From positions 1-64,000 of the forward strand of contig JABABM010000003.1 of NCBI GenBank assembly GCA_014238205.1: DNA of 64,000 bases, in the 5' to 3' direction. The notes under the pieces were generated by a model. That model ran no database searches. It saw nothing but the letters and a program-made list of their open reading frames with translations, and had not been told where the DNA came from. The translations under genes and the position numbers were made by a program. Below are positions 1-64,000 of the stretch, piece by piece; the first letter of the stretch is position 1; each line of letters opens with the position of its first letter. This stretch comes from Phycisphaerales bacterium (GTDB lineage: Bacteria > Planctomycetota > Phycisphaerae > Phycisphaerales > SM1A02).

Positions 1-92
1 CCCAGTACATCTACAACGCCAATGACATGGGTGGTGGCGGAACCATCACCATCGCGTTGCCCTTCGAGCCGGTTGAGGAATCAACGGACTGA
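1..92 (+). CDS. C-terminal end of an unidentified protein (partial)
   Basis: An open frame enters from the left edge (first full codon at 3) and stops with TGA at 90-92, giving 29 residues rich in Gly (four in a row) followed by an alternating hydrophobic stretch and an acidic tail ending EESTD. It is followed by a good hairpin terminator on the same strand, which supports a real gene end. Too little is visible to name a family or function. Confidence 0.55.
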   Translation, partial: QYIYNANDMGGGGTITIALPFEPVEESTD

Positions 93-115
93 ATCAACGC
101 AGACCATGAATGATC

Positions 116-149
116 ACGGGGGAGTCCTCATGGGGCTCCCCCGTTTCAT
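116..149 (+). terminator. Rho-independent terminator-like hairpin
   Basis: A 9-bp perfect stem, ACGGGGGAG at 116-124 with CTCCCCCGT at 136-144, encloses an 11-nt loop and is followed by TTTCAT. It lies between the stop of the partial left-edge gene and the convergent phosphoesterase gene whose stop is at 161, so it may serve both. Confidence 0.6.
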
Positions 150-160
150 GCGCCTCGGGA

Positions 161-2137
161 TCAGGGTACTTGGTGAGGGGCCAGCCGCGGAGCACCCTCG
201 AGCACTGCGTGGCCCTGTCTTCCGGAGGCATCCGGCATCCAGGGACCGTGCATGGCATCCATGTTGAAGAGAAGAACCGTCTCCTTGTCCGATGCATGCC
301 GTTGCTTCGGCAGGATCCGGGGCCCATCGTAGCGAGCACTATTCGAAAGGCGAACCTCGTCGATTGCGCCGATGAAGAACGAATTGGCTGCGCCACCGGC
401 CCCGACATCTCCGCCGATGACCAGTGGCTCATGGTTCCGTGTCCGAGTGCCTGATGCTGGAGATGCGGCAATTTGAATGCCATCGAGGTACAGGCGAATC
501 TCCTCTCCGTCATACACGCCTGCAAGATGATGCCACTTGCCTTCAACAAGTGGCGTGTCCATGGGTTCAAGTGACGCGTAGGCTCCATCGAGATGAATCC
601 AGAATGATGGGTGGCCCTCCGAAACGAACAATCCATATTCAGAGCCTTCCGTCTTGGTCACGAGCCCGCGGCGGCCGTCGTACCTGTCTCCCTTGAACCA
701 CGCCTCGAGCGTCATTGAACCATCAGCAAGTTCAATGCTCGTTGAGGGAACCTTCAAGCATGCATGCACTCCATCAAGTTCGAGAGCGAGATTTGGATCC
801 GCCGCCTCGGGGGATGGAAGACTGCTTTCGACAGGCAGTGGATGATGACGCCCTGGTATGGAGAACCGTCTGCCGACTGCCAGGTACTCGATGTTCACGT
901 CAAGACCGGGCCAGCGGAAGCCTGGGTCAATGCCTCCTGCATCGCGTGCCACCTCGAAACTGAAGGTCCTCGTCGTTCCAGGCTCCATGGTTACATGAAG
1001 ATGATCCGGACTGAATCGCCAGCGGCTGTCATCACTGGCGGGAACGATAGAAAGCTCAATTGGATTGGATACCGGATTCTGAAAGGAAACAGTACATGAA
1101 CCCGATACGGACCCATCCTCGTTGAGCCTGATCGATTCAACCATGCCCGGCTGCATCGAGGCCAGTCGCGAGGTTTCCTTGCTTACTTCCGGAGTGATTG
1201 ACCTGACATCCATGACCTCGCCCACTGGATACGAGGCCATCGCGATCTGGTTGTCCCGGACCATGACCAGGTTGTAGTGGTGCAGATACCCGGCATCCGG
1301 AATCGCACCCGACTGCCCCCCACCGACCGTCGCCAAGGTCACGTATTCGATCCCGTCATGTGGCCCGTCATATCGCATCCTGTGAATATGACCGGCAAAG
1401 ACAGCCCTCACGTTTCCAGCTTCCGCAAGAAGTTCATGAACACGAGGCCAGTCGTTTCCATATCCACCGCCGATCCAACGAGGGTGATGCAGAAACACGA
1501 AGACATGGGCGGCATCTCGACCCTTGTAGAGCATCTCCTGCAGCCACTGGAATTGCTCGGGGCTCATCTGCTGCGCTGAGGGGAGGTCGAATCGCTTGAC
1601 CCCGGTTTCAGGGTCGCCTTCATCCGTGTACAGCACGATGAACATCGAGTCCTTGTGTTCGAATGCATACCAGAGCGGTCCGAAATGCATCTCGTATTCA
1701 CGCTCATGTTCACCCTCCGGTTTCTCTCCCTTGCCTCGCCAGTAGACGTCATGGTTTCCCGCGACCGGAAACCATGGAACGAGCAGTTCGTCCATCGAGT
1801 CCTTGAACTCAGTCATCTGGGCAAGCCATTGAGGAGTTTCGTTGTAGCCATTGATCAAGTCGCCGACCGTCATCACGAAATCCGGTTCAACGAGGTTCAC
1901 GTCATCAACAGCCTCACGAAGTACCTCGATGCCCTTGGCAGGCCCACCAGTCCTGTCTCCGAAGATCGCGAACATGAACGCGTCATCTTCCACGGGAAGT
2001 ACCAGTGACGCTCCATCCCGGTTCGTGAAGAAGCGAGTCTCATCCGTCGAAACCGGATGTGGGTCGGGGTCCAGTGGGTTCTGGACATCACCGGTAACAA
2101 GAATGGCAAGGGCGAGCAGGATCGAGGAGGTAATCAT
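161..2137 (-). CDS. Secreted metallophosphoesterase with C-terminal LamG-like domain
   Basis: A 658-residue protein with an N-terminal signal peptide (hydrophobic residues 5-15). Residues about 55-260 form a calcineurin-like metallophosphoesterase with recognisable metal-site blocks: GDRTG (60-64), GDL (92-94), GNHD (127-130), a HH pair near 217 and GHIH (249-252). The first block has Arg where many relatives have His. The last 210 residues look like a LamG/concanavalin-like jelly roll (the phrases LTLEAWF-like, W-H-H-L-A-G-V-Y-D-G and L-Y-L-D-G are typical), usually used for carbohydrate or ligand binding. It probably hydrolyses a phosphoester outside the cytoplasm; the substrate cannot be read from sequence. 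Divergent from the M24 peptidase gene. Confidence 0.88.
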   Translation of the reverse strand: MITSSILLALAILVTGDVQNPLDPDPHPVSTDETRFFTNRDGASLVLPVEDDAFMFAIFGDRTGGPAKGIEVLREAVDDVNLVEPDFVMTVGDLINGYNETPQWLAQMTEFKDSMDELLVPWFPVAGNHDVYWRGKGEKPEGEHEREYEMHFGPLWYAFEHKDSMFIVLYTDEGDPETGVKRFDLPSAQQMSPEQFQWLQEMLYKGRDAAHVFVFLHHPRWIGGGYGNDWPRVHELLAEAGNVRAVFAGHIHRMRYDGPHDGIEYVTLATVGGGQSGAIPDAGYLHHYNLVMVRDNQIAMASYPVGEVMDVRSITPEVSKETSRLASMQPGMVESIRLNEDGSVSGSCTVSFQNPVSNPIELSIVPASDDSRWRFSPDHLHVTMEPGTTRTFSFEVARDAGGIDPGFRWPGLDVNIEYLAVGRRFSIPGRHHPLPVESSLPSPEAADPNLALELDGVHACLKVPSTSIELADGSMTLEAWFKGDRYDGRRGLVTKTEGSEYGLFVSEGHPSFWIHLDGAYASLEPMDTPLVEGKWHHLAGVYDGEEIRLYLDGIQIAASPASGTRTRNHEPLVIGGDVGAGGAANSFFIGAIDEVRLSNSARYDGPRILPKQRHASDKETVLLFNMDAMHGPWMPDASGRQGHAVLEGAPRLAPHQVP

Positions 2138-2209
2138 TCTGCCATTGCACTCTCATGGCTGCCAGAGATCAAGTCCGCTATGGTGGCTGAACACAGGATG
2201 GAGCCCCTG

Positions 2210-3376
2210 ATGTCCAGAGAAACAATCACGGCATGCGTTTTTGCCGGCGTTCCTGCGGTAAATCGATCGCTCTATCACCGCATCCGCTTCCTCGTGGGCG
2301 ATCCTGCGGCCCTCATCGAATGGCAGCATGCAGACGGAGCAACAGAGTCGCTCCTGATCATTCGTGATATCGAAATGGAGCGGGCCCGACGTTCTGCCCG
2401 TGCCGACCAGGTAGCCTGTCCGGCCGACTATACGCCTGCAACCGGGCTCAGTGGAGATCGTGAAACCGCGACCGCCCAGGCACTGGCCGAGTGCCTTCGA
2501 CAGTCCGGCGTCGAGGTGGTGACATGCGATCGCACCTTTCCACTGATCTTCACACACGAGTTGAATACCGCTGGTATCCAGATTGCATACGACCCGGGGC
2601 TCGGAACGACCGAACGTCGTTCAAAGGATGAGCAGGAACTCGAGGCACTTCGAGCAGCGCAGGCCGATACGGAGGCAGCCATGGAGATGGCCTGTCACCT
2701 GGTTGCAACCGCTGGTGTCGATGCAGAAGGTGTCCTGCAACGGGACGATGCAGCTCTGACTTCAGAGCGTATTCGTGAGGCGATCGATGTCTTCCTGCTT
2801 CAACGGAACTATGCAAACCCCGGGAGCATCGTTGCGGGCGGATCACAATGTGCCGACTGCCATGAACTCGGCAGCGGTCCACTGCGAACGGGCGAGACTG
2901 TCATCATCGACATCTTTCCCCGGAACCGTTCATCCCTCTACAACGGCGACTGCACTCGAACCGTCGTTCATGGAGATGTTCCGGATGGAGCCAGGGACAT
3001 CCATGCCATTGTCATGGAAGCGAAGAAACAGGCCATCTCGACTATTCGTGCCGGGGTTACTGGCGAAGCTGTTCACCAGGCGACGATCGATGCGATCACC
3101 GCCCATGGATACCCGGTCGGCCCACCTTCGGACTCACCCCCTGCTGATTTCACTGGCATGGTCCACGGCACCGGGCATGGCATCGGGCTTGATGTCCACG
3201 AACCACCCCTGCTTGACCTGAAGGGACCTGAACTTGTCGTCGGTGATGTGCTGACCGTGGAGCCGGGCCTGTATGGGCGGAACGTGGGTGGCGTGCGGAT
3301 CGAGGACATGGTGGCCGTGACCGCAGAGGGCTGCGAGAACTTCAACAGGCTCCCGGAGCATCTTGATTGGCGTTGA
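2210..3376 (+). CDS. M24 family aminopeptidase (Xaa-Pro aminopeptidase-like)
   Basis: The 388-residue product has a creatinase-like N-terminal half and a pita-bread C-terminal half. All five dimetal ligands of M24 peptidases appear in order: the Asp of VIIDIFPR, the Asp of GDCTRT, the His of GTGHGIGLDVHE, the Glu of TVEPGLY and the Glu of RIEDMV. It should remove N-terminal residues from peptides, probably X-Pro bonds, in the cytoplasm (no signal peptide). I chose ATG at 2210 because GGAG lies at 2200-2203, six bases upstream; ATG at 2180 is an in-frame alternative adding ten residues. Start is divergent from the phosphoesterase gene. Confidence 0.88.
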   Translation: MSRETITACVFAGVPAVNRSLYHRIRFLVGDPAALIEWQHADGATESLLIIRDIEMERARRSARADQVACPADYTPATGLSGDRETATAQALAECLRQSGVEVVTCDRTFPLIFTHELNTAGIQIAYDPGLGTTERRSKDEQELEALRAAQADTEAAMEMACHLVATAGVDAEGVLQRDDAALTSERIREAIDVFLLQRNYANPGSIVAGGSQCADCHELGSGPLRTGETVIIDIFPRNRSSLYNGDCTRTVVHGDVPDGARDIHAIVMEAKKQAISTIRAGVTGEAVHQATIDAITAHGYPVGPPSDSPPADFTGMVHGTGHGIGLDVHEPPLLDLKGPELVVGDVLTVEPGLYGRNVGGVRIEDMVAVTAEGCENFNRLPEHLDWR

Positions 3377-3392
3377 GGCCTTTCCGGCCTCA
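3374..3392. terminator. Hairpin spanning two convergent stop codons
   Basis: TGAGGCC (3374-3380) and GGCCTCA (3386-3392) pair over a 5-nt loop. The left arm contains the TGA stop of the M24 peptidase and the right arm contains the stop of the opposing M48 protease. No long U-tract follows on either strand, so it may be a weak bidirectional terminator or 3'-end stabiliser. Confidence 0.4.
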
Positions 3393-5285
3393 GGACAGGA
3401 CCAGGGGCATCGGGCAATCCAGGGAATCAGCGATGCCACGCAGCAGCAGGGATTCGTCGACAGTGGTCTGCCCGTCATGGTCGATGCTCGCCAGGCACGC
3501 ATCAAGAATAATCTTCCGATCCTTGAAACTGACCTCCTTGAGTTTCTGCAGCGTATGACGCAGTGTTCGCAAGGTGCAATCCGATGCGGCTGGCATCGAG
3601 CGTGTCCCACCAAGAACATCCATGCCTGCCTTGTAGGCATCGCGTCGTTGGCCCGTGTCCTCTGAACCGGTATAGGACACCGTCGCCAGGACCATGGCGA
3701 CCGACTCCATCCTCGTCTTCAAGCCACGTGGTCGACCACGGCGACGCACCTCTGGATCAAATCGCTCCCCGAGGTGCTTCTTCAGAACCGTATGGACCGT
3801 CCACTCGAACAGGCTGACTTGCCCATCCGACTTGATGAGTTTCTCAACCGACTGCATGTACAACTCGTACTGTTCTCGTGACATGCGGGACAGTGAGGGC
3901 ATGCACATGTCGATCAGGGGAAGCTGCTGGACATGAGACATGCCTGCAATCGAAGCATGGAACGATCGAATCGCATCGAGGTGACCCTCATCGAGAGATG
4001 ACTTGATCGATGACAACTGCCGCGTCATCTCCCCTTGATCATCATCGAGGAGCAAGGCCAGGATCAACAGGCGGGCGGACCATGCATCATGGGACGCCTC
4101 GACGATTCCTGCCGGCATGGAACCAAGCAGGGTTTCGGCGGAGGCGACCTCAGCTGCTCCAGGTGTCCCGGCGACCTCGACGGCATTGGCGAGACTTGCA
4201 GTGGACACCTGGGCACTGAACCCTGCGAACGGGACGGGCTCGGAAGTGGTGTCAACGTCGGTACTGATCGTGTCCACGTCGACCTGCTCGATCCTTGAGA
4301 TCCGCTCCGGCAGAGGTGGATGCGTGGCAAAGACCGACTTCATCGCCTGTGAAAAGAACATGTGGTTGTACTCGGTTGCCAATGGGGGCATGGCCGTCGT
4401 GGCATCGAGCCCGGCAATGGCTCGCAAGGCGCCGCCGATTCCTCCTGGATTCCTCGTGTACTGGACTGCCGAAGAGTCGGCGAGGAACTCGCGTTGCCTT
4501 GAGACGGAAGCCTGGATCAGGCGACCGAAGAAAGTGCCGATGAACCCAAGCGCGGCCAGGACGAGACCGATGATCATGATCGCTATCAACGCACCTCCTC
4601 CATCCTTCTTGCTGGAGGAACGCCGTGACGTTCCGGAGTAGGCCATGATCCGAACCAGTTGCCAGCCGATCATTCCCATCACCAGCAGCCCGAAGATGAC
4701 CCCGATCAACCTGATGTTCAGGCGCATGTCGCCATTGAAGATGTGGCTGTATTCATGGGCAATCACACCCTGGAGTTGATCACGGCTGAGGTGCTCGATG
4801 CTTCCACGCGTGACGCCGATGACCGCATCCGTCGACTTGTATCCCGCCGCGAAGGCGTTGATCGTCGAATCATCGATGAGGTAGACGGGAGGAACCGGCA
4901 CACCGGATGCGATGGCCATCTCCTCGACGACATTCAACAGCCTTCGCTCTTCGGGCCTGGCTCCTGCATGATCCAGAAGAGTGCCTCCAAGCGACTCGGC
5001 TACGACACTGCCCCCAGAGGAAAGTTGGCCGATGCGGACGAGGGAACCGCCACCGACAACCAGGATCGTGAATCCAAGAACTCCCAGGAGCACCTTGTAG
5101 TTCCACCAGCTGATCGACAGGGCACTCCCCTGATCCGATTCACTGGCCATGAACCAGTTCAGCAGGATCATCCCGGTTGCGTAGAGCGCGGCGATGATCA
5201 GGAAGACCGCGATTGAAAAGAAGACGATCAACCTGCCGGTCTTCCGGCGAGCCTGGTCCTGGTGCTCGTAGAAGTTCATTGCCAT
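3390..5285 (-). CDS. Membrane M48 family metalloprotease with C-terminal extension
   Basis: A 631-residue protein with hydrophobic segments at about 18-43 and 64-80 and two more after the active site (about 195-215 and 230-255). HEYSH at 177-181 is the zinc HExxH motif, and the Glu of REFLAD downstream is the likely third ligand, so the catalytic core is intact. The last 300 residues exceed HtpX (about 290 residues) and contain acidic helical segments reminiscent of TerB-like domains. It lies 27 bases downstream of lemA on the same strand; LemA-M48 pairs are common and are thought to act in membrane-protein quality control. The substrate is unknown. Confidence 0.85.
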   Translation of the reverse strand: MAMNFYEHQDQARRKTGRLIVFFSIAVFLIIAALYATGMILLNWFMASESDQGSALSISWWNYKVLLGVLGFTILVVGGGSLVRIGQLSSGGSVVAESLGGTLLDHAGARPEERRLLNVVEEMAIASGVPVPPVYLIDDSTINAFAAGYKSTDAVIGVTRGSIEHLSRDQLQGVIAHEYSHIFNGDMRLNIRLIGVIFGLLVMGMIGWQLVRIMAYSGTSRRSSSKKDGGGALIAIMIIGLVLAALGFIGTFFGRLIQASVSRQREFLADSSAVQYTRNPGGIGGALRAIAGLDATTAMPPLATEYNHMFFSQAMKSVFATHPPLPERISRIEQVDVDTISTDVDTTSEPVPFAGFSAQVSTASLANAVEVAGTPGAAEVASAETLLGSMPAGIVEASHDAWSARLLILALLLDDDQGEMTRQLSSIKSSLDEGHLDAIRSFHASIAGMSHVQQLPLIDMCMPSLSRMSREQYELYMQSVEKLIKSDGQVSLFEWTVHTVLKKHLGERFDPEVRRRGRPRGLKTRMESVAMVLATVSYTGSEDTGQRRDAYKAGMDVLGGTRSMPAASDCTLRTLRHTLQKLKEVSFKDRKIILDACLASIDHDGQTTVDESLLLRGIADSLDCPMPLVLS

Positions 5286-5312
5286 GTCACACCCGACCTC
5301 GGCGAGGCATGA

Positions 5313-5906
5313 TCAGGAGAAATCCACCTTCGGAGCTTCCTTCATGGAAGCGTCTTCGATCTCGAACATCGCGGCCTCATTGAAGTTGAACATCCCCGCG
5401 ATGATGTTGTCTGGGAATTTTTCCCTCGCCACGTTGTAGTGCATGACCGAATCGTTGTAGCCCTGACGGGCGAAGGACACCTTGTTCTCCGTCGTGGTGA
5501 GTTCTTCCTGCACCTGCAACATGTTGGCACTCGCCTTCAGGTCCGGATAGGCCTCGACTGCCACGTTCAATCGCCCAAGCGAGCCGGCGAGGGCTCCCTC
5601 GGCACCGATCAATGATTTCATGGCGCCGGTGTTCGTCGGGTCTCCGCCCACGGCCTTTGCCGCTGCCGCGGCCTGATTTCTCGCTTCCGTCACTGCTTCG
5701 AGAGTCTCCCGCTCATGCTTCATGTAGCCCTTGGCCGTTTCCACCAGGTTCGGAATGAGGTCGTACCGGCGGGTCAACTGGACATCGATCTGGGCATAGG
5801 CGTTCTTGACACGGTTTCGACCGACGACAAGCTTGTTGTACATGCCGATGATCCAGAAGAGCAGAAGAACTGCGACAACACCGAAACCAATCAGGATGAT
5901 GAACAT
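5313..5906 (-). CDS. lemA: LemA family protein
   Basis: A 197-residue protein with one N-terminal membrane segment (about residues 3-22) followed by the hallmark LemA core: VGRNRVKNAYAQIDVQL, RRYDLIPNLVETAKGY and the three-helix body. Start at 5906 is chosen because GAGGAGG precedes it with good spacing; in-frame codons upstream give a non-hydrophobic, unlikely extension. LemA proteins are membrane-anchored with a long coiled helical domain; their role is poorly understood. It forms an operon with the M48 protease immediately downstream, which is the usual partner. Confidence 0.93.
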   Translation of the reverse strand: MFIILIGFGVVAVLLLFWIIGMYNKLVVGRNRVKNAYAQIDVQLTRRYDLIPNLVETAKGYMKHERETLEAVTEARNQAAAAAKAVGGDPTNTGAMKSLIGAEGALAGSLGRLNVAVEAYPDLKASANMLQVQEELTTTENKVSFARQGYNDSVMHYNVAREKFPDNIIAGMFNFNEAAMFEIEDASMKEAPKVDFS

Positions 5907-5966
5907 GATGAAGACCTCCTCACTCAGGTAGACTTGACTACCGTAGCAAAGACGGGAGTCACTCGC

Positions 5967-6371
5967 ATGGGCCAGGAGCCACCAGCCCCGGACAGGCATG
6001 ATGATAGGCAAATGAAGCAGAGTGGCTTCTTTGCACGTCTCCATGGCCACAAGGAGAAGGCCAAGCACGGGTTCCAGCTACTCAAGGATCATCTTGCAGA
6101 AGAAAGTGATGAAACGAAATCGATGCTCGATATCTATCGTCGTTCACTTGAAGGCAAGGCCACGAAGGAAGAACTCCATGTGGCAAACGAGCAGTTCAAG
6201 GATCTCATCAGAATTGCAGGAATGGGCACGTTCTTCGGGCTTGTTCCTGGAAGCATGCTTCTGCTTCCCCTTGCCATTGCCGGGGCAAACAGGGTTGGCA
6301 TCAGGCTTCTTCCCTCGTCATTCGTACAAAAGCCGGACAAGGGATCAGGCCAGGATAATCCGGAAACATGA
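5967..6371 (+). CDS. Small LETM1-like domain protein
   Basis: The 134-residue product has a charged helical N-terminal part and a C-terminal segment whose pattern, F-F-G-L-V-P-G-S then L-L-P-L-A then L-L-P-S-S-F, closely matches the membrane-proximal end of LETM1-like domains. LETM1 proteins are mitochondrial cation-exchange or ribosome-binding factors; bacterial versions are poorly characterised. One hydrophobic segment is likely at about 70-95. Start at 5967 has GGGAG eight bases upstream; ATG at 6012 is an alternative giving 119 residues. Its stop overlaps the next start (ATGA at 6368-6371), so it is translationally coupled to the D-amino acid enzyme. The family assignment is by pattern recognition and moderate. 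Confidence 0.6.
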   Translation: MGQEPPAPDRHDDRQMKQSGFFARLHGHKEKAKHGFQLLKDHLAEESDETKSMLDIYRRSLEGKATKEELHVANEQFKDLIRIAGMGTFFGLVPGSMLLLPLAIAGANRVGIRLLPSSFVQKPDKGSGQDNPET

Positions 6372-7480
6372 CTGATCGCATTCCAGCATCCGCAGCATCC
6401 CTGCACACGCCTGCCCTCGTGATCTTCATGGATACCGTCAGACGCAACATTCAGTTGGTGATCAGTGAAGTGGGGTCGACAGATGCCTGGCGGCCCCACG
6501 TCAAGACGACGAAGATGGCACCCATCTTCGCCGCCCTGATGGATGCAGGGATTCGAAACTTCAAGTGCGCCACCACTCGCGAACTGGAGCACCTGCTGGT
6601 TGCGATCCAGAACGCGGGGTGCGATGACGGCGATGTCCTGCTTTCCCACCATCTTCATGGACCTGGCCTGGAACGTGCTGCTGAACTTGCACGGTCACAT
6701 CAGGACGTTCGCTGTTCCACGCTTGTCGAGGATCCCGCCGGTCCTGAGCGGGTCGATTCCTCACTGTCCCTCTTCGTCGATGTCCATACGGGCATGGAAC
6801 GTACCGGGATCCCCATGGCTGACACGGACCGTATTGCAGCAACCGTGGCTGCATGTGAAGAACGATTTCGTGGACTCCATGTCTACGACGGGCAGTTCCA
6901 CGGGCTTGACCCCGACACACGAAGACGCGCTGTCCATGCCAGTTATGGTGAACTGCTGGGTGTCATGAAGTCACTTGGCATCAAGGGAGAACTCGTAACA
7001 TCGGGAACTCCGACATTCAGGGATGCCATCGCCTACACGCCATTTGCCGATTGCGACGATCTCGTGCACCGCGTCTCGCCCGGCACGGTTGTCTTCAATG
7101 ATCTTCGCAGCATCGAAGAACAGCCCGACCTGGAACTTGAGCATGCAGCCTGCATACTGACACGAGTCATATCTGCGCCGGGATCCGGAATCATCACCTG
7201 CGATGCGGGCTCGAAGTCAATCGCAGCCGAGGCCGGAAACCCCTGCGCCATCGTCGAGGGAATGCCCGGCATCGAGGCAAAGACGCCCAGCGAGGAGCAT
7301 CTTCCCCTGGTTCTGGACTCGAACCCAGGTCCTGGCATCGGTTCACTGCTGATGCTCGTTCCTCGCCACGTATGTCCGAGCGTGAACCTGCACGAACGGG
7401 CCGTGCTTGTCGAGGGGGATGGCTCCTGGTCGATCGTACCAGTCGATGCGAGGGCCCACGATCAACTGCCCGTTTCATGA
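6368..7480 (+). CDS. D-threonine aldolase / D-serine dehydratase-like PLP enzyme
   Basis: A 370-residue fold-III PLP enzyme of the alanine racemase-like N-terminal family. RPHVKTTK at 42-49 carries the probable PLP lysine (Lys46), matching the RPHxKT motif of D-threonine aldolases. Near the C-terminus H334-x-C336 sits in the metal-site motif; an H-x-C pair is what eukaryotic-type zinc D-serine dehydratase uses, while D-threonine aldolases often have H-x-D. It probably cleaves or deaminates a D-3-hydroxy amino acid in the cytoplasm; substrate choice between D-threonine, D-serine and hydroxyaspartate is open. Coupled to the LETM1-like gene by ATGA, and its 3' end overlaps the opposing gene by six bases (TCATGA contains both stops). 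Confidence 0.85.
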   Translation: MTDRIPASAASLHTPALVIFMDTVRRNIQLVISEVGSTDAWRPHVKTTKMAPIFAALMDAGIRNFKCATTRELEHLLVAIQNAGCDDGDVLLSHHLHGPGLERAAELARSHQDVRCSTLVEDPAGPERVDSSLSLFVDVHTGMERTGIPMADTDRIAATVAACEERFRGLHVYDGQFHGLDPDTRRRAVHASYGELLGVMKSLGIKGELVTSGTPTFRDAIAYTPFADCDDLVHRVSPGTVVFNDLRSIEEQPDLELEHAACILTRVISAPGSGIITCDAGSKSIAAEAGNPCAIVEGMPGIEAKTPSEEHLPLVLDSNPGPGIGSLLMLVPRHVCPSVNLHERAVLVEGDGSWSIVPVDARAHDQLPVS

Positions 7481-10400
7481 ACCAGGTACACGAACCTTCA
7501 TGATTCCGTTCATCGTGGTCCAGTGTCCCGGGTACGTGCACACGTAGACATAGTCACCCGGCTCCTCCGGGGCGGTGAATACGAGCTCGGCTGATGAGTG
7601 CGGATCGACGATGGGGATCCAGTGCAGGATCTCCCTCATCTTCGGAACATAATGGCGTGCCTTGGCATTCGTCGTCGTACCAAGCAGGGTAGCCTTGCGT
7701 CCAATCGCCTTCAGGCTCCCCGGGGAGCCGATCACCAGGTTGTGGGGCTTGTCATCCGGATTCGTCAGCACGAGCCGCACCGGGGATCCAGCCTCGACGG
7801 TGAACTCCTTGATGTTGTAATCCATTCGATACGGCGCAGCGGCGATTTCAATCGTCGGCACCCGCAATGCAGCAAGTCGCTGACCAAGATTGGGTTCTCG
7901 ATCGCCCATCGCCATTGCCGCCATCAACACGGGATCATCCTGCGACTGCATTGGAATCGGTTCCACAAGTTCATACACCGAATCTCCAAGTGACTCGGAC
8001 CATGGAATGGCGCCGCCATCACCCAACGTCTGCAGTGCCGCAACACGTATTCTTCCCGATGGATCGTCATTCAATACATGACGTACTGATTTCTTCGATG
8101 CCGGCTGATCCACCTGTTGCCATACGGACTTGCGATCACCATCAAGGATCGTCAGCGTGTATCCATCAATGCGATTCCAGTAGGGCTCGTCCTGGCGATT
8201 GTGAATCACGATTTCATCAATGGATTGCATGGAACCGAGATCAATCTCCCACCATGGATCCCGACGGCCTTCCGACGTGTGTGATTGTGAGCCGCTTGCA
8301 AAGGAGGGACTCGCGTCACCATCGATGGCACGCCCGGGTACACCGCCCCATGCTTCGGAAGACTGGGTGGCCTTCGCCTGGAGTGCAATATTTCGGCCAC
8401 CTGAGAGCACTTCGACCTCGGCCAGTGTCAAAGGCTCAATGCCGGGCAGATCAATGCGCACGTGGCGACCGTTGTACGTTTCCTCTGCTTCGACATTGGA
8501 TGTGCGCCAAGCAAGCGGATCGATGACATATTCGGCTGCACGGATATTGGCGGAGTCACGCAGTTCGCCTTCTGGAAGCAATCGCACTGCTTCAAGCCAC
8601 CTTTGAACCATCTGTTCCGAGACACGCTCCCCTCCCAATGGAGCCAGCGAATCGCCGTTGGCGAGCATGTCCGCCGACATCAATGCGCGTCGAGTTGGTT
8701 CGAGTCGAGCATCCTCCATCGACGAGTCGAACTTCATGTTGATCGACTGCAGCTCAGATCTATCCATGGTCGCCAAGAGCAGGCCAGGCTCACTGGATTC
8801 ACCTGCCGCGCGAGCATCATCTCGGTTCAACTCAAGGAGCCAGGCCTCAGCCGGCGATACGCCCTGTTCTCTCGCCACTGCTTCCAACGCTTCGCGACGA
8901 CGAAGCATGGGAGCATCTGCACGCTGGACCAGGGTCCGTTCAACCGCTGGAAGTGGCTGCATCTCGATGAGTTCATCGGTTGATACACCTGTCAGCAGAT
9001 CATCGATGGCCGATGGATTCGCCTCGGCGTAGGACCACCCCTCCTGCATCGCCACCGTCCAATGCGGTGCCAACTCGACCATCGTCTGTTCGAGTACGTG
9101 ATCCAGGGTTCGATCTCCCGGGTGCCGTGCAGCCTCAAGGGCGATCTCGGCGCCTTCCAGGTTGTCCAGCCATGATGCGGCAACCACCGCTTCCAGGCGG
9201 ACACGTGGGGCCGGGTCGTTCGCTGCGGCACGAAGCAGGTCGGTCGCAGTCGGGACTCGATCCGCCCATGCCGAGAGTACGCGTACCCCAGCGGCCCTGG
9301 CGCGGGCATCCGGGCTTGCCAGTACTCGCCCAAGGTGCCCGGGATTCACGACGTCGTGATTCTGAAGCACCCAGAGTGCTTCAAGTTGGTCATGCTCACT
9401 GGCATTGGAACGACTCGACCATTCAGCGGCAGCTGAAACAACTTCACTCGTGGGCTTCCTGCGGAGGGCGAGGCGAGCTCGATCCCGCGTTCGCCGTTCA
9501 GGATGTTCCAGCACGGAGAACAGCTCCGGCACAGTCATTTCGGACACGTCAATGACTTCCGTCAACGGGGTATCACTGCGCACCATGCGCCAGACTCGTC
9601 CATGCGCATGGTCGCGATTCGGATCACGGAGCGAGTGCTGCATGTGCCCGATGAGCGGGTTGTACCAATCGACGAACCAGAGTGCCCCGTCTGGGCCGAC
9701 CTGGATGTCGCACGGCCTGAACAGCGGATCATCGGAAACAAGCAGATCCTGCTCGAAGCTGCCCTTGATGCCTGAACCGGCATCGGACAGTCCATGTTGC
9801 CGGATCCCTCTCAACGTGATGACATTTGTAAGCAGGTAATCCCCCTGCAGATCCTCACCCAGGTGTTCGCTGGAAACAACTTCGCATCCCCCCGTCGGGC
9901 GGATGCTCTTGTCTTCGAATGACGGCACTCCACGGTGCTTGCGCTCGTAACTCATCTTCGAAGCGATGTTGGCGCCGAGATAGTTCGCACCACCAGAGGC
10001 ATCGGCAACGTAATCCTGCCCCCAGTCGTCGAATACATGGCCCCATGGATTCGCGAACCCGTACGAAACATGAACCCTGACTTTCCCTGTTCTCGGCTCG
10101 TAGCGGAAGACCGCGCCGTTCTTCACCCGCACTGGTCCGTGGGGGGTTTCAACCTGTGAATGGTGAAACGTTCCCTCCTGGAAATACAGCCCCCCGCCAG
10201 GGCCCCACTCGAAGGCGCTCAACGCATGGTGGCTGTCCTCGGTGCCGAATCCGTGCAACACGACTTCGCTCGTATCCGCCTTCCCGTCCCCATCGGTGTC
10301 CTGGAGAAACAGCAGGTTCGGTTGCGCAGCAACGTAGACTCCACCGTCTCCCAGCTCGAAGCCGGTCGGCACATGCAACCCTTCGGCAAAGACGTCGCAG

Positions 10401-11719
10401 GTATCTGCTCGTCCATCGCCATCGGTATCCTCGAGCACAAGAAGCTTGTCTTCGGGTTCCACGCCGGGGAGATACTGGGGATAGGTCGGAATGGCGAGCA
10501 CCCACAGGCGGCCCTGCTCATCGAAGGCCAATGCCACTGGGTTGGCAAGTTCAGGAAAGTCCTGTTCACTTGCAAAGCATTCCAGTTCATATCCTTCGGG
10601 AACATCGAACCCGGTTTTCGTATCCGCCGGGTCACGAAATACGATCTCCGGTCCGGCGTAATTGCTGTCGATGTCGGTGAACGCCCCGGTATCGGCATCA
10701 TTGATTGGACACGAAACCAGCACATTCGAAGCAAGTGCATGCACACGGTCGTCACGATGAGCCACCATTGCATCGAGCTTGGCCATTTCCGCGGGGAAGT
10801 TCACGACGCCGAATGGATTCTTTCGGCCACCCATGACGTAATAGGAGTTGATCGGGCGGTACCGGTAGAAGAACTGCCGGTTCTTCTCCACGATCGCCTT
10901 GCGGAGCGGATCCAGCTGCTCCCAGTCGATTCCTGATTCGGTCGTTGGGGGTTCATGGTTGCCCGGGTCGAAGGCTGAATAAAAGAGCTGCTCACTGATC
11001 AATCGATTGCCGGTGTCCGTGAGGTGAATGCCATTGATTGTGAAGCGTGGTCCGATCGGAACATCCCACAATTTCATCGATGGCTCATGAAGATCGGCGA
11101 ATCGAACACCCTGCTCCTGGGCGACCATGCGCATTGACTCCGTATATGCAACGAGATCTTCGTTGTGCTTCGTTCCATCGGGGAAGTTACCGCCGATGTT
11201 CTCATGTGCTATCGGAGAAACGAGAAGGATCTCCGGCTCTTGGCCTCCAGGCTTGAGATCTCGCATCGATACGATGAAATCACGCAATGACTCCTCGAAT
11301 GCCGGACGGCCTGCTTCACCTGAGAATGACTCGTTCATGCCGAAGCAGGCGATGATGACATCGGCCTGCTCCTGCACCAGGTATTCCTCCATGGTGCCGA
11401 AATCCAGGGGCCTGGGCTGCAGGGATGGGGTATCACCGGACCAGCCGAGATTGCGCACGATCAGACCATGATCCGGATTCGCATGCTGCAACAGGGTTTC
11501 AAAGTGGCCAAAGAGTGCCATCCGCTCTGCAAAGGTATTGCCGACGATGACGATGCGGTCACCCTTTGACAGCGCCAGTGGACCAGTCGGCGCTTCCCTT
11601 GCCATTCCATGGCCATGGCCATGACCCGCCGCAGGTGGGGCATCCTCGTGGCCGCCATCCCCACATCCAGGCAGGAGGAGGGACATCGCAATCACCAGAG
11701 GCGGCCATATGCATCGCAT
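7475..11719 (-). CDS. Giant lipoprotein: SGNH-like, PVC-type dehydrogenase-like propeller, HEAT, discoidin and cupredoxin domains
   Basis: A 1414-residue secreted lipoprotein (lipobox LLPGC, Cys19) followed by a His-rich run GHGHGHG near 33-39. Domains in order: SGNH-like domain (about 50-255) with NLGWSGDT, FGMNES and GIHLTD blocks but GNT instead of the usual GDS nucleophile block; PVC-type glucose/sorbosone dehydrogenase-like beta-propeller (about 370-720, with repeated D-x-D-G-D-G calcium-like loops); HEAT repeats (about 730-900); F5/8 type C/discoidin-like domain (about 1120-1260, NIALQAKATQSSE); and a plastocyanin-like cupredoxin (about 1310-1414) with type I copper ligands in KPHN and CTYPGHW-M. 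No CxxCH heme motif is present, unlike many relatives, so the cupredoxin could be the electron acceptor. It probably oxidises a sugar or similar compound outside the cytoplasm. The catalytic substrate is not inferable. Confidence 0.85.
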   Translation of the reverse strand: MRCIWPPLVIAMSLLLPGCGDGGHEDAPPAAGHGHGHGMAREAPTGPLALSKGDRIVIVGNTFAERMALFGHFETLLQHANPDHGLIVRNLGWSGDTPSLQPRPLDFGTMEEYLVQEQADVIIACFGMNESFSGEAGRPAFEESLRDFIVSMRDLKPGGQEPEILLVSPIAHENIGGNFPDGTKHNEDLVAYTESMRMVAQEQGVRFADLHEPSMKLWDVPIGPRFTINGIHLTDTGNRLISEQLFYSAFDPGNHEPPTTESGIDWEQLDPLRKAIVEKNRQFFYRYRPINSYYVMGGRKNPFGVVNFPAEMAKLDAMVAHRDDRVHALASNVLVSCPINDADTGAFTDIDSNYAGPEIVFRDPADTKTGFDVPEGYELECFASEQDFPELANPVALAFDEQGRLWVLAIPTYPQYLPGVEPEDKLLVLEDTDGDGRADTCDVFAEGLHVPTGFELGDGGVYVAAQPNLLFLQDTDGDGKADTSEVVLHGFGTEDSHHALSAFEWGPGGGLYFQEGTFHHSQVETPHGPVRVKNGAVFRYEPRTGKVRVHVSYGFANPWGHVFDDWGQDYVADASGGANYLGANIASKMSYERKHRGVPSFEDKSIRPTGGCEVVSSEHLGEDLQGDYLLTNVITLRGIRQHGLSDAGSGIKGSFEQDLLVSDDPLFRPCDIQVGPDGALWFVDWYNPLIGHMQHSLRDPNRDHAHGRVWRMVRSDTPLTEVIDVSEMTVPELFSVLEHPERRTRDRARLALRRKPTSEVVSAAAEWSSRSNASEHDQLEALWVLQNHDVVNPGHLGRVLASPDARARAAGVRVLSAWADRVPTATDLLRAAANDPAPRVRLEAVVAASWLDNLEGAEIALEAARHPGDRTLDHVLEQTMVELAPHWTVAMQEGWSYAEANPSAIDDLLTGVSTDELIEMQPLPAVERTLVQRADAPMLRRREALEAVAREQGVSPAEAWLLELNRDDARAAGESSEPGLLLATMDRSELQSINMKFDSSMEDARLEPTRRALMSADMLANGDSLAPLGGERVSEQMVQRWLEAVRLLPEGELRDSANIRAAEYVIDPLAWRTSNVEAEETYNGRHVRIDLPGIEPLTLAEVEVLSGGRNIALQAKATQSSEAWGGVPGRAIDGDASPSFASGSQSHTSEGRRDPWWEIDLGSMQSIDEIVIHNRQDEPYWNRIDGYTLTILDGDRKSVWQQVDQPASKKSVRHVLNDDPSGRIRVAALQTLGDGGAIPWSESLGDSVYELVEPIPMQSQDDPVLMAAMAMGDREPNLGQRLAALRVPTIEIAAAPYRMDYNIKEFTVEAGSPVRLVLTNPDDKPHNLVIGSPGSLKAIGRKATLLGTTTNAKARHYVPKMREILHWIPIVDPHSSAELVFTAPEEPGDYVYVCTYPGHWTTMNGIMKVRVPGS

Positions 11720-11920
11720 CAGGCCATGGTATCAGGCCACCAAGTGACTCCCATGCCACGATCAAATCGTGCCTCAAGGGGTCTTGAAGCCCCCAATGCC
11801 TGAAAATCACGCGATTTCCCAATATGCCCTGACAGATTCTGCCCCGCGACGCAGAAGCACTGTGAGAGAGCCCCCAACGGCTGGCCACTTGGAGCCTGCC
11901 CTAAACGAGATGAGGGAATC
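11720..11920. other. Divergent intergenic region
   Basis: This 201-base gap separates the divergent starts of the giant cupredoxin lipoprotein and the six-cysteine repeat protein and must hold both promoters. I see GAGGG five bases before the rightward start as a ribosome site, and a weak GGGG/CCCC inverted repeat near 11776-11795. No convincing -35/-10 pair or known operator is visible. Confidence 0.4.
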
Positions 11921-13945
11921 ATGAACTACTCAAGCACGAAATCAAAGCTGATGAAATGTACAAGCCTTGCTGCAATCGCGGTAACGGCTTCCTTCGCATT
12001 TGCCGAGAAGACCACCGAGCCGGGAGCATGCTGTGTTCCCCAGACTGATGGCGGCTATCTCTGTTACGTACTGACCGAGGGCAACTGTGAACTCCAGGGC
12101 GGCTACTACTACGGAAATGGAACATCATGCTCCGATCCGTTCGTGGAATGCGAATCTGCACAGGAGCCTGGAGCATGCTGCGTTCCCCAGGATGACGGCA
12201 CAATGACCTGCTACGTCCTTACTTCCCAGGACTGCAACACACAAAACGGCTTCTACTACGGTGACGGAACATCCTGCTCCGACCCGTTCGTGGAGTGTGA
12301 TGAACCCCAGAGTCATCGTGGTGCCTGCTGCTACGAAGACGCCGACGGAAGTCTGCTCTGCCAGATGCTGTACGAGAACGAATGTCTCGACCTCATGGGC
12401 ACCTGGTACGGCCAGAACGTCAACTGCAGTGATCCACAGGTGGATTGCGTCCAGGTCAATGATGAAGGTGCCTGCTGCTACGAACTCGATGGCGTCTGGA
12501 TCTGTGATGTAATGATCGAGGAGTTCTGCGTCGACCTTGATGGAATCTGGTACGGCCCGGGCATCAATTGCAGCAATCCGCAGGTCGAATGCGAAAACGA
12601 CCCGATCGGTGAATGCGAGATCCATGAAGCCTCGAATTGCGCCGGGCGACCACATTATGAGGATCCCGACTTCGCTCAGAACTTCGGGGATGGTCGCGTA
12701 TCAGTTGAAACCACTTCTCCCTCGATTCTCGGTGGAGAGGTTGTCAAGGTCTTCGATCTGACAGACCTCAATCTCGCTCCGAATGACAGCTGGTTCGCTC
12801 TCAATCGCTACAGCGATCCCGACTGGACGTCCCAGAACCTCGGCAGCATCTTCGGTCTGGCCGTCGACGGAGATGGAAACATCTTCGTTACCGCGACGAA
12901 AAGCTGGAACCAGGACTATGTTGGCCCCGGTGGCTGGGGAGCGATCTATCGTCTCGACCATATCACTGGTGATGTCACCCTGTTCGCAACACTTCCGAAC
13001 GTCGGTGCTTCCCTCGGAAACATCGCCTGGGATTGTGATCGCGATCAGTTCTTCGTCTCCAACATGGAAGATGGTCTTGTCTACCGACTTGACGCCTCTG
13101 GCGCGATCCTTGACACGTTCGATCACGGTACAGCATGGAACGGCAATGCCGGTCCAGCAACCCTCGGTGATCGAGTCTGGGCCGTCGAAGTCCATGGCGG
13201 ACGCCTGTACTACTCGGTGTGGAACGAGGATCGTGTCAACAAGTCTGCAACGGAAGCAAACCAGATCTGGTCAGTCGGACTCGACACCAGTGGTCAGCCC
13301 GTCGGCACCGAGCGTCTCGAAGTCGATATTCCAGGCTACACCTCGGGTAGCCAGGATGAGTACAGCTCACCGGTATCCGACATCAGGTTCACGCATTACG
13401 GTTCCATGCTGCTCGCTGAGCGAAGCATGAACGGCTGGACCAACCTCACTGCTCATGATGCTCGTGCACTGGAGTTCGAATGCATGGACGGTGTCTGGAT
13501 CACCGATGTCAATCGGTTCCACGTAGGTGACAACATGGCGTTCAACCCGGGGCACAACGCCTCAGGCGGCATCGATGCGATCCCGGAGCAACTCTTCGCT
13601 TCCGGTGATGCACTCGACCTTGGTTCACCTGACACCATCTATGGCTTCCAGGTGTTGCCGATGTCCGGTGGCGATGCCACTGACAGCAAGCTCGTCGATT
13701 ACCAGGACAACCTGACGGACCAGGACAAGACCCTCATCGGCGACCTGGTTGTCACCACAGAGAAGGATCCCTGCCCCGGTGATACCAATGGCGACTTCGT
13801 CATTGATGTCACTGACCTGCTGGTCGTGATCGGCGACTGGGGACCATGCAATCCTGGTGGCTGCCCTGGAGATATCGATGACAACGGCGTCGTCAATATC
13901 TTGGATCTCCTGGGAGTCCTCTCAGTCTGGGGAGACCCCTGCTGA
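11921..13945 (+). CDS. Secreted protein with four six-cysteine repeats, propeller-like middle and dockerin-like tail
   Basis: A 674-residue protein with signal peptide (about 1-28, cut near AFA-EK). Residues 34-233 are four tandem repeats of about 50 residues, each starting GACC and carrying six cysteines, with a central Y-Y/W-Y-G and an S/N-D/N-P segment; they probably form disulfide-bonded units. Residues about 240-590 look like a beta-propeller (phrases such as FGLAVDGDGNIFVT and RLDHITGDV). The tail (about 615-674) has two calcium-loop motifs, DTNGDFVIDVTDLL and DIDDNGVVNILDLL, each followed by W-G-x-P-C, the dockerin-like sorting tail common in Phycisphaerae surface proteins. Likely a cell-surface or secreted binding protein. 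Followed by a strong terminator. Confidence 0.8.
   Translation: MNYSSTKSKLMKCTSLAAIAVTASFAFAEKTTEPGACCVPQTDGGYLCYVLTEGNCELQGGYYYGNGTSCSDPFVECESAQEPGACCVPQDDGTMTCYVLTSQDCNTQNGFYYGDGTSCSDPFVECDEPQSHRGACCYEDADGSLLCQMLYENECLDLMGTWYGQNVNCSDPQVDCVQVNDEGACCYELDGVWICDVMIEEFCVDLDGIWYGPGINCSNPQVECENDPIGECEIHEASNCAGRPHYEDPDFAQNFGDGRVSVETTSPSILGGEVVKVFDLTDLNLAPNDSWFALNRYSDPDWTSQNLGSIFGLAVDGDGNIFVTATKSWNQDYVGPGGWGAIYRLDHITGDVTLFATLPNVGASLGNIAWDCDRDQFFVSNMEDGLVYRLDASGAILDTFDHGTAWNGNAGPATLGDRVWAVEVHGGRLYYSVWNEDRVNKSATEANQIWSVGLDTSGQPVGTERLEVDIPGYTSGSQDEYSSPVSDIRFTHYGSMLLAERSMNGWTNLTAHDARALEFECMDGVWITDVNRFHVGDNMAFNPGHNASGGIDAIPEQLFASGDALDLGSPDTIYGFQVLPMSGGDATDSKLVDYQDNLTDQDKTLIGDLVVTTEKDPCPGDTNGDFVIDVTDLLVVIGDWGPCNPGGCPGDIDDNGVVNILDLLGVLSVWGDPC
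12020..12619 (+). repeat. Four in-frame tandem repeats coding six-cysteine modules
   Basis: Units begin at about 12020, 12167, 12320 and 12467 and are 147-153 bases long. Units 1 and 2 are close relatives at DNA level (both contain GCATGCTG then GTTCCCCAG and TCCGAxCCGTTCGTGGA), as are units 3 and 4 (GGTGCCTGCTGCTACGAA), suggesting duplication of a two-unit block or two rounds of duplication. Confidence 0.8.
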
Positions 13946-13976
13946 ATCCAAGGAAATCATGCAACAGGGGAGAGTA

Positions 13977-14010
13977 CGCCCCGGCCGATCATTCGGCCGG
14001 GGCGTTTCTA
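13977..14010 (+). terminator. Strong Rho-independent terminator
   Basis: A perfect 12-bp GC-rich stem (13977-13988 with 13993-14004; arms CGCCCCGGCCGA and TCGGCCGGGGCG) with a 4-nt TCAT loop is followed by TTTCTATT. It ends the transcript of the six-cysteine/dockerin protein and separates it from the symporter operon. Confidence 0.88.
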
Positions 14011-14079
14011 TTGGGCACATGGATGGTTGAAAGCTAGCATGCCACCCTTGAAGAACCACGCCGTTTGCCAGGACTGATC

Positions 14080-14598
14080 ATGAAGCTGCCAAGGCATCCA
14101 ATCTTCAGATTGTGTACTCCCCGACTCGCGTGCGTGTTGGCATGCATCATCCTTGCAAGCTGCACGTCCCCGCCCGAAGCCACACAGAGTTCCGGAGCGG
14201 TCGATGCCGGCATGGAGGTTGTCTCGGCTCCCGCTGAAGAACAGGATGGGGTGCCCTGGACATGGATCCTCTGGTTCCTGTGCGGCGTGGTCATCCTCAT
14301 GATGCTCGTCGATCGAGGACGGCCTGGGGATACAAGTCGAGACACGCAGGCGAAACGCTGGTTCCACGCCAACCTGAAAGTGATCATCGCGCTGCTGTCG
14401 ATCTGGGCATTCGTCTCCTTTGGATGCGGCATCCTGTTCGCCCCTTGGCTCAACCAGTTCCATCTGCCAGGTACCGGGTACAAGCTTGGCTTCTGGTTCG
14501 CCCAGCAGGGTTCGATCTACGTGTTCGTACTGCTCATCTTCACCTACGTCATCGTCATGAATCGACTGGATCGGCGCTATGGCGTCGAGGAGGACTGA
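14080..14598 (+). CDS. DUF4212 small subunit of sodium-solute symporter, with unusual lipobox N-terminal module
   Basis: The 172-residue product ends with a complete DUF4212 domain (about 88-172): W-F-H-A-N-L-K, I-W-A-F-V-S-F-G-C-G, LGFWFAQQGS, YVIVMNRLDRRYGV. DUF4212 is the small membrane partner of VC_2705-type symporters and is usually 80-100 residues. Here about 85 residues are added in front: a signal-like segment with lipobox ILASC (Cys28), a linker with D-A-G-x-E (42-46) and a membrane helix (about 60-77). The same module, aligned without gaps, begins the MFS carrier at 41422-43017. Start 14080 has AGGA six bases upstream. The symporter starts three bases after the stop. Confidence 0.88.
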   Translation: MKLPRHPIFRLCTPRLACVLACIILASCTSPPEATQSSGAVDAGMEVVSAPAEEQDGVPWTWILWFLCGVVILMMLVDRGRPGDTSRDTQAKRWFHANLKVIIALLSIWAFVSFGCGILFAPWLNQFHLPGTGYKLGFWFAQQGSIYVFVLLIFTYVIVMNRLDRRYGVEED

Positions 14599-14601
14599 CG
14601 G

Positions 14602-16380
14602 ATGGATGTTCAGACCTGGACCTGGATCTTCGTCAGCGGCACCTTCGCCCTCTACCTCGGTATTGCCTGGTGGTCGAGAGCTCAAACTACCGGCGACTTC
14701 TACGTCGCTGGCAAGCATGTCTCTCCCCTTGCAAACGGCATGGCGACTGCAGCCGATTGGATGAGCGCCGCATCCTTCATCGGGATGGCGGGGATCATCG
14801 CCTTCATGGGTGTCGATGGATCCGTCTACCTGATGGGATGGACCGGCGGATATGTTCTCCTGGCACTCCTGCTGGCTCCCTACCTCCGGAAATTCGGCAA
14901 GTACACCGTGCCCGAATTCGTCGCCGACCGCTACTACTCGCAGACCGCGCGAACGGTCGCCATCATCTGTGCCGTCTTCATCTCGTTTACCTACGTAGCC
15001 GGACAGATGCGAGGTGTCGGCATCGTCTTCAGCAGGTTCCTCGAGGTGGACATCACGCTCGGCGTCATCATCGGCATGGGGATCGTGTTCACCTACGCCG
15101 TCCTTGGCGGCATGAAGGGCATCACCTATACCCAGGTTGCCCAGTACTGCGTACTGATCTTTGCCTACATGGTGCCTGCAATCTTTCTTTCCATGATGAT
15201 CGCCGGCAACCCCCTGCCGCAGGTGGGCCTTGGCGGCGCGAACGAGGCGGGAATCTGGGTCCTGGAGCGACTTGATGGACTTCAGCATGAACTGGGGTTC
15301 TCCTCCTACACGGACTACCACGGTTCGATGGTCAACATAGTCTGCATCACGGCTGCGCTCATGCTCGGCACTGCCGGGTTGCCCCACGTCATCATTCGCT
15401 TCTATACCGTTCGCAAGGTCCGGGATGCGAGGATTTCCGCCGGATGGGCCCTGCTGTTCATCGCGATCCTCTATACGACCGCACCTGCCATTGCCGTCTT
15501 TGCACGGACCAACCTCCTTGAGAAAGTTCCGAATCAGGCCTACGTCGACGTTCGGCAGAACGAGGAATGGTTCACGACATGGGAAGATACCGGCCTGATC
15601 GCGTGGCGGGACCACGACAACGACGGGCGGATCGACTACACCAGTGGCAAGGCGTTCAAGGGCAAGCCGACCTTCCCAACCGACGAACCACTCCGTGGGG
15701 ATCATGGTGAACGTCTCGTGGTGAATGAAGATGTCACTGGTGACAACGAGCTGTACATCGATCGAGACATCATGGTGCTTGCCAATCCGGAGATCGCCGG
15801 ACTGCCGCCATGGGTCATCGCGCTTGTTGCGGCAGGCGGGCTTGCCGCAGCTCTCTCGACTGCTGCCGGGCTGCTGCTGGTGGTCTCATCCGCTGTTTCA
15901 CATGATCTCCTGAAGGGAATCATCGCCCCCGAAATCTCTGAACGGAAGGAGCTGACCGCTGCACGCATCGCAGCAGCCGTTGCTGTCGTGGGCGCAGGGA
16001 TTCTTGGAATCTATCCGCCTGATTACGTGGCTGCCGTTGTCGCCTTCGCATTTGGACTGGCTGCATCCTCCTTCTTCCCGGTCATCGTCATGGGGATCTT
16101 CTCGAAGAGATTCAATCGAGAAGGTGCCATCGCCGGGATGGTGTGTGGACTCGTATTCACGACGGCCTACATCGTCTGGTTCAAGTTCATATCTCCCGAT
16201 ACGAATACGGCTGACAACTGGCTGTTCGGGATCTCTCCGGAAGGCATCGGCAGCATCGGCATGCTGATCAACTTCGCCATCGGGCTTACCGTGTCATACA
16301 TGACACCTCCACCACCGAAAGAGGTCCAGGAACTGGTTGAATACATCCGGATCCCCGGAGGATCTGAGACGAAGGACTAG
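14602..16380 (+). CDS. Sodium:solute symporter, VC_2705/acetate-permease-like
   Basis: A 592-residue polytopic membrane protein of the sodium:solute symporter family. Typical segments include FYVAGKHVSPLANGMATAAD near 30-50, the G-M-x-G-I-x-F-M-G helix, YTVPEFVADRY, and a late SSAVSHDLLKG motif. A long hydrophilic insert (about 300-390) with D-H-D-N-D-G-R-I-D splits two membrane segments, as in the VC_2705 subfamily that pairs with DUF4212. It should import a small organic acid such as acetate with Na+; the substrate is an inference from the family. It forms an operon with the preceding DUF4212 gene. Confidence 0.92.
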   Translation: MDVQTWTWIFVSGTFALYLGIAWWSRAQTTGDFYVAGKHVSPLANGMATAADWMSAASFIGMAGIIAFMGVDGSVYLMGWTGGYVLLALLLAPYLRKFGKYTVPEFVADRYYSQTARTVAIICAVFISFTYVAGQMRGVGIVFSRFLEVDITLGVIIGMGIVFTYAVLGGMKGITYTQVAQYCVLIFAYMVPAIFLSMMIAGNPLPQVGLGGANEAGIWVLERLDGLQHELGFSSYTDYHGSMVNIVCITAALMLGTAGLPHVIIRFYTVRKVRDARISAGWALLFIAILYTTAPAIAVFARTNLLEKVPNQAYVDVRQNEEWFTTWEDTGLIAWRDHDNDGRIDYTSGKAFKGKPTFPTDEPLRGDHGERLVVNEDVTGDNELYIDRDIMVLANPEIAGLPPWVIALVAAGGLAAALSTAAGLLLVVSSAVSHDLLKGIIAPEISERKELTAARIAAAVAVVGAGILGIYPPDYVAAVVAFAFGLAASSFFPVIVMGIFSKRFNREGAIAGMVCGLVFTTAYIVWFKFISPDTNTADNWLFGISPEGIGSIGMLINFAIGLTVSYMTPPPPKEVQELVEYIRIPGGSETKD

Positions 16381-16423
16381 GCGATTCTCAATTCAAAGCC
16401 TCCTGCCTCTACAATCGAACTCG

Positions 16424-16441
16424 AAGGAGGATGGTTCCTTG
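16424..16441 (+). promoter_or_regulatory. Shine-Dalgarno and TTG start of the PSD1-type gene
   Basis: AAGGAGG at 16424-16430 is a near-consensus ribosome site. Eight bases further lies TTG (16439-16441) in frame with the long cytochrome gene; the nearest in-frame ATG (16460) is 29 bases away. ATG at 16431 is out of frame. This supports TTG as the start. Confidence 0.6.
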
Positions 16442-19162
16442 TACGTTGAAGTCGCCATTATGCTTGCGCTCACCGGAAGTTCGGATCCGGTCGATTTCAA
16501 CGATGACGTCCGGCCGATCCTTGCTACCAACTGCTTCCTGTGTCATGGCCCGGATCCATCGACTCGCAAGGCCGATCTTCGACTCGACATGGAGGAATCG
16601 GCTCTTGCCAGAGTCATCGTTCCCGGGCAGCCTGCTGCAAGTGAACTGCTTCGTCGAGTTTCACATGGTGGTGAAGATCGCATGCCTCCCGGTGATCGAC
16701 ATGCACTCTCTGCTGCCGAAATCGACATGCTCCACCGGTGGATCGAGCAGGGAGCATCCTGGGAGGAACACTGGTCATGGGAGCCGATCACGGATCCTCC
16801 ACTGCCCGGCGTATCCGATCCGGAGTGGGTACGTGAACCACTTGATACGTTCGTATTGGCACGACTGGATGCCGCCGGACTCGCTCCTGCACCGGAAGCC
16901 GGGCGAGCCGCCCTCCTGAGAAGAGTGACCTTCGACCTGACCGGGCTCCCTCCTGCCCTCGACGAACTGGAGGCATGGATGCAGGATGATTCCGAGGCGG
17001 CCTACAAGCAGGCCGTCGATCGACTCCTTGCTTCGCCTCGATTCGGTGAACACTGGGGTCGATATTGGCTCGACCTGGTCCGGTATGCGGAAACCTGTGG
17101 TCACGAGTTCGACTACCCGATTCCGCATGCCTGGCGCTACCGTGACTGGGTCGTTGATGCATTCAACGAGGACATTCCCTATGACCGCTTCGTGCTGGAG
17201 CAACTTGCCGGGGATCTGCTCGAAGAACCTCGCAGGCATCCCGGTACCGGGGTCGACGACTCGATTGCCGGCACGGGTGTCTGGTACCTGGCACAGGAAA
17301 CCCATGCACCGGTCGATGTCCGGGAGGATGGAGCGCTTCGGATCGAGAACCAGATCGACGTACTCGGGACAGCCTTCCTCGGCCTGTCGGTTCAATGCGC
17401 GCGTTGCCACGATCACAAGTTCGATCCCATCTCGACCGAGGACTACTACGCACTGGCTGGTTTCTTTCGATCGACACGAAGACAGAATGCATACCTGGAT
17501 CCGAATGAAGCCGTAGCGAGGGCCGTAGGTGAACGAACACTGTGGAATGCCCGGCAGGTTCAAGGACTGGAAATGAATGCGACGCCGGTTGACTCCACCG
17601 AACCCGATCTGGATGCCTTCTGCGACTTCGACGGCGATTCGTATGGAAACTGGTTCATATCGGGCTGGGCCTTCGGAGATGGACCTGCTCACGCTGGTGA
17701 ACTGATCCTCGAAGGCGGAGTGCCGATGGTCACCTCGGCGAGTTCTGCGCACAGCGGGCGAATCGCTCCCGAGTGCCAGGGGACACTGCGATCCCCCACG
17801 TTCACCATCGACGAGGATGCCCTGCATATTCGAGCGCGGGGCCAGGGCTGCAGGATCCGGCTCGTGATCGATGGTTTCATGCTTGGTGAATACAACCCGC
17901 TCCTCTTCGAGGGGCACATCGTCGATATCGACTCGAAGTCCTGGACGACCCTGTCCATGGATACGAGTCGATACCAGGGCCACCGTGCGCACCTGGCCTT
18001 CATGGATGATGGCGATGGATACCTGGTCATCGATGCCGTCAAGTTCGGACCGATCGGGGAGGTCGAGTGGAACCTTCATGATTCCACCTCGATCGACACC
18101 ATCAACGAACAACTGGCCCAGGTCGAACTCGAAGGGAACCCCCCGGCAATCCCTGCGCCCGTGAGAGTACTGGCAGCGCAGGATGGAACCCCCGAGGACG
18201 AATACGTTTTCATACGCGGTGAACACCGGAATCCGGGACCGATCGTGCCGAGGCGATTCATCACTTCCATAGGCGGGGACACGCAGGAAACCATTCAGGG
18301 CAGCTCCGGGCGACTTGAACTTGCCGACAGGATCCTCGATGAGTCGAACCCCTTCACGGCACGGATCATGGTGAACCGGACCTGGCATCACCTCTTCGGG
18401 CAGGGACTTTCAGGGAGTCCGGATGAACTGGGTGCGATGGGCATGCCACCAACACATCCGGAACTGCTTGATCACCTGGCAACCGGGTTTCGATCGAACT
18501 GGTCGTTGAAGAACCTTGTTCGCAGCATCGTCATGAGCAGCACCTACAGAATGGGAACCTTCAATCCAGATCCCAGGTGCACGGAGATCGATCCAGACAA
18601 CCACCTGCTCCACTCGTCCCCGAGAAGGCGGCTGGGAGCCGAGGCGCTCAGGGATTCCGTGCTGGCTGTTTCAGGCCGTCTCGACAAATCAATGGGTGGA
18701 GCGCCAGTACCGGTTCACCTCACCGAGTTCATGACTGGACGAGGCAGACCCGGTGCATCAGGACCGCTGGATGGAAATGGACGCCGAACCGTCTACCAGG
18801 AGGTGCGGAGGAACTTTCTTCCACCCATGCTGCAGGCATGGGATCTTCCCGTGCCATGCAGGCCCGTGGGTGTTCGCCTCGAATCGAATGTTCCATCGCA
18901 ATACCTGGTTCTCATGAATGACCCCTTCATCAGGGAGCAGGCGGGGTTCTGGGCTGATCGCCTGCTTGAAGACGCGAGTCTCGACCTGTCCGACCGGATC
19001 AAACAGATGTACCTGTCCGCGTATGGACGTGCCCCCTCCAGCGAGGAGACGGCATTGGTCCATGAATTCCTTGCTGCGGATGCAGAACGGTCGCAGAATG
19101 AAGCACTGGCCGATTTCGCTCATGTCCTGTTCAACACCAAGGAGTTCGTCTTCCTCGACTGA
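16439..19162 (+). CDS. PSD1-type protein: cytochrome c-like, DUF1549 and DUF1553 domains
   Basis: The product of about 907 residues starts with a short hydrophobic leader and a planctomycete cytochrome-like domain with one heme motif, CFLCH, followed by DUF1549 (LLRRVTFDLTGLPP; FGEHWGRYWLDLVRYAET), a second cysteine site C-A-R-C-H-D-H-K-F-D-P, an inserted jelly-roll-like region (about 420-570) and DUF1553 (NPFTARIMVNRTWHHLFG; GRRLGAEALRDSVL). Such proteins are abundant in planctomycetes, are paired with DUF1501 proteins as here (13 bases to the next start), and are suspected in extracytoplasmic polysaccharide breakdown, but no biochemical activity is established. Start TTG 16439 is preferred because of its ribosome site; ATG 16460 is the alternative. 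Confidence 0.87.
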   Translation: MYVEVAIMLALTGSSDPVDFNDDVRPILATNCFLCHGPDPSTRKADLRLDMEESALARVIVPGQPAASELLRRVSHGGEDRMPPGDRHALSAAEIDMLHRWIEQGASWEEHWSWEPITDPPLPGVSDPEWVREPLDTFVLARLDAAGLAPAPEAGRAALLRRVTFDLTGLPPALDELEAWMQDDSEAAYKQAVDRLLASPRFGEHWGRYWLDLVRYAETCGHEFDYPIPHAWRYRDWVVDAFNEDIPYDRFVLEQLAGDLLEEPRRHPGTGVDDSIAGTGVWYLAQETHAPVDVREDGALRIENQIDVLGTAFLGLSVQCARCHDHKFDPISTEDYYALAGFFRSTRRQNAYLDPNEAVARAVGERTLWNARQVQGLEMNATPVDSTEPDLDAFCDFDGDSYGNWFISGWAFGDGPAHAGELILEGGVPMVTSASSAHSGRIAPECQGTLRSPTFTIDEDALHIRARGQGCRIRLVIDGFMLGEYNPLLFEGHIVDIDSKSWTTLSMDTSRYQGHRAHLAFMDDGDGYLVIDAVKFGPIGEVEWNLHDSTSIDTINEQLAQVELEGNPPAIPAPVRVLAAQDGTPEDEYVFIRGEHRNPGPIVPRRFITSIGGDTQETIQGSSGRLELADRILDESNPFTARIMVNRTWHHLFGQGLSGSPDELGAMGMPPTHPELLDHLATGFRSNWSLKNLVRSIVMSSTYRMGTFNPDPRCTEIDPDNHLLHSSPRRRLGAEALRDSVLAVSGRLDKSMGGAPVPVHLTEFMTGRGRPGASGPLDGNGRRTVYQEVRRNFLPPMLQAWDLPVPCRPVGVRLESNVPSQYLVLMNDPFIREQAGFWADRLLEDASLDLSDRIKQMYLSAYGRAPSSEETALVHEFLAADAERSQNEALADFAHVLFNTKEFVFLD

Positions 19163-19175
19163 GGCAGTCTTCCAG

Positions 19176-20594
19176 ATGCATGAATGTGGCAACTATCACG
19201 ACGTTCCCTGCTCCCGACGGGACATGCTCTCGCGATGTGCTGCCGGCTTCGGGTCCGTCGCGCTTGCCGGCCTGCTTGCCGATCGTGGATTCGCCGGAAT
19301 GCTCGATGGCTCCCTGCCTTCCCCGCATCATCCCGCCAGGGCCAGGAGTGTCATCTTCCTCTACATGGACGGTGGCCCTTCCCAGGTCGACACGTTCGAC
19401 CCGAAGCCCAGGCTCTCGCGTCTCAATGGACAGCCATTCCCGATGGCGATGGCCAGGACGCAGTTCAATGACAATGGCGCTGTGCTCGCATCTCCATGGA
19501 AGTTCAAGCAGCATGGTCACTGCGGCGCATGGGTCAGCGAGCTCTTTCCGCACACGGCAACGTGCGTCGACGAACTCTGCATCGTCCGTTCAATGACAAG
19601 CGAGTTCTCCGAACATACGAATGCCAACTACTTCCTTCATACGGGGCTGGGAATTGCCGGGCGACCGAGCATGGGGGCATGGGCCAGTTATGGTCTGGGT
19701 AGTGAAAACAGCGATCTCCCGGGCTTCGTTGTCCTCAATGGCGGCCTGACGCCCCCGGGCGGACTCCAGTGCTTCGGCAACGGCTTTCTTCCAGCCACCC
19801 ATCAGGGAACCGTGATCCAGCCTCATGGAAGCGGGATGGCGAACGTCGCACCGATCGACGGCGATCATGCGCGAATGGAGCGGCGGCATGAACTGCTTCG
19901 GGAACTGGACCAGCGGCATGCAAGCATGCGTGAAGGCGATGATGCCATCGAATCAGCGATTGCCAACCATGAACTGGCCTTCCGGATGCAGTGGTCTGTT
20001 CCGGGACTCATGGACATCGAGGGTGAATCGAAGGCGACCAGGCAGCTCTACGGACTTGACGCCCCCTTTGAACCAACACGCATCTTTGCACGGGAGTGCC
20101 TGCTTGCTCGAAGGCTGGTTGAACGTGGCGTTCGATTCGTCGAGTTGACCTGCCCGAGCGTCAATGGTGATCGGTGGGACCAGCACAATGATCTCCGTAC
20201 TGGACACACGAACAACTCACTTGCCGTCGACCAGCCCATTGCAGGACTGTTGAAGGACCTGCGAAGTCGTGGATTACTGGATGAAACACTCGTCATCTGG
20301 GGAGGAGAGTTTGGTCGCACACCCTTTGCCCAGGGAACTGATGGCCGTGACCACAATCCCTTCGGTTTCACAATGTGGATGGCGGGCGGCGGTGTGCGGG
20401 GCGGCATGACGTATGGACGGACAGATGAATTTGGCTACCGTGCAATCGAGCACCCGATGGAAGTACATGATCTTCACGCAACGATGCTTCACCTGCTTGG
20501 TATTGATCACACGAAACTGACCGTCAGGCATGGCGGCCGGGACATGCGACTCACGGATGTGCACGGCCACGTGGTCAGCGACCTGTTGGCCTAG
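19176..20594 (+). CDS. DUF1501 domain protein
   Basis: A 472-residue protein with a Tat-like signal (C-S-R-R-D-M-L then a hydrophobic AGFGSVALAGLL). The core is typical DUF1501, a sulfatase/alkaline-phosphatase-like fold: YMDGGPSQVDTFDPKP near 65-80, EHTNANYFLHTG, and the C-terminal WGGEFGRTPFAQ...GRDHNP block with likely metal-binding Asp/His. It is exported, probably acting with the PSD1-type protein encoded just upstream. Enzymatic activity of this family is not established. Its stop TAG shares the four bases CTAG with the stop of the convergent VIT1-like gene. Confidence 0.9.
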   Translation: MHECGNYHDVPCSRRDMLSRCAAGFGSVALAGLLADRGFAGMLDGSLPSPHHPARARSVIFLYMDGGPSQVDTFDPKPRLSRLNGQPFPMAMARTQFNDNGAVLASPWKFKQHGHCGAWVSELFPHTATCVDELCIVRSMTSEFSEHTNANYFLHTGLGIAGRPSMGAWASYGLGSENSDLPGFVVLNGGLTPPGGLQCFGNGFLPATHQGTVIQPHGSGMANVAPIDGDHARMERRHELLRELDQRHASMREGDDAIESAIANHELAFRMQWSVPGLMDIEGESKATRQLYGLDAPFEPTRIFARECLLARRLVERGVRFVELTCPSVNGDRWDQHNDLRTGHTNNSLAVDQPIAGLLKDLRSRGLLDETLVIWGGEFGRTPFAQGTDGRDHNPFGFTMWMAGGGVRGGMTYGRTDEFGYRAIEHPMEVHDLHATMLHLLGIDHTKLTVRHGGRDMRLTDVHGHVVSDLLA

Positions 20595-21109
20595 AGGTTT
20601 CCGATCAGGATCCCCAGGGCCAGAACGATTGTTCCACCGACAATCACCTGAAAACTTGCGGAGAGAAACGGGGTGTCCATCCAGCGGTTGCGGATCCATG
20701 CAATTGTGACAAGTTCGAGGATGACGACAATCATCGCCACGATCATCGCCGTCCAGAACGCCGGGATGAGAAACGGCAATGTGTGGCCAAGGCCTCCGAG
20801 CGTCGTCATGCCGCCGCAGATCCAACCTCGAACCCACGGACTTCCCCGCCCACTGATCCTGCCGTCATCCGACAATGCTTCGGCAAACGCCATGGAAACA
20901 CCCGCGCCGACGGAGGCGGCAAGGCCGACGAGAAATGTCGGCCAGGTATCTTCCGTGGCAAATGCTGCGGCAAAGATCGGAGCCAGTGTCGAAACAGAGC
21001 CATCCATGAGCCCGGCAAGTCCGGGCTGCACAATTGTCAGCACAAAGGCACGGTGGGGATCATCTCCTCCATCCTGGTGCGAACGATCACAAGGGGTGGG
21101 TTCAGTCAT
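20591..21109 (-). CDS. VIT1/CCC1-type membrane protein
   Basis: A 172-residue membrane protein beginning with a short cytoplasmic tail, then several hydrophobic helices. GLAGLMDGSVSTLAPIFAAA and SVGAGVSMAFAEALSDDGRISGRGSP match the VIT1/CCC1 (DUF125) iron/manganese transporter family, including the conserved small-residue helix and the Glu/Asp-rich loop after helix 2. Start at 21109 is the first Met before this homology; longer readings add Ser-rich low-complexity sequence antisense to the MATE gene. Probable role: divalent metal (Fe2+ or Mn2+) transport. It follows the MATE gene on the same strand with a 13-base gap. Confidence 0.82.
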   Translation of the reverse strand: MTEPTPCDRSHQDGGDDPHRAFVLTIVQPGLAGLMDGSVSTLAPIFAAAFATEDTWPTFLVGLAASVGAGVSMAFAEALSDDGRISGRGSPWVRGWICGGMTTLGGLGHTLPFLIPAFWTAMIVAMIVVILELVTIAWIRNRWMDTPFLSASFQVIVGGTIVLALGILIGNL

Positions 21110-21122
21110 GGGCGCCTTGATT

Positions 21123-22601
21123 CTACTCCGACTTCGACTCGGGCTTGATGAGCTGGATGTTGCGCCATTTACCCGACTCGAAACGCCACGACAGACCGAT
21201 GCCGAGCACGATGATGTAGATCGCCGCGCCGATCCAGGGGCCCAATGCCCCCAGTTCAGGCATGCCGATTGCCAGGGCGTATCCCACTCCGATGATGAAG
21301 AGCCAGCCACTGATGCCGATGAAGAGGCCAGGCCAGATGACATCACCGGCTCCTCGAAGACCTCCGCTGTACCCGATCCCGAATGCATCCGTCGTCTGGA
21401 AGAGGGCCGCCACGATCATGAGTTGCATGCCCACGTCCAGGATGGCCTGTGCCTGCTCGGGTGTGGCATCGGGCCCGATGAAGATGGCGACCATTGGTTC
21501 GCGAAACAGGATGAACGCAAGGCCGCAGAGAGTCATGTACACCACGCCGATGCCCACGCCCCACCGCGTCCGTTCGACCGCCAGTTCTGGTTGACCGGAG
21601 CCAATGGCGTTTCCTACGACCGTATTGATGGCGAAGGAGATCGCCACCGCCGGCATGAAACCCAGGTGCATGTACCCCAGGACGATCCAGCCTGCGGTCA
21701 GGGAATCCGGGCCGAACAGGCCCACCAGCATCGTCATGAAGATGGACCAGCAGATGATCTCGTTGCCCGAGACCAGTGCGCCGGGCCACCCCAGGCGTAC
21801 CAGGTCGCCGATCGTCTTCCTGTCGAATCGCCATGCGGTACGGGTCTTGAACTGTTGGTTGCACCACGGACCGAGGAATACGATCAGGGGAATCAGGAAC
21901 TCGACGAAGATGCCGCACACCGTGGCAACGGCCGCTCCATACACGCCCATCGCGGTGATCCCCGGCACTCCAGGCAGATCAAGAGCCGGCAGCCCTTCTT
22001 CACCGAAGATCAGCGCGTAGTTCAGGAAGACATTCACGATGTTGCCGATGATCACGGCTACCGTGACGATCTTTGGACGCATGATCCCGAAGAAGAACTG
22101 GTGCAGGCCACGTGAACTCAACTGCAGGATCCCGCCCAGGAGAATGATCTGGCCGTAGCCGGTCTCCATCTCGATGAGGCGATCAAGTTGCTCGGCATCC
22201 TGCCCTGTATGAACAACCGTTTCGAAGAACCAGGGCAGGAGCAACGCCCAGGGGAGCAGTACCAGGAGCCACATTGCAAGGGAGAGGTAGAACGACCCCC
22301 ATGGATACCGGGCGACCTTCCCTTGGTTGCCGGCTCCCATGTGCTGGCTGACCCACGTGTTGACGACGACAAGTGCCCCCATCGCGAAGGCCGTCGGAGT
22401 CCATGCCCAGATTCCACCATTTCCCTGGGCGGCCAGTTCGAGCGGGCCTATCTGTCCAACCATCAGCTTGTCGACAAAGCTCATGACCGTGTAACTGGTC
22501 ATGGTGATGATCGTCGGCCACGCCTGGATCCATACTTCCATCGCCGGATGACGAGGCGGTTTCAATGCTGGATCGGAAGTTGGAGGGGGGTCGGTGGTCA
22601 C
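21123..22601 (-). CDS. MATE family efflux transporter
   Basis: About 492 residues and 12 predicted membrane helices with MATE hallmarks: MSFVDKLMVGQIGPLELAAQG near the start, VNTWVSQHMGAGNQGKVAR, and the matching second half with INTVVGNAIGSGQPELAVERT. MATE proteins export cationic drugs or metabolites in exchange for Na+ or H+. I chose GTG at 22601, 13 bases after the preceding stop; ATG at 22649 (508 residues) would overlap the previous gene by 35 bases and has no better ribosome site. Lies within a leftward series of genes. Confidence 0.9.
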   Translation of the reverse strand: MTTDPPPTSDPALKPPRHPAMEVWIQAWPTIITMTSYTVMSFVDKLMVGQIGPLELAAQGNGGIWAWTPTAFAMGALVVVNTWVSQHMGAGNQGKVARYPWGSFYLSLAMWLLVLLPWALLLPWFFETVVHTGQDAEQLDRLIEMETGYGQIILLGGILQLSSRGLHQFFFGIMRPKIVTVAVIIGNIVNVFLNYALIFGEEGLPALDLPGVPGITAMGVYGAAVATVCGIFVEFLIPLIVFLGPWCNQQFKTRTAWRFDRKTIGDLVRLGWPGALVSGNEIICWSIFMTMLVGLFGPDSLTAGWIVLGYMHLGFMPAVAISFAINTVVGNAIGSGQPELAVERTRWGVGIGVVYMTLCGLAFILFREPMVAIFIGPDATPEQAQAILDVGMQLMIVAALFQTTDAFGIGYSGGLRGAGDVIWPGLFIGISGWLFIIGVGYALAIGMPELGALGPWIGAAIYIIVLGIGLSWRFESGKWRNIQLIKPESKSE

Positions 22602-22614
22602 TATTCGCTGCCAA

Positions 22615-24012
22615 TCATTGCCTTGGAGAGCGGACCAGCATGACACCATTCATCATGCGCCAGTGGCCCGGATAGGTGCAGATGAATGGATATCGTCCCG
22701 GTCGCATGGGCGCAATGAAGCGAACTTCGCCGACCTCACCCTGCATGACCATCGGCATGACATGCAACACCTTCGGTGATTCGGGGACCCAGTCCCGGGC
22801 CTGTGCTTCGGCCGTGGTTCCAAGCGCCTCGGAAGCCCCCCCGATGCTTCGAAGTGAACCAGGCATGCACACGAGAAGGTTGTGAGGCTGCGCATCTGGA
22901 TTACCAAGAAGAATCCTGACAGGTTCACCTGCCGTTACTTCGAACCGGTTCGGGTCATAGGTCATCTTGATCGGCACAGCACTGATCCGGACGGTCTGCA
23001 TTCCAGCACGATCGCCAGCGAGGCCGGCAGGCAGATCTTCGATTGCCGCCATGGCCGCGAGGCGGATATCCATGTCCAGGCTTTCGTTGTCCGCTATCCC
23101 GGCAAGGATGGCCAGTGCCTCTTCTGACCGCCCTGGTTCCCCGGCCAGGACGTCCATGGATGATCGCAAGGATTCCTGTTCGAGCGGATCGTTGAGCAGG
23201 ACGATCTTCTGCACGTGGGCAAGAGCCGTATCCCAGGTGATCACGGGAGGTGGTTTCAATGGTGATTCGAGATTCGTGTGTTCCGGCAGTTCTGGCAGGT
23301 CTGCCCTCCCCTGGCACAGGTCACGTTCCAACGTGTCCTCGATCGTCTTGCTTTGCGGGGGCGGAATGCGTGGAAGGTAGAGACCGGGGGGATGATCACG
23401 CATCCCCAGCTTCCAGAGGATCTCCTGCTCCGCAAGTGACCAGCCATGGACATCCAGGTGCAATCCATCACGTGCTATCCCACCGGGAGAATGTGCATGC
23501 CGAAGCGGACCATGCAGATCGATGAAGAGCAGGTCATGCTCAAGAGCCGTCCTGCGAACTGCATCTGCATACAGGCCCAGGGCGACGGCGTGGTTTGAAG
23601 CCTCGATCGGGTCATCCCCGGTTTCAACTTCACGTGGCACCGGTGACACAAGGACGATCTGGTTCTCGGGCATCCGGTCCAGGATCTTTTCCAGTTCGGC
23701 CTTGAAACGATCAATATGGCTGTCACCACGGAATGAATCGATCATCCCAATGCACAGGATCACCACATCATCGCGACCCAGGTCTTCTGGAAGGGTGAAG
23801 GTGGCTGATTCAGCGCCGCTTCGTCCGTATCCCTTGACTGTGCCGCCTGCCGATTCGATTGCAGCTATGACAGCCGCCCTGTCAGCCAGTTCCATGGCGA
23901 ACTGGTCACCCAGCAGGACGACACGATCGCCTGGCATGATCAGCGAGTTCGCCATCGCCGCAGTGGCAAGCAGCAGCATCGTTGCCAACAGGATTGGAGT
24001 CTTGGCAGGCAA
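22615..24012 (-). CDS. Small SGNH-like/cupredoxin protein
   Basis: A 465-residue secreted protein (signal peptide 1-21, ending AMA-NS). The N-terminal domain (about 25-215) is SGNH-like: GDRVVLLGDQ at block I (Gln instead of the Ser nucleophile), GYGRSGAES, CIGMIDSF and RDGLHLDVHG. A HEAT-like helical segment (about 255-325) follows. The last 110 residues are a plastocyanin-like cupredoxin with copper ligands in QPHN and CTYPGHW-MMNG. Both ends are homologous to the two ends of the 1414-residue lipoprotein at 7475-11719, with the dehydrogenase, most HEAT and discoidin domains missing. Electron transfer by type I copper is expected; enzymatic activity of the SGNH part is doubtful. Confidence 0.82.
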   Translation of the reverse strand: MPAKTPILLATMLLLATAAMANSLIMPGDRVVLLGDQFAMELADRAAVIAAIESAGGTVKGYGRSGAESATFTLPEDLGRDDVVILCIGMIDSFRGDSHIDRFKAELEKILDRMPENQIVLVSPVPREVETGDDPIEASNHAVALGLYADAVRRTALEHDLLFIDLHGPLRHAHSPGGIARDGLHLDVHGWSLAEQEILWKLGMRDHPPGLYLPRIPPPQSKTIEDTLERDLCQGRADLPELPEHTNLESPLKPPPVITWDTALAHVQKIVLLNDPLEQESLRSSMDVLAGEPGRSEEALAILAGIADNESLDMDIRLAAMAAIEDLPAGLAGDRAGMQTVRISAVPIKMTYDPNRFEVTAGEPVRILLGNPDAQPHNLLVCMPGSLRSIGGASEALGTTAEAQARDWVPESPKVLHVMPMVMQGEVGEVRFIAPMRPGRYPFICTYPGHWRMMNGVMLVRSPRQ

Positions 24013-24073
24013 GGGAGAAGGATATCACCCAAGCGATGGGACACCAACGGCATGCGTATTTCCCGGGTTCAAG

Positions 24074-25432
24074 TCAGCGGACGCTCCCTGTCTCCCAAGC
24101 TGCAACGATTTCAATGATGTCCTTGAGCCGCTGGTGATCGACAGACAGCTCTCCTCCCGCGTATTGACCGGACCTGAGCACGAGAACCAGGTCCCCAGGC
24201 CCTATGACTCCGTCTCCATCACGGTCAGCGGAACGCGAAACATCCACCGCACCTGGAGAAGTGAGAACGACGGCGTTCACAATCCCGTCACCATCCACAT
24301 CACCTGGGAGCAGATCGAAGAAGACTGATTCGATCTCGTGCTGGACCGGGTCGATGTGAAGCTCCAGTTCGCCGGGGAACTCCGTTTCATTACGGAGGAA
24401 GAGAACGGTTGCACCATCCTTTTCCAGTGCAACCGCCACATCCGCATCCCCGTCACCATCGAAGTCTCCTGCGCAGAGACATCGAGGCGTTGCCGGCAGA
24501 TCAATGACGAATGCCATTGAGAATCCTTCTGCATCATCCGCCTTGAGAATCGTGATCGTGTTGTCTCCCGCATTGGCCGTGACAAGATCACTGAAGCCAT
24601 CACGATCAAGATCGGCAAGTGCAAATCCAACTGGTTCCGGCCCCACCGGCCATGAATGCAGGCTGTAGCCTTGTTGACTTTCATCAAGCATGCATGCCTC
24701 GATCATGTCCGGCTGCCTGATGTACATCGTGCTGCTCGATCGAAGAACGACATCCTCGTCCTTTCCTCCTCCAGGATCGATGTCTCCAGGCATCACGCCC
24801 CTGGGCTGCGTCGGACTTGGAATCACCGGCAGGGCATGCCGTTCCTGCTGGATGCTCTGGATCGTCCAGTCCTCGACCGCATCCACATCTGCGGGTGCAA
24901 TCCCATCAAGCGTCGGCCTGTATGTCAGGGCTCCGGAATACTCTGTTGCAACTGCAATCATGGGTTCACTGGTCACTGAATAGGCCGCGAGTGATACGTC
25001 ACGGGGGCTGCCTTCTCCCGGACCGGTGATGGGCAAGTTGACTGATGAGAAGGACGGAGTTGCTTCACCTTCATTCACAAGAATGCAGATTGCATCCTGC
25101 TCGGGGAGTGCAAGGAGAACATCCATGATTCCATCGCCTGTCGCATCACCCACGTCAAGGCCCGGGGATGTTCCATGCATTCTCCACTCGACTGTTTCAC
25201 CCTGGAATCCCTGCCAGGAACCATCGGCAGCTTCGCCTCCGTTGAGCTGAACCAGCACCCGGTCCTGGAGACTGGCCACCAGGTCGAGCATTCCATCACC
25301 ATTGATATCACCCAGGGCCGCATCTCCGGGCACCGAGGGAAGGCTGTCAACTACGGTGACAATGAACTCCGCCTGGAGGACGGACGTCATGCCGAATACC
25401 GAGCAGAAAATCGTTGTGAGCATCTGTTGCAT
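24074..25432 (-). CDS. Secreted FG-GAP/VCBS repeat protein with dockerin-like tail
   Basis: About 452 residues with signal peptide (cut after SVLQA). Repeated D-x-D-x-D-G loops of the FG-GAP/VCBS kind occur throughout, for example GDINGDGMLDLVA, GDATGDGIMDVLLA, ADLDRDGFSDLVTA, GDFDGDGDADVAVA and GDVDGDGIVNAVV, which form a calcium-binding beta-propeller. The C-terminus has one dockerin-like loop, DRDGDGVIGPGDL, after DVSRSA. Likely a surface-attached binding protein of unknown ligand. I chose ATG at 25432 because GGAG lies six bases upstream; ATG 25444 is in frame. Confidence 0.82.
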   Translation of the reverse strand: MQQMLTTIFCSVFGMTSVLQAEFIVTVVDSLPSVPGDAALGDINGDGMLDLVASLQDRVLVQLNGGEAADGSWQGFQGETVEWRMHGTSPGLDVGDATGDGIMDVLLALPEQDAICILVNEGEATPSFSSVNLPITGPGEGSPRDVSLAAYSVTSEPMIAVATEYSGALTYRPTLDGIAPADVDAVEDWTIQSIQQERHALPVIPSPTQPRGVMPGDIDPGGGKDEDVVLRSSSTMYIRQPDMIEACMLDESQQGYSLHSWPVGPEPVGFALADLDRDGFSDLVTANAGDNTITILKADDAEGFSMAFVIDLPATPRCLCAGDFDGDGDADVAVALEKDGATVLFLRNETEFPGELELHIDPVQHEIESVFFDLLPGDVDGDGIVNAVVLTSPGAVDVSRSADRDGDGVIGPGDLVLVLRSGQYAGGELSVDHQRLKDIIEIVAAWETGSVR

Positions 25433-25623
25433 TTCATTCTCCATTCAGTTGAAAACAAGGCATGGGCCAAGTGCCCATGCCGAAGGTTTCACTTTCCATG
25501 AGAATGTGGCCGTAGCGCTTGCAAGATGAACAAAGGCCGAGGAGACGCCCTTAATCGTCAGCAAGAAATATGGGGCAGGCAGCGACTTGTCGCCCAAGCG
25601 AAATTTCGCAACCCGGCATTCAG

Positions 25624-28600
25624 TCAAGCATCATTGAAACGAAGTGAAGCCAGGTATTCAACGATGTCACGGACTTGTCGAGGCGTCAGGTGCTGGGTCA
25701 TGTCAGGCATGGGCGAGGTGTCGCCATAGCCCTCGGTAATGATGCTGCTGGGAGAAATGATCGACTCGAGGATGGCTTCACGATCAAGACGTGAACCAAC
25801 CGCGGCCAGGTCTGGACCAGCGGTACCTCCATGTCCATCTATTGCATGGCATCGAAGACATGCCCCTGCATTGTGATAACGGACCAACTCTCGACCAAGA
25901 GCCGCGTCTCCGCCTTCAATCGCGGAATCATACGAATCGCCGGGATCTTCTTCCACGCCGTGAAGCGATCTGAGGAATTCGATGCTCGACTCGGAGCGAC
26001 CGGACGCGGCCTCTTCAATCTCCACATGCAACGCAGTCGGGGCGATACCCTTCAGGTAGTCACCATACAAGTCGAGCAGCAGCAGACCTGCGCTCCTGGT
26101 ATTCAACGAACCAAGAATGAGAATGACACCCTGCTGTCTATCCACGGAGTCATGTTCAAGATCTGCCTTGATGATGCCAATCGCTCGCTCGGGATCCACG
26201 GCGGCAAGCAGTTGCAGACCTTCCAGGTGAACTTCCGTATCAGAAGCCGACAGGGCCATGTTCACCACATGTTCCCGGCGATCCTCGTCTCGATGCAGCT
26301 GCCGCAGGCTGGCGACCCGATCACGTGAAGACGCATCAGGATCAGAGAGCATTGCCATCGCTGCCGTGTCATCGAGCTGAATTTCATGTTCGACTGCCAG
26401 TTCCCTGGCCATTGATGCAAGATCCTGATCATGATCTTCCAGAAGGGCCGGCAGAAGGAGTGACAAGGTCGCACGCCATGCTTCTTCATCTCGTCCCTGG
26501 ACATCTACAGGCCGATACGCTCCATTGACACGATCACGTACGGAAGGAGACATCCACTCGTCGAGCACCAACAGTGCTTCTCGCCGCATGGTCGCCGGGT
26601 TGCCCGGTTCCAGTACGACCCTGGCAACCGACATGGCGTCTTCGGGCTGGCCAGATCGCATCGCCGCATACAAGGCACGCCGAAGGATGGCGATATCCGA
26701 AGGCGAATCGGAATCGATGCCTCCTTCGTGGAAGGATGCAAGCCGGTCGACGAGTGCAGGCATCGAGGATTCCATGGGTTCATCGTTGATCGCACGTGCC
26801 GCTTCAGCGGCAATCAAGGGATCTGGATCGTTGAGCAGAAGTTCAACACCTGGGTCCTGCATTCGGCGAAGTGCAAGCAGAGAAGCGAGGCGTACCGGCG
26901 GAAACTCGTCTCCCGTAAGTTCAAGCAATGCTTCCCTGTCATTCATCCATGTCAACGCCATGACACCAGCATGTCGAAGAAGTGCATCATCGTTGTCATT
27001 TGACCAGAGCATCTCGGTGACTGCATCAAGACCCTCCGTGTACTGCAGCCTGCCGACAGCCATCGTGGCGTGGTAGACCACCCGTGGCTCGGGATCAAAG
27101 ATGAGTTCCACCAGGGCATCGGCAGCCGGGGCGTACAGGGCCTCCCCGAGCACCTTTGAAGCCTGCCCACGAATCTCCCGATCATCGTCACCGAGCAGCT
27201 CAAGGACGTACTCCATCGGGTGGCTGGGATCCCCCTGCGGCAGGGAGGTTGTTCGAGCGATCATTCCCAAGCCCCAGATTGCATGAATACGGGCCAGTTG
27301 TTCAGATGAACGGGCAACTCCTGCAAGAGCAGCTGTCGATTCATCTCCTCGGCGAGCAAGAGCAAACTGGGCCTGGAGGCGAATGCGTTGATCTGCATGA
27401 CCCAGGAGGCCTGCAAGTTCATCACTGGCTCGATGATCAAGACCTTCACGGATGATCCGGCCTGCTTCATCAATACGTGGGTCCGAGGAGTGCTGTGGAT
27501 CGTGCAGTGCGAAGATACGACCTGTTTCCGTACATTCCCAACCTTCGACCCAATCGGAAACATACATCCGACCATCCCAGCCGAAATCAACATCGGTACA
27601 AAGAAGGCCTGATACGAAGGGATGTACATCCTTGATCCTGTACCCGGCACCATCTGGTTCGACGCCGAAAGAAAGGACCCTGCTGTGCTGGGGGCTCCCT
27701 GTGAAGTCACAGAGGAAGAAGTGATCCCGGTACCGATCACCCAGGCCCAGGCCCGGGTAATGCACGAAGCCTGACGGGCCACTGGCAATATTGGTGACCG
27801 GGGGAATGATCCATGCCGGCTGATGTTCATGGCGTTCCTGCCACAAGCCCTCCTGGTTCCATGGGCCGCGCAGGTTGTCCCCGGCAAGGCTCTGGTATTC
27901 CATGCGCCAACCGGTACGCCCACCCTCGGCTACGTGAACCAATCGTGCCCTGTCGCCACCATCGGAGTTGTTGTCTCCCGTGAACAGGGTTCCGTAGTCA
28001 TCAAAGGCGATTTCCTGGGGATTGCGAAGGCCTGTATGAAAGACCTCGAGGTCTGAACCATCTGGATTGCAACGGAACACTGCACCCGATGTGGGATCGT
28101 AAAGGTGTTCTCCCTCCTGATTCACGACGTTGTATCCACGATCACCGATCGACCAGTAGAGACGCCCATCGGGACCCCATGTCAAGCCATGCATGTCATG
28201 ACCACGAAGCGCTATGCGGATTCCGAATCCACTGAAGACCTGCTCCCGCACATCGGCCACGTCATCTCCGTTCGTATCCTCAAGTCTCCAGAGATGGGGG
28301 ATGTTCGTGTACCAGACATGTCCTCCTTCGACCAGGAGGCCCGATCCCGTACCGTCGAGGGCATCGTCGTAGCCAGCGGAATAGATTGTCGAAGCATCGG
28401 CTGTTCCGTCACCATCCTCGTCGTATACAAGTCGAATCCGGTCCTCATGGTTCGTGAAGTGATCCATCCCACCCTCGAACTTGTGCGACCATTTCCGGTA
28501 CATGGCAAGGCGGTCTTCATTCGTCTGCAGTGCTATGTCGTCAAGGTTCCAGTAGGACTGTGCCCGGGAGTCTTCGACTCCTCGTTCCTGACGGGCAGTC

Positions 28601-28809
28601 TCAGCCACATAGATCCGGCCACGTTCATCAATACAGAAGGCGACAGGGTCGACCAGCAGTGGATCCGATGCCCAGGTCTCCACCGACACACCATCGATCG
28701 GCTTCAATGCTTCTGCTGGATCTGGTTGTTCGGACCCCACGTTGCAGGCAACAAGCAGGAGCGTCGTCATTTCGATAAAGCATGGCATGAGAACGCCCAT
28801 GGTAACCAT
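25624..28809 (-). CDS. PVC-type dehydrogenase-like lipoprotein with HEAT repeats and C-terminal cytochrome c
   Basis: About 1061 residues. The N-terminus is hydrophobic with lipobox LLVAC. Residues about 30-460 form a membrane-bound dehydrogenase-like (glucose/sorbosone dehydrogenase) propeller: VAFCIDERGRIYVAET, HDMHGLTWGPDGRLYWSIGDRG, GLRNPQEIAFDDYGTLFTGDNNSDGG and NIASGPSGFVHYPG. HEAT repeats fill about 470-900. The last 150 residues hold one heme c motif, CLRCH, and a downstream Met (MPDMTQHLT). This is the usual planctomycete domain order. It probably oxidises a carbohydrate in the periplasm and passes electrons to its own cytochrome. Start uncertain: 28809, 28830 and 28839 are all in frame, the longer two nearly meeting the divergent permease start. 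Confidence 0.87.
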   Translation of the reverse strand: MVTMGVLMPCFIEMTTLLLVACNVGSEQPDPAEALKPIDGVSVETWASDPLLVDPVAFCIDERGRIYVAETARQERGVEDSRAQSYWNLDDIALQTNEDRLAMYRKWSHKFEGGMDHFTNHEDRIRLVYDEDGDGTADASTIYSAGYDDALDGTGSGLLVEGGHVWYTNIPHLWRLEDTNGDDVADVREQVFSGFGIRIALRGHDMHGLTWGPDGRLYWSIGDRGYNVVNQEGEHLYDPTSGAVFRCNPDGSDLEVFHTGLRNPQEIAFDDYGTLFTGDNNSDGGDRARLVHVAEGGRTGWRMEYQSLAGDNLRGPWNQEGLWQERHEHQPAWIIPPVTNIASGPSGFVHYPGLGLGDRYRDHFFLCDFTGSPQHSRVLSFGVEPDGAGYRIKDVHPFVSGLLCTDVDFGWDGRMYVSDWVEGWECTETGRIFALHDPQHSSDPRIDEAGRIIREGLDHRASDELAGLLGHADQRIRLQAQFALARRGDESTAALAGVARSSEQLARIHAIWGLGMIARTTSLPQGDPSHPMEYVLELLGDDDREIRGQASKVLGEALYAPAADALVELIFDPEPRVVYHATMAVGRLQYTEGLDAVTEMLWSNDNDDALLRHAGVMALTWMNDREALLELTGDEFPPVRLASLLALRRMQDPGVELLLNDPDPLIAAEAARAINDEPMESSMPALVDRLASFHEGGIDSDSPSDIAILRRALYAAMRSGQPEDAMSVARVVLEPGNPATMRREALLVLDEWMSPSVRDRVNGAYRPVDVQGRDEEAWRATLSLLLPALLEDHDQDLASMARELAVEHEIQLDDTAAMAMLSDPDASSRDRVASLRQLHRDEDRREHVVNMALSASDTEVHLEGLQLLAAVDPERAIGIIKADLEHDSVDRQQGVILILGSLNTRSAGLLLLDLYGDYLKGIAPTALHVEIEEAASGRSESSIEFLRSLHGVEEDPGDSYDSAIEGGDAALGRELVRYHNAGACLRCHAIDGHGGTAGPDLAAVGSRLDREAILESIISPSSIITEGYGDTSPMPDMTQHLTPRQVRDIVEYLASLRFNDA

Positions 28810-28837
28810 CCAGGAACAACGAGATAGCATGCAGCAC

Positions 28838-30115
28838 ATGGAAACTGCCGGTCAGCAACGGATGGAACGATCCATCGGGACACGGGGAGCCGTTCTCCTG
28901 GGCATGGGCTCCATGCTTGGCACGGGACTGTTCGTCAGTATCGCCCTGGCTACGGCAATGTCCGGAACATGGGTCCTTGTTGCGATTGCAGTGGCCATGT
29001 TGACTGCAACCTGCAATGGGCTCAGCAGCGCCCAGCTTGCCGCAACGTATCCGGTCAGCGGAGGCACGTATGAATATGCCCACAGGCTCCTGTCGCCTGC
29101 AACCGGGTTTGCCGCCGGCTGGCTTTTTCTCTGTGCCAAGTCCGCATCCGCTGCAGCTGCAGCTCTGGGAGCCGGAAGCTACCTCCTTGCCGTGGTCGGA
29201 GTCGATCCTTCCGGCTGGGGAGTCGTTGTTGGACTGTTCCTGCTTCTCATGGTCACGTGTACCGTTCTTCTTGGACTTCGACGAAGTGTGCTGGCCACGA
29301 TGGTCATCCTCGTCCTCGTCGGAGTCGGACTCCTGGTCTATCTCGTTGCTTGCATGAAACCCGGGGGGACTGATGAGTCCATGCTGGTCGTTCCATACTC
29401 GGCGGGAATACCAGGCGCAGCAGCGATCATGTTCGTTGCATTCACGGGGTATGGTCGTATTGCAACACTCGGTGAAGAAGTACGTAAACCTGCTCGAACC
29501 ATTCCAAGAGCCATCATCATCACGATTGCATTGACAGGATCTCTCTACCTGCTCACGGGATGGTCGCTTTCATACATGGCCATGCCGGACGAACTGGTTC
29601 TCAAGGATTCAAGCCTGAACCCACTTCAGTCGATCACCACCAGGTCCTGGGGCAGAGCAGCTGGAACGGTCGTTGCCGTCGCTGCCATTGCCGCCATGAT
29701 CGGCGTACTGCTGAACCTGCTCCTGGGACTCTCCCGAGTCATACTTGCAATGGCAAGACGTGGGGATGTGCCTCGATCACATGGATTGATCTGGACGCGG
29801 ACTTCAACCCCTCCCTGGGCCGTCATCGACGCCTGCATCATCATCGCCGTGCTCATCCTGGTCGGTGATTTCACCTTTGCATGGAGCCTGAGTGCATTCA
29901 CTGTCTTGATCTACTACGCGATCACGAACCTGGCGGCATTGAAATTGCCCGCCGAAGAACGATCATTTCCACGATGGGTTGCCGTTGCCGGCCTGCTTTC
30001 ATGCTGCGTGCTGGCCTTCTGTGTGCCGACAGGCACGTGGCTGATCGGGCTGGCTGTTCTTGCCGCTGGACTTGCCCTCAGGTGGGTGAAGCACTCCCTG
30101 TCTCCCGTACCGTAA
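28838..30115 (+). CDS. APC family amino acid permease
   Basis: About 425 residues with 12 predicted membrane helices. The first helix carries LGMGSMLGTGLF, the conserved GxG substrate-binding turn of APC carriers; FVAFTGYGRIATLGEEVRKPARTIPRAI in the middle is the characteristic helix 6 and following loop. Expected to import amino acids or related amines with H+ or Na+; the substrate is unknown. In-frame starts at 28829, 28838 and 28862 are possible. It is divergent from the dehydrogenase-like lipoprotein with very little space between. Confidence 0.88.
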   Translation: METAGQQRMERSIGTRGAVLLGMGSMLGTGLFVSIALATAMSGTWVLVAIAVAMLTATCNGLSSAQLAATYPVSGGTYEYAHRLLSPATGFAAGWLFLCAKSASAAAAALGAGSYLLAVVGVDPSGWGVVVGLFLLLMVTCTVLLGLRRSVLATMVILVLVGVGLLVYLVACMKPGGTDESMLVVPYSAGIPGAAAIMFVAFTGYGRIATLGEEVRKPARTIPRAIIITIALTGSLYLLTGWSLSYMAMPDELVLKDSSLNPLQSITTRSWGRAAGTVVAVAAIAAMIGVLLNLLLGLSRVILAMARRGDVPRSHGLIWTRTSTPPWAVIDACIIIAVLILVGDFTFAWSLSAFTVLIYYAITNLAALKLPAEERSFPRWVAVAGLLSCCVLAFCVPTGTWLIGLAVLAAGLALRWVKHSLSPVP

Positions 30116-30166
30116 CCATCCTCAGGCAATGATGTACAGTGCTCTGGAACGCCGCGAAGCGATGGA

Positions 30167-31567
30167 ATGACACGAATCCCCCACCCACATACAGGCAGGA
30201 AACTGTCCGAACCCGGAAAGGGCAGCGAGCTGCTGCAGGGCAAGTGGTATGCATGGGCCTTCTGGGGAATCGTCGCAACGTTCTACCTCTATGAGTTCTT
30301 CATCCGGGTTACCCCGAGTGTCATCCTTCCAGAGCTGACGGAGGAACTCCATGCCACTCCCGGCTCCACGGCAACGGCCATGAGCACCTACCTCTGGGTC
30401 TATGCCCCCATGCAGTTGGCTGTCGGCGTACTGCTCGACCGGCTGGGATCGAAATATGTCGTTTCCACCGCGGCCGTGCTCTGCGCCATCGGCTGCATTC
30501 TCTTCTCCCTGGCCGATGATCTCTTCATGGCGGGATTCGGTCGGGGATTCATCGGGTTTGGGTCTGCCTTTGCGTTTGTCGGAGCCATCTACGTCGCAAC
30601 GGTCTGGTTTCCACCCAACAGGCTCGGACTCATCGCGGGTATCACGCTCAGCGTAGGAATGATCGGTGAAATCATCGGCCAGTACCCGGTTTCCGTACTT
30701 ACAACGAACTACGGTTGGCAGGAAGTCGTGTTCTGGTCCGGCATCATCGGGGCTGTCCTCGGAATCAGCATGCTGATCTTCATACCGAGGCGGCCATCGT
30801 GGTTCGAGCGTCGCTTCAGCCATGACGATGAGCAGCGAATCGGCGTGCTGCACAGCCTCCTCCTCCTCCTGAAGAATCCGCAGATCTGGATTGTCGGTCT
30901 CATCAGCGCCGTGCTCTACCTGCCCATGAGCGTGATTGCGGCACTCTGGGGAACGAGCTACCTGGAAGAGACCATGAACATCGACGCAGACCAATCGACG
31001 GCCATCATTACGATGCTTGCCGTGGGCTGGCTCTTCGGATGCCCCGTTTTCGGGCGGATGTCGGATTCCTTCCGGAACCGGAGAGTTCCGATTCTCATCG
31101 GCTGTATCGGAGGAACAATCACGCTTGGCCTGTTCCTGCTGGCTCCCCAGATGAACTTTGCGACCATGCTCATCCTCGTACTGATCATGGGGCTGTGCAC
31201 GAGTACCCAGTCGATCACCTTTGCAATCGTCATCGAAATAAGCCCGCGGCAACTGGCAGCGACAGGCGTATCTACTTGCAACTTCATCACCATGATGCTT
31301 GCAGGCCTGCTGCAAGTCGGCATCGGCTGGATTCTCGACTGGCGGATGACCGTGGAACATGGGATTACCCCATCACCTGCGAGGGCAACTGTTCACAAGT
31401 CGCCCGATCAGGCACTTGCACAAAATGCGTACGAGGGTCTGTCCGCGGGAGATTTCATCTACGCGCTTGCAGTCATACCACTGCTGTTTGCTGCAACCAT
31501 CGTGCTCTGCCTGTTCCTGAAGGAAACACATGGTCGCAACATCAACGTCGTCAACCTTGAGCAGTAA
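30167..31567 (+). CDS. MFS transporter
   Basis: A 466-residue major facilitator protein with 12 predicted helices. AWAFWGIVATFYLYEFFIRVTPSV in helix 1, the LLDRLGSKYV loop 2-3 motif (D-R-x-G-x-[RK]) and GCPVFGRMSDSFRNRR in the second half are clear MFS signatures. The family resembles anion:cation symporters and dicarboxylate or sugar-acid carriers; substrate not known. Located 51 bases after the APC permease, same strand. Its last 17 bases overlap the end of the convergent zinc-ribbon gene. Confidence 0.9.
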   Translation: MTRIPHPHTGRKLSEPGKGSELLQGKWYAWAFWGIVATFYLYEFFIRVTPSVILPELTEELHATPGSTATAMSTYLWVYAPMQLAVGVLLDRLGSKYVVSTAAVLCAIGCILFSLADDLFMAGFGRGFIGFGSAFAFVGAIYVATVWFPPNRLGLIAGITLSVGMIGEIIGQYPVSVLTTNYGWQEVVFWSGIIGAVLGISMLIFIPRRPSWFERRFSHDDEQRIGVLHSLLLLLKNPQIWIVGLISAVLYLPMSVIAALWGTSYLEETMNIDADQSTAIITMLAVGWLFGCPVFGRMSDSFRNRRVPILIGCIGGTITLGLFLLAPQMNFATMLILVLIMGLCTSTQSITFAIVIEISPRQLAATGVSTCNFITMMLAGLLQVGIGWILDWRMTVEHGITPSPARATVHKSPDQALAQNAYEGLSAGDFIYALAVIPLLFAATIVLCLFLKETHGRNINVVNLEQ

Positions 31568-31754
31568 GATCGGAATCCGCCCCAGGCAATTCACCCTTGT
31601 GGATGGCCTGGCAGCAGAACCTGCCGCATCGCTCGCAGGTTCGAAAGACCCGCTCGCCGCTGCACGTTGGAAAGTGCATGAATGTAAAGGTCCCGAGTTC
31701 CCATCGATGACCGCACTTGGTGCACTGCATGTACTCGTCTTCACCGTTTTTCAT
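31551..31754 (-). CDS. Small zinc-ribbon protein
   Basis: A 67-residue product with C11-x2-C14 (CTKCGHRW) and C40-x2-C43 (CERCG), the spacing of a zinc ribbon, plus C31 and a CC pair at 47-48. The GHRW phrase after the first pair is common in ribosome-, transcription- or nucleic-acid-associated ribbons. No ribosome site is obvious. It overlaps the opposing MFS gene end by 17 bases and is divergent from the aspartoacylase-like gene. The regular cysteine spacing suggests it is a real gene rather than a chance frame. Confidence 0.55.
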   Translation of the reverse strand: MKNGEDEYMQCTKCGHRWELGTFTFMHFPTCSGERVFRTCERCGRFCCQAIHKGELPGADSDLTAQG

Positions 31755-31795
31755 CGTTTCATGATATTCGGTCTCCAGCGGATAGACTCAATGCC

Positions 31796-33289
31796 ATGAA
31801 TCCAGCCTTCATGGTCACCGCCCTGCTCCTGTTCCAGGGAGCCTCCCAGGCACCGGCTCCACAACAGACCGTGCTTGGCTCGGGTACCGGGTTCGCCACT
31901 CCTGTACACATCATCAACAGTCATGAAACAGGCCCCACGGTGCTGGTCATCGGTGGCATGCATGGCAATGAGCCCGCGGGAGCAGAGGCCGCGTCGGCAA
32001 TCGCCCACTGGACGATTGAACGGGGGCGACTCATCGTCATTCCACGTGCGAATATCCCTGCATTGAACGCGAAGACTCGACGCATCCCCGGACTGGATGG
32101 AGACGAGGGTGATCTCAACAGGCACTTCCCGGTCGATCCAGAAATGGAAATGCAGAGTGAACATGCCGACGATCTCTGGTCCTTGATCGAAGAACAGAAG
32201 CCGGACTGGGTCATTGACCTGCACGAGGGGTATGACTTCAAGAAACTCAACCCCGACAGCGTCGGCAGCACGATCATCTCCTGCGATGAACCCAAAGCGA
32301 TTGCCGCCTCAGCGCTGATGCTCGAAGCAGTGAACGCTGCGAGGAAAGAAGGCAGTCCGTCATTTCTCCAGCTTCGTCATCCTGTACGTGGAAGTCTTGT
32401 ACGGGCCACATGTGAACAATCCGTCGCCTTGGGCATGATTCTTGAAACAACGACGAAGGGTCAGCATGTTGCAACACGTGCAAGGCAACATCGAATCATG
32501 ATCCACAGGCTGCTTGAACACCTGGGCATGCAGCCGTGTGACAAGGACCTGCTTCTCCCGCCGGTAGATGCGACGGATGAACTCATCCATGTAGCTCTCT
32601 ATGACGGACCCGGCGCAAGCTCCGCAGCATTTTCCACACTGCTTGCCGACGACTCAAGGCTTCTGGTCAGACGTCTCGGACCAGCCGCCATCCAGAACGG
32701 CGCTTTGGAACGCTTTGATATTCTCATCGTTCCTGGAGGCAGCGGCAGCCGACAAGGCAGGGGGCTTGGTGCAGCTGGACGCGAAGCGATTCGCGACTTC
32801 GTCGAAACTGGCGGCAGTTACGTTGGTGCTTGTGCCGGCGCATACCTTGGCTCCGTTTCATATGACTGGTCTCTTGGTATCGTCGATGCCAAGGTCATCG
32901 ACAGGAAACACTGGAAGCGAGGCACAGGCATTGTCGACGTCGAGTGGACGGATCATGGTTCCGAGCAAGCGGCACTTGGCGAAGGCACCCATCGAATTCG
33001 CTACGCCAACGGCCCTATTCTTGCCCCGGCAAACCGGGATGACATCCAGGATTACGAGGTTCTGGGCATCTACAGGGGCGAAATAGCGTTGAATGGAGCT
33101 CCAACCGGGGTCATGCCGGGCACACCAGCCATCGTGCAGGGAACGTGGGGAGACGGGCGAGCAATCCTCCTGAGCCCCCATCTGGAATCAATGAAATCCG
33201 ATCCTGAAGCCCGTGCAAATCTGCTTGAATACCTTCAATGGCTTGCCTTGATTTCAGCCTCTAAACAGGGAACTGGAGCTGGTAAGTAA
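31796..33289 (+). CDS. Aspartoacylase-like M14 zinc hydrolase fused to glutamine amidotransferase-like (BPL_N) domain
   Basis: A 497-residue protein. Signal-like hydrophobic start, then a succinylglutamate desuccinylase/aspartoacylase-like domain (about 25-235) with zinc ligands H56-x2-E59 in GGMHGNEPAG and the His of DLHEGYDF, plus NRHFPVD (Arg) and a candidate catalytic Glu in MILETTTKG. From about 262 to 480 it resembles the N-terminal amidotransferase-like domain of biotin-protein ligase: HVALYDG, LIVPGG, GGSYVGACAGAYLGS with the nucleophile-position Cys, and a late W-G-x-G-R-A-I-L-L-S-P-H-L-E. It likely hydrolyses an amide; what the second domain does is unclear. Confidence 0.82.
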   Translation: MNPAFMVTALLLFQGASQAPAPQQTVLGSGTGFATPVHIINSHETGPTVLVIGGMHGNEPAGAEAASAIAHWTIERGRLIVIPRANIPALNAKTRRIPGLDGDEGDLNRHFPVDPEMEMQSEHADDLWSLIEEQKPDWVIDLHEGYDFKKLNPDSVGSTIISCDEPKAIAASALMLEAVNAARKEGSPSFLQLRHPVRGSLVRATCEQSVALGMILETTTKGQHVATRARQHRIMIHRLLEHLGMQPCDKDLLLPPVDATDELIHVALYDGPGASSAAFSTLLADDSRLLVRRLGPAAIQNGALERFDILIVPGGSGSRQGRGLGAAGREAIRDFVETGGSYVGACAGAYLGSVSYDWSLGIVDAKVIDRKHWKRGTGIVDVEWTDHGSEQAALGEGTHRIRYANGPILAPANRDDIQDYEVLGIYRGEIALNGAPTGVMPGTPAIVQGTWGDGRAILLSPHLESMKSDPEARANLLEYLQWLALISASKQGTGAGK

Positions 33290-33385
33290 AATTATCTGCT
33301 GGAAAGTTGTAAGTCGCTTGTAACAAGGCACTTCGGTCGGAAAACTCGCTTCTTCCGTCTACTGGCGTGGTCAAAAATGCATATT

Positions 33386-33454
33386 TGATCACCCTGATGT
33401 CGGGATTGACCTGGAGATGACTCCTGAAACTGGACTCTCTCTCGGGTGATCACC
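33386..33454 (+). promoter_or_regulatory. Paired TGATCACC direct repeat in the leader of the 81-residue protein
   Basis: TGATCACC occurs at 33386-33393 and again at 33447-33454, 61 bases apart (about six helical turns); the second copy is part of the palindrome GGTGATCACC. The pair lies upstream of a small membrane-protein gene and could be an operator. No known regulator is assigned. Confidence 0.3.
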
Positions 33455-33467
33455 GATAGGTGGACTT

Positions 33468-33530
33468 CGAAGTAGTCACTTCGTGCATGCTCATGTGGGC
33501 ATGCTCTTCTCCGCCCGCCTACTTGCGGGT
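33468..33530 (+). promoter_or_regulatory. Three consecutive leader hairpins
   Basis: Within the 272-base gap upstream of the 81-residue gene: CGAAGT/ACTTCG (33468-33473 with 33478-33483, 4-nt loop), GCATGC/GCATGC (33485-33490 with 33499-33504, 8-nt loop) and CCCGC/GCGGG (33514-33518 with 33525-33529, 6-nt loop). They end about 20 bases before the ribosome site. None is followed by a U-tract, so they look like a structured 5' leader rather than terminators. No known riboswitch class is recognised. Confidence 0.4.
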
Positions 33531-33561
33531 CTATACATGGATGTGCTTAAAGGAGCATTGT

Positions 33562-33807
33562 ATGAAGGGCCTCGATACAGTTAAGGGTTGGGCGCGTGAA
33601 CTCATTGATTTACTGCTCGTGTTCATCGTTCTTGGTGTCATTTGCCAGATCATCTTCGGTTCAGGAGCTGATTCAAGCATTCCGTACTTCGGAAGCATGA
33701 CCACGAACCTCACCGGTGTTATTAATGACTTCGGCGCTGGTGGTATTTCAGGCTTGATCGCCCTCCTGGTGGTCATCAGCCTCTACCGAGCTGGACAGCG
33801 AGCCTAA
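33562..33807 (+). CDS. 81-residue membrane protein of unknown function
   Basis: Starts with an amphipathic charged segment (MKGLDTVKGWARE), then two hydrophobic helices at about 14-33 and 63-77, joined by a Gly/Ser/Thr-rich linker, and ends YRAGQRA. AAAGGAG lies about eight bases before ATG at 33562, and a strong terminator follows 35 bases after the stop, so it is a single-gene transcript. Codon use is richer in GGT, ATT, CGT and GTT than in its neighbours, which may reflect high expression. I do not recognise a family. The in-frame upstream extension to 33460 runs through the leader hairpins and is unlikely. Confidence 0.75.
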   Translation: MKGLDTVKGWARELIDLLLVFIVLGVICQIIFGSGADSSIPYFGSMTTNLTGVINDFGAGGISGLIALLVVISLYRAGQRA

Positions 33808-33840
33808 GGGCAACATTCGCTGGATAACTGAATAACTACA

Positions 33841-33878
33841 CGACGGCCCGCCTCTCGAGGCGGGCCGTTGTCCTTTTA
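33841..33878 (+). terminator. Strong Rho-independent terminator
   Basis: An 11-bp perfect stem (33843-33853 with 33858-33868, arms ACGGCCCGCCT and AGGCGGGCCGT), extendable by two more pairs, with loop CTCG, is followed by TGTCCTTTTAA. It ends the 81-residue protein gene. Confidence 0.88.
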
Positions 33879-33985
33879 ACTGCATGGGAGGCATGAACCA
33901 CCCCTGCGAAGCTCTATTGGATAATCCACTGGCAAACTCATTACAGGGATAGAATGAACAGGAGATGCCTTGGCGATGGAGAGGC

Positions 33986-34459
33986 ATGATGAAAAACACC
34001 CAGTCATTCAGTGACAGTCTGAAGGCGTGGAAGAACGGTTGCCTTTCAAATGGACACCGACTGACATACGCAGAGCATCGTTGCGTCCTCCTGGTCGGTA
34101 AGAAGGTCAAGGAAGACAGCAGGCCCCAGGGCATACCGGAACAACTGTGGAAGATCGTGGAAGGCGTTCAGCTCGACCCGCTCCCCGGTGTTGAGCAGAT
34201 AGCCAAGCAACTTGGTGTCTCTGCCCTGGAGTTGGCCTTCTACAGGACATACTGGGGGACGCATGACGTTGAGGTGCTTACCGGCACGGTCTACCGGCGC
34301 GTACTCGTTTCAAAATCCCAAGGTGTTCCAGAACAGGTCATCCAGGACTTTCGTGATGAAGTTGACCGATGGAAGACCCGTATCACCGAAGCGGGATTGG
34401 CCAATGAACACGAGTTGCCTGAAACGCTTCGAATGAGCGAGGAGAACCAGACCTCATGA
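33986..34459 (+). CDS. Hypothetical protein
   Basis: About 157 residues, soluble, no signal peptide, mixed charged helices. A segment near 55-75, GVEQIAKQLGVSALELAFYRTYWG, resembles a helix-turn-helix-like arrangement (I-A-K-Q-L-G-V-S), but there is no clear family match. The start is uncertain: ATG at 33965, 33986 and 33989 are in frame, with GGAGAGG at 33978-33984 best placed for the last two. Its stop overlaps by six bases the stop of the convergent addA-like gene. Function unknown. Confidence 0.65.
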   Translation: MMKNTQSFSDSLKAWKNGCLSNGHRLTYAEHRCVLLVGKKVKEDSRPQGIPEQLWKIVEGVQLDPLPGVEQIAKQLGVSALELAFYRTYWGTHDVEVLTGTVYRRVLVSKSQGVPEQVIQDFRDEVDRWKTRITEAGLANEHELPETLRMSEENQTS

Positions 34460-34466
34460 CGAGGTC
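34450..34466. terminator. Hairpin spanning convergent stop codons
   Basis: GACCTC (34450-34455) pairs with GAGGTC (34461-34466) over a 5-nt loop; the structure covers both the TGA of the hypothetical gene and the stop of the addA-like gene. No U-tract. It mirrors the arrangement at 3374-3392. Confidence 0.35.
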
Positions 34467-37400
34467 GATGGAAGCTCCAGATCTATATCCGCACCGATGA
34501 GCAGCAGCCTCGTTGTCACCATCTCCCTGGTGAGATCGAGCATCCGGCAGATTGCGGACGCATACGTATCCAGTTGAGGGGCATACTTGTTCAGGAGCGA
34601 GGCTCCTCCATCATCACCTACTGCATCCGACTTGAAATCGATCACGTCGGCCCAGGCAGGCAGGCCATCCCTGTATCCGATCACAACCCTGTCGAAACGA
34701 CCGACCAGAACTTCATCCTCCAGTTGAACATGCATCGGTCGCTCCCGCCAGAGAACCAATTCATCACTTGCTCGATCCACATACACCTCCCTCGACAACC
34801 TGAGTCGAACGGCGGGGCCTTCAAGGGCCCTGTAAAACGCCGCAGTCGCCTCCTTTTGCCGCTCCACTCCAACGGGAGCACCAGTCAACATTGCAGTCGT
34901 TGACAGTGCCATCTCGACCTCCTCTTCCGAGGGAAGAGCATCCTCGATCCAACCAACATGCCTGAACAGTTCATGGAGAAGTGTTCCACGGTCCGCAGCA
35001 CCTCGGGGGGCAAGTCGCCACGAACCCAGGACATCGGATGCCGAACGGGTTGCCCGAGAAGAAGGTGCAACCCTGGGACGATGACGACGGGAGGAAGGCT
35101 TGAGAACGGTGCGAGCCAGGGGCAGCCGAACAATCGCAGCATCCGGCTCGGCTGCATGTTCGGACCAGGAGGGATCACCGTGAGTCCACACGACATGATC
35201 CTCCTGCTCGGCATGTTCCTTGAGCGACTTGTCAAGACCCGGCAGAGCGGCTCGCAGAAGACCTGTGGCAGTCGAAGGCAAGCCTTCTTCCTCCTTCCCG
35301 TCTTCCAACGGAAGCATGATCATGTGCAGCGCGTGACGTGGACGAGTCATTGCCACATAGAGAACGGAGAGGGCATCCTGGACGACTTCCTTGAATCGAC
35401 CGGCACGACACTCGCCATGGAGCGTTGGAAAATACTCGATGACCGACTTGTTGAGCAGTGGAACAACCCTGGTTGGAGGCGACGTCGGGTTCTCCCTGTG
35501 AAGGTAGACGGAGTCGGTGATCCGGGAGAAATCACGGGTCAACTCGGGAAGCACGACTTCATCGAACTCAAGGCCCTTCGCCTTGTGGATCGTCATGACA
35601 CGCACGGGTGACACGGTTGACGCACTTCGAGGCGTACCGAGGACGTACCTGATGAAATCACCGGGTTGCAGGGTTGCATTCGGTTCCCATTCATCTGCAA
35701 GTTCAACAAGCTGGCGAAGCCGCAGGGCATCCCTCGGCGTACAGGATCCCGCGATCTCCTGAACAAGCGATTGGATGAACTCGCCGTAGCCTCTCGAGAG
35801 CAGGCCGGATCGAACCCTGCGAGACAGGTCGCGTGCAGTCACGATGCGAGTTGCTCGGTCAAGGTCCTCGATCGAGTCCAGACCAAGGCTGGATCCCAAT
35901 GGAGACTTCGCAACGTGATAAAGCGACCTGGTGTCCGCAGGGTGCTCCGCCAAACGGAGCAGGGAGAGCATTGCGAGAACTGCGGGGGAATCAACGAGCA
36001 GCGACGAGCCCTCTTCACTCGCATCCACCTCTGCTTTTCGAAGCATGGCGACAAGTCGAGTCGCCGTTGAATTCTGCGACACGAGTACCCCGATTGATCG
36101 ACCTGGAGCAGTGGAAGTTCGTTCCACCAGGAGCTTGACGACTTCCTCAAGGGCGTGCACGAGTCCCGGCTTTGATTCGCCAGGGTCGGGAACGAGAACC
36201 TGGACAAAGCCTGGCAGGTCCTTGGCCGCTTCATGTGTTTGAAACCGATCCGCCCAGGCATCGACACCAGCTGCAGATCCATCGATGGAGTTCCACACCT
36301 TGTTGTCCCTGATTGAATCAAACACCATGTTCACGGCATCAAGCACGACGCTTGAAGATCGCCAGCTCCGGGCAAGCGGCTCTTCTTCATCGAGCCTCCC
36401 GGAGTAGGTCGACTCGACTGCCGAGACCAGGCCGGGTGTACCGCCACGCCAGCCATAGATGGACTGTTTTGGATCCGCAAGTACGAGGAAGCCACGATCA
36501 ACATCGCCACCCTCACCACTGAGCACCTCCTCGATCAAGGGGTCGAGTACTTCAAACTGCCGTGTAGACGTGTCCTGGAACTCATCGAATGCGAGGTCAC
36601 GAATCATCCCATCAAGACGGAACCAGAGCGCCCCGAGTGATTCACGCTGGACGACACCGGCTTCGGCAAGCATCTGCTCAATGTCCCCGAAGGTATAGAG
36701 TCCCTCCCGGAACTGCCTGCGTCTGTAAATGGTTTCGATGGCCGAAAGAATCGAACGTGTTGCAATCAACTCTTCATGTCGCTTGCGGATGTACTCCGCC
36801 TTTGCATGACATACCAGGGGCTCAACAGCCTTGATCATGTCGACAGGTGGCAGGACCTTCGAAAACTCCTCCGGTGGGTCGGTCGAACATCTCATTGTCA
36901 GCCCCCGGACGAGGAACTGCTCCCACTCCGCTTCTTCCAGGTCGGAGACCATTGCACTGCGAGCCTTGCACCAGTCCTTGTTTTCAGTCCCTGCACGGGT
37001 AAGAGGCAGTGAGATCTTCGCCAGCCTGCTGACAGCGGCAGTCAGCTCCCCCGGGTCCAGACGCTGGCCTCCATCAAGTGCGGATCCGTCTTCACCAGGA
37101 GCAAGCCATGACCAGGCCGCCTCGGGATCATGGGCCATTCGAGTTGCACGGATGAGTTGCAGCAGTTCGGTCCTGAAGCCTCCCCCCCATATCCGACGGG
37201 TGATGTCCGCATGGACAGAACGCTTTCGTTCGCCACGCTGCATGAGCGTGACAAGAAGGGACATCGACTTGCGGTCTATGGAATCAAGAACCTCGTTCAC
37301 GCATTCGGACCTGAGCCTGTCCATGCTCGACGAGTCTGCAATGGTCCAATTGGCAGGAAGCCCGACCTCTGATGGAAAGCACTGGCAGATTCGATGAAAA

Positions 37401-37738
37401 ACACCATCGAGGGTGTTGATCTGTACTCGATGCAGGTTTCGGATGAACTCGGCCAGAACGGCCCGTACTTCCTCCCGCGTAGGCGGATCCTGCAACCCAA
37501 AACTCGCCTGGTACCGCTTCATCGCTTCTGGATCGAGCACTGCCTGTGCAAGATGCTCGAGAATACGTGACTGGATTTCTCCCGCAGCCTTCCGCGTAAA
37601 TGTAGATGCAAGGATCCGATCACAACCGGGATCACCTTCGGTCCGAAGTCGGTACACCATCCAGCCGATCAAGCGGTTGGACAACGTGAATGTCTTGCCG
37701 GATCCTGCAGAGGCGATGATGACGGATCGTGTGGTCAT
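34454..37738 (-). CDS. addA: AddA-like UvrD-family helicase-nuclease
   Basis: A 1094-residue SF1A helicase with a C-terminal nuclease. Helicase motifs in order: Walker A ASAGSGKT near residues 9-16, DEFQDTS (motif II), VLADPKQSIYGWRGG (motif III), VMTIHKAKGLEFDEVVLP (motif V) and LYVAMTRPRHAL (motif VI). A PD-(D/E)XK nuclease core occurs in the last 180 residues, with VIDFKSDAVG. This matches AddA of the AddAB complex, which resects double-strand breaks for RecA. It overlaps the addB-like gene by four bases (ATGA), fixing the pair as one complex. Confidence 0.88.
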   Translation of the reverse strand: MTTRSVIIASAGSGKTFTLSNRLIGWMVYRLRTEGDPGCDRILASTFTRKAAGEIQSRILEHLAQAVLDPEAMKRYQASFGLQDPPTREEVRAVLAEFIRNLHRVQINTLDGVFHRICQCFPSEVGLPANWTIADSSSMDRLRSECVNEVLDSIDRKSMSLLVTLMQRGERKRSVHADITRRIWGGGFRTELLQLIRATRMAHDPEAAWSWLAPGEDGSALDGGQRLDPGELTAAVSRLAKISLPLTRAGTENKDWCKARSAMVSDLEEAEWEQFLVRGLTMRCSTDPPEEFSKVLPPVDMIKAVEPLVCHAKAEYIRKRHEELIATRSILSAIETIYRRRQFREGLYTFGDIEQMLAEAGVVQRESLGALWFRLDGMIRDLAFDEFQDTSTRQFEVLDPLIEEVLSGEGGDVDRGFLVLADPKQSIYGWRGGTPGLVSAVESTYSGRLDEEEPLARSWRSSSVVLDAVNMVFDSIRDNKVWNSIDGSAAGVDAWADRFQTHEAAKDLPGFVQVLVPDPGESKPGLVHALEEVVKLLVERTSTAPGRSIGVLVSQNSTATRLVAMLRKAEVDASEEGSSLLVDSPAVLAMLSLLRLAEHPADTRSLYHVAKSPLGSSLGLDSIEDLDRATRIVTARDLSRRVRSGLLSRGYGEFIQSLVQEIAGSCTPRDALRLRQLVELADEWEPNATLQPGDFIRYVLGTPRSASTVSPVRVMTIHKAKGLEFDEVVLPELTRDFSRITDSVYLHRENPTSPPTRVVPLLNKSVIEYFPTLHGECRAGRFKEVVQDALSVLYVAMTRPRHALHMIMLPLEDGKEEEGLPSTATGLLRAALPGLDKSLKEHAEQEDHVVWTHGDPSWSEHAAEPDAAIVRLPLARTVLKPSSRRHRPRVAPSSRATRSASDVLGSWRLAPRGAADRGTLLHELFRHVGWIEDALPSEEEVEMALSTTAMLTGAPVGVERQKEATAAFYRALEGPAVRLRLSREVYVDRASDELVLWRERPMHVQLEDEVLVGRFDRVVIGYRDGLPAWADVIDFKSDAVGDDGGASLLNKYAPQLDTYASAICRMLDLTREMVTTRLLLIGADIDLELPSTSS

Positions 37739-40536
37739 GATTCCGGCTCATCCTGTTCAAGATCAATCACGCCGGAACCACAGATCCACGCCCAGTCATC
37801 CCAATGAGACTTGAAATCGGGGTTCGGGTCGAACTTCTGCTCAATGACGTTCGACACGATCTCCCTGGCAACATCGTCACCGGCAAGAAGGAGGTCGTCA
37901 TCCCATTTAGGCTGATCCAATCTCGTCTTGTCGATCTTGGCAGGCAACTCCATGAAACAGAGATTGCCGGGCTCCACGTGCAAGTCGATCGATGCCATGA
38001 GATGCCGGTAGAGCGGCATCTGGAGGTCGTACCAGCGGTTCAGTTTCTTGGACCAGTGCACCCTGACCACGCCCTTGCCCGCGTCACTCGTCTTGAAGTC
38101 GATCGCCCGATAGCCATGCTCGGGGTGCTCATCAATCCGATCGATCTTTCCTGTCAGGCGGATTCGATGTTCCCCGGGCAATGGAGCCGCTGGATGATCA
38201 TCGCCCTTCCTCTCGCCAAAGGATTTCTCGACCGCAACGATTCTCCAGCCCGAGCGTGCCTCCTGGACATGGATCGGGGCGTATGCATGCAGTCTTCGAC
38301 GAAGCGTCTCCACCTGGAGATGGACTGATGGAAGTCGTGATCGGCCGAGGCGATCCTGGACGATGCCGTCGAGAATCGAATCCAGTTCCTTCCTCACGAT
38401 GGTGGCATCGAGAAATGGCTTCTTCTGATCGATTTCCTGGAGGCCAAGTTGTTCAAGCACATCGTGGGCGAGCGTTCCGAAAGCCCCTCCCTCCAGTTCA
38501 TTGGGCGGATCCTCCCGAGTTCGCAGCCGCAGAACATATCGAAGCATGTACCTGTATGGGCATTCCAGATAGCTACGAAACGAGGTAACACTCATCCGCT
38601 TGACAGCTGGAGTTGTTGTCGGCATCGGACATGACGTAAATACGTCGACACCTGCTGAAGGAGTGGGCGATGGAGGCGTGGGCAGGCTCGGCGCGGAAGT
38701 CGGGGAATTCGAAACAAGGAGGACACGGGAAGCTGTTTTGTCGTCTTCCCCCGCCAGGAGCAGCCTGCTTGGCTTCAGTGGATTGCCCTCGGAACCCTGG
38801 CGGCCAAGTATGAATCGAACAGTCCTGCCACTGTTGATGATCGCCTCGACGAGAAAGGCATCACGGGCATAACGACGGTCATTGTCGACCAGCCCAAGCT
38901 TGCGACGCAGTTCATTTGGAAGAAACGGATCTGCGTTTACCGAGGTAGGCAGCTCTCCCTCGTTGCAGCCGGTAATGAACAACACGGGCGCATCATCAAG
39001 ATGGCAGTCGAGCCAGCCTATCAGGTCAACCGCTCCCTCTTTCCTGCTGGACCGGATATTCGATGTCTCCAACGAAGACAGGATCATCCGAAGCATGGCC
39101 GCCGCAGACATGGTTCCTGCGATTTCCGGATGTGCCTGGGCAAACTGCGAGAGTCGATCGAGGATCATGTCGCACGCCTTCAGGTCTTCCTCGGCCAGGG
39201 AATCGAAGGACGGCGTCAGCCACGTTTCAAGAAGTTCCCGAAGCAACTCGGCTCGATCAGAGACGGACTCGATTGCATGACGCATCGGATGCAACTGCTG
39301 GAGAAGTGGGCGGATGGCGATGGCCAGTCCCCGATGATCGTCCGGCAGAAAGGTGGACAGTTCGAGCGGCACACACTTCTCGAGGTAGGCGTCGTATGCT
39401 TCGATTGGATCATCGATTGCTCCGGGACATGTAGCCAGCCATGCTTCGATGACCGGATGCCGGAGGAGCGGTGACACATCTGACGCATTACCGTGAACAA
39501 GGAATGCTTCAACCGCGGCAAGGAGTCGACAGATGGAAGAGTGATTGGCCGGCCTTCCTGCATGAGCGTGAGCAGGTATTCCCCACTGGGGCAGGATTCT
39601 GCAGAACGTCGGCAGAAGATCGGCATCGGGGATACCGACGGTGACCGAGTCGATGGCATCCACCTCTTCGAGGTTTCCCATCATCTCGATTGCAGTTGTT
39701 GCCTGTTCTCCGGGGCCATCGACGATACGGAGCATGTCTTCCTCGATGGGAATGACACGCTGCATCCAGCGTTCTGGAAGAACGCAGCCGTGTTCATCAA
39801 AGAGATCGGATTCCTCTTCATCTGCGTGGATCATCGAGAAGACTTCCACCCCTGAGGATGAGAGAAGTTCCAGGAAACCACGTTGAAGCGCGTTGAGATC
39901 AGCGCTGATGAAACCAACCTGTTTAAACTCACTGACGGCAAGTTCACCCGGGTCAAGAAGAAGCTGATGGACCGCGGAATCCTGTTCCTCGAGTCCACAT
40001 CGGCCAAGAAGTTTCGTGCGTTCCGCCTGCAAGCGACCCATCGCCGACCATCGCTGCTCTTCGAATGAACCTGCAATCGCTTCGTTGTTCGTAACATCCT
40101 CGAACAGCAGGCCAGCTCCACCAAGCTCCCTTGCCAGGTTGGCAAGACGCTGGGCCAACTCCTCCATGGATGCCTCCGTGGGATCTTGTTCTCCAAGCAG
40201 CGGGATGAGATCGGCCCTGGATGCCTTCCGAAGAACCTGGATCCAGGCAAGCCGATCCGTGACCTGGTCCGGCCTGGGAAGGCGCGGGGCAAGGAATGCG
40301 CCTGGCAGCCCCGCCGGAGTCGTCATCGTTGGAGGTGCATAGAGCAAGCTGCCTGAAACCGCATGCTCAAGCAGGATGTCTCCAAGGCGACGCATGGCCC
40401 GGGCTGAGGGTAGAACCAGGAGTACGCTTTCCAGGTTCCACTCACCTGCGGCTGGAGGTTGGCGGAGAAGAAGAAGATCCGCGACTGCATGCAGGCAATG
40501 GTGACCTGTTCCAAGAAAGACCCGCTCAAGAGGCAT
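37735..40536 (-). CDS. addB: AddB-like nuclease subunit
   Basis: A 933-residue protein with the inactive-helicase-plus-nuclease layout of AddB. The N-terminal GTGHHCL region lacks the GKS/T of a Walker A motif, so this subunit probably does not hydrolyse ATP. The C-terminal PD-(D/E)XK nuclease has the S-F-R-S-Y-L-E-C-P-Y-R-Y entry motif and the YRAIDFKTSDAG catalytic block. Of the iron-sulfur cysteines seen in Bacillus AddB, only the one in ECPY is obvious to me. Translationally coupled to addA. Together they should form a dual-nuclease RecBCD-type recombination machine. Confidence 0.83.
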   Translation of the reverse strand: MPLERVFLGTGHHCLHAVADLLLLRQPPAAGEWNLESVLLVLPSARAMRRLGDILLEHAVSGSLLYAPPTMTTPAGLPGAFLAPRLPRPDQVTDRLAWIQVLRKASRADLIPLLGEQDPTEASMEELAQRLANLARELGGAGLLFEDVTNNEAIAGSFEEQRWSAMGRLQAERTKLLGRCGLEEQDSAVHQLLLDPGELAVSEFKQVGFISADLNALQRGFLELLSSSGVEVFSMIHADEEESDLFDEHGCVLPERWMQRVIPIEEDMLRIVDGPGEQATTAIEMMGNLEEVDAIDSVTVGIPDADLLPTFCRILPQWGIPAHAHAGRPANHSSICRLLAAVEAFLVHGNASDVSPLLRHPVIEAWLATCPGAIDDPIEAYDAYLEKCVPLELSTFLPDDHRGLAIAIRPLLQQLHPMRHAIESVSDRAELLRELLETWLTPSFDSLAEEDLKACDMILDRLSQFAQAHPEIAGTMSAAAMLRMILSSLETSNIRSSRKEGAVDLIGWLDCHLDDAPVLFITGCNEGELPTSVNADPFLPNELRRKLGLVDNDRRYARDAFLVEAIINSGRTVRFILGRQGSEGNPLKPSRLLLAGEDDKTASRVLLVSNSPTSAPSLPTPPSPTPSAGVDVFTSCPMPTTTPAVKRMSVTSFRSYLECPYRYMLRYVLRLRTREDPPNELEGGAFGTLAHDVLEQLGLQEIDQKKPFLDATIVRKELDSILDGIVQDRLGRSRLPSVHLQVETLRRRLHAYAPIHVQEARSGWRIVAVEKSFGERKGDDHPAAPLPGEHRIRLTGKIDRIDEHPEHGYRAIDFKTSDAGKGVVRVHWSKKLNRWYDLQMPLYRHLMASIDLHVEPGNLCFMELPAKIDKTRLDQPKWDDDLLLAGDDVAREIVSNVIEQKFDPNPDFKSHWDDWAWICGSGVIDLEQDEPES

Positions 40537-40560
40537 GGACGACGAGTATACCTCCCCCGC

Positions 40561-41382
40561 CTAATCGCCTTCGGGCTTTGGAGCGTCGCCTTCGTCTTCT
40601 TTCTTGCTGCCGCTGCCAATGGAACCCTTGAGTGCATCCTTCACGTTTTCAAAACCTTCCTTCAGTTTCGAAAACGGAACAAGCGGCAAGTCGGTGGTTA
40701 TCTTTCGGAGGCTGGTCATCGTTACCCCGGATAGACCATCGATGGGGTGCTTGAATGCATGGCTGAGAATTGCGTGGGTCAGGATGTTCACGAACTGACT
40801 TGTCATGCGATGCGTGTCGGATTTCGTGCCTATATTCTTGACCGTGAAATCTGGGATCTTCGTTTCCAAGGATCCTCCGGCAATCGTCACGATATCGCCG
40901 TTGGCAGTAAGCACGAGGTTCTTGACCTCAAGGGTGTTTATCTCCAGTTCCGTCGGGGTATCGGTCTGGGGTTGATCTGCAACATATGCCTGGATGTTCT
41001 TGATCACATCTTCGATGTTGATTTTCTTGTCGACCTCCTCGAGATCGAATGTCAGGCCATCAAGTACAACACGGGAAATATCGATGTCATCAGACATCAA
41101 TGTGCCAAGGCCGCAGTCAATTTCAGCCCTGTCAATCGTGAGGAGAAACTCCTTCTTGAATCCTGGTGGATTCTTGATCGTGATTCCAGTGAATGTGGAG
41201 CTTGATGAAAGTACGCCGAGATCAACCCCGCCGAAGTGCGCCTCGACACCGAGAATCTCCGACACTTCACTGTCGATGACCGAGCGGGCTATTACGTCGA
41301 CCAGCCGCAACCCGACAAGGCCGAGAATGAGCCCGGAAACAACGACGATCGTGATCACTCTTGTGGCTTTTGATTGCTTCAT
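40561..41382 (-). CDS. AsmA-like membrane-anchored protein
   Basis: A 273-residue protein with one N-terminal membrane helix (about 8-27), then a beta-rich domain with the AsmA/DUF748-like phrases VEAHFGGVDLGVLSSSSTFTG, I-K-N-P-P-G-F and ISRVVLDGLTFDLE. AsmA-like proteins span the periplasm and are linked to lipid transport or outer-membrane assembly; many are over 600 residues, so this is a short form. The acidic/Lys-rich tail GSGSKKEDEGDAPKPEGD is low complexity. It lies 24 bases upstream of addB on the same strand; a functional link is not evident. Confidence 0.65.
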   Translation of the reverse strand: MKQSKATRVITIVVVSGLILGLVGLRLVDVIARSVIDSEVSEILGVEAHFGGVDLGVLSSSSTFTGITIKNPPGFKKEFLLTIDRAEIDCGLGTLMSDDIDISRVVLDGLTFDLEEVDKKINIEDVIKNIQAYVADQPQTDTPTELEINTLEVKNLVLTANGDIVTIAGGSLETKIPDFTVKNIGTKSDTHRMTSQFVNILTHAILSHAFKHPIDGLSGVTMTSLRKITTDLPLVPFSKLKEGFENVKDALKGSIGSGSKKEDEGDAPKPEGD

Positions 41383-41421
41383 AGATGGTCATTGTCACCG
41401 TGATCCAGCAGATCATCAAGT

Positions 41422-43017
41422 TCAGGCGGGAGCGTGGCTCGATTCGCCAAGAATTCGTCGAGTCTGGTGGACGTCTATGAAGGGGAGAATGGCCACGATC
41501 GCCAGTTGAAAGAGGCCGAACACGATCATGATGTTCACGATCCCGTACTCCTCGACCGGCCCTGAAATCCACTGCCCGGTCGTAGTCGACAGGTTGAGAA
41601 TGGCCATGTAGGCCGTGAACTGCGTACCTGCGACTATTGGCCACGAAACGGTCATGTACATCGAGAAGAGCCCGACGCTGGCCAGGGAAACGAGGAAGCC
41701 CTCGGCAAGGATGAAGGCTGTCATGGCGCCGTCCGATGTCCAGGAGAACCACTCCAAGCCAAGCAGATCCGGATCCATCGCCGCAAAGGCGAGGTAGGTG
41801 AGTCCAAGGCAGATCGTTCCGAATGCGATGATCCGCTTTGCACCGAATGCGTCGGCCAGGAATCCGCCTCCCATGGCACCTGCCAGGCCGAGGAAGACGC
41901 CATACCCCCCGGATATATCCGTGTAGTCGGTTCGTGACCAACCCAGGTCCTGCTGGTAGAAGACCTGGAGAATCGGGCCAAGTGCACCATTGGCAATGAA
42001 CATCCCCAAACCGATGAAGCCTGCAAGGATCGATGATCGAAGTGAAAATGCCTTGCCAAGGCGTTTGAAGAGAACCTTGATGGATCTGGAAACCGCGGCT
42101 GCAGTTTCTTTCTGCACTTCACCCCGTGTCCAGGGCAGCAGTTTCTCTCCAGAACGTTCACGCAGGAACAATGGTATGCAGAGTATTACGGCGAGTATCA
42201 GCGTCTGCCATGCGAATACGCCTCCAAGTCCACTCGACGTCAATACTCTGCTCAGTACAGCTCCCCCGATGAACGTGCCTATGAATTTGGATCCATACAT
42301 GAGACCGCTGACTCGACCACGCTCCTCTTCCCGAAGCAGATCGACCGCAAGCGCATCAACCGATACATCCTGGAGCGAGTTGAAGATGTTGTGAGTGAAT
42401 ACCATCCAGCCGATCAGTACGAGCGATTCGGTGATCGACGGTACGAACGCCATGATGGCGATCGTCACGATCATTCCAGCCTGCGCAAGAAGAATCCATG
42501 GACGACGTCGCCCCATTGCCGGGATGCCGTATCGATCGATCATCGGCCCCCAGACCCATTTGAATGTCCAGGGAAGCGTGCCCATTGCAAGAAGGCCGCC
42601 GATCTGAGCCGTAGTGGCATTGGATTCCACGAGGTAGGCAGCGAGGGTGACTGTCACGAATCCATAGGGAATCCCCTGGGCGACATACAGGATGCAAAGC
42701 GTCAGAAGCCTCAGCAATGGACGATCCGACAGGTTCAACTGTGCGCGGGGCGATGCTGGAGAGGGTCGATGGCTGGTGGAGGATCTGAGTCGCACCAGGA
42801 GGACGATCACACCGCCAACGATCGCCAGGATGAGGATCCAGGAAAGCAGGTTCAGCGTGTCGGTGAAATTAGTCAGCGCTTCCAGGCCGGCGTCTGGAAG
42901 CGTCTGTCCTGTCGAAGTGCGAGGCGAAGAAATGCAACTTGCCAGGATACCTGCGACAAAGACCACCACCGTGCCAATCAGAAGCACCCTGGCTATTGGT
43001 CGGTCAGGAAGGGGCAT
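41422..43017 (-). CDS. MFS transporter (AmpG-like) with lipobox N-terminal module
   Basis: A 531-residue protein. From about residue 95 it is a 12-helix major facilitator, closest in pattern to the AmpG/acetyl-CoA transporter-like group: LCILYVAQGIPYGFVTVTLAAYL, TLPWTFKWVWGPMIDRYGIPAMGRRRPW, NSLQDVSVDALAVDLL. AmpG-type carriers take up anhydromuropeptides, so a cell-wall recycling role is possible but not proven. In front is an extra module with lipobox ILASC (Cys28), D-A-G-x-E at 42-46 and a membrane helix (about 60-77), aligning without gaps to the start of the DUF4212 protein at 14080. This would add a thirteenth membrane segment. Confidence 0.83.
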   Translation of the reverse strand: MPLPDRPIARVLLIGTVVVFVAGILASCISSPRTSTGQTLPDAGLEALTNFTDTLNLLSWILILAIVGGVIVLLVRLRSSTSHRPSPASPRAQLNLSDRPLLRLLTLCILYVAQGIPYGFVTVTLAAYLVESNATTAQIGGLLAMGTLPWTFKWVWGPMIDRYGIPAMGRRRPWILLAQAGMIVTIAIMAFVPSITESLVLIGWMVFTHNIFNSLQDVSVDALAVDLLREEERGRVSGLMYGSKFIGTFIGGAVLSRVLTSSGLGGVFAWQTLILAVILCIPLFLRERSGEKLLPWTRGEVQKETAAAVSRSIKVLFKRLGKAFSLRSSILAGFIGLGMFIANGALGPILQVFYQQDLGWSRTDYTDISGGYGVFLGLAGAMGGGFLADAFGAKRIIAFGTICLGLTYLAFAAMDPDLLGLEWFSWTSDGAMTAFILAEGFLVSLASVGLFSMYMTVSWPIVAGTQFTAYMAILNLSTTTGQWISGPVEEYGIVNIMIVFGLFQLAIVAILPFIDVHQTRRILGESSHAPA

Positions 43018-43074
43018 CCTGGCTCCTGTCTTCTGGCATGTTCAGGTTGCTGACCATGTGAAAATGGGGCTGAG

Positions 43075-43413
43075 TCAGGTTGATCCGTATCCTTCTTCCT
43101 TCAACTGCTCGATCGCCATGCGCTCGCATTCCTCCAACTTTCCCATGATCATCGCATCATCGAAGTCGACGCCACTGGCTCCAAGGTCGGTTCTGATCTT
43201 CGCAAGAACATCCTCTACCCCCGGTTCCTTGATGTCCTCCTTGACGACATCCATGGCGTAGGCATCAACTGCATCACCCTCCAGGCCCATGCAGCCGGCT
43301 GCCCATCGTCCAAGCAACTTGTTCCGGCGGGCTTCGATCCGGAACTGCACTTCTGAAGCGTGCTTCAGTTTCGCGTCCTGCCCCTCTTCCATCTTCTCGA
43401 ATCCACTGGACAT
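43075..43413 (-). CDS. DUF1476 protein, F1-ATPase zeta subunit-like
   Basis: A 112-residue all-helical protein. Residues about 26-80 match the zeta-subunit family described as an F1-ATPase inhibitor in alphaproteobacteria: F-R-I-E-A-R-R-N-K-L-L-G-x-W-A-A-G, then G-x-x-G-D-x-x-x-A-Y-A, VV-x-x-D-I-x-EPG-x-EDV, and an acidic amphipathic C-terminus. In those bacteria it blocks ATP hydrolysis by inserting an N-terminal segment into F1. That inhibitory N-terminus varies among relatives, so the ability to inhibit is not certain here. Located between the MFS carrier and a PH-like membrane protein in a leftward run; no ATP synthase genes are nearby. Confidence 0.85.
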   Translation of the reverse strand: MSSGFEKMEEGQDAKLKHASEVQFRIEARRNKLLGRWAAGCMGLEGDAVDAYAMDVVKEDIKEPGVEDVLAKIRTDLGASGVDFDDAMIMGKLEECERMAIEQLKEEGYGST

Positions 43414-43446
43414 GCTCGTAGTCCTCCATGTAATGAACTTGGGGCA

Positions 43447-43944
43447 TCATACATCGGTGGGTGAAGTTGATTCGTTCCCGATAGCCGCGGTAATGGCCTC
43501 ATTCAACGCCTCCGGTTCGTCGGTCCCGATCCGGAAGTGATGCCCGTCTTCATAGGTCAACTGGACTGCATCCATCCCCGAGACATTCCACATCCAGCCA
43601 TCGAAGATATATCGGATCCCAAATCCGTACCACAGCCGATTACGAACAGGCCTGCATGAAACGACTCGGGAGAGTGGAATGCGCTTTCGCAGGAGGCCCA
43701 GGCCGAATGACATCCGGATGTGCTCCGCATCGATTGTCACCGTAAGTGAATGGAAGAGAAGAAACACAAGAGATACCACGGCGACAACGATGTAGAGCAC
43801 CCAGGTGGACAGCGCTGCAAACAGGAGAAGCCACACTGCGACAATGAGCCAGATCACGCGAAGAACGGTTCCAGGCTGGGTATGGTGATAGCGATGTGCG
43901 CCCAGGTCTCCCTCATCCTGGATCTCATGAAACTCCTGCATCAC
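43447..43944 (-). CDS. Two-helix membrane protein with PH-like domain
   Basis: A 165-residue protein with two adjacent hydrophobic helices (about 27-65) followed by a short beta-rich C-terminal half: LTVTIDAEHIRMSFGLGLLRKRIPLSRVVSCRPVR and D-A-V-Q-L-T-Y-E-D-G-H-H-F-R-I-G-T-D-E-P. This resembles bacterial PH (YdbT-like) membrane proteins; function unknown. The start overlaps the stop of the isoaspartyl peptidase gene by four bases, indicating translational coupling. Confidence 0.65.
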   Translation of the reverse strand: MMQEFHEIQDEGDLGAHRYHHTQPGTVLRVIWLIVAVWLLLFAALSTWVLYIVVAVVSLVFLLFHSLTVTIDAEHIRMSFGLGLLRKRIPLSRVVSCRPVRNRLWYGFGIRYIFDGWMWNVSGMDAVQLTYEDGHHFRIGTDEPEALNEAITAAIGNESTSPTDV

Positions 43945-44855
43945 TCTTCTCCATGGATCAACGTCTCGAACAACCCGGTCGAGTCTGCACGCCCTCGATA
44001 CATGCCACGCGAGGAGAACAGGGCCACGGGAACTCCTTCGCGGTCAATGGCGATGATGCCCCCGGCTGCATCCGGCATCATGCGAAGTACGCGCTCAACG
44101 GCGGCCCTTGCCCCAAGTCCTCCGGATCCAGCAAGCAGGGCGACCTTGTGTGCAGCCACATGTCGAACGAAGTCTTCTCCCCTGCCTGTACACGACACGG
44201 CGCACCCTTCGTCGGCATAGGTTCCACACCCGACAAGGGGAGAGTCGCCGATTCGACCCGCCATCTTGCCCGTCATTCCGCCTGTCGAGGTTGCCGAGGC
44301 GAGTCGACCTTCGACATCTCGAACAACAGCGCCGACAGTCGAACCCTCCTGCTCCAGTGTCGCTGGTTCCGCCTTGTAGCGCTCCAGCTCGGCAAGACGG
44401 CGGTCGGTGTCAAACCAGGAAGGATCGACGCGTTCCATGCCGATTGACTGTGCGTATTCCTCTGCACCGGACCCGGCAAGCATGACATGACCGGTGTGGT
44501 CCATGATGCACCGCGCCAACCTGATCGGGTTTCGCACGGTCCGAAGGCCGGCAGCTGCGCCGCAATCGAGCGACGACCCATCCATGATCGCCGCCTCAAG
44601 TTCGTGCTCGCCGTCGATGTTGAATACGGATCCCCTGCCTGCATTGAACAGTGGCTCATCCTCGAGCCCCGTCACCAGCTGCTCGGCAACATCGACTGCA
44701 GCCGTACCTGCTGAGAGCAGTTGCACACCAAGGTCGAGGATCCCCTTCAAGGCGGCCATGCATTCATCTCGGCGGCCTGGAGGCATCTCGACCGGTATCG
44801 ACCCGGCTCCGCCGTGAATGGCCACTCCCCAGTCTCTGGTGATTCCTGCAGACAT
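43941..44855 (-). CDS. Isoaspartyl peptidase / L-asparaginase (Ntn-hydrolase)
   Basis: A 304-residue precursor of the plant-type asparaginase family. WGVAIHGGAGSIP near the start, N-A-G-R-G-S-V-F, EAAIMDG, and the autocleavage site EGSTVGAVV whose Thr becomes the N-terminal nucleophile; STGGMTGKMAGRIGDSPLVGCGTYA is the classic substrate-binding loop. It cleaves iso-aspartyl dipeptides and asparagine. Start 44855 is where homology begins; earlier in-frame codons add an unconserved stretch over the divergent promoter. It lies divergently from the HlyD-like gene. Confidence 0.92.
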   Translation of the reverse strand: MSAGITRDWGVAIHGGAGSIPVEMPPGRRDECMAALKGILDLGVQLLSAGTAAVDVAEQLVTGLEDEPLFNAGRGSVFNIDGEHELEAAIMDGSSLDCGAAAGLRTVRNPIRLARCIMDHTGHVMLAGSGAEEYAQSIGMERVDPSWFDTDRRLAELERYKAEPATLEQEGSTVGAVVRDVEGRLASATSTGGMTGKMAGRIGDSPLVGCGTYADEGCAVSCTGRGEDFVRHVAAHKVALLAGSGGLGARAAVERVLRMMPDAAGGIIAIDREGVPVALFSSRGMYRGRADSTGLFETLIHGEE

Positions 44856-44943
44856 GAGGCGTGACGATACCAGAAGGACCTGCCCCGTTATCCACTGCTG
44901 GAGTATGGTGTTCATTCCTGACATGCCTCGAAGGAGCACGCCC

Positions 44944-46347
44944 ATGAAATATCCCTGCATCATCGCCCTCGCCTTCTCTCCACTGCTGCTCTTGGCAGCG
45001 GCTGAAGAGCCTGAACAAGCACCCCGCTACTCAGAGCATGTCGTCAAGCTTGGAAACCTCGACGTCGAGTGGGAGGGCGACCTTCGCCTTGAACCCATCA
45101 ACACCCATTCGATCGACGTCGATACCGATCAATGGAACCAACAGGCAGAAGTGCTGGACGTGGTTGTTCGCGACGGGATTGTTCGTCGAGGCGATGTACT
45201 GCTTCGACTTGATACGACGAGGATCGACGAAGCCATTGCCGAAGCGCAGACAGCACTTGACGAACTGAAAACCAGGACGGACATTTCCGAGAAGACTCGT
45301 GCAATCGAAGCGGAATCCATGGCAACAACGCTTGAGCAGAATGTCAAGTCGGAAGAACGGGCCAGACGGGATCTCAAGCTGTTTGAACAGTATCGCTCGA
45401 AGATCCAGAAGGAACGGCAGGCGATGGGCTACGAGCGAAGCCGGAATTACGTGGATGACCAGACACAGGAACTCGACCAGCTTGAGACGATGTATGGCGA
45501 CACGACTCTGGATGATCGCACGAAGGACATCGTCCTGGAGCGTGCTCGTCGTGGACTGGACCTGGCTGAAAGAGGATTCGAACACACGAAGGTCGAGAAC
45601 ACCCTCTTCGATGCGTACACGTTTCCGGACCGGGAACGGGATGTGAAGGACAGCGCTCGATGGAAACTCCAGAGCCTCGGCCACCTGAAGATCCGAAATC
45701 AACTCACAAGGATGCGGTGGGAACTGGATATCGCGCGGGAATCAAGGGACCTGGAGGACAAGCAGGAACGACTTGATGAGTTGAAGGATGATCGAGAACG
45801 ATTCACCATCAAGGCTCCGATCGATGGAATCCTGACGCGTATCGGCGCAGAGGCAGGCGATGAGATCGGAATGCATCAGCAACTGGCCCAGATCCACGAC
45901 CCCTCAACAGCCCAGCTCGAAGGAACCATCGAGGCCTCCGATCTCCTGGTCCTCGACCAGGGCATGCGGGTCTCGATCGAGGCGGGCGCCTTCCCCGGAC
46001 TGTCATTGCCTGGAACCATCCGCTCAATCGGACTCGTGGGAAGTCCCTCGGGGGCGGGAACATCCTTCCCCATCGAAATCACGCTCTCGAAGCATGACGC
46101 CCGACTGCGGCTGGGCCTTGCCTGCACTGCAATCGCGAAGAAGACACTCAAGCGGGTGCTCCGTGTCCCTGTTGCCGCCGTCGGTGTCGAGGATGGAGAT
46201 CGGCATTTCGTTCGGGTCAAGCGTGGGGAAAATGTCATTGAACAGGATGTTGTCACCGGACAGCGAAATGATGAGTTCATCGAGATCGTCTCGGGGCTGA
46301 AGTCCGGCGATCGCATCCAGATTCCCATGGATGAGGACGGCAACTGA
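44944..46347 (+). CDS. HlyD-like periplasmic adaptor protein
   Basis: The 467-residue product has a signal peptide (about 1-20, LLLLAAAEE), a lipoyl-like half (VVVRDGIVRRGDVLLRLDT), a long coiled-coil hairpin (about 90-290, rich in Glu, Arg, Lys and Leu), the second lipoyl half (FTIKAPIDGILTRI-GAEAGDEI) and beta-barrel regions. It is a membrane-fusion adaptor of the type used by ABC or RND exporters, yet no exporter gene is adjacent. AAGGAG is seven bases before the start. The next gene begins five bases after the stop, encoding a cyclase-fold lipoprotein. Confidence 0.83.
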   Translation: MKYPCIIALAFSPLLLLAAAEEPEQAPRYSEHVVKLGNLDVEWEGDLRLEPINTHSIDVDTDQWNQQAEVLDVVVRDGIVRRGDVLLRLDTTRIDEAIAEAQTALDELKTRTDISEKTRAIEAESMATTLEQNVKSEERARRDLKLFEQYRSKIQKERQAMGYERSRNYVDDQTQELDQLETMYGDTTLDDRTKDIVLERARRGLDLAERGFEHTKVENTLFDAYTFPDRERDVKDSARWKLQSLGHLKIRNQLTRMRWELDIARESRDLEDKQERLDELKDDRERFTIKAPIDGILTRIGAEAGDEIGMHQQLAQIHDPSTAQLEGTIEASDLLVLDQGMRVSIEAGAFPGLSLPGTIRSIGLVGSPSGAGTSFPIEITLSKHDARLRLGLACTAIAKKTLKRVLRVPVAAVGVEDGDRHFVRVKRGENVIEQDVVTGQRNDEFIEIVSGLKSGDRIQIPMDEDGN

Positions 46348-46352
46348 CCATC

Positions 46353-47546
46353 ATGCATCGGTTCACGTTGATCCTGCAGCAGTCTCTTCTGCTGTACTGC
46401 ACAGTCTTCATGTCGGCATGTACGACAAGCACGCCAACTCCCGATGAAAGTCGGAGCAGAGCTGTTCAGTGGATGATCGACAACCAGAACCCTGATGGTT
46501 CCTGGGGCACGATCGATTCTTCCCGCCCGTACCAGATCTACCTGGACACCCAGGCAAGTCATGATGCCTTTGGTGAGGCCACGTCCGCCCTCGGAGTGAT
46601 GAGCCTCATTGAACCCAGCCGCACGAATCCTGCAGCGGAAGCAGCACTTCGCCTTGGAGTTGAGCATCTCCTTGAAACACCGGTCGTGGGAAAGGCAACT
46701 GGCAACACCTTCTACGACATCTGGACACACACCTACATGCTCTCGGCGATGTGTCGCCTTGTTGATGATGAACGCTTTGCCCAGGATCGAGACAGGATCG
46801 CCAGGACCCTTGAACAGGAAATGGCCACCCTCAAGGAGCGACAGGCGATCGACGGAGGATGGGGGTACTACGACTTCTCCTACGTTCTGGAGCACCCCAG
46901 TGGAGAGCAGAGCACGAGTTTCAACACCGCCTCGGTCCTCCTTGCTCTGGACGAAGCCCGTGATCACGGTTTCGAGGTGGACATGGACATGGTCAACGAC
47001 GGCATCCAGTCCGTGGAACGCATGCGCCTGCCCAGCGGCGCCTATGTCTATGGAACCTACGCACAGTTCCGACCACAGGCTCCATACAACATGGTGAAGG
47101 GTTCACTGGGTCGCTCGCAACCATGCAATCTCGCTCTCCACGAGTGGGGCAGGGACATCTCCACCGAGCAGATGGCCGTGGGGGTCGAGACCCTCATGCG
47201 GGATCATCATTACATCGAGATAGGACGGGGCCGGAAGGTGCCGCACGAAGCCTACTACTCGACCTCGGGCTACTACTACTTCTACGGGCACTACTACGCC
47301 GGACGTGTCATCGAACAGCTTCAGGAACCGCAGCGGACGCAACTGGCCACCTGGCTCCGGGGCCTGCTTCTCGAAGTCCAGGACAAGCCGGGCAGCTGGT
47401 TCGACTACCCCCTGTACGGATACGGGCATTCCTACGCCACCGCGTATGCACTCCTTGCGATGCAGTCATGTGATCGAGTGCTTGAAGAAGATGCGGAAAC
47501 GACGAACGTCAGCTACCACCAAGTTCCCGGTGCCGATGGCAACTGA
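46353..47546 (+). CDS. Lipoprotein with prenyltransferase/squalene-cyclase-like toroid repeats
   Basis: A 397-residue secreted protein, probable lipoprotein (MSAC, Cys23). The body has helical repeats of the terpenoid cyclase/protein prenyltransferase alpha-alpha toroid: AVQWMIDNQNPDGSWG near 38-53, ERQAIDGGWGYYDF, and further G-S-W and W-G motifs. Planctomycetes often have secreted toroid proteins of unknown role. No DxDD motif for a squalene cyclase is seen, so terpene cyclisation is not supported. Encoded with the HlyD-like adaptor, suggesting a shared envelope function. Its last 38 bases overlap the convergent tag gene. Confidence 0.72.
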   Translation: MHRFTLILQQSLLLYCTVFMSACTTSTPTPDESRSRAVQWMIDNQNPDGSWGTIDSSRPYQIYLDTQASHDAFGEATSALGVMSLIEPSRTNPAAEAALRLGVEHLLETPVVGKATGNTFYDIWTHTYMLSAMCRLVDDERFAQDRDRIARTLEQEMATLKERQAIDGGWGYYDFSYVLEHPSGEQSTSFNTASVLLALDEARDHGFEVDMDMVNDGIQSVERMRLPSGAYVYGTYAQFRPQAPYNMVKGSLGRSQPCNLALHEWGRDISTEQMAVGVETLMRDHHYIEIGRGRKVPHEAYYSTSGYYYFYGHYYAGRVIEQLQEPQRTQLATWLRGLLLEVQDKPGSWFDYPLYGYGHSYATAYALLAMQSCDRVLEEDAETTNVSYHQVPGADGN

Positions 47547-48084
47547 CGACGTGGTCATTGACCATGCCGACTGCCTGCATGAATGCATAGCAGATCGTCG
47601 GCCCGCAAAACCCGAAACCAAGTGACTTCAGTTCCTTGGACATGGCGGTGCCCTGGTCGGTTTCACATGGAACCTCCCTGTCATGCTTCCATGCATTGAC
47701 CAGCGGCACGCCATCGACGTGTTTCCAGAGCAGGGTCGAGAAGTCCTCCGGCCCTTCCATGACGTTGATCCACGCCTTGGCGTTCTTGACGGCCGCTTCG
47801 ACCTTCTGCCTGTTGCGGATGATCCTTGTGTCCTGGAGCAGCTCCTCGATCCGCTTTGGACCATAGTCTGCAATGACCACCGGATCGAGCCCCTCGAACG
47901 CCTGTTCGAACCCCTCGCGACGTCGAAGGATCGTGATCCAGGACAAGCCGGCCTGGAAGCCGTCAAGGATCAACTTGGCGTAGAGATCCTTGTCGTCACG
48001 GACAGGCACCCCCCACTCCGTATCGTGGTAGTCGACGTAGAGAGGATCGTCGCCGCACCATGTACACCTGCCTTCGCCCACCAT
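47509..48084 (-). CDS. tag: DNA-3-methyladenine glycosylase I
   Basis: A 191-residue enzyme with full Tag family hallmarks: zinc ligands in RCTWCGDDP (Cys), YHDTEWGVP (His) and, near the C-terminus, VNDHVVSCHRH (His and Cys); W-x-T-I-L-R-R-R-E-G-F at the substrate pocket; IRNRQKVEAAVKNAKA. It excises 3-methyladenine from alkylated DNA. Its ATG shares bases with the TGA of the SpoIIE-type phosphatase gene (TGATG at 48082-48086), so translation is coupled. Confidence 0.93.
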   Translation of the reverse strand: MVGEGRCTWCGDDPLYVDYHDTEWGVPVRDDKDLYAKLILDGFQAGLSWITILRRREGFEQAFEGLDPVVIADYGPKRIEELLQDTRIIRNRQKVEAAVKNAKAWINVMEGPEDFSTLLWKHVDGVPLVNAWKHDREVPCETDQGTAMSKELKSLGFGFCGPTICYAFMQAVGMVNDHVVSCHRHRELGGS

Positions 48085-49484
48085 CAGGAAGGACTCCTGC
48101 GAAGAATGACCGCTGTCATGTCATCCGGTTGGACTGCATTTCCAACGAAGGCCCGCAGATCGGATTCCATCCTCTCGATCATTCCCTGCGCGGGCTCATC
48201 GGAAGAAGCGAGAATCGACTGTTCCAGTCGTCCAACACCGAACTGCTCTCCGTCATCACGCGCCCATTCAAAGAAGCCATCGGAGACGAGGATGAGCGAA
48301 TCCCCTGGAGCCATGTCCAGCTCAAGGGGCTGTTCGAACTCGTAGTCCTCGATCATGCCCAGGGGAATGCCCTGCGCGTCGTGGTGGCGCACGGTCCGTG
48401 ATGCGGCCTCGTAGTAGAGGATCGGCCCGTGACCAGCTGAAAGCAGGTGAACATGGCTTCGTGCCACATCCAGCCTTCCAAGCACGAACGTGATGAAGCG
48501 GTCCACGGGCGTGTCGGCATGGAGCATGGTGTTGATGCGTGTAATGACATCGTGCACTTCCCGTTCGCTGTCAACGGATGCCCTGGTATAGGCGCGGCAG
48601 ACAGCAGTCACGATGGCGGGGCCGATTCCATGACCCGTCACGTCGGCAAGGGAGAAGATGAAACGCCCGTCGTCCAGGTGCAGCCAGTCGTAGTAATCGC
48701 CCCCGGTCTGGTCGGCCGGCCGGCTCCACCCTGCAATCTCGAACGAACCCAGATCCGGTGCCGACCCGGGAAGCAGCCCCTGCTGTATGGACCTTGCTAT
48801 GTCGAGATCCCGCTCCATGCGATCTCGTGCCTGTTGGGCCTCCAGTTCACGAATCGCCGCCTCAACATGTCGTCTCAACTGTCCGGCGACGAACCCGGCG
48901 ATGAAGCCGGAAAAGATGATCAGGAATGCAGCAAACCAGTACATCGTGGCCGGGTGGATGAAATCCTCGTGGTCGGACAGCAGGTCATGGCCGTAGAAGA
49001 CGTGGAGTATCAGCCCGATGTAGGCCGCCCCACCAACAATGCCCGTGAGGCGACACAGCAGCACTTCCAATCGCAGTGTCGAGAGGATGGTGACGAGGAA
49101 GAAGAGGAAGGTGATCGGGCTCAGCAGGAGCAGATAGGGAGAAAGCAATGCAAAGTCGATCGCCAGAAAGAGCAGGGCCGCCGGGAAGAGGCTCTCGACG
49201 AGGACATTCACCACCCAGACGACTCCCGGCATCGTCTTGCCGTGCCTCAGTCCACAGCGAACCTGCCGAAGCATGCCCAGCTCGTAGACCAGGACGATGC
49301 CGATCACGATGATCGCCAGCAACGGCGCCTGCCCCTGCCACGGCCCCGGGATGAACAACCTGAGCAGCGCGATGAGAAACACGATTGACAGCACGAACAG
49401 CATGCCTGCGATGCGCAGGGCTTCGCTCCTGAGGCGTGCTTCTTCAATTGAAGAGGATCGAGTTGCCAACTGGTTCATCAACAT
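48084..49484 (-). CDS. Membrane PP2C/SpoIIE-type serine phosphatase
   Basis: About 466 residues. The first 210 hold six or so hydrophobic segments, then a coiled linker (RELEAQQARDRMERDLDIARSIQQGLLP) leads into a SpoIIE/PP2C-like catalytic domain with GGDYYDW, SLADVTGHGIGPA and a late SDGFFEWARDDGEQFG, the acidic metal-binding positions of the family. It probably dephosphorylates a regulator, such as an anti-sigma antagonist, in response to a membrane signal. ATG at 49484 or 49478 is chosen; longer reading to 49574 runs into the preceding gene. Cotranscribed with tag and perhaps with the DUF1552/DUF1592 pair. Confidence 0.87.
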   Translation of the reverse strand: MLMNQLATRSSSIEEARLRSEALRIAGMLFVLSIVFLIALLRLFIPGPWQGQAPLLAIIVIGIVLVYELGMLRQVRCGLRHGKTMPGVVWVVNVLVESLFPAALLFLAIDFALLSPYLLLLSPITFLFFLVTILSTLRLEVLLCRLTGIVGGAAYIGLILHVFYGHDLLSDHEDFIHPATMYWFAAFLIIFSGFIAGFVAGQLRRHVEAAIRELEAQQARDRMERDLDIARSIQQGLLPGSAPDLGSFEIAGWSRPADQTGGDYYDWLHLDDGRFIFSLADVTGHGIGPAIVTAVCRAYTRASVDSEREVHDVITRINTMLHADTPVDRFITFVLGRLDVARSHVHLLSAGHGPILYYEAASRTVRHHDAQGIPLGMIEDYEFEQPLELDMAPGDSLILVSDGFFEWARDDGEQFGVGRLEQSILASSDEPAQGMIERMESDLRAFVGNAVQPDDMTAVILRRSPS

Positions 49485-49521
49485 TGCAGGCAGGAGTGTA
49501 TGCCAAGGCACAAGCCTTGGT

Positions 49522-50877
49522 TCAGAGGGTTGAAAGTCGACCCGTACTGTCCCCGAGCGTGTCGACTGGAACATTCATCCGGTCGAGCAGGGATGCATAG
49601 AGATTGCACAGCGGGGTGTTCTTCTCATGTGCCAGGTGGCGGCCAGGTGACAGGGTCCCCCCCCCACGACCTGCAAGAAGGATTGGAAGATCATCGTGGT
49701 TGTGTCGATTCCCGTCGCCGATTGCACTGCCATAGACCACCATGCAGTTGTCCAGCAGGGTCCCCTCGCCCTCTGGCTCCGATGCAAGCCGCTCGATGAA
49801 CTTCGCATAGGCATCGACATGAAACCGGTCGATGCGACGGATCTTCTCGATCATCGACTCGTCGCCCTTGTGGTGGGACAGCTGATGATGACCCTCGGGC
49901 ACATCGAGGAATGGAAACGAACGATTCGATCCTTCATTCGACCACATGAACGTGGATACCCGCGTCAAGTCGAGTTTGAATGCGAGAATCATCAGTTCCG
50001 ACATCAGGTCAAGGTGTTCCCTGTAATCCCCGGGTATGCCTTCCGGTCGTTCAAAGGTCGTCAGCTGCGAAGGATCCTGTTCCATCGTTTCAACGACCTC
50101 GATCCGCTGCTCAAGCTGACGAACTGATTCAAAGTATTCGTCCACACGAAGGCGATCAGCCTTTCCAAGGCCCGCAGCCAGTCGACGAGCATCGACCCGG
50201 ACATAATCGAGAATGCTGCGGCGGGTACGCAATCTCTCTGCACGAGCTGCGGTTGTTTCTCGACCGGGCCCCACTTCGAACAGGCGTTCGAAGAGTCGCC
50301 TCGGATTGGTTTCCTTCGCGTTGGGAGTCCTCGCTGACCGCCATGAAATGTTCGTCGAATAGACGCAGGCATACCCGGAATCACAATCACCCGATTGGCG
50401 GCCCCCTTCACATCCAAGTTCCAGGGAGGAGAATCGTGTCTGGCCTTCAAGAGCCCTTGCAGCCACCTGGTCGGCGGATATTCCCACTGCAATATCCGAC
50501 CCGGCCGTCTTGTGAGGATGTGCCCCGGTCAGGAAACACGCTGAAGATCGGGCATGATCACCTGGACCATCGCCAAGTGCCTTCGCGTTGTGATGCGCAA
50601 GACCGCTCAGGATGCTTACGTGCTCCCGGACACGCTCAAGAGGCTCAAGCAGTGTCGAAGGAGACCAGGCTGTGCCCGTGCCAGTCGGTGCCCACTGCGG
50701 AGCGTTGACACCATTTGGAACGAAGAGAAAGGCAAGCCGAGTGGGCGGAGTTGCCGCAGTTGCACCCATCACGGACGACAGCCTGGAGAGTGGCGGCATG
50801 GCTTCAAGCCACGGCAGCGCCATTGCTGCTCCCATGCCTCGAAGCATGGTTCTTCGTGAGATTGGGCATGAACTCAA
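49522..50877 (-). CDS. DUF1552 domain protein
   Basis: A 451-residue exported protein with a Tat-like signal, ISRRTMLRGMGAAMALPWLEA. The core follows DUF1552: RLAFLFVPNGVN, LSGLAHHNAKALGDGPGDHARSSACFLTGA, GSDIAVGISADQVAA, YACVYSTNISWR and V-VYGSAIGDGNRHNHDDLP. These proteins occur next to DUF1592/DUF1588 cytochrome-like proteins, as here with a four-base overlap. Function is not established. Confidence 0.92.
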   Translation of the reverse strand: MSSCPISRRTMLRGMGAAMALPWLEAMPPLSRLSSVMGATAATPPTRLAFLFVPNGVNAPQWAPTGTGTAWSPSTLLEPLERVREHVSILSGLAHHNAKALGDGPGDHARSSACFLTGAHPHKTAGSDIAVGISADQVAARALEGQTRFSSLELGCEGGRQSGDCDSGYACVYSTNISWRSARTPNAKETNPRRLFERLFEVGPGRETTAARAERLRTRRSILDYVRVDARRLAAGLGKADRLRVDEYFESVRQLEQRIEVVETMEQDPSQLTTFERPEGIPGDYREHLDLMSELMILAFKLDLTRVSTFMWSNEGSNRSFPFLDVPEGHHQLSHHKGDESMIEKIRRIDRFHVDAYAKFIERLASEPEGEGTLLDNCMVVYGSAIGDGNRHNHDDLPILLAGRGGGTLSPGRHLAHEKNTPLCNLYASLLDRMNVPVDTLGDSTGRLSTL

Positions 50878-53102
50878 CGCTCTGCTCCTTCCATGCCTGC
50901 CCGGAACCTGAACGCGTCGGATTCGACGATCTCGTGAATCAAGCGTCGCAAACGAGGGTCCTCCTGGAGATTTGCAGCAAGTCGAAGTATGAGTGCTTCA
51001 TCGGCAAACGTCGTGCCACGACCCAGTGCGTATACCAGCATATTCCGAGCAAGGGCTCGAAGGAAGGCTTGATCCCCCTGAAGGAGTTCCTGGAGACCTT
51101 CGACTCCGGTAAATGACCGTCCATCGGGAAGATTCGCCTGCAGATCCATGGCGGCAACTTCCTCGACTGGACGAACCCGTCCGACGGCATCGAGGGATTC
51201 CAACGCCAGGCCGAGTGGATCCATGCGTGCATGGCAGGAAAGACATTCTGGATCCGTCGTGTGCAGTGCCAGCAGATCACGTACCCCGACATGCGCCGGA
51301 TCACCCTCTGCTTCAGGCAATGCGTCGATGCCGGGAAGGGGTGGAGGAGGTGGATCATCAAGCAGGGACTCGAGAATCCACTTGCCTCGCTTCACCGGCG
51401 AAGTGCGCGTTGGATTCGAGGTCGCCGTGAGAATGCTGCCATGTCCCAGAAGACCTCGAGGCCTTTGGCCCTCGATCGCAATGCGATGGATGCCCTCGGC
51501 TCCCTCGGGCCATTCGAGGCCGTAATGCAATGCCAGGGATTCATCGGCATGCGTGTACTCGGCATTGAGCAATGACCATATCGACTTGTCCTCCCTGCAC
51601 ACGGCGTCGAACAGTTCAATGGTCTCCTGCTGCATCGAACGCAGCAGCGTTTCATCCACGCCGGGATATCGGCGGGGGTCTGGAGTCCGCTCGTCAAGTG
51701 ACCTGATCTGCAGCCACTGGGTTGCAAAGTGTTCAGCAAGCGACTTGGAACGAGTCGACTCGATCATCCGATCTACCTGTACTCGGCGTCCGCCGGGTGT
51801 TGCAAGTTCACCACGCTCCGCAGCCGAGAGCAGCGTGGAATCGGGTGTCGTACTCCAGAGGAAGTACGAAAGCCTGGTCGCCAGTTCATGTCCAGACAGC
51901 GGTTCTGCAACAGTGCCGCGTGGATCTTCCTCTACGCGAAGCAGGAAGTTTGGACTTACAAGCATCGCGATGATGCATGTACGAAGTCGGACTTCCAATG
52001 TCAGCTCTCCACTGGACTCCTGGAGAGAGAGTGCAAGGAGACGATCAATCTCCTCGCTTGCGACAGGTCGCCGCCAGGCACGCGGCAGGAGATCTTCAAG
52101 GACCAGGCGAAGATGATCCTCGGTCCCGCCACCTTCGAGCGGCCGAGGAAGGGATTCCTGGAATGGGGTTGGTTCGACGGAATCGATGGGACCGGTGATG
52201 GACAACCACTGGAGTCCCGCGTTTCGATCCCGCTGCGAGGGATCGGGATCATCGGGACGGTAGTAGTCGTTGATGAAGGCAAGTTCAACGGAGCATCTGC
52301 CGCCAGGCAGATTCAAAGTGCTCTCGTAGGTGCCCGGGTTCGAGCGGGTCGCTGGAATCTCGATGACCTCCCCGGGCTTCCCCTCGATGACAACCTGCAG
52401 TTTCACGGATTCCGATCCTGCCTGCTGGCCAAATGCTCCGAAGCGAAGCATGTAGTCACCTTGACGTGGCAACTGGAAGTCGGATCCTGCCGCTGCTCGC
52501 GAAGGCATCCATTGAACACCCTTTCGATGCGTAACCCGACCGCGTGTCTTCATTTCACCGGCATCGACCAGTCGCTCCGTCCAGCCCGGGTTCCCCTCGT
52601 CATGAACCGCATGAAGAGCGGTGTATTCCGCAGCATCGAAATACTTCTCAAGAAGCAGTGGAGGCAGCGAGAGCACATCGGCAACATTGTCGAAACCTTC
52701 CCCGACTCCATCGGAAGGAAATCTGTGGACTGCATCGATGTCGACTCCGAACAGATCCCGGATCGTGTTCTCGTATTCAACGTTGTTCAGTCGCCTGGGA
52801 CCGACGCGGCCTGGAGAAGCCGTTGCTTCAGCCATCTCGCCGATGCGAGCTTCTGCCCAGACCCGCATGGCAAGGTACTCCTCTTCCGAGGGACGACGCT
52901 TGCCTGCTGGTGGCATGTCGTGATGACGCAGGCGTGATCGCAAGGCCAGCCACTGGTCCGATCTGGCCGGATCAACTCCATCAAAGAGAACATCCAGAGC
53001 AAGATCGCCCTTGGATGCACCATCGCCATGACAATCCAGGCAATATGCCTTGAATGCCTGCGGCGGAAGGGTCATCAACAGGCCAATGACGAGGTACAGC
53101 AT
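50874..53102 (-). CDS. Secreted cytochrome-like protein with DUF1587/DUF1592/DUF1588/DUF1585 domains
   Basis: A 742-residue protein with a short hydrophobic N-terminus. Heme motif CLDCH at 21-25, then the DUF1587 segment RRLNNVEYENTIRDLFGVD, a carbohydrate-binding-like jelly roll (about 200-300), DUF1592 (SGHELATRLSYFLWST, RMIESTRSKSLAEHFATQWL), DUF1588 (GILGHGS-type: RGLLGHGSILTATSNP, then PPPPPLPGI), a second cysteine site CLSCHARMDPLG and DUF1585 (Y-A-L-G-R). This is the planctomycete partner of DUF1552 proteins; the role is unproven, probably oxidative or in polymer breakdown outside the cytoplasm. Overlaps the DUF1552 gene by ATGA. Confidence 0.9.
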   Translation of the reverse strand: MLYLVIGLLMTLPPQAFKAYCLDCHGDGASKGDLALDVLFDGVDPARSDQWLALRSRLRHHDMPPAGKRRPSEEEYLAMRVWAEARIGEMAEATASPGRVGPRRLNNVEYENTIRDLFGVDIDAVHRFPSDGVGEGFDNVADVLSLPPLLLEKYFDAAEYTALHAVHDEGNPGWTERLVDAGEMKTRGRVTHRKGVQWMPSRAAAGSDFQLPRQGDYMLRFGAFGQQAGSESVKLQVVIEGKPGEVIEIPATRSNPGTYESTLNLPGGRCSVELAFINDYYRPDDPDPSQRDRNAGLQWLSITGPIDSVEPTPFQESLPRPLEGGGTEDHLRLVLEDLLPRAWRRPVASEEIDRLLALSLQESSGELTLEVRLRTCIIAMLVSPNFLLRVEEDPRGTVAEPLSGHELATRLSYFLWSTTPDSTLLSAAERGELATPGGRRVQVDRMIESTRSKSLAEHFATQWLQIRSLDERTPDPRRYPGVDETLLRSMQQETIELFDAVCREDKSIWSLLNAEYTHADESLALHYGLEWPEGAEGIHRIAIEGQRPRGLLGHGSILTATSNPTRTSPVKRGKWILESLLDDPPPPPLPGIDALPEAEGDPAHVGVRDLLALHTTDPECLSCHARMDPLGLALESLDAVGRVRPVEEVAAMDLQANLPDGRSFTGVEGLQELLQGDQAFLRALARNMLVYALGRGTTFADEALILRLAANLQEDPRLRRLIHEIVESDAFRFRAGMEGAER

Positions 53103-53163
53103 TCCCTGAGCCTACCATCGACGTTGACTTGGTACGCTGAAGATTCAATTCAAGGAGCTGAAC

Positions 53164-53880
53164 ATGCGTGTGCTGCTGGGCAGCGGGGGTTTCAGAACAG
53201 AAGATCGCAAGGCGGCCTATTCCCAGGCCATGCGTGATCATTTCGGTGACATCGACCGGATCCTGTTCATTCCGTGGGCACTCCACGATCATGACGGGTA
53301 CATCGACCTCATGAATGAGAAGGGACTCAACGGAGGCTATGCACTCGAGGGTATCCACGCGGCAGGAGATCCAGTCGCAGCCATAGAGAACTGCCGGGGC
53401 ATCTACATCGGGGGAGGCAACACGTTCAGGCTGACAGCCGATCTTCATCGACATGGGGTCCTTGAAATGATTCGTTCACGGGTTGCCGACGGGCTGCCCT
53501 ACATGGGAGTCAGCGCGGGAACGAATGTCGCCTGCCCGACAATGCAGACGACGAATGACATGCCCATCACGATGCCACCATCATTCGAGACGCTCGGCCT
53601 CGTTCCTTTCCAGGTCAATGCCCATTACTTTCACGGGCAGGTCCACATCGAGTCGGACGAAGGGTTCATCGAGCACTTCGGTGAAACACGGGACGACCGG
53701 ATCCGCGAGTTCCATGAAATGAATGACACCCCCGTAGCCGGACTTCAGGAAGGTGGCTTTCTGAAGATCGACAGCGGGGAGATCGAATTGCTCGCCGCGC
53801 AGGTTCGTATCTTCCGAAAGGGCGAGGGCCCGCTGGATGTTGATCCAGGTGGGGACTGTTCCATGCTCATGGAACTCTGA
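53164..53880 (+). CDS. pepE: Dipeptidase E (S51 peptidase)
   Basis: A 238-residue cytoplasmic peptidase of family S51. GGGNTFRL near 84-91 and the nucleophile motif YMGVSAGTN (Ser in GxSAG) are diagnostic. Dipeptidase E hydrolyses Asp-X dipeptides with Ser-His-Glu catalysis; MPITMPPSFETLGLVPFQVNAHYF contains typical downstream residues. AAGGAG sits six bases before the start. Divergent from the DUF1592-type gene and convergent with the prolyl oligopeptidase. Confidence 0.92.
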   Translation: MRVLLGSGGFRTEDRKAAYSQAMRDHFGDIDRILFIPWALHDHDGYIDLMNEKGLNGGYALEGIHAAGDPVAAIENCRGIYIGGGNTFRLTADLHRHGVLEMIRSRVADGLPYMGVSAGTNVACPTMQTTNDMPITMPPSFETLGLVPFQVNAHYFHGQVHIESDEGFIEHFGETRDDRIREFHEMNDTPVAGLQEGGFLKIDSGEIELLAAQVRIFRKGEGPLDVDPGGDCSMLMEL

Positions 53881-53886
53881 GCCTGC

Positions 53887-55995
53887 TCAATCAAGTGGTT
53901 GAACCGGACAATTGAGGTGGTCAAGCAGGAACGCATACTCGAATGCCGTTTCCTTGAGGCCGCCATATCGACCACTGTCGCCACCATGACCCGCCCCCAT
54001 GTTCGTCTTCAGCAGGATGATGCCCTCGCCGGTTGCCTGATCTCGAAGCCGGGCAGTCCACTTGGCCGGCTCCCAGTAATGCACGCGGGGGTCATTGAGT
54101 CCCGCCGTGATGAGTAGATCCGGGTAATCCTGGGCCATGACGTTGTCATAGGGGGAATACGACTTCATGTATTCGTAGTACACCGGGTCGTTCGGGTTGC
54201 CCCACTCCTCGTACTCGATGACGGTCAGGGGAATCGTCGGATCCAGCATGGTGTTCATGACATCGACGAACGGAACCGATGCATGAGCAACACGGAAGAG
54301 ATCCGGACGCATGTTGATCGTGGCCCCGATCAGAAGGCCGCCTGCAGATCCACCCTGGATCGCAATACGGTCCGGATGAGCCCATCCGCTGTCTCGAAGC
54401 GCCTCGGCACATGCAATGAAATCCTCGAACGTGTGACGCTTGTTCAGGAACTTGCCCTCCTCGTACCAGTGACGGCCCATCTCGCTGCCTCCACGGATAT
54501 GACCGATTGCATAGACGACCCCACGATCGAGCAGTGAAACACGGCTGTACGAGAAATAGGGATCCATCGAAGAACCGTAGGAACCATATCCATAGAGCAA
54601 CACCGGGTTGGTTCCATCCGGCTCGATGTCCTTTCGATGAACAATGGAGATGGGAACCTGGGTTCCATCCTCGGATTGAGCCATCATTCGCCGGGTCACG
54701 TAGTCACCGGGGTCATACTCACCCAGCACCTCGGTCTGCTTCAACAGTGTCCGCTCACCTGTGTCCAGGTGTTCCTCGAAGATTGAACCGGGAGTCACCA
54801 ACGATGTGTAGCCGAAACGATAGACATCGGTATCGAACTCTTCGTTCGTGTCCGGTCTGACTGTCGACACTGTCTCTGGAAGATCAATGGTCCGTTCCTT
54901 CCGTGTCTTCAGGTTGACCACTCGAAGTTGCCGGTAGCCGCCCTTCCGCTGGGAGACAACCATGTGATCACTGAAAACATCAAGGCCCAGGATGTACGTT
55001 TCTGGATCATGTGGAACGACATTCCGCCAGTTTCGATCACCCGGGGAACGAGTAGCTGCCCTGACGATCCGGAAGTTCTCGGCCTTGTCGTTGGTCCGGA
55101 TGTAGAAGTCCTTCCCACGATGGTCAACGGAATACTCGATCCCCTGCCTTCGAGGAGCAATGACCTTGAACTCCCCCCAGGGATCATCCGCTGGAAGCGC
55201 GTGGTATTCGGATGTCACCTGTGATTCAAGACCGATGAGCATCCACTCTCCACTCCGTGTTCGTTCGACCCCGGCGAAGAAACGGCCATCAGGTTCGTGG
55301 AAGACCAGTTCATCACCAGCTGGATCAGAACCCACGCGATGGCGATAGACCCGGTCGGGGCGATTGGTCTCGTCCTGCCGGGTATAGAACAGGGTTTCAT
55401 TGTCATTTCCCCAGGCCAGTGACCATGGGGCAAGATCCTCCAGCGAGGACTCGATGATCTCCCCGGAATCGAGATCCTTGATGTAGAGATCGCAATGCTC
55501 GTACCCCGATGTGTCTTCAAGCCAGGCGAACAGTCGCCCATTCGGGCTCACGGTCGTCCCAGAAACCGAGCAGTAGCCGTCTTCCGGGGCCCGCTCATTG
55601 ATATCAAGCATGATCTCCTCTGGAGCGTCCATGGATCCTCGCCGCCGACACAGGAGCGGGTACGCCTTTCCTTCCACGGTCCGCTCGTAGTAGAAGAAAC
55701 CGTCCTTTGACCATGGAACCTCTGCGTCGTCTTCCTTGATCCGCCCGAGGATCTCCTCATACAACTTGTTCTCAAGCTGCCGGTTGCCGGAAGTCATCTT
55801 CACGGCGTAGGCATTCTCCGCCTTGAGGTAGTCGATGACCTCCGGATTCTCCTTCTCCCGAAGCCATCCGTACTCATCCATGCGTACATCTCCATGCAAC
55901 GTCGACTCAACAGGTCGAGCCGGGATGTCAGGAGGCGTCGACTGGCAGCCGATCAGGGTGAAGATTGATGTAAGCAGGGCTGGCGTGATGCGCAT
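53887..55995 (-). CDS. Prolyl oligopeptidase family (S9A) serine peptidase, lipoprotein
   Basis: About 702 residues. Starts as a lipoprotein (MRITPALL...LIGC, Cys at 17). The first 430 residues form the seven-bladed propeller that gates access (DEYGWLREKENPEVIDYLKAEN; EIMLDINE). The catalytic hydrolase domain has Ser in QGGSAGGLLIG, Asp in GLNDPRVHYWEPAKW and His in GAGHGGDSGR, all intact. It resembles oligopeptidase B (protease II), which cleaves after Arg/Lys in short peptides, but this version is exported. Start 55995 is chosen because the lipobox sequence begins there; upstream in-frame sequence is not conserved-looking. Confidence 0.9.
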   Translation of the reverse strand: MRITPALLTSIFTLIGCQSTPPDIPARPVESTLHGDVRMDEYGWLREKENPEVIDYLKAENAYAVKMTSGNRQLENKLYEEILGRIKEDDAEVPWSKDGFFYYERTVEGKAYPLLCRRRGSMDAPEEIMLDINERAPEDGYCSVSGTTVSPNGRLFAWLEDTSGYEHCDLYIKDLDSGEIIESSLEDLAPWSLAWGNDNETLFYTRQDETNRPDRVYRHRVGSDPAGDELVFHEPDGRFFAGVERTRSGEWMLIGLESQVTSEYHALPADDPWGEFKVIAPRRQGIEYSVDHRGKDFYIRTNDKAENFRIVRAATRSPGDRNWRNVVPHDPETYILGLDVFSDHMVVSQRKGGYRQLRVVNLKTRKERTIDLPETVSTVRPDTNEEFDTDVYRFGYTSLVTPGSIFEEHLDTGERTLLKQTEVLGEYDPGDYVTRRMMAQSEDGTQVPISIVHRKDIEPDGTNPVLLYGYGSYGSSMDPYFSYSRVSLLDRGVVYAIGHIRGGSEMGRHWYEEGKFLNKRHTFEDFIACAEALRDSGWAHPDRIAIQGGSAGGLLIGATINMRPDLFRVAHASVPFVDVMNTMLDPTIPLTVIEYEEWGNPNDPVYYEYMKSYSPYDNVMAQDYPDLLITAGLNDPRVHYWEPAKWTARLRDQATGEGIILLKTNMGAGHGGDSGRYGGLKETAFEYAFLLDHLNCPVQPLD

Positions 55996-56104
55996 GGATC
56001 TGTTCCGGTTGGAGGTACTGCTGGTCTTCGGGCTTCGCATTGTCATCATGAACGTCCCGATTGGCAACCAATGTCCACATCTCCCCCTGCTACAGTGGTA
56101 ATCC

Positions 56105-56881
56105 ATGCGAATCCTCACCTGGAATGTCAATGGTCTTCGTGCAGCGATTCGCAAGGGATTTGAACGACATGTCGATCGCATGCAACCTGATGTCATGATG
56201 CTCCAGGAGGTCCGCGCCCTCCCAGAGCAACTCCCGGATGACTGGGCGGCCCCTCCGGACTGGCACGTCGAATGGCACCCTGCTCAGCAAAAGGGATATT
56301 CAGGAGTCGCCACCTTCAGCCGCCTGCCCCAGAAACGGCTGGTGACCGGTATCAACGGAGCTCCTGACCCGGAAGGTCGCGTTCTTGCAACCCGGGTGAA
56401 TGGATTGGACCTGGTGAATGTCTATCTTCCATCCGGGTCCTCAAGTGAAGCTGCACAGGAGAAGAAGAATCACTGGCTGGAGGAGTTTGCTCCATGGTGC
56501 TCGGTGCTTCGCCGCCGCAGGCGACCCGTGATCCTCGTGGGAGATCTGAATATCGCTCGTTGCGAACAGGACATCTTCCACTGGCGATCAAATCGAAACT
56601 CCTCGGGCTTTCTCCCCCATGAACGGGACTGGATGAACGCTCTCATCGATTCAGGCTGGGCGGATCTCGTACGAGAGCAGTTTGGAGAGGTGGACGGCCC
56701 CTATACGTGGTGGTCAAACAGGGGCCAGGCCCGGGCGCTCGATCGTGGGTGGAGAATTGATTACATCCTTGCCAACAACGGCGCCCAGAGGCATGTCCGA
56801 CAGGTTCATGTTGACCGCAAAGCTGCTCTGGAGGTCTCCGATCACGCCCCCGTTCTCGTCGATCTTGACGGGGTAGAATGA
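56105..56881 (+). CDS. xthA: Exodeoxyribonuclease III
   Basis: A 258-residue endonuclease/exonuclease/phosphatase family enzyme. [19 protein letters not shown] (Asn), [12 protein letters not shown] (metal Glu), LVGDLNIA (Asp/Asn), [34 protein letters not shown] and SDHAPV (catalytic Asp-His) are all present. It repairs abasic sites and removes 3' blocks from DNA. Five bases separate it from gpmA, so the two are likely cotranscribed. Confidence 0.93.
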
Positions 56882-56885
56882 GAGC

Positions 56886-57635
56886 ATGAATGAACTTGTT
56901 CTCATACGACATGGCCAGAGCACCTGGAACAAGGACAACCGGTTTACTGGTTGGGTCGATGTCGGCTTGAGTGAGCAGGGATTGGCAGAGGCAGAAGCTG
57001 CCGGAAAACTCCTCAGGGAGGACAACTTCGACTTTGATGTTGTCTACACCTCATTTCTCCAGCGTGCCATCAGGACCATGTGGTGCATCCTCGAGGAAAT
57101 GAACTGCATGTGGCTTCCTGTTCATCGAACCTGGAGACTCAATGAGCGACACTATGGTGCTCTCCAGGGATTGAACAAGGCTGAAACCGTGGCAGAGCAC
57201 GGCGAGGAACAGGTGCAGATCTGGCGTCGAAGCTTTGATACCCCTCCGCCGCAGATGACACCCGATGATCCCGGCTGGGCTGGACACGATCGGCGGTATG
57301 ACCTGATCCCACGCGATGAGATTCCATGCGGAGAAGCCCTCAAGCAGACTGTCGAAAGAGCCCTCCCCTGCTGGCATGAGCAGATTCAGCCCGAACTGGC
57401 TGAGGGCAGGCGCGTCCTCGTCGTTGCCCACGGCAACTCGATGCGAGCACTCATCAAGCATCTTGATGGCATCTCGGATGAGGATATCGTCGGGCTCAAT
57501 CTTCCAACGGGCGTTCCCATCGTCTACGACCTCGATGGTGGCCGCCCGGTGAACAGGCGACTCCTCGGGGATCCTGATGCAATCGCTGACGCCATGGAAG
57601 CTGTAAAGAACCAGGGCTCCGAAGAGAACACGTAG
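56886..57635 (+). CDS. gpmA: 2,3-bisphosphoglycerate-dependent phosphoglycerate mutase
   Basis: A 249-residue glycolytic enzyme interconverting 3- and 2-phosphoglycerate. [20 protein letters not shown] has the phospho-histidine, [13 protein letters not shown]-like (here [11 protein letters not shown]) and [17 protein letters not shown] the second catalytic His. Length agrees with GpmA (about 250). It follows the exonuclease gene closely and is followed by a hairpin with a 20-nt loop overlapping its stop. Confidence 0.95.
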
Positions 57636-57656
57636 TCGCAACGGAGCCCGGGGGTT
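57614..57656 (+). terminator. Terminator-like hairpin at the end of gpmA
   Basis: GGGCTCCG (57614-57621) pairs with CGGAGCCC (57642-57649) over a 20-nt loop that includes the gpmA stop (57633-57635); GGGGGTTTCAG follows. The long loop and short T-run make it a weaker terminator than those at 13977 and 33841. Confidence 0.45.
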
Positions 57657-57671
57657 TCAGTCGTTCATGCG

Positions 57672-59894
57672 TCAGACAAGACTGCTGAACATCAGGTCCG
57701 TGTAACTGGGAAGTGGCCAGAGATCGTTCGAGACGATCGCCTCGATGGAATCGCAGGCGGACCTTGTGGTTTCCATGGCGGGGAGAAGCTTGGTACGGAC
57801 CGCCTTGGTCCTCTTCTCATCACCCTTGATTGTTTGACACTTGTCCAGAGCTTCCCCGATGGCGGTGCAGCCCGCGTACAGTTCATTCGTCCGCTCAACG
57901 AGTTCCGAGAGCCGTGCCTGGAGGGCCTCTGGCTCAACCCCCGCCTTCATCGCACTTCCGACTGCCTCTGCCAGTTCGGACTGGTACCTGGCCGCGGCAG
58001 GAATGATCAGGGTGTTGACCATGTTGACCATCGTTCGAGCCTCGATTGCCAGAACTGACGCATAGTTCTCATGAAGCACATCGACTCGAGCCTGGAGTTC
58101 GCCGGCTGACATGACGCCATACGCCTCGAAGAGCACCTGGGCCTTGTTGGTCGAGAAGGCCGGAAGCGCATCCGCGGTACTGACGAGATTCGGCATCCCA
58201 CGACGCTTGGCTTCCTTCTTCCATTCCGCCGAGTAGTTGTCTCCATTGAAGACGACGCGGTCATGCGCCTCCATCAACTCGGCGAGAATCCTGCAGAACT
58301 CCTCATCGCGAGCCGACCTGTCCATGTCACTGTCGATGGCCTCTTCGAATCTGGTTGCGATGTGGTCGAGGGATTCGGCGATGATGGTGTTCAGGACCGT
58401 ATTGGGCCAGGCAACGGAAGCCTGGGATCCAACAGCGCGGAACTCGAACTTGTTGCCTGTGAATGCAAAGGGACTCGTGCGATTTCGATCGCCGGAATGT
58501 CGCTCAATCGGCGGCACGCTGTCCGGGCCCAGGTGAAGGGTCGAGCCCTCCGCCCGGTCTATCGCGCTCCCGGATTTCAACTCGTCGATCATCGTCTGCA
58601 GCATGTGCCCAGCGAAGATGGAAATGATCGCCGGCGGAGCCTCGTTGGCTCCAAGTCGAAGATCGTTCGCGGCATTTGCAATCGATGCCCGCAGCATGTC
58701 GGCATGCAGGTCGATCGCCCTGACAACCGCAGCGACGATCGTGAGGAACTCCAGGTTCTCATGCATGGTCTTCTTCGGGGACAGGAGGTTTCGCCCCTTG
58801 TCTGTCGAGAGTGACCAGTTGTTGTGCTTGCCTGAACCATTGACACCGGCAAAGGGTTTCTCATGCAGGAGGCAGACCAGGCCATGCTCTCTGGCAACCT
58901 TCTTCAGGACGCTCATTGTGAGCATCTGGTGATCGCAGGCGACATTCGTGGATTCAAAGAGCGGAGCAAGCTCGAATTGAGCCGGGGCGACCTCGTTGTG
59001 CCTCGTCTTGGCGGGAATCCCGAGCAAGTAGAGACGTTCCTCCACGTCGCCCATGAACGCCTGGACACGGCTGGGAATCGACCCGAAGTAATGATCGTCC
59101 AGTTGGTGACCCTTGGGAGAATCAGCCCCGATGATCGTCCGGCCGCAAAGCATCAGGTCCGGCCGCATTGACCAGAGTTCCTCGTCGACGAGAAAGTACT
59201 CCTGTTCACAACCGAGAGTGGATGCCACTCGGTGCACTCCTTCATCCGAACCGTACATTCTCACGATTCGCATGGCGTGCGTGTTCAACGCTTCGATGGA
59301 TCTGAGCAGCGGCGTTTTCTGATCAAGAGACTCGCCCGTCCAGGACACGAAACATGTTGGAATGCAGAGCGTTGCCTCGCCACCATTGAACGAGATGAAG
59401 GCCGGGCTGGTCGGATCCCACGCGGTGTATCCGCGAGCTTCGAACGTGTCACGGATTCCACCCGAGGGGAATGAACTTGCATCAGGCTCGCCCCTGATCA
59501 GGCTTTCGCCGGAGAACTCCGCCAAGACTCCCCCGCCACTGCCGAAGTTCAGGAATGAATCATGTTTCTCCGCGGTTGCTCCTGTCAGCGGCTGGAACCA
59601 GTGGCAATAGTGCGTGCAGCCATTTTCTATGGCCCACTCCTTCATTGCCTCGGCGATCTCATCGGCAATCTCGTCGTCAAGCTTCGTGCCATACCTGATG
59701 GTCTGTTCCAACTTGTCGAACGACTGGCCCGAAATACGCCGTTCCATGTTGCTGCCGGAGAAGACACGGGAACCGTAATCTTCACCGAACTCTCGCAATA
59801 CATCGCGTACGGGAACCTGATGTGCCATCAAGCGATTCCTTCCGGCTGGGTTGTAATTGTCGAAAATAACCTGCGATCTGGTGGTGGTGGTCAT
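57672..59894 (-). CDS. glnN: Type III glutamine synthetase
   Basis: About 740 residues, the size of GlnN-type glutamine synthetases (about 725), clearly larger than GSI. Family motifs: CTHYCHWFQPLTGATAEKHDSF, QEYFLVDE (metal Glu), KTRHNEVAPAQFELAP, KPFAGVNGSGKHNNWS, and R-A-V-G-S-Q-A-S in the C-terminal catalytic part. It makes glutamine from glutamate, ammonia and ATP in the cytoplasm. Start 59894 is preferred as AGGA lies eight bases upstream; 59903 is three codons longer. Confidence 0.95.
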   Translation of the reverse strand: MTTTTRSQVIFDNYNPAGRNRLMAHQVPVRDVLREFGEDYGSRVFSGSNMERRISGQSFDKLEQTIRYGTKLDDEIADEIAEAMKEWAIENGCTHYCHWFQPLTGATAEKHDSFLNFGSGGGVLAEFSGESLIRGEPDASSFPSGGIRDTFEARGYTAWDPTSPAFISFNGGEATLCIPTCFVSWTGESLDQKTPLLRSIEALNTHAMRIVRMYGSDEGVHRVASTLGCEQEYFLVDEELWSMRPDLMLCGRTIIGADSPKGHQLDDHYFGSIPSRVQAFMGDVEERLYLLGIPAKTRHNEVAPAQFELAPLFESTNVACDHQMLTMSVLKKVAREHGLVCLLHEKPFAGVNGSGKHNNWSLSTDKGRNLLSPKKTMHENLEFLTIVAAVVRAIDLHADMLRASIANAANDLRLGANEAPPAIISIFAGHMLQTMIDELKSGSAIDRAEGSTLHLGPDSVPPIERHSGDRNRTSPFAFTGNKFEFRAVGSQASVAWPNTVLNTIIAESLDHIATRFEEAIDSDMDRSARDEEFCRILAELMEAHDRVVFNGDNYSAEWKKEAKRRGMPNLVSTADALPAFSTNKAQVLFEAYGVMSAGELQARVDVLHENYASVLAIEARTMVNMVNTLIIPAAARYQSELAEAVGSAMKAGVEPEALQARLSELVERTNELYAGCTAIGEALDKCQTIKGDEKRTKAVRTKLLPAMETTRSACDSIEAIVSNDLWPLPSYTDLMFSSLV

Positions 59895-60049
59895 GCGATG
59901 CATCCTACACGAAGAGATGGCTGGTTTGAACTCATTTCTCTTGCTGAAAGGGCTTCCAGCCGTTGTCCTGCGACTCGCTCGACGGCCCAGGGGATGTGTG
60001 GGACACTACCCGGTCGTACCCGGGAACCCAGCATAAGGAAGGCCTGTGA

Positions 60050-62674
60050 ATGACTCGACTTCACCAGTACATCCTCTCCATCATCGCGTGTGCCTTGCTT
60101 GCTCTCTCCCCGGCAAGGGCGTTGGGGCAGGGCACCGAAGGCGTCTTCCCAGAACCGCTTGACTGGAGGTCCTTCCAGGAGTTGATGGAGCCGCTCAACC
60201 TGTCTCCGGAACAGGCAGCCGCACTGGAAGCCCCCCACGAAGAGTATCTCGTGTCCATGATGGCGATCCGGGATGGAGCCATTGCGGAGTTCATGGAGAA
60301 CGTCTCCGTCAAGTTTGCACGCTCAAACAACAGCAGCGAGGAAATCTCGGAACGGGTCAGCGAATATCGAAGAATCGCAAAGCGGATGGCTGCCGTTGAA
60401 GGTAGCTTCCTCGATGGCCTTGGCCCCATCCTCAGCCAGGACCAGGTGCAGCGGATATCGATCGCAAAGGATTGGAGAGAGCGACAGCGGATACTGGAGT
60501 CTCCCTGGCCATGGCCCCAATGGGCTCCCTCGACGAAGCAACTGGCGGTTGAACTCAGGCCTCTTGTTCAATGGGACATCCTTGATGAGACAAGCCGTGC
60601 GGCAGTCGAAGTCGCCCTGGCCTCCAATGAAGAACGTCGTACCAGGCTGGCTCGACAACTCTTCGACCAACGCCTGAAGGGCTATGTCAAGGAGGTGGAG
60701 ATCGAAGCAGAACTGGGGCCGATTCACTTTCCATTTAATGAAGAGGGAAAGAAGGAGATCAGTCCGGAAGCTGTCCAGGCCTGGGAGGACGAGAATCTCC
60801 GACGGCACCACGAGGCCTACGACACGGCGCTGAAGTCAGCTTCCCGAATCCGGACCGCCTACCACGATGGCGTTGCATCCATTGTCTCCTTGCTCCCTGA
60901 TCGAGCAGGTCGCGATTTTCAATGGATCGCCTGGCGACGGGGGTATGGAATCAAGGACACCTTCCAGGTCCGCAGGATGGTTGCGAGGTGGATCGAGAGG
61001 ATGAATCGGAAGGACGGAGACACCGCTCCCTTTGAAGAACTGCTCTCTGGACACGACTCGAGAACTGCACCTCATGCCCGGAAGTTGATGGAACTTGCTG
61101 ATGGTGAAGCCGGAAACCAGGGGGGATCCTTCTTCTTCTTCAAGGAAGAAACAAAGGACAGCCCCCGCAGCCAGGTCGAATCGAAACTGCAGGATGAGCA
61201 GGTTCGAACCGCAAGGGAGTTTCATTCGCTGCTCGGGGATGACGCCCCGGAGGATCTTCGTCGAGTCATCGCGCACTACGACGGCGAGGACCTCGACGGG
61301 AATACAGGTGGCGACCGCTTTGGAGAAGCCGGCAAGCAGACCAGTGTCAGTATCGTCATCACTGGGGATGCGTCCGACATGGAGGAACTCGAGGAGGACG
61401 GCGCTTCTGTCATGTTCTTCGGGTCAACCGATGTGGGTGGTTCCACTGGAGCAGGTGGACCCGGAGCCGGACTCGATTTCCTGGCATCCGCACCGGACGC
61501 CATGGAAAGGGGAGACATTGAACTGCTCGCAGCGGATCTCCAGATGGGCGAAGAGGGGCTCGACATCGTCGACGTCCTCTTTGAAACCTACCAGAAGGAA
61601 ACGGCGGCACTTCTTCGCCAGTTCGAACAGAAGCGGATGGATCATGCAATGTCGATGGCTCCCAGCAAGGAAGGCGATCCGAGAAAGGACATGGACCGCT
61701 TTGTCTCCATGAACCGGGACATGCAAGCCCTCCAGCAGGATGCCGTCGAGAAGATGAGGACACTCGATGAGCAGTTCTTCGATGATCTGGTTCTTGCTGT
61801 TGAGAACTCGGACGACCAGGTCGTCCTGCGGTGGCACCGGCTTGCTCGTCAACGAACCTATGCGGCGGCTCCAACAGATCCCATGTCCACGGCCATGGCC
61901 ATGATGGGCGGGGTTGGAAACAATGGATGGAAGATCGACTTGATGCATGAAATCGGGAAGATCAACCTTCCACATGAACATCGCAGGGCAGCGTTGATTG
62001 CCATGGGTGATTGGCATGAGAGGGCCACAGACGTGGCAGCAGCCCTTGCTGATCTTCAGCGGGAAGAAAGCGAAAGCATGACGACGATGATCTCCTCGAG
62101 CAAGGATCCCCAGGACATCGACATGGAGGTCGCAATGGAATCCATGAAGAAGATGCAGGACATATCAACGAGGCGTAATGCCCTGCGGGATGAACAACTG
62201 CAACGAAACGAAGTCTCTCTCCGGGCCATCTGTGATGTTCTTCCGCCCGAGATGGAGGCACAGATGAACCTGGCATGGGACGAAGCTTCGTATCCAGCGG
62301 TCTACATCGACCCTCGGGGCGTCGGAGACAAGCTCCTCGCCGCGATGGAACTCGATGGGTTGGATGAAACCGTCCGGGCTGATCTGCTCCTCCTGCAGCA
62401 GGGCTACAGCGAGCAGTACAAGGAACAGTGCCTTGGACTTGTAGACATATTTGAAAGCATGCCTCCTCCCCCGGGGATGGGCAGTTTCAACCTGACGAAG
62501 ATGGAGGATCGGGACAAGGCCATGAACCAGGCGGAACGTATCCGGTTCGAGCGTGACGATCTCTCCGACAAGACCCGTGATCGACTGCGTGCCATGCTGT
62601 CCGAAGAACAGATCGAGATGATCGGTGGGCTGGATGTTTCGAAGAACACGACAATGCACTGGCCTAAATTCTGA
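60050..62674 (+). CDS. Large secreted helical protein with internal duplication; unknown function
   Basis: An 874-residue protein with a signal peptide (about 1-26). It is rich in charged amphipathic helices. Residues about 41-300 and 488-755 share the same succession: an L-x-x-E helix with a Y/H-rich partner, a FLDGL/FFDDL segment (120-124; 577-580) followed by an R-W/R-Q stretch, an L-x-x-L...A-A helix (162-200; 628-665), and an I-x-x-L-L-P-D/C-D-V-L-P-P segment (278-285; 727-733). A third half-unit spans about 758-860. Between them is a Gly/Asp/Glu-rich linker with F361-F364. LSPEQ (51-55), LSQDQ (128-132) and LSEEQ (850-854) recall LTxxQ-type periplasmic helical proteins (Spy/CpxP). No catalytic motif is seen. 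AAGGAAGG precedes the start. Confidence 0.75.
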   Translation: MTRLHQYILSIIACALLALSPARALGQGTEGVFPEPLDWRSFQELMEPLNLSPEQAAALEAPHEEYLVSMMAIRDGAIAEFMENVSVKFARSNNSSEEISERVSEYRRIAKRMAAVEGSFLDGLGPILSQDQVQRISIAKDWRERQRILESPWPWPQWAPSTKQLAVELRPLVQWDILDETSRAAVEVALASNEERRTRLARQLFDQRLKGYVKEVEIEAELGPIHFPFNEEGKKEISPEAVQAWEDENLRRHHEAYDTALKSASRIRTAYHDGVASIVSLLPDRAGRDFQWIAWRRGYGIKDTFQVRRMVARWIERMNRKDGDTAPFEELLSGHDSRTAPHARKLMELADGEAGNQGGSFFFFKEETKDSPRSQVESKLQDEQVRTAREFHSLLGDDAPEDLRRVIAHYDGEDLDGNTGGDRFGEAGKQTSVSIVITGDASDMEELEEDGASVMFFGSTDVGGSTGAGGPGAGLDFLASAPDAMERGDIELLAADLQMGEEGLDIVDVLFETYQKETAALLRQFEQKRMDHAMSMAPSKEGDPRKDMDRFVSMNRDMQALQQDAVEKMRTLDEQFFDDLVLAVENSDDQVVLRWHRLARQRTYAAAPTDPMSTAMAMMGGVGNNGWKIDLMHEIGKINLPHEHRRAALIAMGDWHERATDVAAALADLQREESESMTTMISSSKDPQDIDMEVAMESMKKMQDISTRRNALRDEQLQRNEVSLRAICDVLPPEMEAQMNLAWDEASYPAVYIDPRGVGDKLLAAMELDGLDETVRADLLLLQQGYSEQYKEQCLGLVDIFESMPPPPGMGSFNLTKMEDRDKAMNQAERIRFERDDLSDKTRDRLRAMLSEEQIEMIGGLDVSKNTTMHWPKF

Positions 62675-62688
62675 CGGGACCCACTGCC

Positions 62689-63567
62689 ATGAACATGAAC
62701 CCGACTGATACAACACCAGCACCGTCGAATCCGGGCGTCACCCTGCAGACACTCCGGAAAGCTGCCGGGAATGGGGAACCTTTCGCCTGCCTGACCTGCT
62801 ATGACGCCACCACGGCGCGTTGGCTTGAACGAGCAGGGATTCCCGTGCTGCTCGTTGGAGATACGGCAGCCGAGATGATTCTCGGGGAGCCGGGAACGAT
62901 CCACGCTCCGCTTGATTTCATGCTCATGATTACCGCCGCGGTCAAGCGAGGAGCTCCCCACACGTTCGTAATGGGAGACATGCCCTTTGGTTCCTACCAG
63001 TGCGATGATGCCGAAGCGGTGCGGAATGCAATGCGATTCCTGACCGAGGGCCGAGCCGATGCCGTGAAGCTCGAGGTCGATATCGAGTGGGTCGGACTCG
63101 TTGCAAAACTCACCAAGGCCGGCGTGCCGGTCGTAGCCCACCTCGGATCTCGCCCACAATGTGCCAAGCAGGAAGGTGGTTATCGATCTGCTGGTCGCAC
63201 GCCAGCTGCCCTTGAGGTCATTGTCGACACCGCGATTGAAATGGAAGCAGCCGGTGCACGGATGATCCTGCTCGAGGCAGTACCCAACGAAGTCTCCCAG
63301 GCAGTCGTCAAGGCGACTTCGATTCCCGTCATCGGGTGCGGCGCAGGAACCGCCTGCCACGGCCAGATTGTGGTGACTCAGGACCTCTTGGGGCTCACGG
63401 ACTGGCAGCCGGCGTTCGCCCGCCCCATAGCCCGGCTCGGCGAGTCGCTCATGGAGGCCGCTGGAACCTGGCAGGCAAAGGTCGCCGCAGGCGACCTCGG
63501 TGAGCATCCCTACAGGATGAAGGGTGAACAAAGCCCTCAACCCGGAAAAACGACGGCACGAGACTGA
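62689..63567 (+). CDS. panB: 3-methyl-2-oxobutanoate hydroxymethyltransferase
   Basis: A 292-residue TIM-barrel enzyme of pantothenate synthesis that transfers a hydroxymethyl group from methylene-tetrahydrofolate to 2-oxoisovalerate. CLTCYDATTARWLERAGI, LVGDTAAEMILGE (metal Asp), FVMGDMPFGSYQ (Asp), VKLEVD and HLGSRPQ, and MILLEAVPNEV (catalytic Glu) match PanB. The first metal-site phrase has GDTAAE in place of the usual GDSLG-type sequence. It follows the unknown secreted protein by 14 bases. Confidence 0.93.
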   Translation: MNMNPTDTTPAPSNPGVTLQTLRKAAGNGEPFACLTCYDATTARWLERAGIPVLLVGDTAAEMILGEPGTIHAPLDFMLMITAAVKRGAPHTFVMGDMPFGSYQCDDAEAVRNAMRFLTEGRADAVKLEVDIEWVGLVAKLTKAGVPVVAHLGSRPQCAKQEGGYRSAGRTPAALEVIVDTAIEMEAAGARMILLEAVPNEVSQAVVKATSIPVIGCGAGTACHGQIVVTQDLLGLTDWQPAFARPIARLGESLMEAAGTWQAKVAAGDLGEHPYRMKGEQSPQPGKTTARD

Positions 63568-63572
63568 TCCTC

Positions 63573-63588
63573 CACATCCACGGATGTG
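63573..63588. repeat. Short inverted repeat between panB and the protease gene
   Basis: CACATCC/GGATGTG (63573-63579 with 63582-63588) is a 16-base near-perfect palindrome in the 86-base gap after panB. It is not followed by T residues, so it is more likely an operator or chance palindrome than a terminator. Confidence 0.3.
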
Positions 63589-63653
63589 AAACATGCATTG
63601 AAATAGATGCCCAGGGACTGCAACCGGCGTATGCTGAACCGGAGGCTCTTCCC

Positions 63654-64000
63654 GTGAAATCATCGGCACGCACATATCTTCCGGGCGTCTTGGCAATCCT
63701 GTTCTCCCTTGCGGTGATCTGCGCCCTTCTTGTTGCAGGCACAGCCTTCCTGAAGGAACAACGCCAGCGGGAAACCCGCTTGGCTGTTGAGCAAGCTGGA
63801 CTTCGCCTGGCCGCGGCAAGACCTCTTCAAATCGATGGAGAAGGGGCAGGAAGCGTGCTCGAGGAATGGTCGAGGGCCACCAGAGACCTGGCTGACTTCG
63901 TTCGACCCTCGGTCGTACATGTGAATGGAATACAGACTGTCAGGACCAGGGTAGGCGCACGCCCATTCAGCATGACAACCGGCAGCGGATGGATCTGGGA
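63654..64000 (+). CDS. Start of an HtrA/DegP-like serine protease (partial)
   Basis: The frame opens with GTG at 63654, preceded by GGAGG (63641-63645) at eight bases spacing, and runs off the right edge after 115 codons. It encodes a membrane anchor at about 10-32, a coiled linker (EQRQRETRLAVEQAGLRLAAA), then VRPSVVHVNGIQ and TGSGWIW, which match the start of the trypsin fold in HtrA-type proteases (P-S-V-V-x-I and GSG-x-I). The catalytic His, Asp and Ser lie beyond the window. Membrane-anchored HtrA proteins act in envelope protein quality control. Confidence 0.7.
   Translation, partial: MKSSARTYLPGVLAILFSLAVICALLVAGTAFLKEQRQRETRLAVEQAGLRLAAARPLQIDGEGAGSVLEEWSRATRDLADFVRPSVVHVNGIQTVRTRVGARPFSMTTGSGWIW

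Follow-up and report, generated by a model that had tools for sequence, protein, structure and literature searches.

In P. denitrificans, the inhibitory domain of the F1FO-ATPase zeta subunit lies within its first 14 residues, which turn helical and insert where alpha, beta, and gamma meet (PMC10469736). The size of the zeta effect is disputed in this bacterium: deletion of zeta raises ATP hydrolysis less than twofold (PMC5795051), and epsilon and Mg-ADP also contribute to limiting hydrolysis (PMC8039183). For alphaproteobacteria, zeta has been proposed to take over from epsilon (PMC9317440). The family is described as essentially exclusive to the alphaproteobacteria, with matches elsewhere regarded as truncated pseudogenes (PMC9317440), a second report likewise terms it essentially exclusive to them (PMC10469736), and this exclusivity has been used in arguments on the origin of mitochondria and IF1 (PMC9317440, PMC10469736). 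The analysis reported here shows that the exclusivity claim is wrong, with intact and selected copies present across a planctomycete order; prior mention, for example in subscription journals, is possible.

The gene lies in a 64,000-nucleotide stretch of a Phycisphaerales genome (the window), as a 112-codon open reading frame running from an ATG start at 43413 to 43075 on the minus strand. The genome (2.44 Mb, 95% complete) carries one zeta copy, on a contig of 129.9 kb. The features of the locus are as follows.

43075 to 43413, minus strand, zeta gene (ATPaseInh_sub_z, PF07345), 112 amino acids; Pfam E 3.4e-30, zeta relatives in the PDB, AlphaFold2 mean pLDDT 89.7
43423 to 43427, minus strand, putative ribosome-binding site GGAGG, 9 nt 5' of the ATG, proposed from sequence and spacing
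43351 to 43413, minus strand, codons 1 to 21, equivalent of the inhibitory N-terminus of P. denitrificans zeta by alignment and residue column table
43390 to 43392, minus strand, codon 8, Met replacing a near-invariant Arg (column table)
43309 to 43332, minus strand, core motif ARRNKLLG, residues 28 to 35 (column table)
41422 to 43017, minus strand, downstream neighbour, MFS transporter (AmpG-like), adjoining zeta in a congener and in genus g273 too
43447 to 43944, minus strand, upstream neighbour, hypothetical protein, with a syntenic counterpart in the congener G737
43941 to 44963, minus strand, upstream neighbour, Asparaginase_2 family protein; synteny holds in G737, and in G592 the gene lies ~4 kb upstream of zeta

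The window protein is firmly a member of PF07345 (ATPase inhibitor subunit zeta, formerly DUF1476) by sequence and by fold. The Pfam match scores 104.9 bits, the curated cut-off being 25 bits, and is full length, spanning profile positions 3 to 102 of 102; none of the NCBIfam models matched. Significant phmmer matches in the PDB are zeta subunits only: those of P. denitrificans (2ll0/2mdz/5dn6, E 3.7e-20) and S. meliloti (7vkv, E 1.1e-15), and 2kzc (E 2.6e-14). AlphaFold2, given the protein and 31 homologues, predicts helices at residues 3-41, 47-62, 67-79, and 86-106, and Foldseek with this model returned the zeta structures 2kzc, 7vkv, and 2ll0 as the best three, with no other near significance. 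The predicted structure has the zeta fold, a bundle of helices of which the N-terminal one is extendable. The initial annotation, made from the letters alone, had proposed a zeta homologue in a planctomycete from the motifs EARRNKLLG-x-WAAG, AYA, and EPG-x-EDV; all of these are found in the 112-residue product, and the Pfam match, the PDB relatives, and the synteny described below bear the identification out.

The zeta gene is part of a same-strand run coding for Asparaginase_2, a hypothetical protein, zeta, the AmpG-like MFS transporter, an AsmA-like protein, and a 933-residue protein. This neighbourhood is common to the congener G737 and the sister genus g273 (G592), and 79 alphaproteobacterial zeta loci have none of the window gene's neighbours next to zeta. 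Linkage of zeta to the asparaginase is limited to the congener and G592; a linkage extending across families was considered and dropped, the corresponding neighbour in family f4 being a YfiO-like lipoprotein by Pfam. The zeta-positive genomes also include a named one, Phycisphaerales bacterium ALOHA_ZT_32 (G493, L058), which places its family, f1, within the Phycisphaerales; together with the same-family synteny, it confirms the planctomycete gene context that had been claimed for the window. The majority of the genomes are metagenome assemblies and some zeta copies are on short contigs, as would be expected had alphaproteobacterial contigs been mis-binned into planctomycete genomes. We reject such contamination as exceedingly improbable, as zeta is present in a single-contig 4.6-Mb genome (G422) and in the near-closed, six-contig G407, is syntenic with planctomycete neighbours, and occurs as one copy in each of 64 genomes, and the window copy is itself closest to other planctomycete copies.

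These are functional genes, not truncated pseudogenes. The first 31 planctomycete loci are all full length (100 to 113 residues), most with a recognisable ribosome-binding site, and the copies fetched later fall in the same length range. Values of dN/dS are ~0.04 to 0.31 over 15 close within-group pairs, and 0.096 for the window gene against its congener, reflecting purifying selection. We consider it likely that the gene is a selected planctomycete orthologue of the alphaproteobacterial zeta, acquired long ago, passed on mainly vertically with losses, and acting as a pawl on the native F1. One or a few entries would have brought the family into the Phycisphaerae, most likely from alphaproteobacteria, with mainly vertical inheritance and repeated loss thereafter. 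The protein would be a bundle of four helices, the long one at its N-terminus reaching in between alpha, beta, and gamma of the organism's own planctomycete-type F1, where it would serve as a one-way pawl, blocking ATP hydrolysis and leaving synthesis free. Both F1 binding and inhibition by the planctomycete proteins are what we infer; as a group these proteins are likely inhibitors, and for the window protein this is uncertain.

Within the Phycisphaerales, zeta was found in 64 of 400 sampled genomes, belonging to 16 of 163 genera and three families and always as a single copy; f1, the family of the window genome, accounts for most of them, and f4 and f3 contribute some. The suggestion that the family might have a wider, overlooked distribution is thus borne out and much extended. 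The counts are 18 of 397 sampled genomes in the class and 4 of 392 in a sample drawn evenly across the phylum. Only one positive genome (G1108, L311) is in the class and outside the order, and its zeta is nearest the f3 and f4 copies. A distribution that is common and vertical in Planctomycetes had been named as evidence against transfer; such a pattern holds within part of one order, but not phylum-wide. Because presence is patchy, the function of zeta appears dispensable, and this counts against the reading that we prefer.

Two observations concern unusual copies. Genus g279 (L124, L125, and L126) codes for divergent zeta-like proteins scoring 36 to 39 bits, which keep the N-terminal 'GF-EKF-HEDA--F' pattern and have lost the ARRN and Trp core; we offer as one reading that these may be decaying or re-purposed zetas. 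Tandem zeta pairs are present at L046/L145 (Rhodospirillaceae BH24) and L187 (G996), one copy of the pair being more diverged.

Zeta was found in 75 of 299 sampled Pseudomonadota genomes. An alphaproteobacterial donor is favoured, as zeta is widespread there and scattered in planctomycetes, the direction of transfer being read from this distribution. The named plasmid matches listed from tblastn belong to alphaproteobacterial genera. Phage records gave no zeta match, and with none in these or in IMG/VR a phage or virus as the vehicle was rejected. The horizontal gain proposed in the initial annotation is therefore plausible from the distribution, but not as a recent transfer into the window genome: inheritance in the family looks largely vertical, and one old clade is possible. 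In the zeta tree the window copy clusters with those of its congener and of g273, a genus that is also sister to the window's by the beta subunit, and there is a modest correlation between zeta and beta distances (Mantel r 0.27, a value reached in 36 of 5,000 permutations). Inheritance in the order looks largely vertical at shallow depth, and zeta-negative relatives interspersed among the positives indicate losses. A zeta-negative congener (G741) was dropped as evidence of loss, its genome being only 70% complete.

The zeta trees have ~107 usable columns and no outgroup, and are correspondingly weak. In unconstrained trees the planctomycete copies fall in two or more places among the alphaproteobacterial ones, with 3 to 5 label changes; the largest tree (153 rows) has 5, of which at least 2 are forced by well-supported branches. 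Such splits, together with the presence of zeta on alphaproteobacterial plasmids, are what would be expected if, in place of one old entry, separate Phycisphaerales lineages had obtained zeta from various alphaproteobacteria in several independent transfers. The same 107 columns do not, however, reject a single planctomycete clade: with long branches removed, the constrained tree is 6.3 log units better (p-AU 0.61), and in another subsample it is 24.5 units worse (p-AU 0.12). The correlation of zeta with beta also speaks against several transfers, which we regard as a real possibility falling somewhat short of even. They concern history and are compatible with the functional part of our preferred explanation, and the data are compatible with one to a few entries.

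The inhibitory segment is retained in most planctomycete copies. In a residue column table that left out the divergent g279 copies, Arg8 is kept in 99% of alphaproteobacterial and 98% of planctomycete proteins, and the latter have Glu or Asp at position 13, Lys15 in 92%, and Phe24 in 100%; all planctomycete copies except those of g279 retain the N-terminal and core pattern. Among the tabulated planctomycete copies, only those of the window genome and its congener G737 lack Arg8, having Met at this position. The same genus has Val for Asp66 and Met or Ser for Arg90, with the majority of N-terminal positions kept. The first reading of the sequence had the N-terminus differing from known zetas and inhibition as uncertain; both points stand for the window's genus, where Arg8 is lost, but not for planctomycetes generally, in which the segment is kept and inhibition is less in doubt. 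Judged from the residues, the loss of Arg8 may weaken or alter inhibition in this genus, and the changes at Arg8 and Asp66 count against the preferred reading.

These replacements would also fit a zeta homologue that no longer inhibits, or inhibits differently, either across planctomycetes or in the window's genus at the least, with the conserved globular part serving another role. There is precedent, in that the S. meliloti zeta fails to inhibit its own F1 (PMC10469736) and another role has been suggested for the Zymomonas and the non-inhibitory Sinorhizobium proteins, and the g279 copies persist without the ARRN-W core. We consider this alternative unlikely, as the inhibitory segment is conserved in most planctomycete copies almost as well as in alphaproteobacteria. 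The very small rise in hydrolysis on deletion of the P. denitrificans gene (PMC5795051, PMC8039183) nonetheless counts against a brake.

The initial annotation had also proposed locating the ATP synthase. The window genome codes for one F1FO set, in which alpha, beta, gamma, delta, epsilon, and a were found, scattered and far from zeta: zeta is on contig C33, and the atp genes are on C6, C22, and C76. This distance, as in alphaproteobacteria, is listed against the preferred explanation. The beta subunit is of planctomycete type, being 79 to 90% identical to relatives outside the genus and 62% to that of a Roseibium genome, so that zeta was not brought in together with a synthase from alphaproteobacteria. 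As to the arrangement of the set (C6, L138; C22, L139 6551-7996 and L140 6998-7882; C76, L113 ~9244-9660), a, delta, and alpha are together with probable b and c between them, and beta, gamma, and epsilon each stand alone elsewhere, beta and gamma being 65 kb apart on one contig.

If zeta had replaced epsilon, loss of the epsilon C-terminal domain would be predicted in zeta-positive genomes. Among 68 genomes, which are not independent of one another, the domain is missing in 8 of 36 zeta-positives and 3 of 32 negatives, the expected direction without significance (Fisher p 0.20). Compensation by zeta for this loss was accordingly dropped; the result counts against the preferred explanation, and is one that lost inhibition would accommodate. 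Epsilons of 80 to 90 residues lacking the C-terminal helical domain are present in G606, G616, G620, and G542 (g281), G220 (g16), G440 and G452 (g24), and G407 (g311), as well as in the zeta-negative G242, G198, and G348. The window genome's epsilon has a C-terminal extension of ~50 residues with no Pfam match. Of the 29 epsilons tested, none has the ATP-binding motif I(L)DxxRA published for epsilon, two having K for R, and as it is absent in zeta-positive and zeta-negative genomes alike, it does not discriminate between them. We note that G220 also codes for a second, divergent beta (50% identical) with a second epsilon directly after it (L240, L269; G220:C23:51108-52747), and hence for a second F-type ATPase, possibly an N-ATPase.

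What is new here is the occurrence of a known family in a phylum where it was not expected, its broad distribution there, and a genus-specific change at a near-invariant Arg. With a chance that we would place close to even, a second phylum brakes its own F1 by zeta, which would be the sole dedicated inhibitor where the epsilon C-terminus is lost (g281, g311, g16, and part of g24), and the window's genus would be a natural Arg mutant with altered or relaxed inhibition. The planctomycetes offer independent F1/zeta pairs, with or without the epsilon C-terminal domain and with one natural Arg replacement, in which the disputed extent of zeta inhibition is testable outside P. denitrificans.

Among known systems, mitochondrial IF1 is not homologous to zeta, although an analogous inhibitory mode has been claimed (PMC10469736), and none of the sequence or structure searches with the window protein returned it. 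The S. meliloti zeta (7VKV) is homologous and shows by example that conservation does not entail inhibition; unlike the window protein, it retains the Arg. Compared with P. denitrificans zeta (2LL0, 2MDZ, 5DN6), the window protein has full-length homology, the same predicted fold, the N-terminal layout, and the ARRN-LLG-WAAG core, and its gene is likewise single copy and apart from the atp operons. It differs in having Met8 for Arg and Val66 for Asp, and in its setting, a host of another phylum with a planctomycete-type F1 and an epsilon extended by ~50 residues at its C-terminus.
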